Assembly (NCBI GenBank): GCA_905182635.1
Contig: CAJJCM010000032.1
Location: 1 to 43,886, forward strand
DNA: 43,886 nucleotides
Direction: 5' to 3'
Origin: an uncultured Candidatus Poseidoniales archaeon
GTDB lineage: Archaea; Thermoplasmatota; Poseidoniia; Poseidoniales; Poseidoniaceae
Program-made: the position numbers and the translations under genes
The notes under the pieces: model-generated
The model's input: only the letters and a program-made list of their open reading frames with translations
Databases searched by the model: none
What the model was told of the DNA's origin: nothing
Shown here: positions 1 to 43,886 of the stretch, one piece after another
How positions within the stretch are numbered: position 1 is the first letter of the stretch
How the letters are laid out: the number at the start of each line of letters is the position of its first letter

Positions 1-1753
1 CGGAATCCCAAGAGATTTGTGAAACATCCCCTGTTTGACCGAGAGATGACCATAATCGAGTTGAACTAAAGGGTAAAAATGGTTGCATTGAGATCGCTAA
101 AAATCTTGCAATACGCCATCCAAAAGAGAGGGCTGAAAGTGATTCATGGCGCTCTTCACGGTATGTTGGATTGGACCCATCATCTGAATCAGAAAGGAAT
201 TTCCAAGGCGTTGCAGATTGTAAGAGTTGATTGCCAACTTGAGCTGCATTCATAGCCAATCTCAATGCCTCTTTGTAGCGATGGCGATTAAGTGATTCAG
301 TAATTGAAGCATGAATCTCATCGAGTTTTTTCTGCGCCTCTCGTGTAGTTTCAAGGTCATCAAAAGCCGTGAAAGGCCCTGCTTCTCCCGACGGCAATCG
401 AGCTCCAAGCGTAAGTACACGATGGACGAAATTACCGTAAGCAGCAATCAGTTCACTGTTGATTTTCTCAACGAAATCTGGCCAATTAAAATCAGTATCG
501 TGATTTTCGGGCATGTTGATACCAAGGTAATAACGGAGTGTATCGGGGTCAAATCGTTCTAAGAAAGAAGGGAGCCATACTGCGTGCTTACGGGATTTTG
601 AGAATTGGCCACCTGAGAGCATCAGATATTCCATCGCCGGGACATTTGTCTCCAGTGATAAATCTCCGGGCCCAGGAAGTTGAATGGGCGCCTCGATAGT
701 TTTACCATTCTTCGCATGGTTGAGTCCCATGATCAAAGCAGGCCAGATAACTGTATGGAACGGAATGTTATCTTTACCGAGGAAATACAAGTGTCGCGGC
801 TTTGTCCCATCTTCAGCAACGCACCACCACTTCTTCCAAGCATCTTTGCCGAGGGTGTGATTGTGTGGTTCTGCAAAGTCTTCAGCCCAAATTCGCGCAC
901 ATGTCGAATACCCTTGGACAGCCTCGAACCAAACATAGACGCACTTGCCACTCCATTCGTCGCCATCCATGGGTAAAGGGATACCCCAAGAGAGGTCACG
1001 AGTGACTGCACGTGGTCTCAACCCCATGTCAAGCCATTGTTTGGTCATAGCACGGACATTTGACTTCCAATTCTTATGCTGAGAGGCAGCATGTTGCTCC
1101 AATACGTCTTGAAAGACATCAAGTCGGTAAAAGAGATGGTCGGTATCTCGTATTTCTATTGGAGATGTAGGGTTCATCTTCGAAACTGGATTTTTGAGTT
1201 CTGCTGCTTCATATGTTGCTCCGCATGCATCACATTGGTCTCCTCTTGCTCCATCTTCCGAACACGATGGGCAGATGCCCTCAACATATCTGTCTGGTAA
1301 AAATCGACCTCCACCGTCTTGATGGATTTCGTAATACTGTTCCATCGTTTTCGTTTCAAATAAACCCGCATTCATCAATTGAAGAAAGTTTTCTTGAACC
1401 ATTTTTTTGTGACGGGGATCAGAAGTACGATTGAACAGTGCACCACCGTATTCGATACCGCGAGAATCAATATTTGGTTGCCATGAGCACCCCAGGTCTA
1501 ACAACGCTTGAGAATTGAGTGCATGGTACTCATCGACTACCTGCTGAGGAGTAATGTTGTTTTGTTCAGCAGTGACGGTAATCGGTGTGCCATGCTCGTC
1601 AGAACCAGAGACCATGAGGACACGGTTCCCTTTCGCACGTTCGAATCGTGCTTGGATGTCGGGTGGGAGATAACAACCTGCAACATGGCCAAGATGGAGA
1701 GGGCCGTTGGCATATGGCCAAGCGACGCAGATTAAGACATGCTCCTCTGACAT
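1..1753 (-). CDS. metG: Methionyl-tRNA synthetase (partial, C-terminus off the left edge)
   Basis: Absent from ORF track because there is no stop inside the window. Reverse-strand translation from ATG at 1753: MSEEHVLICVAWPYANGPLHLGHVAGCYLPPD... (class I HIGH-type motif HLGH), zinc knuckle GICPSCSEDGARGDQCDACGATYE, and FSKSR (KMSKS-type). The frame is open at position 1 (...FSSTRLWSSLGQTGDVSQISWDS). Confidence 0.95.
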   Translation of the reverse strand, partial: MSEEHVLICVAWPYANGPLHLGHVAGCYLPPDIQARFERAKGNRVLMVSGSDEHGTPITVTAEQNNITPQQVVDEYHALNSQALLDLGCSWQPNIDSRGIEYGGALFNRTSDPRHKKMVQENFLQLMNAGLFETKTMEQYYEIHQDGGGRFLPDRYVEGICPSCSEDGARGDQCDACGATYEAAELKNPVSKMNPTSPIEIRDTDHLFYRLDVFQDVLEQHAASQHKNWKSNVRAMTKQWLDMGLRPRAVTRDLSWGIPLPMDGDEWSGKCVYVWFEAVQGYSTCARIWAEDFAEPHNHTLGKDAWKKWWCVAEDGTKPRHLYFLGKDNIPFHTVIWPALIMGLNHAKNGKTIEAPIQLPGPGDLSLETNVPAMEYLMLSGGQFSKSRKHAVWLPSFLERFDPDTLRYYLGINMPENHDTDFNWPDFVEKINSELIAAYGNFVHRVLTLGARLPSGEAGPFTAFDDLETTREAQKKLDEIHASITESLNRHRYKEALRLAMNAAQVGNQLLQSATPWKFLSDSDDGSNPTYREERHESLSALSFGWRIARFLAISMQPFLPFSSTRLWSSLGQTGDVSQISWDS

Positions 1754-1918
1754 TACGGCCCCTCAATTTCATGCAAAAGCACCCGCCTCTTGACTTTCAC
1801 CCCTGTTCATACAACTACACCTGTTTATTTTACCGTTCCAAAGTGTACGAAGGGGCATTTTCAATAACCCCTTGCTTGTCCTAAAGATAGGCCGCCCGCT
1901 AGGAGTCCCAGAAGTAAC

Positions 1919-2947
1919 ATGGCAATGACCACGCTTATCCTCTATGCATCACTCGCTCTCGGAGTTTCATTTATCTGCTCAATTCTTGAAGCAGTTGTTC
2001 TTTCAATACCAAACACATACATTGCCGTATTGGAACGTGATGAGGATAAAAATGGTGCTGTATGGGCGAATCTCAAGGAAGATGATGCTGTAAAACCACT
2101 CACTGCGATTTTGACTCTCAATACAATCGCCCATACAATGGGTGCTGCTGGAGTCGGTTCAGAAGTACAATCAATTTGGGGCGAAAGTGCATTAACTGCC
2201 GCTTCTATAGTTCTGACAATCGCTGTATTGTTTTTATCTGAAATAGTTCCAAAGACTTTGGGAACTGCTTATTGGAAAAAATTATCGCCTTTGACAGGAA
2301 AGATATTGAATACCCTCATTAAATTCTTAGTGTTCCTTATTATTCCAATACAAGCACTCAAGGCGATTTTACCAAAAGGTGACCACGCATTAGTTACCCG
2401 TGATGATGTAGCAGCACTGGCAGATCTTGGCAGTGAAGAAGGAATCATAGAAGAAGACGAAGAAAAAGTTATTAGGAATTTGCTTAAGCTCCGTGAAATC
2501 AAAGTCGTTGATATTATGACTCCTCGAGTCGTCATGACTGCATTTAAGTCATCGAGTACTGTTAAACAGGTATTGAATGAACACGATATAATCCGAGTAT
2601 CTCGAATTCCAGTGTATGACGATACAATTGATGATGCAGATGGAATTGTCATCCGTTCAGAAATTCTAATGGCAGCAAGCCGTGATGAATGGGACCTTCC
2701 AATGCGTGACTTCAAGAAATCAGTGATTATTTTATCGGCCTCCGCGAATGTCGACGAAGTACTGGAACTATTTCTCAAAGAGCGACAGCAATTTGCTTTG
2801 GTTCAAGATGAATTTGGTGGGACAGCAGGCGTTGTAACTATGGAGGATGTTCTGGAAACACTCCTTGGTGAAGAAATAGTTGATGAACTCGATGAAGTCG
2901 ATGATATGCGAGAACTTGCAAGGGAACAAGCCGAATTAACGGATTGA
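1919..2947 (+). CDS. CNNM/CorC (HlyC/CorC) family membrane protein: DUF21 plus CBS pair
   Basis: N-terminal TM segments with NTIAHTMGAAGVGSE and LSEIVPKTLGTAYW (CNNM/DUF21 signature), then a CBS region VVDIMTPRVVM...LVQDEFGGTAGVVTMEDVLETLLGEEIVDE. Confidence 0.92.
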   Translation: MAMTTLILYASLALGVSFICSILEAVVLSIPNTYIAVLERDEDKNGAVWANLKEDDAVKPLTAILTLNTIAHTMGAAGVGSEVQSIWGESALTAASIVLTIAVLFLSEIVPKTLGTAYWKKLSPLTGKILNTLIKFLVFLIIPIQALKAILPKGDHALVTRDDVAALADLGSEEGIIEEDEEKVIRNLLKLREIKVVDIMTPRVVMTAFKSSSTVKQVLNEHDIIRVSRIPVYDDTIDDADGIVIRSEILMAASRDEWDLPMRDFKKSVIILSASANVDEVLELFLKERQQFALVQDEFGGTAGVVTMEDVLETLLGEEIVDELDEVDDMRELAREQAELTD

Positions 2948-3934
2948 AAGTGAATCAATAGTTTCAAGCCAATTGAGGAGATGTGCTTCTCGTTCATCAT
3001 TTGTTTTCGCACCTGAATGTGATAAACTTTCGATGAGATGGTGCGTCAAGAGTGTATCTTTAGAGGATGTGTTGACCAATGCATCGTAATGGTCTCGGCC
3101 GAGTCGAGTATCTTTCATCGCTTGAAGACATAATATGGGTACTGATGGAACTCCCCACTGGGGAATATCAAATTGTTCCAATGTACGAGCAGTGATTGAG
3201 GGGTGCATCGTTTTGACATCTCGAAATACTCGACGTAAGTGGAGTGTACGAACAAATGATGGAATTTTCAATTGGTTACAAATATCTTCGAGTATTTTTG
3301 AATACAACATCAGTGGTGATTCTAATATTAATCCACTCAGGGGCAAATTATATGGAATATTTCCCTCATTAATTGACAGTCGAGTGGAAATATAGCCACC
3401 CATGCTGTGACCATAGAAAAAGAAATGAGAAACGTATTGTGGCTCGATGAAGTCATCGAGATGTTTGATGTGGAATTTCATATGCTTAACGGCAGTAAGT
3501 GCATTCCATCTTCGGAGTGGGGTGGATTTGCCATGCCCTGGTAATTCACAAATGACCACATGCCATCCTTTCTTCACAAACCACTGAGCGCGGCCCTGCA
3601 CTGATGCCGATGACCCTCTCCACCCATGAATGAATACAATGAGTGGTGCAACTTGCTCTTGCTGGAAAGTTTGTATATGAGTTGTAACTGATTCTAATTC
3701 GACAAAATGTGATTTCCATTCAGTTGATTCAAGTGAATTATTAACGGGTCCCGGAGAAATGAATATTGCGCTCACCATGAATTCAATGTATGCATTGAAC
3801 AAGCAGAAGAAGCCAATTAAGATCCAAAGGATGGGCGAGAGAAAAAGATATCCTTCGACCATAAAGATGGCACAGAGTGTAGCGAGAAAAAGCCAAATGA
3901 GCGTACGCAACCACTTTGAAGAGAGTAAGTCCAT
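2936..3934 (-). CDS. Alpha/beta hydrolase, membrane-anchored N-terminus
   Basis: HGWRGSSASVQG, nucleophile elbow YGHSMGGYIS, GHGKS; two hydrophobic N-terminal segments. Convergent 12-bp overlap with the upstream gene. Confidence 0.85.
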   Translation of the reverse strand: MDLLSSKWLRTLIWLFLATLCAIFMVEGYLFLSPILWILIGFFCLFNAYIEFMVSAIFISPGPVNNSLESTEWKSHFVELESVTTHIQTFQQEQVAPLIVFIHGWRGSSASVQGRAQWFVKKGWHVVICELPGHGKSTPLRRWNALTAVKHMKFHIKHLDDFIEPQYVSHFFFYGHSMGGYISTRLSINEGNIPYNLPLSGLILESPLMLYSKILEDICNQLKIPSFVRTLHLRRVFRDVKTMHPSITARTLEQFDIPQWGVPSVPILCLQAMKDTRLGRDHYDALVNTSSKDTLLTHHLIESLSHSGAKTNDEREAHLLNWLETIDSLSIR

Positions 3935-3951
3935 GCGATCACCAAGTAAGA

Positions 3952-4917
3952 TTACTTAGTTTTCCCAGCATCTTTTTTATCAGCCGCTGTGGCTTTAGCT
4001 TTAGCCTTAGTAGCTGGTTTGGCTTTGGCAACAGCCTTAGCGACTGGTTTATCATCCGATTCATCACTCGATGATTCATTTAAAATCGCCTTCTTAGCGA
4101 CTTTAGCTTCTTGTCGTTGAGTAAACCGGTCTCCGTAAGAAGCCATACTTTCGAGTTTACCAATAAATCCAGTAGATACTTCACCTTCAGCAGGAATATG
4201 CTTGACTAGAAATGCCTTGAAAATTGAATCGTAAAGTCCTTGATTCATTTCATTGCTTCGCTTCATAGATGAATTTATGAAGAAGAGGATGATGAAAATA
4301 ATCCCAAGAATCGACCAAACCGATGCCTGAATTTGTGTACTGCCCTTTTCAGAGAATACTGAGCCTGCGAAAATCATCAAAAAGACTAAACCGGTGAGGG
4401 CAAGAATTCCCGTTGAATTTACAAAGAGTGCATGGAGGAAGTTCGGTTTACTGCCCGAATATGTGATGTTCTTAGTTCGAGAAACAAAATTACCGAGAGT
4501 TCGCCCGGACATGATTGGTAATACAATCAAGTTTAACGTCAAGGCGGCAAGGGCGACAAGGGCGAAGATTGTCGTAAATGCATCCAGAACCGCTACTGAG
4601 AAAAGGAACCCAAAGACTGGGCCGAGATTGACTACGAAGTTCGTAAACCAAGCAATACGTCGAGCATTTGGAGAAGCGGTTTCATAATTTTCAGGAAGGC
4701 CTTGGGGGATTGCTCTCGCTCTAATGGCCTTCACTGGTTTTCCAGTGACCGCATCTGGAATGACTACTGCTTTAGGCTTTGCTTTGGCAACAGCCTTAGC
4801 GACTGGTTTGGCCTTGGCAACAGCCTTAGCGACTGGTATGGCCTTGGCAACAGCCTTAGCAACTGGTTTCTTTGCTGATTTTGAACCTGCATCACTTGCT
4901 TTATCGAGTAATCCCAT
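3952..4917 (-). CDS. RDD-like multi-TM membrane protein flanked by Lys/Ala/Pro-rich (H1-like) tails
   Basis: Central 4-TM region (ARRIAWFTNFVVNLGPVFGFLFS...LPIMSGRTLGNFVSRTKNI) resembles RDD domains; both termini carry PVAKAVAKAK repeats. Confidence 0.6.
   Translation of the reverse strand: MGLLDKASDAGSKSAKKPVAKAVAKAIPVAKAVAKAKPVAKAVAKAKPKAVVIPDAVTGKPVKAIRARAIPQGLPENYETASPNARRIAWFTNFVVNLGPVFGFLFSVAVLDAFTTIFALVALAALTLNLIVLPIMSGRTLGNFVSRTKNITYSGSKPNFLHALFVNSTGILALTGLVFLMIFAGSVFSEKGSTQIQASVWSILGIIFIILFFINSSMKRSNEMNQGLYDSIFKAFLVKHIPAEGEVSTGFIGKLESMASYGDRFTQRQEAKVAKKAILNESSSDESDDKPVAKAVAKAKPATKAKAKATAADKKDAGKTK
4781..4870. repeat. Three tandem copies of a ~30-bp repeat encoding PVAKAVAKAK; a fourth copy at 4022-4051
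   Basis: Unit gcYttggcaacagccttagcRactggtWtg read at 4781-4810, 4811-4840, 4841-4870; gctttggcaacagccttagcgactggttta at 4022-4051. Confidence 0.9.
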
Positions 4918-4942
4918 TTATTTCACTTCCTCTTGTATAATT

Positions 4943-5971
4943 TCAACTATCATCTGATTGATAGAGTGTTGCTACGGTGCTGTAAATTTCAAAGTTTGAT
5001 GATTGAACGAATGCATTGATTGAATCTTCGCTCATGTTACCGAGTTGACTATCAACGATGCTAACGAATTGTCTGCGCAAGTCGTCGTCAGCAGATGATG
5101 CATCACTTGCAACTTCTTGATAAATTTCAAATTCATCACTCTCGATGAAAGAAGATACGACTTCTTCCGAAAGATCTGAGCCAAGCAAATCATCAACAAT
5201 GCCAACAAAAGATACGAAGAGGTCAGCGTCATCTCCCGTGGCATCAGAATGGGTTGCTTCTTCAGCAACAGTTGGTTCAGATGACTCATCCATCATCGCC
5301 ATGATCGACTTACGTTCGGACATGAGACCCTCAAGGACTGGGCGGAGTTGAGAGAGAAGTTCTGAGTCACCCGAGGATTTAGCAGCCTGATATTCAGGCT
5401 TTAGCGTGCGGAGTTCATCTTCAATAACCGACAGTTGGGACTGTAAGCCTTCAGAATCTTCATCCTCAAGCAACACAACAACAGGTGCATCGCGTATTTC
5501 AGAAACCTTAGCATCGTGTTCTTTTTTACGTAGAACGATGATTTCACGGTCGAGTGAATGCCCGAAACGTTCGGAATACCGATCCAACAAGGAGCCCGTT
5601 TCACCTTTAGCTAATCGGTCGATGTGACCGTATATTTGCTGGAGGGGTTTATCGGAGCGTTTGGCCCACATGCCTCCGTATTCATTCGACTCGACTGGTT
5701 GTTCAATCGGGAGGGGTGCAGGTACTCCAGGAAGGGGGAGGGGTTCAGCCGCTCCAGGGAGCGGGAGGGGTGCAGGTGCCGCAGAAAGTGGGAGGGGTGC
5801 AGGGGTAGCAGGAAGCGGGAGGTGTGCTGGAAGTGGCGCCGGGAGCGCACCAGGTGAGGGAAGTGGCATACCAGGGAGCGGAGGCAGTGGCATACCAGGG
5901 AGAGCGGGCATTGGCAAACCCGTTAAAGGGGGGTTTTGAGCATTCTTTTTCTTGCCTTTGCGCTTACCCAT
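4943..5971 (-). CDS. Uncharacterised protein: basic N-terminus, PLPGMPLP proline-rich region, coiled-coil, two C-terminal helical repeats
   Basis: Long ORF (track 4943..5980; likely start MGKRKGKKK at 5971). Low-complexity P/L/A segment, then a charged helical region and a duplicated ~45-aa module. Confidence 0.8.
   Translation of the reverse strand: MGKRKGKKKNAQNPPLTGLPMPALPGMPLPPLPGMPLPSPGALPAPLPAHLPLPATPAPLPLSAAPAPLPLPGAAEPLPLPGVPAPLPIEQPVESNEYGGMWAKRSDKPLQQIYGHIDRLAKGETGSLLDRYSERFGHSLDREIIVLRKKEHDAKVSEIRDAPVVVLLEDEDSEGLQSQLSVIEDELRTLKPEYQAAKSSGDSELLSQLRPVLEGLMSERKSIMAMMDESSEPTVAEEATHSDATGDDADLFVSFVGIVDDLLGSDLSEEVVSSFIESDEFEIYQEVASDASSADDDLRRQFVSIVDSQLGNMSEDSINAFVQSSNFEIYSTVATLYQSDDS
5690..5925. 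repeat. Degenerate G-rich/C-rich tandem repeat encoding (A/P)PLPLPG(V/A/M)P units
   Basis: Repeated gggaggggtgcaggtgc / ggcataccagggagcgg motifs on the + strand correspond to PLP-rich units in the minus-strand CDS. Confidence 0.8.
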
Positions 5972-6065
5972 GTGGTCCACCTCTAAACCGCTGGATGCGG
6001 GTGGAGTCTTGAACCTTACCTTCGGCTACGCACATTATTATCCCAATTTAATGGTGGAACTAAAT

Positions 6066-7268
6066 CTAGGAAACGATTTCAGCCCAACCTTTCAAAATAA
6101 GAAAAGTTGCTCCTGCCTCATGGATTTCGAATCGGTCTCCTGACTGCTTATCGAATACTTGATCGCCGAATTGAGCAATGGAGTCATCGACTATCATTTC
6201 AACTTCCATCTTATCTTGCGTATTGAGCACTATTGCTTCATGCAAAGCAGAATATGGGTTTGAACCATCGGGGTCAAGTCGACTGAGTGGGAATTCACTG
6301 ACGCGCATACCGGTCTTACCATGAAGTGATGTAGGCCAGCGAATTTGCCTCCTAACATCGATTGTAACCACTTCATCAGTTTCGCCAGCAGAACCAAGAA
6401 CAACGGATGAATCTGTTTTGAGCAAGTCTAAAAATAATCCTTCATATTTTTTCAAAACGCCAAAGCTACCACCTCTTAGACGTTCAGCACGCGCATCATG
6501 ATTCACTACATCGGCTAAACTTTGAATCGACACTTTTCCTTTGGTCGATGTTCGCCCTTCACGTTGTGATTGCCCTAAAAGACCTTGATGGAGAGCATTT
6601 AATTCGGTCATGTATCCTGTTTCCTTTCGAGAAATCGTACGTAATTTTTCAATCATTTCACCCATGCCATCGCGTATGCGGCGAGTCCAACCCTCTGATG
6701 AGAGGTCATGGTATCGTGCAAGTCCACCCTTCACATCGACTCCCTCCCCACGGATATACGATACCATTTCACGACGAGCCTCGGAATCTAAGTGGAATAA
6801 AGTAGGGTCTCTATAATGCAAATGGAATCCACGGTGACCCGAAAAAGTCACTTGTAAATACTTCTCATCAAATCCAAATTCGGGTTCGAGAAAATCATTC
6901 CATAGAGACCATGCCTGTTCTTGAATCGCCTCGAGCATTCCTGGAAAATCCCTGTCAGTGACGCCAGGTAGGTGATCACCATCCAAATCAAAAATCAAGT
7001 CGGCACCACGCCAGAGTTTGTCTGACATTTTGAGTTCAAAGGGGCGTTCCCAATATGCAGTAGAATAAAAGCAGGAGTGCATAGAACGTTCAGTTATGAA
7101 TTGCCGAACCGAATTCATGTCACTGAATCCTTTGTGACGTATCGGGGGCGAGCCGCCAAATGGAATGAACATCCATTCTCTCGTTTTTAATCGAGGAGGT
7201 GTCCAGAATTCAGCGCTCCGATAATACGCACCAAAACGGTGTGCAAACCTTGCCCATCCTGCTGCCAT
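6066..7268 (-). CDS. priS: DNA primase small (catalytic) subunit, archaeo-eukaryotic PriS/PrimS
   Basis: DLIFDLDGDHLPG (catalytic DxD), VTFSGHRGFHLHY (SGxRGxH), RIRWPTSLHGKTGMRVS. Likely start MAAGWARFAHRFGAYY at 7268. Confidence 0.93.
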   Translation of the reverse strand: MAAGWARFAHRFGAYYRSAEFWTPPRLKTREWMFIPFGGSPPIRHKGFSDMNSVRQFITERSMHSCFYSTAYWERPFELKMSDKLWRGADLIFDLDGDHLPGVTDRDFPGMLEAIQEQAWSLWNDFLEPEFGFDEKYLQVTFSGHRGFHLHYRDPTLFHLDSEARREMVSYIRGEGVDVKGGLARYHDLSSEGWTRRIRDGMGEMIEKLRTISRKETGYMTELNALHQGLLGQSQREGRTSTKGKVSIQSLADVVNHDARAERLRGGSFGVLKKYEGLFLDLLKTDSSVVLGSAGETDEVVTIDVRRQIRWPTSLHGKTGMRVSEFPLSRLDPDGSNPYSALHEAIVLNTQDKMEVEMIVDDSIAQFGDQVFDKQSGDRFEIHEAGATFLILKGWAEIVS

Positions 7269-7320
7269 AGAATTCCCCAAAGTGAGGGAATGGGTGAGGG
7301 TTATTGAATACACGCCGAAG

Positions 7321-7527
7321 TTATTTCGTCATCCAGAAACGTTCTTCTGCTTCTCCGACGGTAGTTGAGGTGTCTGCACCAGTTGCTTCAACATAATGCT
7401 CCCAGCACATGTAATACTTCCCAACCACCATGGCATTACCAAAAGTTAGACGGACTCCACACTTTTCACAGCGTGGGCCAATTTCACCATTTGGGGCCTG
7501 AGCGAGTGTAATATGTTCGTGTGGCAT
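7321..7527 (-). CDS. Small zinc-binding protein (68 aa)
   Basis: CEKCGVRLTFGNAMVVGKYYMCWEH has a CxxC...CxxH pattern; ends 52 bp before priS on the same strand. Confidence 0.65.
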   Translation of the reverse strand: MPHEHITLAQAPNGEIGPRCEKCGVRLTFGNAMVVGKYYMCWEHYVEATGADTSTTVGEAEERFWMTK

Positions 7528-7586
7528 AGAATCCCTCTGTTACATGGCAGAAGCATTGAGTCTTTGAACTTGAGGCTTCGAAGTGT

Positions 7587-7718
7587 TCACCATTCTATGT
7601 ATTTCCATGCGTTAGAACAACGGCAATACTCCTCACCGGGACATTCATTCAAGTTACCATTGTACTGATAAATTTGGCGTGTATAAGATGTATCAATGTA
7701 TTGAGCCACACAGGGCAT
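7587..7718 (-). CDS. Candidate Cys-containing microprotein (43 aa)
   Basis: Not in ORF track (<60 aa). Translation: MPCVAQYIDTSYTRQIYQYNGNLNECPGEEYCRCSNAWKYIEW*. Lies in the gap between mqnD and the 68-aa zinc protein, same strand. Confidence 0.4.
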   Translation of the reverse strand: MPCVAQYIDTSYTRQIYQYNGNLNECPGEEYCRCSNAWKYIEW

Positions 7719-7741
7719 GCACTGTTCTGAAGGAAGTTACA

Positions 7742-8626
7742 TCACTCATTTGAGCCGATAAAAGACATCGATTCTATATCGAAATCAGATTGAATAAGAC
7801 CAAGTTCTTGACCTTCTTGAATAAAACGCCGTACGGATGCCCGACCTTCTGCTTTGTAATCGATCGTTCGGTCGTTGACATACATGCCGACAAATTCACG
7901 ATTCGTATCATCATCGATACCTCTGCCCCATTTCTTGGCAAATTCAAGAGCCTCATCGGGTGAATTAAGTGCAAATTCAATACTCATTTTTGTATATTTG
8001 GTAATATCCTCCATAACTTTCTCGCCAAGGTCTCTTCGGACAACATTACCACCCAATGGCATTGGCCATCCATCTGTGCGTTCATTCCACCAAACGCCAA
8101 GGTCGAGATGAACCTTGAGGTTATTGTCAACATAGGTCAATTGACCTTCATGGATTATCAATCCACTTTTGTAGGTACCATCGAGAATTCGAGGAATGAT
8201 CTCATCAAAAGGAACGACCGCAATATCACAATCGCCCCAAGATAAACGCAATCCTAAATATGCACTCGTTTTGAGTCCTGGCACTGCAATCGTGGAAGAT
8301 TTTACTTCATCAATTGTTGCCCCATCAAGTGAAACAACCATTGGCCCGTATCCTTCTCCCATTGAAGCTCCACAATTCATCAAGGCATAATCTTTAGAAA
8401 TTTCTGGGAAGGCGTGGATTGATACTGCGGAAACTTCAAGCTCACATTTCATAGCTCGGTGATTCAGTGTTTCGATATCCTGCAATTCATGAATGAAATT
8501 GTAACCAGGAGTAGGAAATGCTCCAGTGGTCATAGCATGGAACATAAAGGCATCATCAGGGTCTGGTGAATGTCCGATACGTACGATTTTGTTGCCGTTT
8601 TTATCGAGGGGTAACTGGGCTACCAT
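7742..8626 (-). CDS. mqnD: 1,4-dihydroxy-6-naphthoate synthase (futalosine menaquinone pathway)
   Basis: IRIGHSPDPDDAFMFHAMTTG, AVPGLKTSAYLGLRL, VVPFDEIIPRI, LIIHEGQLTY are MqnD hallmarks. Start trimmed to MVAQLPLDKNG at 8626. Confidence 0.92.
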   Translation of the reverse strand: MVAQLPLDKNGNKIVRIGHSPDPDDAFMFHAMTTGAFPTPGYNFIHELQDIETLNHRAMKCELEVSAVSIHAFPEISKDYALMNCGASMGEGYGPMVVSLDGATIDEVKSSTIAVPGLKTSAYLGLRLSWGDCDIAVVPFDEIIPRILDGTYKSGLIIHEGQLTYVDNNLKVHLDLGVWWNERTDGWPMPLGGNVVRRDLGEKVMEDITKYTKMSIEFALNSPDEALEFAKKWGRGIDDDTNREFVGMYVNDRTIDYKAEGRASVRRFIQEGQELGLIQSDFDIESMSFIGSNE

Positions 8627-8743
8627 GGTGCTCCCACATTGGGGACCTTGATGAACCAACCGCCCGACAAATATCAGATTATTCATCGCTGTGTGCGCGA
8701 AGTATTCAAGCGGAGGCGGGCATGGTGGTACGGGGCAGAGGTC

Positions 8744-10978
8744 ATGTTGGGGGGGATTTCTAGATTCCAAACACAAATGTGCCTCCTAATGGTGTTTATT
8801 TTTATCGTCCCATCAGGTTCAGGGCAGTATTCAGATATTGCCTATATTGATGCTACGATTACTTCTTCGGCAAGTGAATCGCGAGCAGTAGACATCAATT
8901 CAAATGGCACATATCTCGCGAGTGCTTACGATGGCTTCGTTGCCGTCCACGATGTAGATTCACTTGAACTCATCAAGTCATTCACCATTGAAAGTGATGT
9001 ATTGGACGTCCAATTTTCTCCCGATGGGTTGTTGTTAGCATTTTCTCGTTCCGGCTCTTCCTCTGAGACGAATACAATCCAAATTATTGATGTTCTTACT
9101 CTACAACTCACCTCCAAACATTATGGGTCGAATTCTCAGCCGGATATGATACAGTGGTCGCCTGATGGGGATTTGTTGGCTCTACCGAACAGCAACAATG
9201 GAATTGACCTTTTGCGTGTTGCAGATATGGAGGTCGAAAGAACACTCAACGGTGAACACAATACCCGCATCACTTGCATCTCATTTTCCTCTCTCGGGAG
9301 TTATATTCTAACGGGAGATGAATCTGGACGACTCGTAATGTGGTCATCTCAAGGCAACCCAACGGATAAGGAATGGGATCTTGATTCTGAAATTAAAGCA
9401 TGTAGTTTTGACTCAGCCGACGAACAATTTGCAGTGTTGACTGTTGAGGGTCAACTGTCCACTTGGTCGTTCGCTGGTGGATCTCTTGCAGAAGTGAAAT
9501 TCGAAGGTGGCTCTGCATTGCATTGGTCAACAGATAGCAGTGTCATCCACGTATTGGAAACTGGAGACTCTCCGCGGCTCATAACTGTGGATTCGACAAA
9601 TTTAGAGGAATCAGTTTCGGTATACCTTGCCCATCAAGCGCTTGATTTTACGCACAAAGAAAATGAGTTTGGAACTCGAGAAATGGCATTTATTGCTACA
9701 AATACCGGCCATATTGCAGTCTATGGGGCAATGCCTCTACCAGAGGGATACGGTGAGACTGGAGCAGATTTAGATGGGGATAGGATCCCAGACTCTTTCG
9801 ATGATGATGATGATGGTGATGCAATAGTAGACCAAAGAGATAACGATTGCCAAGAGGTCGCACAATCATGCAGTAAATCGCCCAATATAGAGACAATAAG
9901 AGGGATTAATATTTTCGTGAATTCGACTACTTTTGTGATCGAAGACACCTTTACTTTAGATACCAAAACATCTTCCATACTTCGAAATCTTTCTCGTCGT
10001 TCATTGGTTGCTGACATCCAATTGAGCCAGGATGAAACAAATCTATTCGCTCAAACAATTTGTAGAAATATGAATCAAAATCACTTTGTAAGTTCATGGG
10101 AAAATATTATTCTCCTTTCATCAGGACAACTCACAGACGGAAAAGTTGAATGTCAGATAGAAAGTGGGATGACGCTTACAGCACAGAGCGATTATAATAC
10201 ACATATAGCAGTCACTTATATCCTCACATTTAATTTAAGTGAAATGACCTATCCCTTTGATTTTACTTTACAATCTCAACCATCAGCCACGGACACCTCA
10301 CTTGCACAACACGCACAGATGCATCCGATTGATGTCACTGCCAAAGCAACGAATTCTCAAACATTCTATTGGTCGCCTTGGTGGATCAGTCAAAGTGAAC
10401 TTCAAGTTAGCCTCGAAGAACAAGTAGAATCTAAACCGGGTTTGATTGCAAAGGCCGTTCAAGTTTTCTTCTCCTATCCGATTCTCTTCTTGCCGATACT
10501 CGGCCTCATTGCTGGAGGCGTTGTTCTCCTCATCCGAACAAAGAACTCCATTGGCATGGGTCTTGATTTTGGAGAGGAAGGTGATGATGAGAGGGATGAA
10601 GATGAAAATAATGAACATCACGAAGAAGATGGAGTAGAGAGTGAGAAGGGCATATCCGATTCTGAACAGGATGTAGAAAGCGAGACTGAAACACACGCCA
10701 AGTCGCCGCGAAGGGCAATTGGTCGAGAACCGAAAGATACACAAAACGAAGTATCAACTCCTGCACGACGAACTGCAAAATCAATCCAATACGGAATTGA
10801 TGGACCGATTACGAAGGTGAAAAGGAAACGATTGGACAGCGGCCTCTCTGAACCATTATCAGACGGGCCAAAGAAGACAACTTCAAAACGAAAAACGGTT
10901 ACAAAGCCTAAGGTCGAAGATGTGGTTAAAACTCGACGCGTTGTGACGTATTCAGAAGATAAAGATGAGAATGATTAA
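8744..10978 (+). CDS. WD40/beta-propeller protein with N-terminal signal/TM, acidic Ca-binding-like repeat and C-terminal TM with basic/acidic tail
   Basis: Repeating VDSLELIKSFTIESDVLDVQFSPDGLLLAFS, WSPDGDLLALP, ISFSSLGSYILTGDESGRLVMWS; DLDGDRIPDSFDDDDDGDAIVDQRDNDC; TM FFSYPILFLPILGLIAGGVVLLI near the C-terminus. Start trimmed to 8744. Confidence 0.85.
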   Translation: MLGGISRFQTQMCLLMVFIFIVPSGSGQYSDIAYIDATITSSASESRAVDINSNGTYLASAYDGFVAVHDVDSLELIKSFTIESDVLDVQFSPDGLLLAFSRSGSSSETNTIQIIDVLTLQLTSKHYGSNSQPDMIQWSPDGDLLALPNSNNGIDLLRVADMEVERTLNGEHNTRITCISFSSLGSYILTGDESGRLVMWSSQGNPTDKEWDLDSEIKACSFDSADEQFAVLTVEGQLSTWSFAGGSLAEVKFEGGSALHWSTDSSVIHVLETGDSPRLITVDSTNLEESVSVYLAHQALDFTHKENEFGTREMAFIATNTGHIAVYGAMPLPEGYGETGADLDGDRIPDSFDDDDDGDAIVDQRDNDCQEVAQSCSKSPNIETIRGINIFVNSTTFVIEDTFTLDTKTSSILRNLSRRSLVADIQLSQDETNLFAQTICRNMNQNHFVSSWENIILLSSGQLTDGKVECQIESGMTLTAQSDYNTHIAVTYILTFNLSEMTYPFDFTLQSQPSATDTSLAQHAQMHPIDVTAKATNSQTFYWSPWWISQSELQVSLEEQVESKPGLIAKAVQVFFSYPILFLPILGLIAGGVVLLIRTKNSIGMGLDFGEEGDDERDEDENNEHHEEDGVESEKGISDSEQDVESETETHAKSPRRAIGREPKDTQNEVSTPARRTAKSIQYGIDGPITKVKRKRLDSGLSEPLSDGPKKTTSKRKTVTKPKVEDVVKTRRVVTYSEDKDEND

Positions 10979-11012
10979 CGCCAAGTGATTTCAAATTACG
11001 CAACGTGGAAAA

Positions 11013-11810
11013 TCACCACGCGAATTCTGCGCCACTCTGCATGCCACAAGCCTCGACAAGAAACTCATTCAATCCTGATAGATGTTCTTGGTCAATTCGA
11101 TTGAACACTTCTCCAAAATATCGGTCGAGGCGTTCATAGTCGAGACCAGAACGAGAAAGTGCCCACTGAATGACTTTTTCTCGCTGTTCAGAGTTTTGTT
11201 CAAACAGTCGGAGATTTTCAGTTAATATTCCCTGTGCAAGTCGAAGAGATTCAACCGGTGTATCTTTACGTGCTGCAAAGACACCGAATACCATTGGTTT
11301 TTGCGTAAATTGTAGCCAATCGGTTCCGAGATCGAGTTTCACAGAATCCGGGTTGCTCTTTGCCTCTTCGAGTGCTCGGTCTCCGATGAGTAAGGCACCA
11401 TCGCATTTCGCAAGCATACTTTCAAGGTCAGGGCCCATTAATTCAAAATGAGGATTAAGATTGCGCTTTCCAAGAAGATATTTGAGCAATTGAACTGAAG
11501 TTGCAGAATCAGTTGGGAGTGCAATCGATTCCATCTGTTCAAGCGTAGTGTTTCCAAACACCAAAACACTCCCCACTTCGCCTCGACTACAGATTCCAAT
11601 ATCGGGCAACAGAATGAGTTCATCAGCGTGGCGAGCATAATCTGCTGCTGGAATCGGAGCCAATATGCAATCTCTGCGAAGGAGATGCCCGGTCAGCCAT
11701 GCAGGCGGTGCTGCAAGCACTTCCCATTGCTTATCGAGGCCATAAAACAAAGGGTCACAATTTAAGAATGCAACTCGCCCGATTGTGTTCATCCATACTG
11801 ACTCCTCCAT
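11013..11810 (-). CDS. mqnA: Chorismate dehydratase (futalosine pathway), MqnA
   Basis: GRVAFLNCDPLFYGL, ILAPIPAADYA, LILLPDIGICSRGEVGSVLVF, ALLIGDRALE fit the MqnA/MqnD periplasmic-binding-like fold; adjacent to mqnE. Confidence 0.88.
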   Translation of the reverse strand: MEESVWMNTIGRVAFLNCDPLFYGLDKQWEVLAAPPAWLTGHLLRRDCILAPIPAADYARHADELILLPDIGICSRGEVGSVLVFGNTTLEQMESIALPTDSATSVQLLKYLLGKRNLNPHFELMGPDLESMLAKCDGALLIGDRALEEAKSNPDSVKLDLGTDWLQFTQKPMVFGVFAARKDTPVESLRLAQGILTENLRLFEQNSEQREKVIQWALSRSGLDYERLDRYFGEVFNRIDQEHLSGLNEFLVEACGMQSGAEFAW

Positions 11811-11819
11811 ATGATCAAC

Positions 11820-13034
11820 TCAAACATTTGCCATTTTCAATTGTGTTCGCGGTTTCGGTACTGGAGGAATAAATATTTCGAACTTCTCATATGTGGTATT
11901 ACGTTGAACTGGGATACACCCTGCATCTGAAATGAGTCGGGCCAAACGGATACGGTCATGGTCCAAAGGAGTAGTCGAACCAGCAAGATGCATGATCGAT
12001 TCTTTTTGCACAGTACCATCGATATCGTCTGCACCATACTGAAGAGCGAGTTCTGCTAATTCATCACCGATGTTCATTCGGTAGGCCTTGATATGGGGGA
12101 TTGTATCAAGCATGAGGCGAGAGATGGCAATCGTCCTAAGTATTTCACTACCCGTAGCTAATTGTGCTTCGGGTAAGCGGGAGTTATCTGGTAAGTAAGG
12201 ATAAGGTACGAAACACTGGAATCCATTTGTATCGTCGTTAAGTTCACGGAGATGTATCATGTGCGTTAATCTCTGTTCAAGCGTTTCGATTGTGCCGAAG
12301 AGCATAGTGCAATTTGTTGGAATCCCTAACTCATGAGCACTGCGATGAATCTCAAGGTATTCAGATGAACTTTCTTTACCGTTACAAATAACCGCTCGTA
12401 CATCATCGTCAAGAATTTCTGCACCACCGCCTGGCAAAGACCCCAGTCCAGCATTCTTTAGTCTCAAGAGTGTTTCTTTGAACGAAATATTTGACAATTG
12501 GGAAAGGTGCTTGATTTCAACTGCAGTTAAGGCTTTGATTGCAATATGTGGAAAACGATTTTTTGTTGCCTTGAAGAGAGACTCATAGTATTCAACATCC
12601 CAATCAGGATGAAGCCCTCCTACAGAGTGTACTTCATCGACAACTTCTGCATATTGCCCCAAGTCATCCAAATAAGCTTCAATGTCAAGGGCATAAGCAT
12701 CGTCAGCACGTTTCGAGCGACGGAACGCACAAAATTTGCATGCAAGAACACACACATTTGTCTGGTTGACGTGAACATTGGAATTGAAAAAGGCATAGGA
12801 GCCAAAACGCGCTACACGTACACAATTCGATAAACGTCCGACTTCTGAAAGATTTGGATGAGAATACAAGAGAAGGCCATCATCAAGAGAAAGTCGTTGG
12901 CCCTGAGCTACTTTTTGAGCCAGGGGTCGAATCATTTCACTCCAAGAGGATAATTCCCCAACCAATTCAGGGAGATTCTCTTTCCATTTGACCTGAGAGC
13001 CAGCATCTTGGATTGAAGATACCCATGCTGACAT
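11820..13034 (-). CDS. mqnE: Radical SAM aminofutalosine synthase
   Basis: NVHVNQTNVCVLACKFCAFRRSKRADDAYALD (CxxxCxFC), VHSVGGLHPDWDVEYYESLFKATK, LGSLPGGGAEILDDDVR, PTNCTMLFGTIET are MqnE-like. Confidence 0.9.
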   Translation of the reverse strand: MSAWVSSIQDAGSQVKWKENLPELVGELSSWSEMIRPLAQKVAQGQRLSLDDGLLLYSHPNLSEVGRLSNCVRVARFGSYAFFNSNVHVNQTNVCVLACKFCAFRRSKRADDAYALDIEAYLDDLGQYAEVVDEVHSVGGLHPDWDVEYYESLFKATKNRFPHIAIKALTAVEIKHLSQLSNISFKETLLRLKNAGLGSLPGGGAEILDDDVRAVICNGKESSSEYLEIHRSAHELGIPTNCTMLFGTIETLEQRLTHMIHLRELNDDTNGFQCFVPYPYLPDNSRLPEAQLATGSEILRTIAISRLMLDTIPHIKAYRMNIGDELAELALQYGADDIDGTVQKESIMHLAGSTTPLDHDRIRLARLISDAGCIPVQRNTTYEKFEIFIPPVPKPRTQLKMANV

Positions 13035-13095
13035 AACATAACCTGTAGCGCTTCATTCTTCAATATGTGGTTGTTCCCACGAGGGAGGATTCCGA

Positions 13096-15996
13096 TTATC
13101 GAACAGCAAAATATCGTGATTTAACAATGAATTTTCTAAATTCATCAATGATAAATACACCTGATGCAACCAAAGTAATGACGAACCAATCACTTGCTTC
13201 AAGGGTTATTGTCGAAAGTAAATTCCCAATATGGATGCTGGTAAATGGAATGGAGTAATTCGAAAGTTGGACGAAGAAGAGAAGCAGACCAAGAGAAATA
13301 ACGAGGGCGAGATTAATCGCTTTATTTGAGAAAAGTCCTAGTTTGAATACACTTTCATTACTCGAACGGCAATTGACTACATTGAAGAGTTGGTAAAGGA
13401 TGAATACGGAAAAAGTCATCGTTTGCGCATAAGCAAACTTCTCATCTGCGTATTCCTGTGACTGTTGTACGGCAGTTGAATCACCAAGAAGACAATCAGT
13501 CCGGTCAAAACCAGAAAAGGTGTCGAGATCCGTCAGTGGAGCCACCTCACATTGTTCTGCATCAATTCCGCCTCCTGCAAGGAAAAAGACGAGGAGGGTA
13601 CCTGTAACCATTACAGCACCTAGCCAAAAAATAAGAACGATGTCACTGTAATTCGGTAAACCTTCGTTCACCGGCCGGGGAGGTCGTGACATGACATCAC
13701 CATGATTCTTTTCAACACCCAAAGCCACAGCTGGTGGGCCATCCATCAAGATATTGATGACCAAAATCTGAGTCGCGGTTAATGGTAAGTTCCAGCCAAA
13801 TATAAACGTTGAAATAATGATGAGTGCAACGGCAGCAACGTTCGTTGAAACTTGGTAACGGACGAAATTGCGTATATTCTCGTAGATTTTCCTGCCTTCT
13901 TCAACAGCGTGAACTATATTTGCAAAATTATCGTCTTGCAAGACCATGTCTGCGGCGTCTTTCGCTACATCTGTTCCTGCGATACCCATCGCAATACCAA
14001 TGTTCGCGCGTGAGAGGGCAGGAGCGTCGTTAACACCATCTCCCGTCATTGCTACGATTTCGCCACGTGCTTGAAGGCCGGATACGATACGCATTTTTTG
14101 TTCAGGCGTTACTCTCGAGAAGATACTTGCTTGAGATGCGGCTTCACTGATCGCATCATCATCAAGTGTTGCAAGGGTGTGACCGTTAATGGGTGCAATA
14201 CCACCTTCGGTAATATTGAGTTCCCGACCAATTGCTTCAGCGGTATATTGCTGGTCTCCTGTAATCATCTTCACTCGAATACCTGCATTTTGACAAATGG
14301 CGATTGCATCCTTAACTTCCGCTCGAGGTGGGTCCATTATGCCAACCAATCCAAGGAATATAAAATCAGATTCAACGGAATTGATATCATGAATATCCTC
14401 ATCATCGCCTAACCGACGAGCACAAAGAGCAAGAACACGCATTGCCTGACTCGCCATGTCCTTGTTTGCTTGTGAGGCAGCCTCGACATCTGATTTTTCG
14501 ATGGGGACAATTTCTCCATCTGATATTTTCCAATTTGTAATTGGAAGATAACCTCCTGCACCACCTTTAGAAAAGACCCATCGTGCGCCTTCGTATTCGT
14601 GAATGACCGACATTCGCTTGCGAGTTGTATCAAAAAAGAACTCATGAATTCTTGAGTGGCGTTGTGCGGATTTACGAATATCACCGTTGATTTTCCAGCC
14701 TAATACTGCACATGCAGAATCTGTTGGGTCGCCAATGGCTTGCCATTGGGATTCAACTTTCGAAATTTGAGAGTTGTGACATAGGCTCAAACATGCTGCA
14801 GAAAGACGAAATCCGAGATCTTTCTGAAGTTCTTCCATTTGTGCATCTGAGACTTCAACGCCTTCATAAGTAAGTTTGCCATTTGGCTTGAAGCCTTCAC
14901 CTGATACGTGAAATGTGCCATCAGTAGTCGTCAACTGACGTACAGTCATCTGATTCTTCGTAAGTGTGCCAGTTTTATCAGAACAAATGACGGTTGTAGA
15001 ACCCAATGTTTCAACAGCTTTCATTCGACGAATTATGGCCTTATGGCGTGCCATATTGCGCATGCCAAGTGCAAGGGTTATCACCAATATAATTGGCAAA
15101 CCTTCTGGAACAATTGCCACAAAGATGGCGATGGCGACGATGAATTGGTCTACCGCGACATCCCTCAGACCGGCAGTATCGATATTTGGGTCACCATAAG
15201 CAATGAGTACTTTAATCGAAACTAAGAGCGTTGCAACGACTAAAGCGATAAATCCTAAGAAACGACCAAGTGATTCTAATTTGAGTTCAAGGGGTGTTTT
15301 TGGAGATGAGGAACCTGCGATATTACTTGCAATTCGGCCAAGTTCTGTATTCATACCAGTTTCAACAACGATACCAATCGCACGCCCGGTAGAAACGCAC
15401 GTACCCATGTACGCCATGTTGTTACGGTCTGCGAGAAGAGTGGTCGAAGGAAGAGCAACCGTCGATTTGAGGATGCTGTCGGATTCTCCAGTCAATGATG
15501 ATTCATCAATTTTACATTGATAGGATTCCACAATACGGATGTCAGCAGGAACATTCAGCCCCTCATTCAACTTTACAATATCGCCTGGAACTAAATCCGG
15601 CGTTGGAATCGACCATTCGATCCCCTCCCGAATGGCGACGCAAGTTGAGACCGACATCTGTTTGAGCGCGTCCATTGCTTGTTCCGCTTGGCCCTCTTGC
15701 CAGAATCCAAAGGTTGCGTTGGCAGTTAGAACAATAAAAATGAAAATTGCATCTCCCGGTTGTTCAGGATGAATGAGCAAGGCAACGATGGCTGCAGTGA
15801 TTAACAAATAATTCAAAGGGTCGTGATATTGCGAAAAGAAACGGAGCAGGGATGAAGTTTTTTCGGGTTCTTTTAACTTGTTTCTACCATGAATGGTACG
15901 ACGACTGATAACTTCTTGTTCACTTAATCCATTCAAATCGGAGTCTAAAGTTTCAATTATTTCATCTGAATTTAAATCATGCCAAGAATTTGTCAT
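13096..15996 (-). CDS. P-type II cation-transporting ATPase (Ca2+/Mn2+ type)
   Basis: ICSDKTGTLTKNQMTV, VAIVPEGLPIILVITLALGMRNMA, TGDGVNDAPALSRANIGIAMG, NILMDGPPAVALGVEKNHGDVMSRPPRP. The first ATG is at 15996 (track start 16005 is a GTG). Confidence 0.95.
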   Translation of the reverse strand: MTNSWHDLNSDEIIETLDSDLNGLSEQEVISRRTIHGRNKLKEPEKTSSLLRFFSQYHDPLNYLLITAAIVALLIHPEQPGDAIFIFIVLTANATFGFWQEGQAEQAMDALKQMSVSTCVAIREGIEWSIPTPDLVPGDIVKLNEGLNVPADIRIVESYQCKIDESSLTGESDSILKSTVALPSTTLLADRNNMAYMGTCVSTGRAIGIVVETGMNTELGRIASNIAGSSSPKTPLELKLESLGRFLGFIALVVATLLVSIKVLIAYGDPNIDTAGLRDVAVDQFIVAIAIFVAIVPEGLPIILVITLALGMRNMARHKAIIRRMKAVETLGSTTVICSDKTGTLTKNQMTVRQLTTTDGTFHVSGEGFKPNGKLTYEGVEVSDAQMEELQKDLGFRLSAACLSLCHNSQISKVESQWQAIGDPTDSACAVLGWKINGDIRKSAQRHSRIHEFFFDTTRKRMSVIHEYEGARWVFSKGGAGGYLPITNWKISDGEIVPIEKSDVEAASQANKDMASQAMRVLALCARRLGDDEDIHDINSVESDFIFLGLVGIMDPPRAEVKDAIAICQNAGIRVKMITGDQQYTAEAIGRELNITEGGIAPINGHTLATLDDDAISEAASQASIFSRVTPEQKMRIVSGLQARGEIVAMTGDGVNDAPALSRANIGIAMGIAGTDVAKDAADMVLQDDNFANIVHAVEEGRKIYENIRNFVRYQVSTNVAAVALIIISTFIFGWNLPLTATQILVINILMDGPPAVALGVEKNHGDVMSRPPRPVNEGLPNYSDIVLIFWLGAVMVTGTLLVFFLAGGGIDAEQCEVAPLTDLDTFSGFDRTDCLLGDSTAVQQSQEYADEKFAYAQTMTFSVFILYQLFNVVNCRSSNESVFKLGLFSNKAINLALVISLGLLLFFVQLSNYSIPFTSIHIGNLLSTITLEASDWFVITLVASGVFIIDEFRKFIVKSRYFAVR

Positions 15997-16009
15997 AATG
16001 ACCACCTCG

Positions 16010-16026
16010 TAAGAACCGTATTCTTA
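16010..16026. promoter_or_regulatory. Inverted repeat TAAGAA-N5-TTCTTA in a divergent intergenic region, candidate operator
   Basis: taagaaccgtattctta read directly; 13 bp upstream of the P-type ATPase ATG and ~90 bp upstream of the OPT transporter ATG. Confidence 0.4.
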
Positions 16027-16117
16027 GACGGTAACAGGGTGGACTTATCATAATAATGGTGGGGGTCCCTTTTGTACTAAGCGATGTATTCAACAACTGC
16101 TTTGATGTGGACATGGT

Positions 16118-18166
16118 ATGAGCGCTTTGGATGAACCTTACATCCCTGCGTCTGAGTCTCCAAAAGAACTTACACTGCGAGTAATAATTGTCGGTATTCT
16201 TTTGGGTATTTTGATGACGGCAGCAAATGCATACCTCGGACTCTATGCTGGAATGACTGTTTCAGCGAGTATTCCGGCAGCGGTTATGTCGATGATTATC
16301 TTACGTTCACTGTTTAACGATGTATCCATTCTTGAAAACAACGCTGTTCAGACAATGGCAAGCGCCGGTGAATCACTTGCCGCTGGTGTTATCTTTACTG
16401 TTCCTGCTCTTCTCGTAATAGGCATTTGGGATGAAATTCAATGGCTTGATACCATGATTATTGCCATTTTAGGTGGTTTACTTGGTACCATGTTTACCAT
16501 TGCATTACGACGTTTGTTCATCGTTGAAGAAGCCCTTCCATATCCTGAAGGGGTTGCTTGCAGAGAGGTACTTGTTGCTGGTGAAGAAGGTGGAGAAGGC
16601 GCTTTGGCGATTCTCTACGCACTCGGCATCGGCGCAATCTATGGACTAATGGTTAAGGGGTTCAAAGTGACGCATCATAATGTTGAGTCAGCTTGGGAAT
16701 TCTTAGGAACCCGTCTCTATGCAGGAATGGACCTTTCAATTGCGCTTTTATCTGTAGGATACATTGTAGGAATACGTATTGCATCATTTATATTCCTTGG
16801 TGGAGTCATAGGTTTCGGAGTACTTGTACCAATGTATGGACTGATTCGCGGATGGCCTGATTCACCTGATTTAGTGACTGGTTTTTATTCAATTTGGGCT
16901 TCTGAAATACGCTACGTGGGGGTCGGTGCAATGGTTATTGGTGGCGTGTATACACTTTGGTCAATGCGTAAAACAATCTTTACTGGTCTCTCGAAGGCCC
17001 TGGTCAAGAAAGAGCATTCTGATGAACCAAGTTTGCGTACTGAACTCGATTTACCACTTGACAAAGTCCTGATAGTTTGTGGCATCCTCGTCGGTTTGAC
17101 ATTCCTCTACTACTGGTGGGCAACCGGCTCACTGATTCTTGCTCTAGCAGGTGCCATGTTCCTCGGCGTCGTGTCGTTCTTTTTCGCAGCAGTTGCAGGC
17201 TATATTGCTGGAGTTGTTGGCTCCTCAAATTCACCAGTCTCTGGAATGACAATCGCTACACTGTTGTTTACCGTCGCATTAGTATGGGTGGTCGGTGACT
17301 TCTTCCTTGGCCTAGGAACTGAAGAATTGATGCTTGCAACCTTACTTATTGCAGCTATTGTAGCCACATCAGCAGCCATTGCTGGCGACGTCATGCAGGA
17401 TCTCAAAACGGGACACATGGTTGGAGCAACACCTTGGCGACAGCAAACTGCAGAAATTATTGGTGTCTTAACAGGTGCAGTCGTCATAGGTCCAACGCTC
17501 CAACTTCTTCACAAGGCCTTTCGAATTTCAAAGACTGCCTGTGAGATGAACCCCTTGCCTGACGACCCAACGTGTTCAGATGCATTATTCGCACCACAGG
17601 CGGAATTGATAGGAGCTATTGTTCAAGGTGCGTTTGGAGGAGATTTGAATCTTCAGATGGTCATGCTGGGTGCAATTATCGCAGTCGCATTGATTATGCT
17701 GAAAATGCCTGTTATGAGTGTTGCAATCGGAATATATCTCCCTCTTGGACTTTCAGTGCCGATTATGTTGGGTGGAGTCATCTCGTATTTCGCCATCAAT
17801 TCTGCCTATATCCGTATAGATGGGCGTCTGGATGGTACTCCTTCTGTGGAAGCTGAAAAGGCAGCAAAGGATGTTGAAAATAGAGGTGTGTTGATCGGTG
17901 CAGGTTTTATCGCTGGAGAATCTATACTCGGGGTATTCATCGCTGTTCTCATCGTTTTAAATATTCGACTTGACATCATATTTGGAGTCTCGACACTTGG
18001 TGATTTATTCTCTCTCCTCTTCTTTGGTTGGTTTGTTGCAGTTTTCATTTGGCTCGCAACTCGAGCATTACCGAAAGGTGGCAACCTCTTGACAGAAGCA
18101 GTGGCCATTCTCCAGAACATTACTTGGAAATTCTTCAATGCTTTCAAACTCAAGAGTTTAAAATGA
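16118..18166 (+). CDS. Oligopeptide transporter, OPT family
   Basis: NAYLGLYAGMTVSASIPAAVMSM, ENNAVQTMASAGESLAAGVIFTVPAL, FIAGESILGV; many TMs; OPT-family signature. Confidence 0.93.
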   Translation: MSALDEPYIPASESPKELTLRVIIVGILLGILMTAANAYLGLYAGMTVSASIPAAVMSMIILRSLFNDVSILENNAVQTMASAGESLAAGVIFTVPALLVIGIWDEIQWLDTMIIAILGGLLGTMFTIALRRLFIVEEALPYPEGVACREVLVAGEEGGEGALAILYALGIGAIYGLMVKGFKVTHHNVESAWEFLGTRLYAGMDLSIALLSVGYIVGIRIASFIFLGGVIGFGVLVPMYGLIRGWPDSPDLVTGFYSIWASEIRYVGVGAMVIGGVYTLWSMRKTIFTGLSKALVKKEHSDEPSLRTELDLPLDKVLIVCGILVGLTFLYYWWATGSLILALAGAMFLGVVSFFFAAVAGYIAGVVGSSNSPVSGMTIATLLFTVALVWVVGDFFLGLGTEELMLATLLIAAIVATSAAIAGDVMQDLKTGHMVGATPWRQQTAEIIGVLTGAVVIGPTLQLLHKAFRISKTACEMNPLPDDPTCSDALFAPQAELIGAIVQGAFGGDLNLQMVMLGAIIAVALIMLKMPVMSVAIGIYLPLGLSVPIMLGGVISYFAINSAYIRIDGRLDGTPSVEAEKAAKDVENRGVLIGAGFIAGESILGVFIAVLIVLNIRLDIIFGVSTLGDLFSLLFFGWFVAVFIWLATRALPKGGNLLTEAVAILQNITWKFFNAFKLKSLK

Positions 18167-18249
18167 GCCATTCAGACAATATTTTCTTCTCGTTCGAATC
18201 AAAACCATCAAAGGGCTCCCGCTAAGGCAAAGGTTTGCGAGCCGATTCT

Positions 18250-19083
18250 ATGTCCAAGTCCATTTCCGAATTAGAAGAAATTGCACGAAAGTGTAGAGTT
18301 GAAATTGTAAAAATGGTCTACCGTTCCCAAGCAGGGCACCCAGGTGGTTCTCTTTCTGAAATCGACTTGCTTGCAGCATTGTATGCTACACGATTGCGCG
18401 TCCGCCCGGATGAACCAAAATGGGGAGACCGTGACCGATTCATTCTCTCGAAGGGTCACGCATCTCCTGGGATGTATTCTATTCTCGCAGAAATGGGATT
18501 CATCTCCCATGAAGATTTGAAATCATACCGTGTACTTGGTGGAGTCTGTCAAGGGCACGTCGATATGAAGTGGTGTCCTGGTGTTGACTTTTCAGCAGGT
18601 TCACTCGGTATGGGTCTCTCTTTTGGCATGGGATGTGCAACTGCAGCTCGTCTTGATAAGAGTGACCGACGTGCATTTGTCATGATTGGAGATGGGGAAA
18701 TGCAAGAGGGAAGTGTATGGGAGGCAGCAATGGCAGCAGCACACCATGAACTCGGAAATCTCAAAGTTATTCTCGACCGCAATCGAATCCAAAACGATGA
18801 TTTCTGTGAAGTTCAAATGCGAATGTTTGATATTCCTGCAAAATGGAAGGCATTTGGTTGGAATGTAAAGGAAATTGATGGACATAACATGACTGAAATA
18901 ATGGAAGGTCTCGACTTCTTGGAAGCACCGGAAAATAGCAATGGGCCTTCAATCCTTATCGCACACACGATTAAAGGTGCAGGAATTTCTTACATGGAAA
19001 ATAATCCTTCCTTCCACGGTGCGGCTCCAAATGATGAGCAATTCCACCAAGCCATGATTGAACTTGGGGAGGTGGAAGCATGA
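18250..19083 (+). CDS. Transketolase, N-terminal subunit
   Basis: YRSQAGHPGGSLSEIDLLAALY, FILSKGHASPGMYSILAEMG, MIGDGEMQEGSVWEAAMAA. ATG at 18250 (track start 18235 is TTG). Confidence 0.95.
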   Translation: MSKSISELEEIARKCRVEIVKMVYRSQAGHPGGSLSEIDLLAALYATRLRVRPDEPKWGDRDRFILSKGHASPGMYSILAEMGFISHEDLKSYRVLGGVCQGHVDMKWCPGVDFSAGSLGMGLSFGMGCATAARLDKSDRRAFVMIGDGEMQEGSVWEAAMAAAHHELGNLKVILDRNRIQNDDFCEVQMRMFDIPAKWKAFGWNVKEIDGHNMTEIMEGLDFLEAPENSNGPSILIAHTIKGAGISYMENNPSFHGAAPNDEQFHQAMIELGEVEA

Positions 19084-20015
19084 CCAGAATGGCAGCGACA
19101 CGAGATGGTTATGGTCAGGCCTTACTCGATTTGGGTAGTAATGAAAAAGTTGTGGTTCTTGAGGCTGACCTTGGGAAATCAACCAAATCGCTCCACTTTA
19201 GAAAAGCCTATCCAGACCGTACCATTTCTTGTGGAATTGGTGAACAAAACATGCTCTTGGTCGCTGCAGGAATGGCGGCTTCGGGTTACATCCCATTTGC
19301 CAGCACCTTTGCAATCTTTACCGAACGAGCATTTGAACAAATGCGCAATGGAGTTGCTCGGCCAAACTTAGCCGTGCATTTATGTGGTAGTCACGGTGGA
19401 ACACATACTGGAACTGATGGCTCATCTGCACAATCCATAGAAGACTTGGCTATATTCAGGACCTTGCCGAATGTTGTCGTCATGCATCCTTGCGATGATG
19501 TGAGCACACGCATTTTAACAATTCAACTTCCCGAATTAGGAAAACCATCCTACATGCGTACTGCGCGCAATAAAACTCCGGTACTCTATGATGGCCGAGA
19601 AGATGAAATTAAAATCGGCAAAGGAATTATTTTGAAAGAAGGAAATGATGTGGCCATTATTGCTTGTGGAGTATTGGTTTCTGAATCACTCAAAGCCGCC
19701 GAAGCATTGGAAGCGGAAGGCATTCATGCAACAGTTGTGGATATGCACACACTCAAACCGATCGATGGTGAACTCATCGATAAAATTTCTGCGCAATGCG
19801 GTGCACTTGTAACAGCAGAGGACCACAATGTCATTGGCGGCCTTGGTAGTGCTGTTGCAGAACATATCGTAGGCAATACATTTGCACCTCTCGAAATAGT
19901 CGGCGTTCCTGATCGCTTCGGTGAATCTGGTCAAGCGGATGAAATGCTCGAAGTGATGCAAATTTCTGCCCACTACATTGCATTGGCTGCAAAGAAAGCA
20001 ATTTCTCGAAAGTAA
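19080..20015 (+). CDS. Transketolase, C-terminal subunit
   Basis: ISCGIGEQNMLLVAAGMAASG, PFASTFAIFTERAFEQMR, VTAEDHNVIGGLGSAVAE; ATGA overlap with the N-terminal subunit gene. Confidence 0.95.
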   Translation: MTRMAATRDGYGQALLDLGSNEKVVVLEADLGKSTKSLHFRKAYPDRTISCGIGEQNMLLVAAGMAASGYIPFASTFAIFTERAFEQMRNGVARPNLAVHLCGSHGGTHTGTDGSSAQSIEDLAIFRTLPNVVVMHPCDDVSTRILTIQLPELGKPSYMRTARNKTPVLYDGREDEIKIGKGIILKEGNDVAIIACGVLVSESLKAAEALEAEGIHATVVDMHTLKPIDGELIDKISAQCGALVTAEDHNVIGGLGSAVAEHIVGNTFAPLEIVGVPDRFGESGQADEMLEVMQISAHYIALAAKKAISRK

Positions 20016-20057
20016 TTCTGCTGAAAATGCTTTAGACGGATTGACCGTGTACGGTAC

Positions 20058-20423
20058 ATGACGAGTAGAGATACCCTTGAAAATACGATGCGTGAAGTTG
20101 ACGCGTTCACAAAGGAACGTGATTGGGAACAGTTTCACAGTGTGAAAAACCTCATGGCATCAGTTTCGATTGAAGCAAGTGAATTGAACGAAACTGTTCA
20201 ATGGAGCAATCCAACTCAGGAAGAGGTTCAGGGTAACTCACAACTGTTAGCGGAGATTGGAGACGAATTGGCCGACGTCATGGTATATTGCTTACGTTTA
20301 TGCTCAATTCTGGGAATTGAACCAATTGAAATGATGAACTCTAAAATCGAGAAAAACCGACTGAAATATCCGATTGAAAAAGCAAAGGGAAACTCTGCAA
20401 AATATACGGCCTACGAAAAGTAG
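20058..20423 (+). CDS. MazG-like nucleotide pyrophosphohydrolase
   Basis: FHSVKNLMASVSIEASELNETVQW...EIGDELADVMVYCLRLCSILGIE...KIEKNRLKYPIEKAKG: all-alpha NTP-PPase EExxE...ExxD pattern. Confidence 0.9.
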   Translation: MTSRDTLENTMREVDAFTKERDWEQFHSVKNLMASVSIEASELNETVQWSNPTQEEVQGNSQLLAEIGDELADVMVYCLRLCSILGIEPIEMMNSKIEKNRLKYPIEKAKGNSAKYTAYEK

Positions 20424-20475
20424 AGGCAATGTTTGAAGCAAATACTTGAAAGAGTGCCTCCTACAACATCACAGT

Positions 20476-21138
20476 ATGGAGTTCTTCCTTGACACAGCAG
20501 ATGTAGATGAAATACGTGAAATAGCAGCATGGGGAATCCTCGATGGCGTAACAACAAATCCATCACTGATAAAGAAAAGTGGAAGAGATTTCAAGAAAGT
20601 CGTTGCAGAAATTGCATCAATATGTAAAGGTCCAATTTCTGCTGAAGTCACTGCAATGGACACGGCAGGGATGATTGAACAAGGACGAGCACTCAAAGCT
20701 GAGTTGCCTCCAAATGTCATCATAAAAATCCCATGCACCCCAGAGGGACTTGCTGCAACACGAGTGCTTACTGATGATGGAATAGATACCAATGTCACCT
20801 TGGTATTTTCAGCTGCTCAGGCATTGATGGCTGCGAAAGCCGGAGCCACCTATGTATCCCCATTCATCGGACGCATCGATGACACTGGACACGATGGAAT
20901 GAATCTCATCGCTGAAATCATGGACACCTGGGCGAATTATATTGACATTAACACCAAAGTTCTCGCTGCATCAATCCGACACCCCACTCATGTGCTGCAA
21001 TGCATTCAGTTGGGCGTACATACCGCTACAATGCCTGCAAAGATTTTCCGACAACTGATGAAGCATCCACTTACAGACAGTGGACTTGAAGGTTTCATGA
21101 AAGATTGGGAAGAAGTCGAAAAAGCCGGAAATGCTTGA
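20476..21138 (+). CDS. tal: Transaldolase / fructose-6-phosphate aldolase-like
   Basis: [87 protein letters not shown] at 20476. Confidence 0.95.
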
Positions 21139-21209
21139 TTGAGTAAATTATTCCTATAAGGAGGCTTCTTGAAGGAAGGCTTCACCCGTTAACTTACGGA
21201 GGGAGAAGG

Positions 21210-21788
21210 ATGTCATCAAACCAAGACCTACTTAATCGACTCTTATCGGGTGATTTCTCTCCAGAGGAAATTGCAAAAGATCCTGTTTTGATAAGCCTTG
21301 CTGAACGAATATACGGTATAAAAATCGACCCAGTTACGGTGACAAAACCTCGTGACTTTGTCTCGCCGACAGGGGTCTCAGAAATCACGGAGATCACAGA
21401 AGTAGCGCCGCCGACTGACATGTTGATTGAAGTCATTGGCGATCTTGCTCCAGCAATGCCAGCCCCAAACATGGAACTTCTTGCCATACCTCCACTTCTT
21501 CCACTCGAAGTTAAGAAGAAAAAGGGATTACAGAGAATATTGTTTATGGGCTTTACATTTGTTGTACTCAACCTCTTTGGAGTTTGGTCGTATGTTTTCG
21601 GTAGTTTTTGCCAGGTCGGAGACCTGTGTCCAACTGAAGGCTATACAAGATTAAATTTAATGGGAATTTACAAACTAAACACCGGAAATGGATGGTCCGA
21701 ACCGGTTCAAAATGGTGCGTATGGAATACCTGATATCGTAGCAGTTGTCATACTTGGTATTGCTCTCTTCACAGTATGGCGTAAGTAA
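21210..21788 (+). CDS. Uncharacterised membrane protein (192 aa, 2 predicted TM)
   Basis: MSSNQDLLNRLLSGDFSPEEIAKDPVLISLAERIYGI..., TMs LFMGFTFVVLNLFGVWSYVFG and IPDIVAVVILGIALFTVW; SD-like ggaggga just upstream. Confidence 0.75.
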   Translation: MSSNQDLLNRLLSGDFSPEEIAKDPVLISLAERIYGIKIDPVTVTKPRDFVSPTGVSEITEITEVAPPTDMLIEVIGDLAPAMPAPNMELLAIPPLLPLEVKKKKGLQRILFMGFTFVVLNLFGVWSYVFGSFCQVGDLCPTEGYTRLNLMGIYKLNTGNGWSEPVQNGAYGIPDIVAVVILGIALFTVWRK

Positions 21789-21800
21789 TCAGTGGTAGGA

Positions 21801-22085
21801 ATGATTTTTGAAATCAATACTGAAATTGTCGCTTTTATCGGGATGCTTCTGATTCTCAGTGCGTTTTTCTTAGAAACTCAAAGTATGATTCACAGCAAGG
21901 CTCCACTCTATCTTCTTTTGATGGCTACAGGTTCAGGGTTATTGGCAATCCGAGCCTATTTGATTGAAGAATGGGCATTTTTAATTCTTGAAATCGCGTG
22001 GTTTTTAACAGCAATGACCGGATTATTTACTCGTAAGAATAGCTCCACTGGAGCAGATTTATCCGATGGCTCTTCGGAAGAGTAA
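21801..22085 (+). CDS. Small membrane protein (~94 aa, 3 predicted TM)
   Basis: MIFEINTEIVAFIGMLLILSAFFLETQSMIHSKAPLYLLLMATGSGLLAIRAYLIEEWAFLILEIAWFLTAMTGLF; directly downstream of the previous gene. Confidence 0.7.
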   Translation: MIFEINTEIVAFIGMLLILSAFFLETQSMIHSKAPLYLLLMATGSGLLAIRAYLIEEWAFLILEIAWFLTAMTGLFTRKNSSTGADLSDGSSEE

Positions 22086-22136
22086 GAACAGCCACAGTAG
22101 AGTGGGAAAACAGAAAAGAAAACCATACAAGAGGGA

Positions 22137-22274
22137 ATGAATGCCTTTGTTATGCAATCAAGTACTGGTCCGTATTCTTACCAACGAAATGAGTTCGAGT
22201 GTACCGAACAACTCATATCTGCTCTTTTGAAGCGTCATCTTGATGTGCGAGTGATGGGCGAGATGGATTCATGA
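22137..22274 (+). CDS. Candidate 45-aa ORF overlapping the proS start (ATGA)
   Basis: Not in ORF track. Translation MNAFVMQSSTGPYSYQRNEFECTEQLISALLKRHLDVRVMGEMDS*; TGA (22272-22274) overlaps proS ATG (22271-22273); gaggg just upstream of its ATG. Confidence 0.4.
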   Translation: MNAFVMQSSTGPYSYQRNEFECTEQLISALLKRHLDVRVMGEMDS

Positions 22275-23800
22275 GCCAAGGACCAGGCAAGGCAAAGCGC
22301 GGTATTCCCTCGAAGGCTGAGAATTTTAATGACTGGTATCCATTCATGGTTGAAGCTGCTGAATTGGTCGATAAACGCTATCCAATCAAAGGCATGGACG
22401 TTTGGAGGCCTTACGGCTGGAAGACAATGAAACTCATCGATGCTTTAACGCACGCTGAAATGGAACGGACAGAACATGAAGAAGTTAATTTCCCTTTACT
22501 CATACCTGAAAATCTCTTGGAAAAAGAAAATGCACTTGTTGCACGTCTAAAGCGGGCACGTGAAGAAGGTGTAGATCCTGATGACCTTCGTGATGAAGAT
22601 GATGAAGGCGGATTCAAAAAAGAAGTCTACTGGGTAAAGCATGCTGGAGATAACGAATTAGACATTCCAATGTTTCTTCGTCCAACCTCTGAAACTGCAA
22701 TGTATACCATGTTCCCACTTTGGATTCGTTCACACAAGGACCTGCCACTCAAAGTCTACCAAATGGTTAACACATTCCGATATGAAACCAAACAGACTCG
22801 TTCGTTTATTCGAGTTCGGGAAATTCATTTCTTTGAAGCACATACTGCACATGCTGATGAAGAAGGTGCAACACGTCAAATCGAACAAGACTTGGAAATT
22901 GTCAATAATGTCATGCACGATTTATGCCTCCCAATCATCAAAGCAAAGCGTCCAGAATGGGATACATTCCCTGGCGCATGGTATACCATCGGAATCGATG
23001 CTGTAATGCCAAATGGCCGAACTCTGCAAGTAGCCTCTTGCCATCATTACCGAGACCAATGGGCCAAAGCATTCGACCTCTCCTATGAGGACCGTGATGC
23101 TCAACAGAAATTTTGCCACCAAACGACCTATGGTATGTCTGAACGCCTGCTTGGTGCAGTTGTTGGTATGCACGGTGATGAGAACGGCCTCATTATGCCG
23201 CCAGCCATTGCTCCATTCCAAGTCGTGATTTGTCCAATGATTCGAAAGAATTCTGACGTTGATACCATCGCTGTGGCTCAAGAGATGGCAGTTACACTCC
23301 GAAAGCATGGATTGAGAGTCAAAGTCGATGCACGAGATATTCATGCAGGTCAGAAATATTACGATTGGGAAATTAAAGGTGTTCCACTTCGTCTTGATGT
23401 TGGACCTCGAGATATTGCTCAAGGAACGGCCTTTGCAGCACGTAGAACCGGTGGGAAAGAGCCTATTCCAATGGATGACTTACCAAATGCTTGCCTTACC
23501 ATTTTAGATGAAATTTCAAACGAATTACGAAAGCGGTCTTCTGCCCATATGGACGATGTTGTTCAACCCCTACCAACGTTCAAGGAAATTGATGGTGACT
23601 GGGTCATGGAAGGAGAAATTGAAGATGGCAAAATCTACCAGATTCCATTTGACGGAACCGATGCTCATGCAGAAGCGATTGAACGGGCAACAAGTCTGAC
23701 GTTCTTAGGCGACTCAACAGAAGATTTCGAAGAAGAGGTGCCATGCCACATGAGTGGCAAGATGACTCGACGTCGGATTATCCTTGCGAAAACTTATTGA
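22271..23800 (+). CDS. proS: Prolyl-tRNA synthetase (archaeal/eukaryotic type)
   Basis: AENFNDWYPFMVEAAELVDKRYPIKGMDVWRPYGWKTM, LRPTSETAMYTMFPLWIRSHKDLPLKVYQMVNTFRYETKQTRSFIRVREIHFFEAHTAH (class II motif 2), MHGDENGLIMPPAIAPFQV. Confidence 0.97.
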   Translation: MSQGPGKAKRGIPSKAENFNDWYPFMVEAAELVDKRYPIKGMDVWRPYGWKTMKLIDALTHAEMERTEHEEVNFPLLIPENLLEKENALVARLKRAREEGVDPDDLRDEDDEGGFKKEVYWVKHAGDNELDIPMFLRPTSETAMYTMFPLWIRSHKDLPLKVYQMVNTFRYETKQTRSFIRVREIHFFEAHTAHADEEGATRQIEQDLEIVNNVMHDLCLPIIKAKRPEWDTFPGAWYTIGIDAVMPNGRTLQVASCHHYRDQWAKAFDLSYEDRDAQQKFCHQTTYGMSERLLGAVVGMHGDENGLIMPPAIAPFQVVICPMIRKNSDVDTIAVAQEMAVTLRKHGLRVKVDARDIHAGQKYYDWEIKGVPLRLDVGPRDIAQGTAFAARRTGGKEPIPMDDLPNACLTILDEISNELRKRSSAHMDDVVQPLPTFKEIDGDWVMEGEIEDGKIYQIPFDGTDAHAEAIERATSLTFLGDSTEDFEEEVPCHMSGKMTRRRIILAKTY

Positions 23801-23970
23801 TTACTCATTCAGTAACTCATGGGAGTGATCCATAAGGATGACTGTGCCACATCACGAGGTCGAGTTCACATGTACCAGCACACATTCGTTTATTCGAGTA
23901 TCATTGACCAAGACGCGTAGACTATGGTGAATGACGAACGATTAAGTGGAGATGCACTGTGTAGAGAAAC

Positions 23971-24423
23971 ATGGTAGAAATTTTCCCTACGATTAACGGG
24001 AAGAACTTGAATAAAAAAAGAACTGCCATCCCCGATGATTTTTCTGACAAGAACATCATTGCCATCATAGCCTTCCAACGATGGCACCAAGATTTGGTCG
24101 ATGAATCCATTGAATGTCTTGAGAAATTGAACATGAATGAAACTCACCATGTCATCGAGGTACCCGTTCTGCAACAATTCTCGAAACTTCGGCAAATGCG
24201 CTTAGATGGAGTGATGCGGGCGGCAATCGTGGACTACAGAATTCGTCAACGCACAATAACGGCTTACCTCGATAAACAAGTGTTCAGGAATAGCCTAAAC
24301 ATACCAAGTGAGGATACAACGTATTGGTTCTTAATCGACCATGTTACCAAAAACATACTCTTGAGAGGAACTGGAGTAATAACTTCTGAAGAAGTAAACC
24401 AAATCAAATTGGCTTCTGAATAA
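23971..24423 (+). CDS. Uncharacterised protein, possibly a thioredoxin-fold/ATP10-like protein lacking redox cysteines
   Basis: FSDKNIIAIIAFQRWHQDLVDESIECL...VIEVPVLQQFSKLRQMRLDGVMRAAIVDYRIRQRTITAYLDKQVFRNSLNIPSEDTTYWFLIDHVTKNILLRGTG; segment order resembles cysteine-less Trx-like/ATP10 proteins (memory only). Confidence 0.5.
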   Translation: MVEIFPTINGKNLNKKRTAIPDDFSDKNIIAIIAFQRWHQDLVDESIECLEKLNMNETHHVIEVPVLQQFSKLRQMRLDGVMRAAIVDYRIRQRTITAYLDKQVFRNSLNIPSEDTTYWFLIDHVTKNILLRGTGVITSEEVNQIKLASE

Positions 24424-24533
24424 TGCCATCCATATTCACTATCGGGTTGTGGCACTCGACTGAACAAGCGTCGTATGGAACGAATGATGCCACGTATTCG
24501 GGAGCATCGGAGTGGTTGTCAAGGTGGTTGTGG

Positions 24534-24671
24534 TCATTGGCAATTCGGGCAAAGATGAACCCATATTGCTTTAGGTGGATACCATCGTCTTTCCAATGCG
24601 GTATCTAAGTGAAACATAGTATGGCACTTGTCACATGCAAAACAATCATCGCCGGAATTAACTTCAACCAT
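24534..24671 (-). CDS. Candidate zinc-finger microprotein (45 aa)
   Basis: Not in ORF track. Translation MVEVNSGDDCFACDKCHTMFHLDTALERRWYPPKAIWVHLCPNCQ*; CxxCxxC...H...CxxC metal-binding pattern. Confidence 0.6.
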   Translation of the reverse strand: MVEVNSGDDCFACDKCHTMFHLDTALERRWYPPKAIWVHLCPNCQ

Positions 24672-24810
24672 ACCATGAATTAAGGCCCCCACTTATTCAT
24701 AATATGGGTGGGTAGAGTTTCAACTCACAAAGGTCAAGTGAAAGCCTGAGCAGACGTTAGGCAGTATACTGGGGGACTGAACACCCATTGTACTCTCCCA
24801 CAATGTCTTG

Positions 24811-24830
24811 AGGGGTTTGAGAAAACCCTT
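24811..24830 (+). other. Stem-loop with GNRA tetraloop (AGGGGTTT-GAGA-AAACCCTT)
   Basis: Read directly: aggggtttgagaaaaccctt; 8-bp stem with one G-T pair and GAGA loop, ~80 bp upstream of the 24910 CDS. Confidence 0.5.
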
Positions 24831-24909
24831 GCGATTTCATGGAAATGGTATGCCGGTTGTCTGTATCAACCCATTAGAGACGGTGTGAATACGGAATAAT
24901 CTATTTAAT

Positions 24910-25578
24910 ATGGCCTTAAATTCAGCCGACATGGAGGATTCTGATTCATCGCCACCCACAGTAATCATTGAGGCTGATAGTCGGTTACAAGATACTGAAA
25001 ACTCGGAGATTGTGGGGGACACGGATGAACCAAATGTATCTGAAGAGTCGGCTGAAGATGGTTCAAAAGAGGCCTCACACGACCCTAACAATAAGGCCAA
25101 AGATGAGTTTTGGCTTGGTTTTGTAGTTACTATTGTGATAGTAGCACTTGTCCTTGCAGCGATTTTTGTCCTTGATATAATTGGCACATCTATGTCTAAT
25201 CCTCCTGATTGGATGATGGACGAAGTACTACTTTTTGGAATAATACTATTCGGTATTCCTGCAATGATATTGGGTGCGTTCGCTAAAGGACACAACCGAT
25301 TCGCACAGGGGTCCTTAGCACTAATTGTAATTCCATTATTGCTTATTGAAGTGTTTAAGAAAGATAATACGGGTAAAACATCTGCAAAAGAAGTTGCAAT
25401 AGCCGGAATAGTTGTTCTACTCATTTCCGTAATAGTTTGGCCTGTGTTACCTATTTTATTGGGGGTAAATGGCTACGAACATATTGAATGGTTAATTCCT
25501 TCATTTTTTATATTTATTTTAGGTGTTATGGTATTGATTGTGGCAGGCATAATGAAAATTGCCACACGAGAGAGTTGA
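24910..25578 (+). CDS. Uncharacterised membrane protein with acidic N-terminus and several TM helices
   Basis: MALNSADMEDSDSSPPT... then hydrophobic segments FWLGFVVTIVIVALVLAAIFVLDIIG, LFGIILFGIPAMILGAFA, VAIAGIVVLLISVIVWPVLPILLG, WLIPSFFIFILGVMVLIVAGIM. Confidence 0.75.
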   Translation: MALNSADMEDSDSSPPTVIIEADSRLQDTENSEIVGDTDEPNVSEESAEDGSKEASHDPNNKAKDEFWLGFVVTIVIVALVLAAIFVLDIIGTSMSNPPDWMMDEVLLFGIILFGIPAMILGAFAKGHNRFAQGSLALIVIPLLLIEVFKKDNTGKTSAKEVAIAGIVVLLISVIVWPVLPILLGVNGYEHIEWLIPSFFIFILGVMVLIVAGIMKIATRES

Positions 25579-25669
25579 ATCGAAATTTCAGTATAACTCT
25601 TGGTCCGTCACCTTGCAATACCCACGAGACACCCATTAGTGCAAAACTCACGCATCGGTACCTACTGAT

Positions 25670-26530
25670 TCAAAAGGTTTCGACGACAAGGATTTTGCGC
25701 TGCTCGGCGTATTGTATGTAATCATCACGGTCTGAGAAATTCTTCAGAGCCCAGTCAATCCAAAATATGTGTACCTGAGTTAACCGCTCCTGAACCTCGT
25801 TTAGAAAGACTGACACCTCGGCGCTATTGCAATCAGAGATTCCCAAATACAGTGCAACAAATGAGCGGGCCTGCGCACCAGTGGGGAATTGCGTCGGGTC
25901 TGGCTCAAACCACCGAGGTGATTCGTGATCATACATCCACTCGCAGAAGAAATTGGCGACATCGAAGGGTGGGTCAAGTGGGCCGGCGTATTCAAAGTCG
26001 AGAAGGTGAAGAGTGGGGAACTCGTCATTGTCGAATATCAGGACATTGGTGAAATTTAGATCGTTGTGGTTTCGGTCAGCCTCCGAATGCAGGCGTCGTA
26101 ATTCATTGGCGAGTGCCGCTAATACCGAACTGTTATCGCAATCATTCCGTCGCATCGGTCGGCCAGGCAACCATGTTTCTAGCCTCCCCCAGCCAAGGCG
26201 TTGTACTACCTGTGCTCCGAACCCACAGTCCTGAATGTGCCTCTCATCTGGGTTAGATTCGCCGACCGTTGACCCGAATATTCTCAGAAGGACTGGACCA
26301 TAGTCGCCACAGGTGATTTTGTAGTTGCGATTGCTGAGACCCAACATACAGGATTCGATGTGGAGAGGTTCTGTGAGTTCCCACCCAAGGTCACTGAGCG
26401 CCAATATGAGGGCTTGGCTTCTACACTTCCGAATTCTTTCTTCACCCTCGAAAAGGTAACTATCACCGATAATACGGACGGCTTTCGTTCGAGGGTCCTC
26501 TTCCACGAAGCAAATTATGACTCGGGTCAT
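25670..26530 (-). CDS. Choline/ethanolamine-kinase-like phosphotransferase (APH superfamily)
   Basis: MLGLSNRNYKITCGDYGPVLLRIFGSTVGES, HNDLNFTNVLIFDNDEFPTLHLLDFEYAGPLDPPFDVANFFCEWMYD: Brenner-like HxDxxxxN and DFEYA...FDxANxxxEW, typical of choline/ethanolamine kinases. Confidence 0.82.
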   Translation of the reverse strand: MTRVIICFVEEDPRTKAVRIIGDSYLFEGEERIRKCRSQALILALSDLGWELTEPLHIESCMLGLSNRNYKITCGDYGPVLLRIFGSTVGESNPDERHIQDCGFGAQVVQRLGWGRLETWLPGRPMRRNDCDNSSVLAALANELRRLHSEADRNHNDLNFTNVLIFDNDEFPTLHLLDFEYAGPLDPPFDVANFFCEWMYDHESPRWFEPDPTQFPTGAQARSFVALYLGISDCNSAEVSVFLNEVQERLTQVHIFWIDWALKNFSDRDDYIQYAEQRKILVVETF

Positions 26531-26692
26531 TTTAGGGTTTCTGTTTAGATTTCCAAAAAGTTATTTGTTCGTCACTCTCATAAAGCACTCATGAGTGGTG
26601 CTGTAGACACATAGAACACAATAAGCCGTTGGGTTCAGGCACAAGCTCTTCACTCACGCAAGAGTAAAAATCCTGGTGTAAAGTGAGTTAAA

Positions 26693-27718
26693 TCAGCGTG
26701 AAGCAAGTGTGAGGTTCTTCCACATTTCTTCTGGAACTTCCATAGCAAGTCGCAGGCCACCCATTGCACCAAGGCGCACAGGGTCGTCGACTACGTGGAC
26801 ATTCACATCGCCCATGTCAGAGAGTCTACGTTCAATCATAGCACCAAGTCCTTTGATACCAGAACCGCCACCTGCAAGAACAATGTTTCGACGGAACTCA
26901 TCGTGGTATTCAGGGTTTGAGCCAGCAATCAATACCTTGACATTCTCAACGATTGGGTCAACGATTGATTCACAAGCACGTTGGATACAATCAGTGATGT
27001 CGAGGTTCATTGCTTTTCCTTCGATTGAAAAGTCAACTAAAACCGGTCCATCAGGTGAAGCATTTCCTACAAAGGAATGCTGTTCCTTCCAGCGGCGAGC
27101 CATATCTTTTGTGATTTGTGCACCACTGTATTTGGATTGAACTTCTTCGATGATTTTTCGGTCGATGAAATCACCAGCATGACCAGTGTGCATTTGATCG
27201 CCGGGTCCTGGGATTGTTCCATAGACACGGCAAAGGTCGGCTGTTCCAGCACCAATATCGATCACTAAGGTATGTTCAATCATGTCCAGTGCATATGCGA
27301 CTGCGAAAGGTTCAGAGATAATCATTGCAGCGTTAACAGAACCTGCTGCTGCATCGAAGATAGCGGTCTTATCGACATAACTTGCTTCAGCTGGAGCGCC
27401 GATTACTGCGACAACACGGTCGTAATCTTCAGGGTCAGAAAGACCGATGAGATGTGTAATGAAGTGAGCGATAAATTCACGGTCTTCTTGGGTATCTTTG
27501 ATTACACCCAATTCCAAAGGACGGAACAGGTTGAGAGCGAGGCGATTCTTGAGGGCTTCTTCACCAAAAAGAACATCTCGCTTGAGGAAATTACGAGCGA
27601 TTGGGTCCTTTGGAGTGCCAATAACTGTTAGTTCTTCTTCTTCGTGGCTATCCGAGGATACCATGACGGAACGGAAGGTTCCTAAATCAATTCCAATATA
27701 CAATATCTCTTCTGCCAT
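26693..27718 (-). CDS. Actin-family ATPase, MamK-like (MreB/ParM superfamily)
   Basis: Phosphate-1 YIGIDLGTFRSVMVSS, phosphate-2 LVIDIGAGTADLCRVYGTIPGPGDQ, adenosine motif NIVLAGGGSGIKGLGAMIERRL; segments AVIGAPAEAS, KEQHSFVG, PEYHDEFRRNIVLAGGGS, GGLRLAMEVPEEMW resemble MamK as remembered. ATG at 27718 (MAEEIL). Confidence 0.85.
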   Translation of the reverse strand: MAEEILYIGIDLGTFRSVMVSSDSHEEEELTVIGTPKDPIARNFLKRDVLFGEEALKNRLALNLFRPLELGVIKDTQEDREFIAHFITHLIGLSDPEDYDRVVAVIGAPAEASYVDKTAIFDAAAGSVNAAMIISEPFAVAYALDMIEHTLVIDIGAGTADLCRVYGTIPGPGDQMHTGHAGDFIDRKIIEEVQSKYSGAQITKDMARRWKEQHSFVGNASPDGPVLVDFSIEGKAMNLDITDCIQRACESIVDPIVENVKVLIAGSNPEYHDEFRRNIVLAGGGSGIKGLGAMIERRLSDMGDVNVHVVDDPVRLGAMGGLRLAMEVPEEMWKNLTLASR

Positions 27719-27827
27719 AGCACTCAACTACCCTTGCCATTGCGAACTACCTTATGAAGAATACCTCGCTTATGGGAGAAGATGACATCTTAGACAAACA
27801 AATAATATTCATTCCCGGTACATGGCG

Positions 27828-27841
27828 GATTCTATAGAATC
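27828..27841. promoter_or_regulatory. Perfect 14-bp palindrome GATTCTATAGAATC upstream of the actin-like gene
   Basis: gattctatagaatc read directly; ~110 bp upstream of the 27718 ATG and downstream of the 27876 stop, with AT-rich aataatattcat between palindrome and ATG. Confidence 0.45.
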
Positions 27842-27875
27842 GTGTATTCGGGAGGCTTTTAATTTCGGAGCGGCT

Positions 27876-28892
27876 TCAGCACCATTCTTCACAGCCTTGA
27901 CAATACCATGCAGCGTATTCTGGGTACAGTTGAGCCATTTTCCCACAAGTGGTACATTCTTTAAGCGCATCTTTACCATACATCTCCAAAACCATTTGAA
28001 CATGATAAACATCATCGATACCCAACTGTTGGCGCATTGACCAAAGTAATTGGTCCTCACTTGGAGAAATGATTCCGTCTTCTAAAACGAGTTCAACGAT
28101 ATTACGATAGTCGTCAAAGTCCTGTAAGTTTCGAGCATCAAGAATGATGCCATTCTTTTCTGCAACGATATCTGTGCCGCCGGGGTCGTCAACAAACAAG
28201 ACCAATGATTCGCGTTTCAATTCTTCATGACGAAGTTCAAATGAAATGCGCACTCCTTCAAGCGATGCGAAAACTAAGTCAGAATTATTGTTGATCGTCG
28301 TGCAAATAGAGCGGGCTGTGTCTTCAGCGGAACGGCCCTTCCTCCAACCTAGAGGGTCATCGACGTTGAAGCAATAAAATTCTGTACCTTTACCAGGATA
28401 CTCAAGTCGAATTTCTTCACCTCCGTCAAAACCGTTCGCTACAACTGTAAGTGCTGCAACTTCAGTCGAAACTATGTTGTCTTCATCATCGAAACTAATC
28501 ATGAGGGGTTTTCTTTCTTCTGTTGCAGTATTGAAATGACCTTGCATCCCTGACATCCATTTATCCTCGAGACGGGCAAGGGATTCTTCCTGAACTTTCG
28601 ATAAATTTTTGTCGACACCAAGAACTCCAGCAAGGCTTCCACTTTCAATATCACGCTTGAATTCTTCAATTTGTTCACTGTCTTTATGATATGTGGGGAT
28701 CTCAATTGCAGACGACTCTTCAACGTATTCCGCATCTTTCCATTCGTGTTGACACCCAGCACAATTCAAGTATCCTGCCATGGTCGAAGGTTGTGATTCA
28801 CCACCGCATCGAGGGCAATCACCCCCCTCTGTGAAACCAAGATTATCAACGGCTTCGCGTCGACCTTTGCGTATGCCTCCAAAACCCGCCAT
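27876..28892 (-). CDS. Uncharacterised protein with N- and C-terminal zinc ribbons and a helical TerB-like/EF-like segment
   Basis: N-term CPRCGGESQPSTMAGYLNCAGCQHEW; C-term ECTTCGKMAQLYPEYAAWYCQGCEEWC; VLEDGIISPSEDQLLWSMRQQLGIDDVYHVQMVLEMYG. Start trimmed to MAGFGGIRKG at 28892. Confidence 0.8.
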   Translation of the reverse strand: MAGFGGIRKGRREAVDNLGFTEGGDCPRCGGESQPSTMAGYLNCAGCQHEWKDAEYVEESSAIEIPTYHKDSEQIEEFKRDIESGSLAGVLGVDKNLSKVQEESLARLEDKWMSGMQGHFNTATEERKPLMISFDDEDNIVSTEVAALTVVANGFDGGEEIRLEYPGKGTEFYCFNVDDPLGWRKGRSAEDTARSICTTINNNSDLVFASLEGVRISFELRHEELKRESLVLFVDDPGGTDIVAEKNGIILDARNLQDFDDYRNIVELVLEDGIISPSEDQLLWSMRQQLGIDDVYHVQMVLEMYGKDALKECTTCGKMAQLYPEYAAWYCQGCEEWC

Positions 28893-28959
28893 ATTGCTGC
28901 CACATCCTTGCCTTTCTATCAAGGCTTTGGAGGAAAGAAATGAGAATCGAATACACAAT

Positions 28960-29808
28960 TCAACGCTTAGGAATCGCTTTTAGTCCATATCGTATCTTTC
29001 CTTCTTGCGCATATATTCGGCGGACTGCGAAATTGACTGTATCGCCAATCTTCGGTAAATATTCTATATCGTCAGTGACAAGAAAAACTCCTCGAGGACC
29101 CTGCTCAAAACGAACCAAAAGAGTTTGAATCCCACCAAGAATTGGTGCGCGTAATGAAAATTCTGATGGGGCGCCAGCAGCGCTTAGTTTCGTCCAAGAT
29201 TCCACTTGAGCCTCAGGGACAAGTGAATGAGACTCAGGTGAGAGGCGCAGGCCATCTTCGTCAAGTTGACGCGGCGGCCAAATCATACGGTCACCGACTT
29301 TTTGAGAAGCAAGGGACAGTCGTGCACGTGCGCCTTCGATGTACTGAGATGGAGAAATATATGCCCCTTGTGAGACATGACTTACTTCTTGTTCAAGTTT
29401 CCATGCATTCTCCATATCATGATAGAAGTCTGCATCAATAATTTCGACATCCTCGGGTGCTTCGAAATCATAGGAGTCAGCATTGGATTTTGCTACGACA
29501 AGTGTTGCTTCATCACCACTCAAAAGGTCCCATTCAATGGATTCAAAATCTAAATCCTCATTGTGAGCAATTGAATCAACCCCAGTAGCAAGATATACCG
29601 TTTGCGCATCGACCGAATCCGAGAGATGAATCGATTCAACAGAATACCCTTTACTGTGCATAAATTGAATGCCTGCAATTGCCATTGTCGTGGCATCACT
29701 GTCAGGGCCATAGACGATTTTTTCTTCGTGGACATAAGATGATTGAATGAAGATGGAGTCGCCATTCTCAACCACTAAATAACCCTTCCAATGAGAATGT
29801 TCACCCAT
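28960..29808 (-). CDS. DUF35 OB-fold (thiolase-associated) protein with a ~190-aa N-terminal extension
   Basis: C-terminal SAAGAPSEFSLRAPILGGIQTLLVRFEQGPRGVFLVTDDIEYLPKIGDTVNFAVRRIYAQEGKIRYGLKAIP resembles DUF35 OB-fold; overlaps the thiolase gene end. Confidence 0.7.
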   Translation of the reverse strand: MGEHSHWKGYLVVENGDSIFIQSSYVHEEKIVYGPDSDATTMAIAGIQFMHSKGYSVESIHLSDSVDAQTVYLATGVDSIAHNEDLDFESIEWDLLSGDEATLVVAKSNADSYDFEAPEDVEIIDADFYHDMENAWKLEQEVSHVSQGAYISPSQYIEGARARLSLASQKVGDRMIWPPRQLDEDGLRLSPESHSLVPEAQVESWTKLSAAGAPSEFSLRAPILGGIQTLLVRFEQGPRGVFLVTDDIEYLPKIGDTVNFAVRRIYAQEGKIRYGLKAIPKR

Positions 29809-30976
29809 TCCGCTCCCTCCCGAAGATGTGAACGGCACAGGTAGCTCCTGAGCCTCCAACATTGTGTGTCAAACCAATTTCAGCATCCCTCACTTGACGA
29901 GAATCTTCAACAGTTCCCCTCAATTGTTTGAATACCTCTACGGCTTGTCCTGTTCCAGTTGCACCAAGTGGATGACCTTTCGATTTGAGACCTCCACTTG
30001 GATTGATACAGACTGAGCCTTCATTCCTCACACCTTGTCCTTCACGTGCAAACACGCCACCTTGACCTTGCTCTGAAAACCCAAGGTCTTCAGTCGCCAT
30101 CAATTCCGCTATCGTAAAACAATCATGGACTTCAGCCAAATCAATATCGTTCGAAGTTAAACCAGCAGCAGAATATGCTGATTTCGATGCTTTTTGTGTT
30201 GCTAATAATTGTGTAACAGAAGGTCGGTCATGAAGAGCTAATCGATCCGAGGCGGCACCAGAGGAACGGATCCATACTGGGTCATCGGTAAATTGTCGAA
30301 CAACATGGTCCGCAGCAAGAATTACACACGATGCACCGTCGGATGTTGGGCAGCAATCATACAATGTAAGAGGGTCGGCAACCATAAAACCGCTTTCAGC
30401 CTTTTCAAAAGATATCTGCTTTCGAATGTGGGCATGCTCATTTTCAAAACCATGCATATGATTCTTAACACTGATATTGACCAAATCATCGTGCGATGAA
30501 TCGTGTTCATGGAAATGGCGTCGTGCCATCAATGCATAGGTACCTGGAAATGTTAGGCCTGCAAGTCGCTCCCATTCGGTATCGCCAGAAACGCCGAGCC
30601 AGAAACGTTTTCTTTCTGCAGACAAATCATTCATTTTCTCAATTCCGCCCGCCACAACAATATCGGCCTGACCGCTTTTGATAGCCATCCAAGCATCACG
30701 TAAGGCGAATCCAGAAGATGCACATGCATTTTCTACGCGTCGGACAGGAATTCCATCCAATCCTGAATGTTCAGTGAGCAAAGCTGCAGTATTCCCAAGT
30801 TGAGCACCGCCAAAGGCCACGCTTCCAATGAATGCTTCGTCAACTTGTCGAGGTTCAAAATCACGATCTACACTTGAGTAGGCATTTTCTGCCGCTTCGG
30901 CCCACATTCCTTTGAGGCCAAGTTTGTGATTACCATACTTTGTTTGACCCGCACCGATGACGGCAACATCGACCAT
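29801..30976 (-). CDS. Thiolase (SCP-x/archaeal acetyl-CoA C-acyltransferase type)
   Basis: VRRVENACASSGFALRDAWMAIKSG (active Cys), EVHDCFTIAELMATEDLG, NPSGGLKSKGHPLGATGTGQAVE, THNVGGSGATCAVHIF. Start trimmed to MVDVAVIGAGQTKYG at 30976. Confidence 0.93.
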   Translation of the reverse strand: MVDVAVIGAGQTKYGNHKLGLKGMWAEAAENAYSSVDRDFEPRQVDEAFIGSVAFGGAQLGNTAALLTEHSGLDGIPVRRVENACASSGFALRDAWMAIKSGQADIVVAGGIEKMNDLSAERKRFWLGVSGDTEWERLAGLTFPGTYALMARRHFHEHDSSHDDLVNISVKNHMHGFENEHAHIRKQISFEKAESGFMVADPLTLYDCCPTSDGASCVILAADHVVRQFTDDPVWIRSSGAASDRLALHDRPSVTQLLATQKASKSAYSAAGLTSNDIDLAEVHDCFTIAELMATEDLGFSEQGQGGVFAREGQGVRNEGSVCINPSGGLKSKGHPLGATGTGQAVEVFKQLRGTVEDSRQVRDAEIGLTHNVGGSGATCAVHIFGRERNG

Positions 30977-31087
30977 GACATACCCAAGAAGAACAAGCAT
31001 TTGATTGAGTCGGTCAACGGAATTCATGCCTTTATTTCGTTCGAACCATCCGTAGAGTCTAAGAACACCCTCTACTCCCCTCAAAAC

Positions 31088-31837
31088 ATGCTACGACAAT
31101 GTAGAGCGCACGGGCACTTCAAAGGTGCTAATTGCCCCACCTGTAACGAAGAAGGAAAATTCATCATGAGTGACCGAGAATCGAACTCTCTCGGCCGAAT
31201 GTTGGCACTGGTCTTGCGACACGCTCCTGAAAAGTTTAATGTTGAAATGGACATCAATGGATGGGTCAATGGACGAGAACTTTCCGAATCAATTTCAAAG
31301 CAACGTCGCCACTATCACTGGCTCCGCGGTTGGCATTTCGCTGCTATCGCTAACGCTGATGATAAGGGACGCTACCAAGTCGAAGGTGAAATGCTTCGTG
31401 CCACATATGGACATTCAATTGAACTCGAACTCGATCTCCCTACAGACGAAATCCCTGAAGGACTTTATTGGCCTTGTGAAGAAGAACAAGTAGAGACGAC
31501 CAAAGAATTTGGAATCACAACTGGCGACCGAAAGCACATTCACCTCTCCCGAAGCATTACCAATGCTATGGAAGCAGGCCATGTTCGTATTCAACGACCG
31601 GCGATTCTTGAAGTTGATACTGTTCGTGCAATTGCAGATGGACACATCATCTACAGAGCTGGAAAGACAGTGTTCCTCGTCGATGAAATGCCTGGTGAAT
31701 ACCTTTACCGCATTGATGCTGATGACCCAATAATTTTGGAAGTCGTTGCTCAATGGGAAATGGAAGAGCAAATTGCAGAGCAGGAAGAGAAAGATGCAGA
31801 GCAGGCAGAAAAACTTGCAAAGCAAGAAGAAGAGTGA
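31088..31837 (+). CDS. kptA: RNA 2'-phosphotransferase (Tpt1/KptA)
   Basis: N-terminal zinc knuckle CRAHGHFKGANCPTCNEEG, LGRMLALVLRHAPEKFNVEMDINGWVNG, IHLSRSITNAMEAGHVR; Glu/Lys-rich C-terminal tail. Start trimmed to MLRQCRAHG. Confidence 0.9.
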   Translation: MLRQCRAHGHFKGANCPTCNEEGKFIMSDRESNSLGRMLALVLRHAPEKFNVEMDINGWVNGRELSESISKQRRHYHWLRGWHFAAIANADDKGRYQVEGEMLRATYGHSIELELDLPTDEIPEGLYWPCEEEQVETTKEFGITTGDRKHIHLSRSITNAMEAGHVRIQRPAILEVDTVRAIADGHIIYRAGKTVFLVDEMPGEYLYRIDADDPIILEVVAQWEMEEQIAEQEEKDAEQAEKLAKQEEE

Positions 31838-32173
31838 TTAACGCTTTTCGCCGCAAGAGGCGCAGAAGTCGAGATCCTTCTCGAGATGATTCCCACACCC
31901 TTTGCAATGAGGTTGTCCTACATTGAGCGTTTCTATCTTGGAAACTTGCTTTGGAATGTCCTCACGGTCATTCGGTTTGACAAAATGCAGTGGGTCAATC
32001 CCATGTTCCATAAGTTCACGGAATCGGTTTCCAAAAATAATGGCTTCTTGTATAGCAGATTCGATTTGAAGTTGTCGTGATTCTCGTTCTATACGGTCAT
32101 CAATTCCCTCCGATTCTTCGAGAATGGCTTGTAGGTGGCGCATAAAGTCGCTCAGTGATGGACCGTCGGACAT
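31838..32173 (-). CDS. Small coiled-coil/zinc-ribbon protein
   Basis: MSDGPSLSDFMRHLQAILEESEG...; C-terminal HCKGCGNHLEKDLDFCASCGEKR. Convergent with and abutting kptA. Confidence 0.7.
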   Translation of the reverse strand: MSDGPSLSDFMRHLQAILEESEGIDDRIERESRQLQIESAIQEAIIFGNRFRELMEHGIDPLHFVKPNDREDIPKQVSKIETLNVGQPHCKGCGNHLEKDLDFCASCGEKR

Positions 32174-32234
32174 ATTCCTTGCTTCACTCCGTGGGTCATC
32201 AATGCTTGGTGAGAAAATTGTCCTTTGATTGAAA

Positions 32235-33101
32235 ATGAAGGGGCATCCTCTTGAGCGATTTCCTCTTGGCAGACACATGCGTGAGCGAGTGGTTATCAAA
32301 TGGGGTGGAGGCCTTATTACTGACAAATCATCCTTTTGCACACCGGATTTAGAGATATTAGAGAGGCTGGCACAAACTGTTTCTGCTTGTCAAAGCCATG
32401 ACATCGATGTTGTACTGGTCCATGGTGCTGGCTCATTCGGTCATTTGAGGGCAAAGCACTGGCGATTACATGAAGGTATACTCCCCAATGTTGAATTTGA
32501 ACCAGACAACATATGCACATCTCAACTTGAAGCAGTCAATCAAGTACGAAAAGAAATGCTCCAACTCAACACCCATGTATGCAACGCCCTCGTTCAGAAG
32601 AACCTCACGCCAAAGATTCATCCACCCCATCTGTGGGCAAAAAATACTGGTCCTGATTTTTTGGGTTCCCTCGAGAGATTCTTGGAGCAAAGCGATGCAC
32701 AAATCCACGTCACTTTTGGCGATGTGGTTGATGTCGAAGGTGACCAACAATTTGGAATACTTTCGGGCGATGACCTCGTCGTTCGTTTGGCGATTGAATT
32801 ACCTCAAGTAAAACGATTAGTGTTTGCAATTAAAGGAGTCGATGGACTGCTACGATTTCCTCCTGAACAAGCCAATGAAAACGACCTTATCGAAAACTGG
32901 TCGCCAGAGATTGAGTTTGAAGGTACCCATCAATCGGAAATTGATGTGACCGGAGGCATCGGTCTAAAAGCCGCTCGTGGCTCACTTATTGCATCTCATG
33001 GAATAGAAGTAATCATGGTAAATGGTGGAAAGTCAGAACGGGTATTCGGCGCGATGCTCGGCAATCCGGTAAGAGGTACGATTGTAACTGCTAAAAAGTG
33101 A
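32235..33101 (+). CDS. ipk: Isopentenyl phosphate kinase
   Basis: RVVIKWGGGLITDKSS, VVLVHGAGSFGHLRAKHWRL, ILSGDDLVVRLAIELPQVKRLVFAIKGVDGLL, IDVTGGIGLKAARGS. Confidence 0.9.
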   Translation: MKGHPLERFPLGRHMRERVVIKWGGGLITDKSSFCTPDLEILERLAQTVSACQSHDIDVVLVHGAGSFGHLRAKHWRLHEGILPNVEFEPDNICTSQLEAVNQVRKEMLQLNTHVCNALVQKNLTPKIHPPHLWAKNTGPDFLGSLERFLEQSDAQIHVTFGDVVDVEGDQQFGILSGDDLVVRLAIELPQVKRLVFAIKGVDGLLRFPPEQANENDLIENWSPEIEFEGTHQSEIDVTGGIGLKAARGSLIASHGIEVIMVNGGKSERVFGAMLGNPVRGTIVTAKK

Positions 33102-33117
33102 ACTGCACACTCTTTTA

Positions 33118-33137
33118 GATACAAATATGAATGTATC
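33118..33137 (+). other. AT-rich inverted repeat GATACA-N8-TGTATC in the ipk/idi-GGPPS intergenic region
   Basis: gatacaaatatgaatgtatc read directly. Confidence 0.35.
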
Positions 33138-33199
33138 TATCAACATAAAATAGAGAACTCTTCATGTACCGTGTGCGAATCCATTGGGTTGGGGTTCAC

Positions 33200-34957
33200 A
33201 TGGCCGGCTATGAGATTGAAGATGTTCAAAGTGTCGAACTCTCCGATTCAGAGCAAGATTTACTCAACTCCATTGGTGCAGATGCTGACCAATCAAAATT
33301 GATGGCTGAGGCGATCATTGCAGTAACTGAGAAAGATGAAGTCGTAGGTCCAATGTCAAAAATCACTGCCCATCGTGATGCAGGGTCTTACCATCGAGCA
33401 TTCAGCGTTCTTCTTTTCGACTCAAATAAGCGGCTGCTTCTCCAACGAAGAGCCGATGAGAAAGTTACTTTCCCAGGCGTTTGGGCGAATTCCTGTTGTT
33501 CTCACCCCCTTCATTCTGAAGATGAATTGAATGAAGAAAATGCCCTCGGCGTCAAAAATGCTGCCATACGTAAATTAGAACAAGAACTCGGGATTTCACC
33601 ATCATGCTTTTCGGTTGAAGATTTCCACTTCATGACGAAAATGCGGTACTCTGCACGAATGAACGAGACATGGATTGAACGAGAAATCGACCATATTTTG
33701 ATTGCTCAAGTCGATGTCGAACTCAATCCCAACCCGAATGAAGTATCGGATGTCGCTTGGGTGACCTATGAGGAACTTGAGGAATTATTGCTCGAAGAAG
33801 AACCAAAGAATGGCTCTATCGCACCTTGGTTCCGTTGTATTGCTGCTCGAATAATGAATCGTGAATGGTGGAATGCCGTTGGAAATAATTCCGCATTAGA
33901 AGAACTCGCCGATGATAAAATCCATGACATGGGTGATGTTACACATTTGCTGCCGGAAGCAGAAGGCGCTGGATTAGACCTCTCTGTTCTTGAAGTCAAA
34001 CCCCTTGTCGAACAACGGATAATGAACAGTTTGATGGCATCTCGTCACCAGCGTTTGGCTGCAGCCATGACGCATTTGATTCACGGTGGTGGAAAACGCC
34101 TGCGTGCGACATTACCTTGGCTTGTAGGTAAGGCAGTGGGGGACTCACATTCAGGAATGTTAGATGTAGGTGCTGCGATTGAAATTGTGCATAATTTCAC
34201 ACTGGTTCACGACGACATCATGGATGATGATGATATCCGAAGAGGAAGAAATGCAGTTCATATTGAATTCGACCTTCCAACTGCAATCAATGCAGGAGAT
34301 GCCATGTTGGCAATTGCATTCGAACGTTTAGTACAGGCAGAAGGATTAGAAGCGACCGATGTAGCAGCCTTGGTGAATCGAATTGCTTGGATGGTTCGAC
34401 GGGTCAGTGAAGGACAGCAAATGGATATCGAATTTGAAGATGAATTAGCGGTCTCCGAAGAGGATTACATCGAGATGATTGAAGGAAAGACTGCTGTCAT
34501 GTTCCTCACCTGTGCTGAAATCGGTGCTCGAATGGCAGGAGCCGACCAAGAAACAATTGACTGTATGGCCGACTGGGGTCTTGCAGTGGGATTGTGTTTC
34601 CAACTGATGGACGATTTAATTGATGTTGTTTCAGACTCGTCTGTCCTTGGTAAGCCTGCAGGTTCAGATGTTGCCCAAGGAAAGCGAACGCTCATGGTAA
34701 TCCATGCGCTTGCACAACCCGATTCAAAAGATAAAACAACGCTTCTTGCTGCACTTGGAAAGGGAGAAGAGACTGACTCTGAATCCATAGATGCTGCTTT
34801 ACAAGCTCTTGGCAATTTAGGCTCAATTGATTATGCAAGGCAAAGAGCGGTGGAATACCACGCGAAAGCACACGCTTGTCTCGACCGTATCCCTCAAGGA
34901 CCTTCTCTGCGAGCACTCCGTGAACTGACTGATTTCCAACTGAAACGTATTAATTGA
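33200..34957 (+). CDS. Fusion protein: type I isopentenyl-diphosphate delta-isomerase (Nudix) plus polyprenyl (geranylgeranyl/farnesyl) diphosphate synthase
   Basis: N-term YHRAFSVLLFDSNKRLLLQRRADEKVTFPGVWANSCCSHPL (type I IDI); C-term GGGKRLRATLPWL, LVHDDIMDDDDIRRGR (FARM), LMDDLIDVVSD (SARM). One uninterrupted frame. Confidence 0.93.
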   Translation: MAGYEIEDVQSVELSDSEQDLLNSIGADADQSKLMAEAIIAVTEKDEVVGPMSKITAHRDAGSYHRAFSVLLFDSNKRLLLQRRADEKVTFPGVWANSCCSHPLHSEDELNEENALGVKNAAIRKLEQELGISPSCFSVEDFHFMTKMRYSARMNETWIEREIDHILIAQVDVELNPNPNEVSDVAWVTYEELEELLLEEEPKNGSIAPWFRCIAARIMNREWWNAVGNNSALEELADDKIHDMGDVTHLLPEAEGAGLDLSVLEVKPLVEQRIMNSLMASRHQRLAAAMTHLIHGGGKRLRATLPWLVGKAVGDSHSGMLDVGAAIEIVHNFTLVHDDIMDDDDIRRGRNAVHIEFDLPTAINAGDAMLAIAFERLVQAEGLEATDVAALVNRIAWMVRRVSEGQQMDIEFEDELAVSEEDYIEMIEGKTAVMFLTCAEIGARMAGADQETIDCMADWGLAVGLCFQLMDDLIDVVSDSSVLGKPAGSDVAQGKRTLMVIHALAQPDSKDKTTLLAALGKGEETDSESIDAALQALGNLGSIDYARQRAVEYHAKAHACLDRIPQGPSLRALRELTDFQLKRIN

Positions 34958-35411
34958 GAATGACGTTTTCACCAGTCACCACTTCACCGGACTGAATCAC
35001 TTTTGCATACCAGCGGGTCGAATGAGGGTATATCTTTGCAGAAATACATTTGAATTCCTCATTTAAAAATGAGTCCTTGATCGTTCGGCAAGGTGGGGCG
35101 TCGGAAGTAATTTCTAAAATCACTTGGTTAAAATGAAATTGTGTTCCAATAGAAATGACATCCCATGGAATCCCTTGGACGAGTATATTTTCTCCAACAG
35201 AGCCAGGATAAATTGGATGACCTTCATTGTGAAGGCGATTGACAACTTCACTACTGAACAAACATACTGCCCGATTTGGGCCTCCATGATGCTTTGTATC
35301 GTTTTGCTTATCCCCGACACATCCGTGTTCAAGAATATTGAGCAACTGCACCGAAGGCTTTGGCACACCGCCTTGAAGTGCGGCAAAAAGGCCCACGATT
35401 GAGCCTTGCAT
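34950..35411 (-). CDS. MOSC-domain protein
   Basis: DKQNDTKHHGGPNRAVCLFSSEVVNRLHNEGHPIYPGSVGENILVQG, APPCRTI (MOSC Cys), STRWYAKVIQSGEVVTGENV; 8-bp convergent overlap with the IDI-GGPPS gene. Confidence 0.88.
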   Translation of the reverse strand: MQGSIVGLFAALQGGVPKPSVQLLNILEHGCVGDKQNDTKHHGGPNRAVCLFSSEVVNRLHNEGHPIYPGSVGENILVQGIPWDVISIGTQFHFNQVILEITSDAPPCRTIKDSFLNEEFKCISAKIYPHSTRWYAKVIQSGEVVTGENVILN

Positions 35412-35416
35412 TTATC

Positions 35417-37624
35417 TCACTCAGAATAGTAAGATTCCGGATAAGGTTCTGGCTTGAGTCCCTTACGAGTTCGAATTTGAGCAACGACCTTGTCAAACAA
35501 TTGTGGAGGAAGCATTTCGAAACCAAGGTTTTCTGTGTTCCAAACAGCACGCCCTTGAGAAGCAGCACGGATATCGTTTGAGAAACCAAAAGTTTCCGCA
35601 ATAGGTAAAATTCCAATGACGGTCGTAACTTCGCCTTCTGATGGCATATCTTCAATGATTCCACGACGGTTGGTAACTTCTCGTGTTACTTGGCCGAGCC
35701 AATCGTTTGGCACAGAAACGAAAGCCTTCTGCATAGGTTCAAGCAAAACGGTTCGTGCACGAATCATTGCACCCTTAATTCCGTTACGGACTGCTGGAAT
35801 TGTCTGAGCAGGTCCACGGTGAATTGCGTCTTCGTGAAGCTTTGCATCGACGAGTCGAACAAACATTCCTTGAACAGGTTCGTCAGCAATAGGACCCTTG
35901 ATGCAAACACCATTAAAGGCTTCAATAATCAATTCACGGGTTTCGTGAAGTCCCTGAATACCCTTGGTATCGTTGACCAAAACGTTCGAACCATTGATTG
36001 CATAAATCTTACGCATCAAATCTTTATCCATGCCAAGTTCACCAAACTTACGTCCAGTTTCCTTTGCATCGTTTGGTCGGATAGTTCCTGAACCAAGTTC
36101 TCCTGAGCGAAGTGCTGTGACTACCTCAGGCGTGAGTGCTTCAATTTCAAAGAAGAAACGGTTGTGGCGGTTAGGGGATTTACCCTCAAACGCATTTCCA
36201 CGGTTATTCCCTTGAATTCCTTCTCGGTAGACCACAATAGGTGGGCTGACGCTCACTTTGATGTTCTGTTCTTCTTCAATACGATACACGGTGATTTCTA
36301 AGTGAAGTTCACCCATTCCAGCGAGCAATGCTTCACCGGTTTCTTGGTTGGTCGTAACTTGAAGAGAAGCATCAGCTTTAGCGAGTGAACGTAGAGCATC
36401 GATGAACTTTGGAAGGTCCTTCATACTCTTTGGTTCAACAGCGACAGTAACAACGGGATCGGAGTAGTGTCGAATTGGTTCGAAAGGCGTGAAATCTTTG
36501 TTACGTGAGAGTGTAACACCAGCAGCGGCTGAGCGAATACCGGTAAGGGCTGCAATGTTTCCTGCAACGACCTTAGGGACTGTAATACGGTCTCCACCGA
36601 CCATCATGCTCACTTGTTGAACACGTTCAGGTTTGGCAGCACCAATCGCAAACACAGTTTCACCTTGAGAAATCGAACCTGAATAGATACGACCGACCGC
36701 AACTTCACCCGCGTGAGGGTCCATCCAAATCTTTGTAATCATCATAGCAAGTTCTGCATCAGGGTCGCAATTTACCATTGCTTTTCCTATCTCAGATTCA
36801 ATGTCGCCGGTCCAAATGTTTGGAACACGGTAGGGTTGTGCTTCAACTGGTCCTGGTAACTTCGTAACAGCCATGTCCAAAAGAACTTCGTGAACTGGAG
36901 CTTTCTCAGCCAATGTTTTTTGGTCTTCATTTTTACAATATTCGAAAATATCAGTCATCGAGACGCCAGACTTCTGCATGTAAGGAATTGTAATTCCCCA
37001 GTTGTGGAAAGCGCTACCGAATGCGACGGTTCCATCCAGGACACTCACTTGCCATGTCTTCTTGAATTCTTCAGGAGCAAATTGGCTGATGAGTCGATTA
37101 ACCTTCTTGATCGTCTCGGTAAATCGTGCCATCATATCCTCAGGGGTGACCTGCAACTCATTGATGAGACGGTCAACTTTGTTAATGAAAAGAACAGGTT
37201 TTACCTTTTCCTTGAGTGCTTGCCGGACAACAGTCTCTGTTTGAGGCATTGGTCCTTCAACTGCACATGCGAGAATGAAACATCCATCGACTGCACGCAT
37301 AGCACGAGTTACGTCACCACCAAAGTCAACGTGACCAGGAGTATCAATGAGATTGATAAGGTAATCAGTCCCTTCAATTTCGTGAACCATCGAAGCAGAT
37401 GCTGCGTTAATGGTAATTCCTCGAGCTGATTCTTGTTCATCGAAATCGAGAACACGAGCTGAACCGGCAAGTTCACTGGACATCATTCCAGCACCTGCAA
37501 TGAGGTTGTCGGAAAGTGTTGTTTTTCCGTGGTCAATGTGTGCGGCAATACATAAATTACGAATTTGAGGTAAAATATGCATGACTTCTGTTGCTTTGTT
37601 AATGTTGTCTTCCTTTCGGCCCAT
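35417..37624 (-). CDS. fusA: Translation elongation factor EF-2
   Basis: IRNLCIAAHIDHGKTTLSDNLIAGAGMMS, ARGITINAASASMV, NLIDTPGHVDFGGDVTRAMRAVDG, LHEDAIHRGPAQTIPAVRN (diphthamide loop). Confidence 0.98.
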   Translation of the reverse strand: MGRKEDNINKATEVMHILPQIRNLCIAAHIDHGKTTLSDNLIAGAGMMSSELAGSARVLDFDEQESARGITINAASASMVHEIEGTDYLINLIDTPGHVDFGGDVTRAMRAVDGCFILACAVEGPMPQTETVVRQALKEKVKPVLFINKVDRLINELQVTPEDMMARFTETIKKVNRLISQFAPEEFKKTWQVSVLDGTVAFGSAFHNWGITIPYMQKSGVSMTDIFEYCKNEDQKTLAEKAPVHEVLLDMAVTKLPGPVEAQPYRVPNIWTGDIESEIGKAMVNCDPDAELAMMITKIWMDPHAGEVAVGRIYSGSISQGETVFAIGAAKPERVQQVSMMVGGDRITVPKVVAGNIAALTGIRSAAAGVTLSRNKDFTPFEPIRHYSDPVVTVAVEPKSMKDLPKFIDALRSLAKADASLQVTTNQETGEALLAGMGELHLEITVYRIEEEQNIKVSVSPPIVVYREGIQGNNRGNAFEGKSPNRHNRFFFEIEALTPEVVTALRSGELGSGTIRPNDAKETGRKFGELGMDKDLMRKIYAINGSNVLVNDTKGIQGLHETRELIIEAFNGVCIKGPIADEPVQGMFVRLVDAKLHEDAIHRGPAQTIPAVRNGIKGAMIRARTVLLEPMQKAFVSVPNDWLGQVTREVTNRRGIIEDMPSEGEVTTVIGILPIAETFGFSNDIRAASQGRAVWNTENLGFEMLPPQLFDKVVAQIRTRKGLKPEPYPESYYSE

Positions 37625-37773
37625 GGAATCACCTGTGACTACTCGTCAATCTCGGCCACCGGAAAGGGGTTCTTAAGTGACTCGCTATGAAGATACGGAT
37701 AGCAACGACCGTGAATCAAATAAGGCGTTCGCAAACGACATAAAAGTTCGACTTGAATACGGTGTATTCAGTT

Positions 37774-38421
37774 TCAACGAGCAGATGAAGCGATGCGTTC
37801 CAATTCTTCCTTCTTTGCAACAGCAAAAGAGGTTGCATCACCAACGGCAGCCTTTGAAAGCTCATTGATGATACAGTTGGTCAGAGTTCGCTTCGACTTG
37901 TGCGTCCCTTGATGTGCACCTTTTGCAAGGTTGCGTAGAGCGACGTCGAGGCGACGGGATGGTGATGCATCGACTGCCTTTGGTTGAGAGACTGCACCGA
38001 ATTTGATTCGAGTGATTTCTTCCATTGGTGCGCCGTTGCAAATAGCATTAACAAAAACTTGTAATGGATTTTGGCCAGTCTTTTCTGCGATTGCATCGAG
38101 AGCTGCTTCAAACGCTTTCATTGCACCTTGTTTCTTACCAGTGTAAGGTCCTGAGCGCATGAGTTTGTTGATGTATCGTTCAACGACAGACAACTTGGCT
38201 TTTCCAAACCAAGCGTTTGCGTGGCGGCCACCGGAATGTGGCACACCAACCGTTGTGAGGTTGATGTAAGGTGCAAGGCCAGGATCTTTGCAAGTGATTG
38301 CAGATACATCCCATTTTCCAAACACAAGAGTTCCGATTCCAGCAATAGGGCGGACATCCTCGATTACGGCTTCCACTTCTTCTACTTCTTCCTCTGCGAC
38401 TACCGTTTCTGATTCAGACAT
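37774..38421 (-). CDS. rps7: 30S ribosomal protein S7 (uS7, archaeal)
   Basis: VVERYINKLMRSGPYTGKKQGAMKAFEAALDAIAEKTGQNPLQVFVNAICNGAPMEEITRIKFGAVSQPKAVDASPSRRLDVALRNLAKGA; acidic N-terminal extension. Start trimmed to MSESETVV. Confidence 0.96.
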   Translation of the reverse strand: MSESETVVAEEEVEEVEAVIEDVRPIAGIGTLVFGKWDVSAITCKDPGLAPYINLTTVGVPHSGGRHANAWFGKAKLSVVERYINKLMRSGPYTGKKQGAMKAFEAALDAIAEKTGQNPLQVFVNAICNGAPMEEITRIKFGAVSQPKAVDASPSRRLDVALRNLAKGAHQGTHKSKRTLTNCIINELSKAAVGDATSFAVAKKEELERIASSAR

Positions 38422-38431
38422 ATTCAACACC

Positions 38432-38860
38432 TCAGCGGATTGGTTTCTCTTTTCGGCCACGGACCATTTCATTCAATGAAACGCCGTTGACTTGGATGAC
38501 CTTGTATCGGACTCCAGGAATATCACCGTATGAACGACCCATGCGTCCACCGATACCTTCAACCATTACTTCATCGTGTTCATCGATGAAGTTAATTGCA
38601 CCATCGCCAGGAGCGAAAGCGGTGAGTTTATTTCCGTTTTTGATAAGGGAGATCTTGACTGCCTTACGAATACCCGAGTTCGGTTGTTTGGCCTCAATAC
38701 CGACTTTTTCAATGACGATACCTTTGGCTTGAGTGGAACCCGCAAGAGGGTCGTGCTTCGCTCGCAACTTGAGCATACGCTTCTTATATCGACGGTCTGA
38801 CCAACGAAACTTTTGACGGTCCTTGGCCATTTTAGCACCTGCGAAGAGTCCTCTACCCAT
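38432..38860 (-). CDS. rps12: 30S ribosomal protein S12 (uS12, archaeal)
   Basis: [83 protein letters not shown]. Start trimmed to [10 protein letters not shown] (38860 or 38863). Confidence 0.96.
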
Positions 38861-39038
38861 CATAATCACCGCATTGAAGCACTCTGCCGACTTGAATCCC
38901 ATATATAAAAAGACCCGCAAAGCCAGTGTAGAAGAGTTGAACAATTCTGCTTACTGCGAGATGAAAACATCCCATAATAAGCACCATTATATCCCAAATT
39001 TGACGAATTGGTAAGTGTGCTTAAACAAGGTTCAAGCG

Positions 39039-40331
39039 ATGAGCCCTTTTAGCAAAGACATGGCCTTTCGTGACCACCTAGGTGCAGCCACCGAAGAATC
39101 GAACCCAACCAGCCTCATTCATGGCCTGTGGGAACACTCGAGAGCAAGTCATCATGCCCTCACATTATTCACGAATATTCCTGAAAGTCCTGGCCACCGT
39201 GCTGCGATAAATATTCTGACCCGTGAGCGTCTCTGTGCAGCCATTGGTATTTCTCCAGAAAAATACATCGATACATTGGCGTGGGCAATGGAAAACCCAA
39301 GTGAACCTGTAATTGTCGATGCATCGGAAGCGGAATGTTACGACAATTTGCAAGAGACGGTCGACATTACAAAACTTCCAATCCCACATCATTGGCCCCA
39401 AGACCGTGGGCGATACTCATCAGCAAGTGTAATTATTGCAGAGGATAATGGAATTCGAAACATGTCTTTTCATCGCCAGTTCGTACGTGACCCAAACCAT
39501 TTGGTTGTCAGATTGGTTCCACGGCACCTGCGAACAATGACCATGAATGCACGTAAGGAAGGAAGAGAAGTTGAGATTGCCATTGTCAATGCTCCTGATC
39601 CTGTCGTTCTACTTGCAGCAGCTATGTCTTTTGATGAGAATATCGATGAATTGACGATTGCAGCGGCACTGCACGAGAAATTGTATGATACACCTCTTCG
39701 TTTGACTCGGATGCCAAACGGTATCCTCGCTCCGGCGGACGCTGAATACGTCTTATGGGGCCGCATTACCTGTGAGGATGACGATGAAGGGCCATATGTC
39801 GACATCACTGGAACAGTCGATGATGTGCGTCAAGAACCCGTTATTGAAATCGATGGCGTTATCCACCGCGACAATCCAATATTCCATGCACTCATCCCAG
39901 GTGAGGCAGAACACAAGACCCTGATGGGCCTTCCACGGGCACCAACAATTAAAGCCGCTGTGAATGAAGTATGCGAATGCATTGATGTTCACATGACCGA
40001 AGGTGGATGTGGTTGGTTGGCAGCAGTTATTAAAATTAAAAAATCATCACCTGAAGACCCATTTAATGCAATCAAAGCAGCATTAGCAGGTCACAGAAGT
40101 ATGAAGATGGTCACCATCGTTGATGAGGACATCGACATTGGAGACCCCGTACGAGTGGAATGGGCAATGGTGACTCGATGGCAACCAGATACGGATACAA
40201 TCATTCTTTCCAATCAAAAAGGAAGTTCATTAGACCCATCACGTGACTCGGATGGCCTCACCGCAAAAGTTGGATTTGATGCAACCTTGCCATGGGGCGT
40301 AGAACATGATGGTTTTATTTCGGTGCAATGA
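39039..40331 (+). CDS. UbiD-family decarboxylase
   Basis: LPIPHHWPQDRGRYSSASVIIAEDNGIRNMSFHRQFV, PDPVVLLAAAMSFDENIDELTIAAALHEK, DGVIHRDNPIFHALIPGEAEHKTLMGLPRAPTI, VTIVDEDIDIGDPVRVEWAMVTRWQPD. Confidence 0.92.
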   Translation: MSPFSKDMAFRDHLGAATEESNPTSLIHGLWEHSRASHHALTLFTNIPESPGHRAAINILTRERLCAAIGISPEKYIDTLAWAMENPSEPVIVDASEAECYDNLQETVDITKLPIPHHWPQDRGRYSSASVIIAEDNGIRNMSFHRQFVRDPNHLVVRLVPRHLRTMTMNARKEGREVEIAIVNAPDPVVLLAAAMSFDENIDELTIAAALHEKLYDTPLRLTRMPNGILAPADAEYVLWGRITCEDDDEGPYVDITGTVDDVRQEPVIEIDGVIHRDNPIFHALIPGEAEHKTLMGLPRAPTIKAAVNEVCECIDVHMTEGGCGWLAAVIKIKKSSPEDPFNAIKAALAGHRSMKMVTIVDEDIDIGDPVRVEWAMVTRWQPDTDTIILSNQKGSSLDPSRDSDGLTAKVGFDATLPWGVEHDGFISVQ

Positions 40332-40352
40332 ACATTTCAGCGAAGATATTGA

Positions 40353-41384
40353 ATGCAGAGAGATGGTGTGAGATACATGGTTGGGGAGAGTGCAGACCTT
40401 TTGCAACATCCTCGACGCAACTTAGGGAATCGCTATCGAACCCAAGCACAAAAATTTGTTCGTCTTGCTTCGAAGGACCCTGACCGGTTTGATGAAAACA
40501 TGGCTTGGGCTGAACAAAATGCTCGACAAGCGTTGCTCCATGATTTCACCGATGAAAGGAATTGGCGATGTTTGGCCGATATCAAGGTCGTGGTGCAAGA
40601 CGGACTCGGTCTCTGTGCCGTCCTCGAAGATGTCTTCATCATTCTGGGGCGTGATGCCGTACAAGTCGAGCAGTTGAAGGATGTTAACTTTCTTTTAGTT
40701 GGTCTGGAGTTGCTTGAAGCTGCCTTTACTCGTGACCCACTCGACCCTGATACATGGTGGTCAACATTTTTGGAGGCGACATCAATCGAAAGCGAACTTG
40801 AAGATTTTGCACTACGTTGTCGAAGTTTAGATTTCAGTGACCAACGTGCCAATATCGTTTATGGACGACGGTTGGAAAGAATACGCTCAGGTGGGTATGA
40901 AGATCTTTTCATTGAACTTGCCCGTCACCTCTTAGCCCATCGTCCAAATAACCATGAACTTTGGATGGAATTAGGTCGCCTCTATGAACGCCGTGAAGAA
41001 ATGGATGAGGCTTGGTCCTGTTACGACCATGTACAACAATTGCAACCCCACCAAACTCCGCGAGATTTATTTTTGGAACGGATTACTGGTCGTCTAATGG
41101 GAGAAGAAGAAAAACCCTGGACTACACCAAGTATCGAAAAGCGTTCACAATTTTTGGAACAAATGCTCCAACTTTCACAACGTATCTCTTCAATTGAAGA
41201 TGTTCAAGAAGTTTCAATTCCAGTTGAAGATGAGCATATATCCATCCACCCTGACATGACACGTTTGAAATCTTTGATGGAAGCCGGTGATGCTTCAGAA
41301 GCATTTTTCTTAGCACGAAGGCTTGTATCGCAAGGTGAGCAATGGGCCGAAGAATGGGTTTTGAAAGCAAAGAACGCGTTCTGA
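40353..41384 (+). CDS. TPR-like uncharacterised protein
   Basis: Helical repeats, e.g. LLAHRPNNHELWMELGRLYERREEMDEAWSCYDHVQQLQPHQ. Confidence 0.75.
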   Translation: MQRDGVRYMVGESADLLQHPRRNLGNRYRTQAQKFVRLASKDPDRFDENMAWAEQNARQALLHDFTDERNWRCLADIKVVVQDGLGLCAVLEDVFIILGRDAVQVEQLKDVNFLLVGLELLEAAFTRDPLDPDTWWSTFLEATSIESELEDFALRCRSLDFSDQRANIVYGRRLERIRSGGYEDLFIELARHLLAHRPNNHELWMELGRLYERREEMDEAWSCYDHVQQLQPHQTPRDLFLERITGRLMGEEEKPWTTPSIEKRSQFLEQMLQLSQRISSIEDVQEVSIPVEDEHISIHPDMTRLKSLMEAGDASEAFFLARRLVSQGEQWAEEWVLKAKNAF

Positions 41385-41393
41385 GGTAGAAAT

Positions 41394-41798
41394 ATGAGTT
41401 TGAAACAACCTCCTGTGTTTGTCTTAGCGTGGGTCACCACAAAAGAGGGAAGCAAGCAAATGCTTGGCCAAGGGGGCAAGGTTATTTTTGTCGAACACCC
41501 AGAACGTGGTTGGGAAATTCCGGGGGGGCATGTTGAGGCTGGAGAAACACCTGAAGAAGCCTTACTTCGAGAATTGAAAGAAGAGACTGGCCTTGAAGGT
41601 CTCGTCGAAAAATGGAACACGACCTACTACCCCAAGGGGTGGGTTGCCCATGTGATTGTAGAGGATTCTACGCTGCAAAATTGGGAGGTTGCAGATGAAA
41701 AAGTTCGTTTGGTTCAATGGTGGGATGAAATCCCCCCACTCAAAGAATGGACAACAGAAGAGTTTACTGATTTGACCCGCTGGTGCTCCAATCTATAG
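41394..41798 (+). CDS. Nudix hydrolase
   Basis: Nudix box GGHVEAGETPEEALLRELKEETGLEG. Confidence 0.92.
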   Translation: MSLKQPPVFVLAWVTTKEGSKQMLGQGGKVIFVEHPERGWEIPGGHVEAGETPEEALLRELKEETGLEGLVEKWNTTYYPKGWVAHVIVEDSTLQNWEVADEKVRLVQWWDEIPPLKEWTTEEFTDLTRWCSNL

Positions 41799-41799
41799 A

Positions 41800-42864
41800 T
41801 TAGACCATGGTTAATGTTGCGAGCCGAACATTCCAAAGTGACTTCAATTCGGCATTGTCAATACAATTTTGGACAATGGCGACGAGTATTGGATCTTCTA
41901 TACCATCTGGATTGTTCAACAAGGAATCAAAGTGTTGCATTTTGTCAAAACGATGAGCCAAACTTACCATCGCCCTCAAATCAGGACGGTCGTCTCCTGC
42001 ATGACTCTCTGGGAGATGAGAAAAGCACCACTCAAAAACATCATTGATATCTTCCGAATGAACCTTGAGTTCATGGGCCTCTTCACCAGCGTCTCTTGGT
42101 TTTGCATTTTCGATTTGAATTTGCATTCTTTCTGCTGAGTCATCAATTGCTTCGCTTGAAAAGTCCAAAAATAATGCACCTCCCTCGATGGCCATGCCAA
42201 CTTGATTCGCAAGTAGCGCATGCGCATGCGCATTCCAAGCGTGACGCACGGCATCAAAGTTATGACCTATCGATGCGCAAATTCGGCTAGCACCTAGGCG
42301 TGAAAGTGCGATTGTTTCATGCGCATGGTTTCCATTCCGGGGAATATCTGAATAGACAGTTAACGCCATCAAAGCCTCACCACAAGCAGTATGCAAAGCA
42401 GCTTTGTTAATCAGTGAAAGGTCGTGGTCTCTGCTTGCCAAAGCAACAGATTTCAATCGCGTTTCTGCCCATGTTAAATCGTCCTTCGCTGCTTCAATCT
42501 CACCTGCTTCATATTTAGCCAACCCGAGTTCCATACGTAGTCGTCCTTCAAGTGCCAAATCCCGTGTATCTGGATGACGGGAAATATCCAGTGCTTGTTC
42601 AATACTCTGTTGAAGTCGAGTATCACCTAACATTCGCCGACGGACCAATGAAAGTGTTGCTTGTTCAGCAGGTGAAAGTACCGTTTCAAGAAGGGCGAGT
42701 AATTCAGCAGCATCAAGGAACAAAGCAGCCTCTGCAAGGGGCAACCAAGTGTCCCAATTCATTTCGTCCCGCCAAGTGGTCAAGGTTGTCATGTCGACGG
42801 GTCCTTGCTCTCGCCAACGTGAAATGAAATATCCTGGGGCTTTTGGTAATTCAATCTCTGACAT
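41800..42864 (-). CDS. Uncharacterised alpha-helical (TPR-like) protein
   Basis: Helical, Ala/Leu-rich; LALEGRLRMELGLAKYEAGEIEAAKDDLTWAETRL; abuts the DHH gene in the same direction. Confidence 0.7.
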   Translation of the reverse strand: MSEIELPKAPGYFISRWREQGPVDMTTLTTWRDEMNWDTWLPLAEAALFLDAAELLALLETVLSPAEQATLSLVRRRMLGDTRLQQSIEQALDISRHPDTRDLALEGRLRMELGLAKYEAGEIEAAKDDLTWAETRLKSVALASRDHDLSLINKAALHTACGEALMALTVYSDIPRNGNHAHETIALSRLGASRICASIGHNFDAVRHAWNAHAHALLANQVGMAIEGGALFLDFSSEAIDDSAERMQIQIENAKPRDAGEEAHELKVHSEDINDVFEWCFSHLPESHAGDDRPDLRAMVSLAHRFDKMQHFDSLLNNPDGIEDPILVAIVQNCIDNAELKSLWNVRLATLTMV

Positions 42865-43865
42865 CAATCATCATTCCTTTGAATCAAGGCCACTTGGGTT
42901 ATGAATGAAGATTCTGCAGCGATTCTATCTGTTTTACCACTCCATCCCGCAGCACCATCATGACCTCCACCTTCGCCACCGATCTGTAGTGCTACCTTTG
43001 TCATAAGTTCACCAAGATGGATTCCCTTCGACGTCGTGTGTCGTGAAGCACGTGCAGTTAGGCGAGTTTCACCATCTCGGAATCTGCTGACCAGGGCAAT
43101 CTCTGCCCCAGTTCCAATAAGAAGGCTGGCTAATCTGCCTTCGAGTGTTCCTGAATAGGTATGAACAACGTTCCAAGCACCAGAGTCGATTGATTTGGCA
43201 CGCTCCAAACCTCGTAAAAGACTGCCACGTTCGCTTGGAGTTGTTGTTTCTGTTTCTACGAATTCAACAAAAGCTGCGTAATCCAAATCATCACCTGTTA
43301 ACAAGTCAACAGCCGTTTGAAATGCGCCTTTATCCGCATGTCGAAATCTCCCCGTATCGGTCAAAAGCCCTGCCAAAAGCATCTTCCGGACGACGAGAGA
43401 GCGGGACTGAGGTGAATATTTAGAGAGATAGGAATCGACAATTTGAGTTGTAGCACGCACATCCCATTGTAAAAGAAGGTCGTTTTCACCGATTTCCCAA
43501 TCGCAGGTCGAATGGTGATCGAGAATACATACAGGGACGCCTGCTGGTAGAGGAATTCCTACTTGACCGGGGGATGCTGAATCAACGATGATAATCCCAC
43601 CGAGCGTGGGTGGCCAAACAGTTTGATGTTCTGATAATTTACGGAAGGGTGCTTGAAGCGTTTCGACCATTCTTTTTGCCGTTCGACCCAAATGCAATCC
43701 AGAAGCCATTAAATTGGAGTGAGCAGATGAAAGGGCAATTGCGGAACCGATGGTGTCCATATCCCCGTTTTTACCAGTTATGATTGGTACTGCACCTTTC
43801 GAGCATGCAGCAGTTAGCCAAGAATGAAAAGACTCAAGATCGGCAGAATGTTCAAGAGAACTCAT
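42864..43865 (-). CDS. DHH/DHHA1-family phosphoesterase
   Basis: GGIIIVDSASPGQVGIPLPAGVPVCILDHHSTCDWEI (DHH), LLAGLLTDTGRFRHADKGAF, GGEGGGHDGAAGWSG (DHHA1 GG-H). Confidence 0.9.
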   Translation of the reverse strand: MSSLEHSADLESFHSWLTAACSKGAVPIITGKNGDMDTIGSAIALSSAHSNLMASGLHLGRTAKRMVETLQAPFRKLSEHQTVWPPTLGGIIIVDSASPGQVGIPLPAGVPVCILDHHSTCDWEIGENDLLLQWDVRATTQIVDSYLSKYSPQSRSLVVRKMLLAGLLTDTGRFRHADKGAFQTAVDLLTGDDLDYAAFVEFVETETTTPSERGSLLRGLERAKSIDSGAWNVVHTYSGTLEGRLASLLIGTGAEIALVSRFRDGETRLTARASRHTTSKGIHLGELMTKVALQIGGEGGGHDGAAGWSGKTDRIAAESSFITQVALIQRNDD

Positions 43866-43886
43866 GCGCTTTCAGTCCCCGCAAGC

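Follow-up and report, generated by a model that had tools for sequence, protein, structure and literature searches.

The window analyzed here is a stretch of 43,886 nucleotides from an uncultured Candidatus Poseidoniales archaeon, namely contig C32 of a genome (G000) of 1.33 Mb and 66.5% completeness. The MamK-like gene reported in the initial annotation is real, as a 341-aa open reading frame, named actin gene A in this study, fills the interval given for it. This interval was correct; the strand, which had not been given, is minus. All six protein segments quoted there were found in the translation of A. The further claim that the gene sits alone does not hold, since the conserved gene c2 lies upstream at nearly all of the loci inspected, and related genomes also have another actin paralogue, B. 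Coordinates are collected in Table 1.

Table 1. Features of the actin locus and of the related archaellum-associated gene.
Feature	Position	Strand	Evidence
Actin gene A, MamK-family actin-like ATPase paralogue A, 341 aa	26693-27718	minus	ORF and translation, profile, structure, dN/dS
Conserved partner c2 of A, 338 aa	27876-28892	minus	homologues and adjacency to A
c2-A intergenic spacer, 157 bp (from the ATG used here)	27719-27875	minus	tandem genes on one strand
TerB-like small protein at the archaellum cluster	L076 6852-6977 (G000:C4); L077 18320-18445; L086 12349-12462		

Orthologues of A are found throughout the genus, stop-free and with 87-97% identity, and the pairwise dN/dS between A and its congeners ranges from 0.02 to 0.04 within the genus. 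A is thus not a chance ORF, and it is under strong purifying selection. In the same genome pairs, fewer amino-acid changes were found in A than in the neighboring c2. The nearest named relatives of A in the maximum-likelihood (ML) tree are Poseidonia sp. or Ca. Poseidoniaceae records, and on the strength of these the host is assigned to marine group II (MGIIa). In the single-contig genome G060, A is present in two open pieces covering profile positions 1-148 and 150-331 (L071, G060:C1:1175435-1176441), probably because of an internal stop or frameshift, either real or a sequencing error.

Profile searches, which the initial annotation had proposed, placed MamK first. A scores 359.8 bits (E 1.2e-107) against the NCBIfam MamK model NF040964, and no Poseidoniales protein reaches the curated cut-off of 400 bits of this model, the B copies scoring about 305-349 bits. 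Scores are lower for the BeeR model NF053558 (212.6 bits, cut-off 530), two MreB models (87.2 and 76.8 bits, cut-offs 293 and 365.75; E 9.7e-25), the salactin model NF053533 (67.6 bits, cut-off 400) and the Hsp70-type models (less than 20 bits); the scores of EutJ, PilM and Hsp70 are marginal and local. The top Pfam model is MreB_Mbl with 86 bits, a MamK-specific Pfam model not being among the matches. Among PDB sequences, A matches MamK (252 bits, E 7.4e-74), then BeeR (155) and MreB (54), and neither crenactin nor ParM appears at E<=1.

The nucleotide-binding motifs and the catalytic Glu all align in A, with DLGT (phosphate 1), SEPF (catalytic Glu), DIGAGT (phosphate 2) and GGGSGI (adenosine) intact, so the full actin-fold ATPase motif set described initially is indeed present. 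The DLGT, SEPF, DIGAGT and GGGS motifs are intact in B too, where one sequence has TEPF and keeps the Glu. An AlphaFold2 monomer model of A (pLDDT 90.4, pTM 0.88) adopts the actin fold, which answers the call for a structure prediction. The best Foldseek match of this model in the PDB is the subunit of the double-helical MamK filament, 5ljv_A (TM 0.92, rmsd 1.6 A), compared with TM 0.82 for MreB, and BeeR is second best in structure as in profile. Paralogues A and B can be told apart at the site equivalent to A278 of AMB-1 MamK, which is mostly D (also N or E) in A-type proteins and P, S, T, A or Q in B-type proteins. A278D is the non-polymerising MamK mutant used for crystallisation, according to the PDB title. 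Several bacterial homologues from magnetosome-forming groups also possess D or E here, and the acidic residue was therefore dropped as proof that A cannot polymerise.

The ML tree was constructed from 59 sequences, with the bacterial members taken from the matches listed and thus only partially sampled; crenactin, ParM, Ta0583 and Hsp70 lie outside its sampling, and Bbp is not placed in it by name. A group of MamK, BeeR and archaeal proteins is split from MreB with support of 100/100. The initial annotation had named placement within MreB as a result that would count against it; A falls outside. Within the group, the A and B clades (100/100 each) are archaeal-only and both lie outside the bacterial set. 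BeeR forms a separate clade (100/98). A sister grouping of the A and B clades receives support of only 54/28, and a grouping of A, B and the protein of genome G218 described below is not rejected (p-AU 0.21). By profile, tree and predicted structure, A belongs to the MamK-type bacterial actins and not to MreB, salactin or Hsp70. The initial view, which put A nearer to MamK than to either MreB or crenactin, holds on these grounds, with MamK on top in NCBIfam, PDB sequence and Foldseek searches. A is MamK-like and stands beside bacterial MamK, its membership inside bacterial MamK being not demonstrated.

In G218, which is the sole representative of its order among the genomes analyzed and belongs to a separate, large-genome lineage of Thermoplasmatota, a protein exceeds the MamK cut-off (435.5 bits; L075, G218:C140:37223-38215). 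It groups with the bacterial MamK and MamK-like sequences in the tree (82/93). The genome is listed with 7% contamination, but the contig with this protein looks archaeal, carrying archaeal RpoB, RpoH-like and Kae1 genes. Bacterial contamination was rejected for this contig because its RpoB, the only match of the genome in a search run with that RpoB itself, is 72-73% identical to those of other Thermoplasmatota. MamK-like genes with 328-422 bits were also found in planctomycete, acidobacterial and unclassified bacterial MAGs (L095, L096, L098, L106).

The distribution of the actins was surveyed in 146 genomes of the order with at least 80% completeness, together with the genome of the window. 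The family is present in 88 of the 146 genomes, 81 of which have two or more matches, an approximate number because fragments of genes may be counted as matches. The other seven, with a single match each, are incomplete MAGs, the window genome among them. B is about 47% identical to A. Every sampled genome in the family of the window (f1) has matches, and those in the sister family (f2) are restricted to genera g5, g7, g9 and g21. In the window genome, c3, a neighbor of B, runs off contig C71 and contig C60 starts inside c1, the neighbor on the other side; its B gene most likely falls in the assembly gap between them.

Each actin has fixed neighbors. Wherever c2 was called beside A, the order is c2 then A on the same strand, with gaps of 9-158 bp. 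c2 adjoins A in nearly all A loci with checked flanks; in L061 the contig ends there, and in L064 a small ORF, called spuriously, separates the two. Full-length c2 homologues occur only in genomes with actin genes. The protein comprises an N-terminal CPRC...C..C zinc ribbon, a central beta-rich domain, TerB-like helices at about positions 256-304 and a C-terminal CxxC...CxxC ribbon; only a sub-threshold zinc ribbon is recognized by Pfam. Its structure model is poor (pLDDT 58), and the weak flagellin-like and phage-tail-like matches of this low-confidence model were set aside. A small TerB-like protein encoded beside the archaellum cluster is similar to the C-terminal part of c2 (43-48% over about 40 aa). 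B is located between c3 and c1 in both f1 and f2. c3 is an S8 subtilase with a signal peptide and a C-terminal membrane helix, and c1 is a coiled-coil protein of about 420 aa without any Pfam family above threshold; these three features of c3 and c1 were recognized by visual inspection of the sequences. In their distribution, strong and full-length c3 homologues follow the actins. Two genomes, G039 and G056, appeared to have c3 without B, which is explained by c3 running off contig ends.

In the f2 genomes without actins, the flanking gene order is kept and only the cassettes are gone. The empty A site reads c10-c25-[c2 and A absent]-c14-c8-c16 (L174-L178; the small gene c14 uncalled in two), and the empty B site reads c20-[c3 and B absent]-short c1-c6 (L078-L082, L087-L090; c20 uncalled in L078). 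A short c1 homologue of 150-195 aa stays in place where B is lost, so that c1 either has a function independent of the actin or is a leftover there. The reduced-genome lineages that cleanly lack one cassette cleanly lack the other as well. Of the evidence presented, this joint absence of two unlinked cassettes argues most strongly for a single process served by A and B, although general genome reduction is a partial alternative. Since both families carry the cassettes in conserved places, ancestral presence followed by repeated loss is the simpler history.

With moderate confidence, we regard A as one half of a cytoskeletal system that Ca. Poseidoniales (marine group II) build from two actins and whose filaments position something, probably at the cell envelope. 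The reading draws on the observed family, ATPase motifs, fold, purifying selection and fixed cassettes, and on the joint presence and joint clean loss of the two cassettes. MamK forms dynamic filaments that position magnetosomes with the adaptors MamJ, MamY and CcfM (PMC9512821; PMC5059902). By analogy, both A and B would very probably form dynamic filaments by ATP-dependent polymerisation, and treadmilling would be expected from the family. Each actin would work with its dedicated cassette, A with c2 and B with c3 and c1. The most economical mechanism would be a filament scaffold linked to the membrane, by which an assembly associated with the envelope is positioned or segregated. Subtilase-bearing surface machinery (c3) would be the likely cargo or client, though the cargo is a guess. 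Speculatively, c1 and c2 may be filament adaptors or regulators like MamJ, MamY and CcfM. These roles are guesses because c1 matches no Pfam family above threshold and the c2 model is poor; the coiled-coil CcfM, which links MamY to MamK, offers a precedent (PMC9512821). Further points count against the two-actin reading. Where genomes are streamlined, genes may keep a fixed neighborhood through co-inheritance and without interacting; the short c1 persists where B is lost; and A is acidic at the A278D site, though so are several of its bacterial homologues. We consider rather doubtful a bolder version in which A and B constitute an obligate two-actin system, perhaps as co-polymers or two interacting filaments, that organizes an apparatus for surface proteolysis or adhesion in these archaea via c1 and c2 adaptors. 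Such a system would be a non-magnetic archaeal equivalent of the cytoskeleton that positions magnetosomes, and the lineages with the smallest genomes would have lost it as a single unit.

A function of the actins in cell shape or division, like that of MreB or a division filament, is unlikely. Actin-fold filaments do serve shape and division elsewhere, and the two paralogues resemble MreB/Mbl sets. However, the pair is absent from most MGIIb, although published FISH shows MGIIb cells, like those of MGIIa, as cocci of less than 1 um (PMC6864105). Neither this shape nor division therefore requires the pair. Moreover, wall-synthesis genes were not recognized beside the actins, and the tree excludes MreB.

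Filaments that position or anchor the archaellum would explain the occurrence of both in MGIIa, but we think this improbable as well. The archaellum of MGII is thought to serve adhesion. All Poseidoniaceae-type genera have actins and archaellum together, and the TerB-like segment of c2 resembles the small protein beside the archaellum cluster. Archaella are documented in MGIIa (PMC6461757, PMC6336850). In f2, however, the two are uncoupled, as g7 (G044, G058, G091) carries both actins but no listed archaellin, and g4 and g20 have archaellin without actins. Strict coupling of actins and archaellum was rejected on this comparison.

It is still less probable that A is a non-polymerising actin-fold ATPase that serves in sensing or assembly in the manner of EutJ, PilM or Hsp70. 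The Asp at the position of A278 would agree with this, but homologues from magnetosome-forming bacteria share an acidic residue there, the matches to those three families are only marginal and local, and the A model fits the MamK filament subunit best. A ParM-like role in DNA segregation, known for some actin-like proteins, is very improbable, as the actins are encoded in ordinary chromosomal surroundings whose synteny extends over long ranges, neither a ParR-like small DNA-binding partner nor an iteron array was noticed (without a dedicated search), and ParM is missing from the PDB matches at E<=1. A contaminating bacterial mamK contig in an archaeal MAG, suggested by the fact that MamK is elsewhere known from bacteria, is refuted to near certainty by dozens of MAGs, from two families of archaea, that have orthologues in the same gene order, and by the archaeal-only A and B clades.

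The cargo of the proposed two-actin system is not a known magnetosome, because MamM and MamO, the two magnetosome markers searched, are absent above cut-off from 14 genomes including G000 and G218. On this result, magnetosomes in these archaea are very unlikely. No description of the actins was found in the open-access literature on MamK or actin with marine group II or Poseidoniales, subscription papers and preprints being outside this scope. The main MGII genome papers gave no mention of actin in the parts searched, where one word-start match showed no cytoskeletal context. The novelty of the actin pair is therefore provisional.

Poseidoniaceae-type archaea are abundant in the surface ocean and have sub-micrometre coccoid cells. 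A MamK-type actin is near-universal and strongly conserved among them, almost always in the form of two paralogues whose partners are fixed, and the fixed cassettes supply concrete partner proteins. The one task for which MamK is known is the alignment of magnetosomes. The present results suggest that a role of the MamK family in positioning something other than magnetosomes may be older or more widespread. The G218 protein, above the MamK cut-off and on a contig with archaeal RNA polymerase genes, also bears on the origin of archaeal actins.

MamK-like actins outside magnetotactic bacteria are already known, namely Bbp, BeeR and salactin; to our knowledge, no role has been agreed for these related actins of cells without magnetosomes. 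MamK itself (NF040964; PDB 5ljv, 5jyg, 5ljw) is similar to A in fold and ATPase motifs, with 38% identity between A and AMB-1 MamK over a whole-length alignment and the segments GTxPGPxDQ and KEQxSFVG in common. In contrast, A and B score below the 400-bit cut-off, form their own clades, have other partner genes and an archaeal host, and occur where MamM and MamO were not found. BeeR (PDB 8r2n, Verrucomicrobiota) shares a clade with A against MreB, but it forms its own clade (100/98) and has insertions absent from A, which reaches only 212 bits against the cut-off of 530. Bbp, the MamK-like actin of giant and cable bacteria, was described between MamK and MreB (PMC10580974). It sets a precedent for a MamK-like actin where magnetosomes are lacking, but its hosts are large bacteria and those of A and B are cocci of about 0.7 um; our tree gives it no named place. 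Salactin, of Haloarchaea and other Methanotecta, is likewise an archaeal actin homologue for which its authors found MamK the nearest subfamily (PMC10746226), but A has 67.6 bits to its model (cut-off 400) and 359.8 to that of MamK. MreB shares the actin fold with A (87 bits) and differs by the 100/100 split in the tree and a TM of 0.82 versus 0.92 for MamK.
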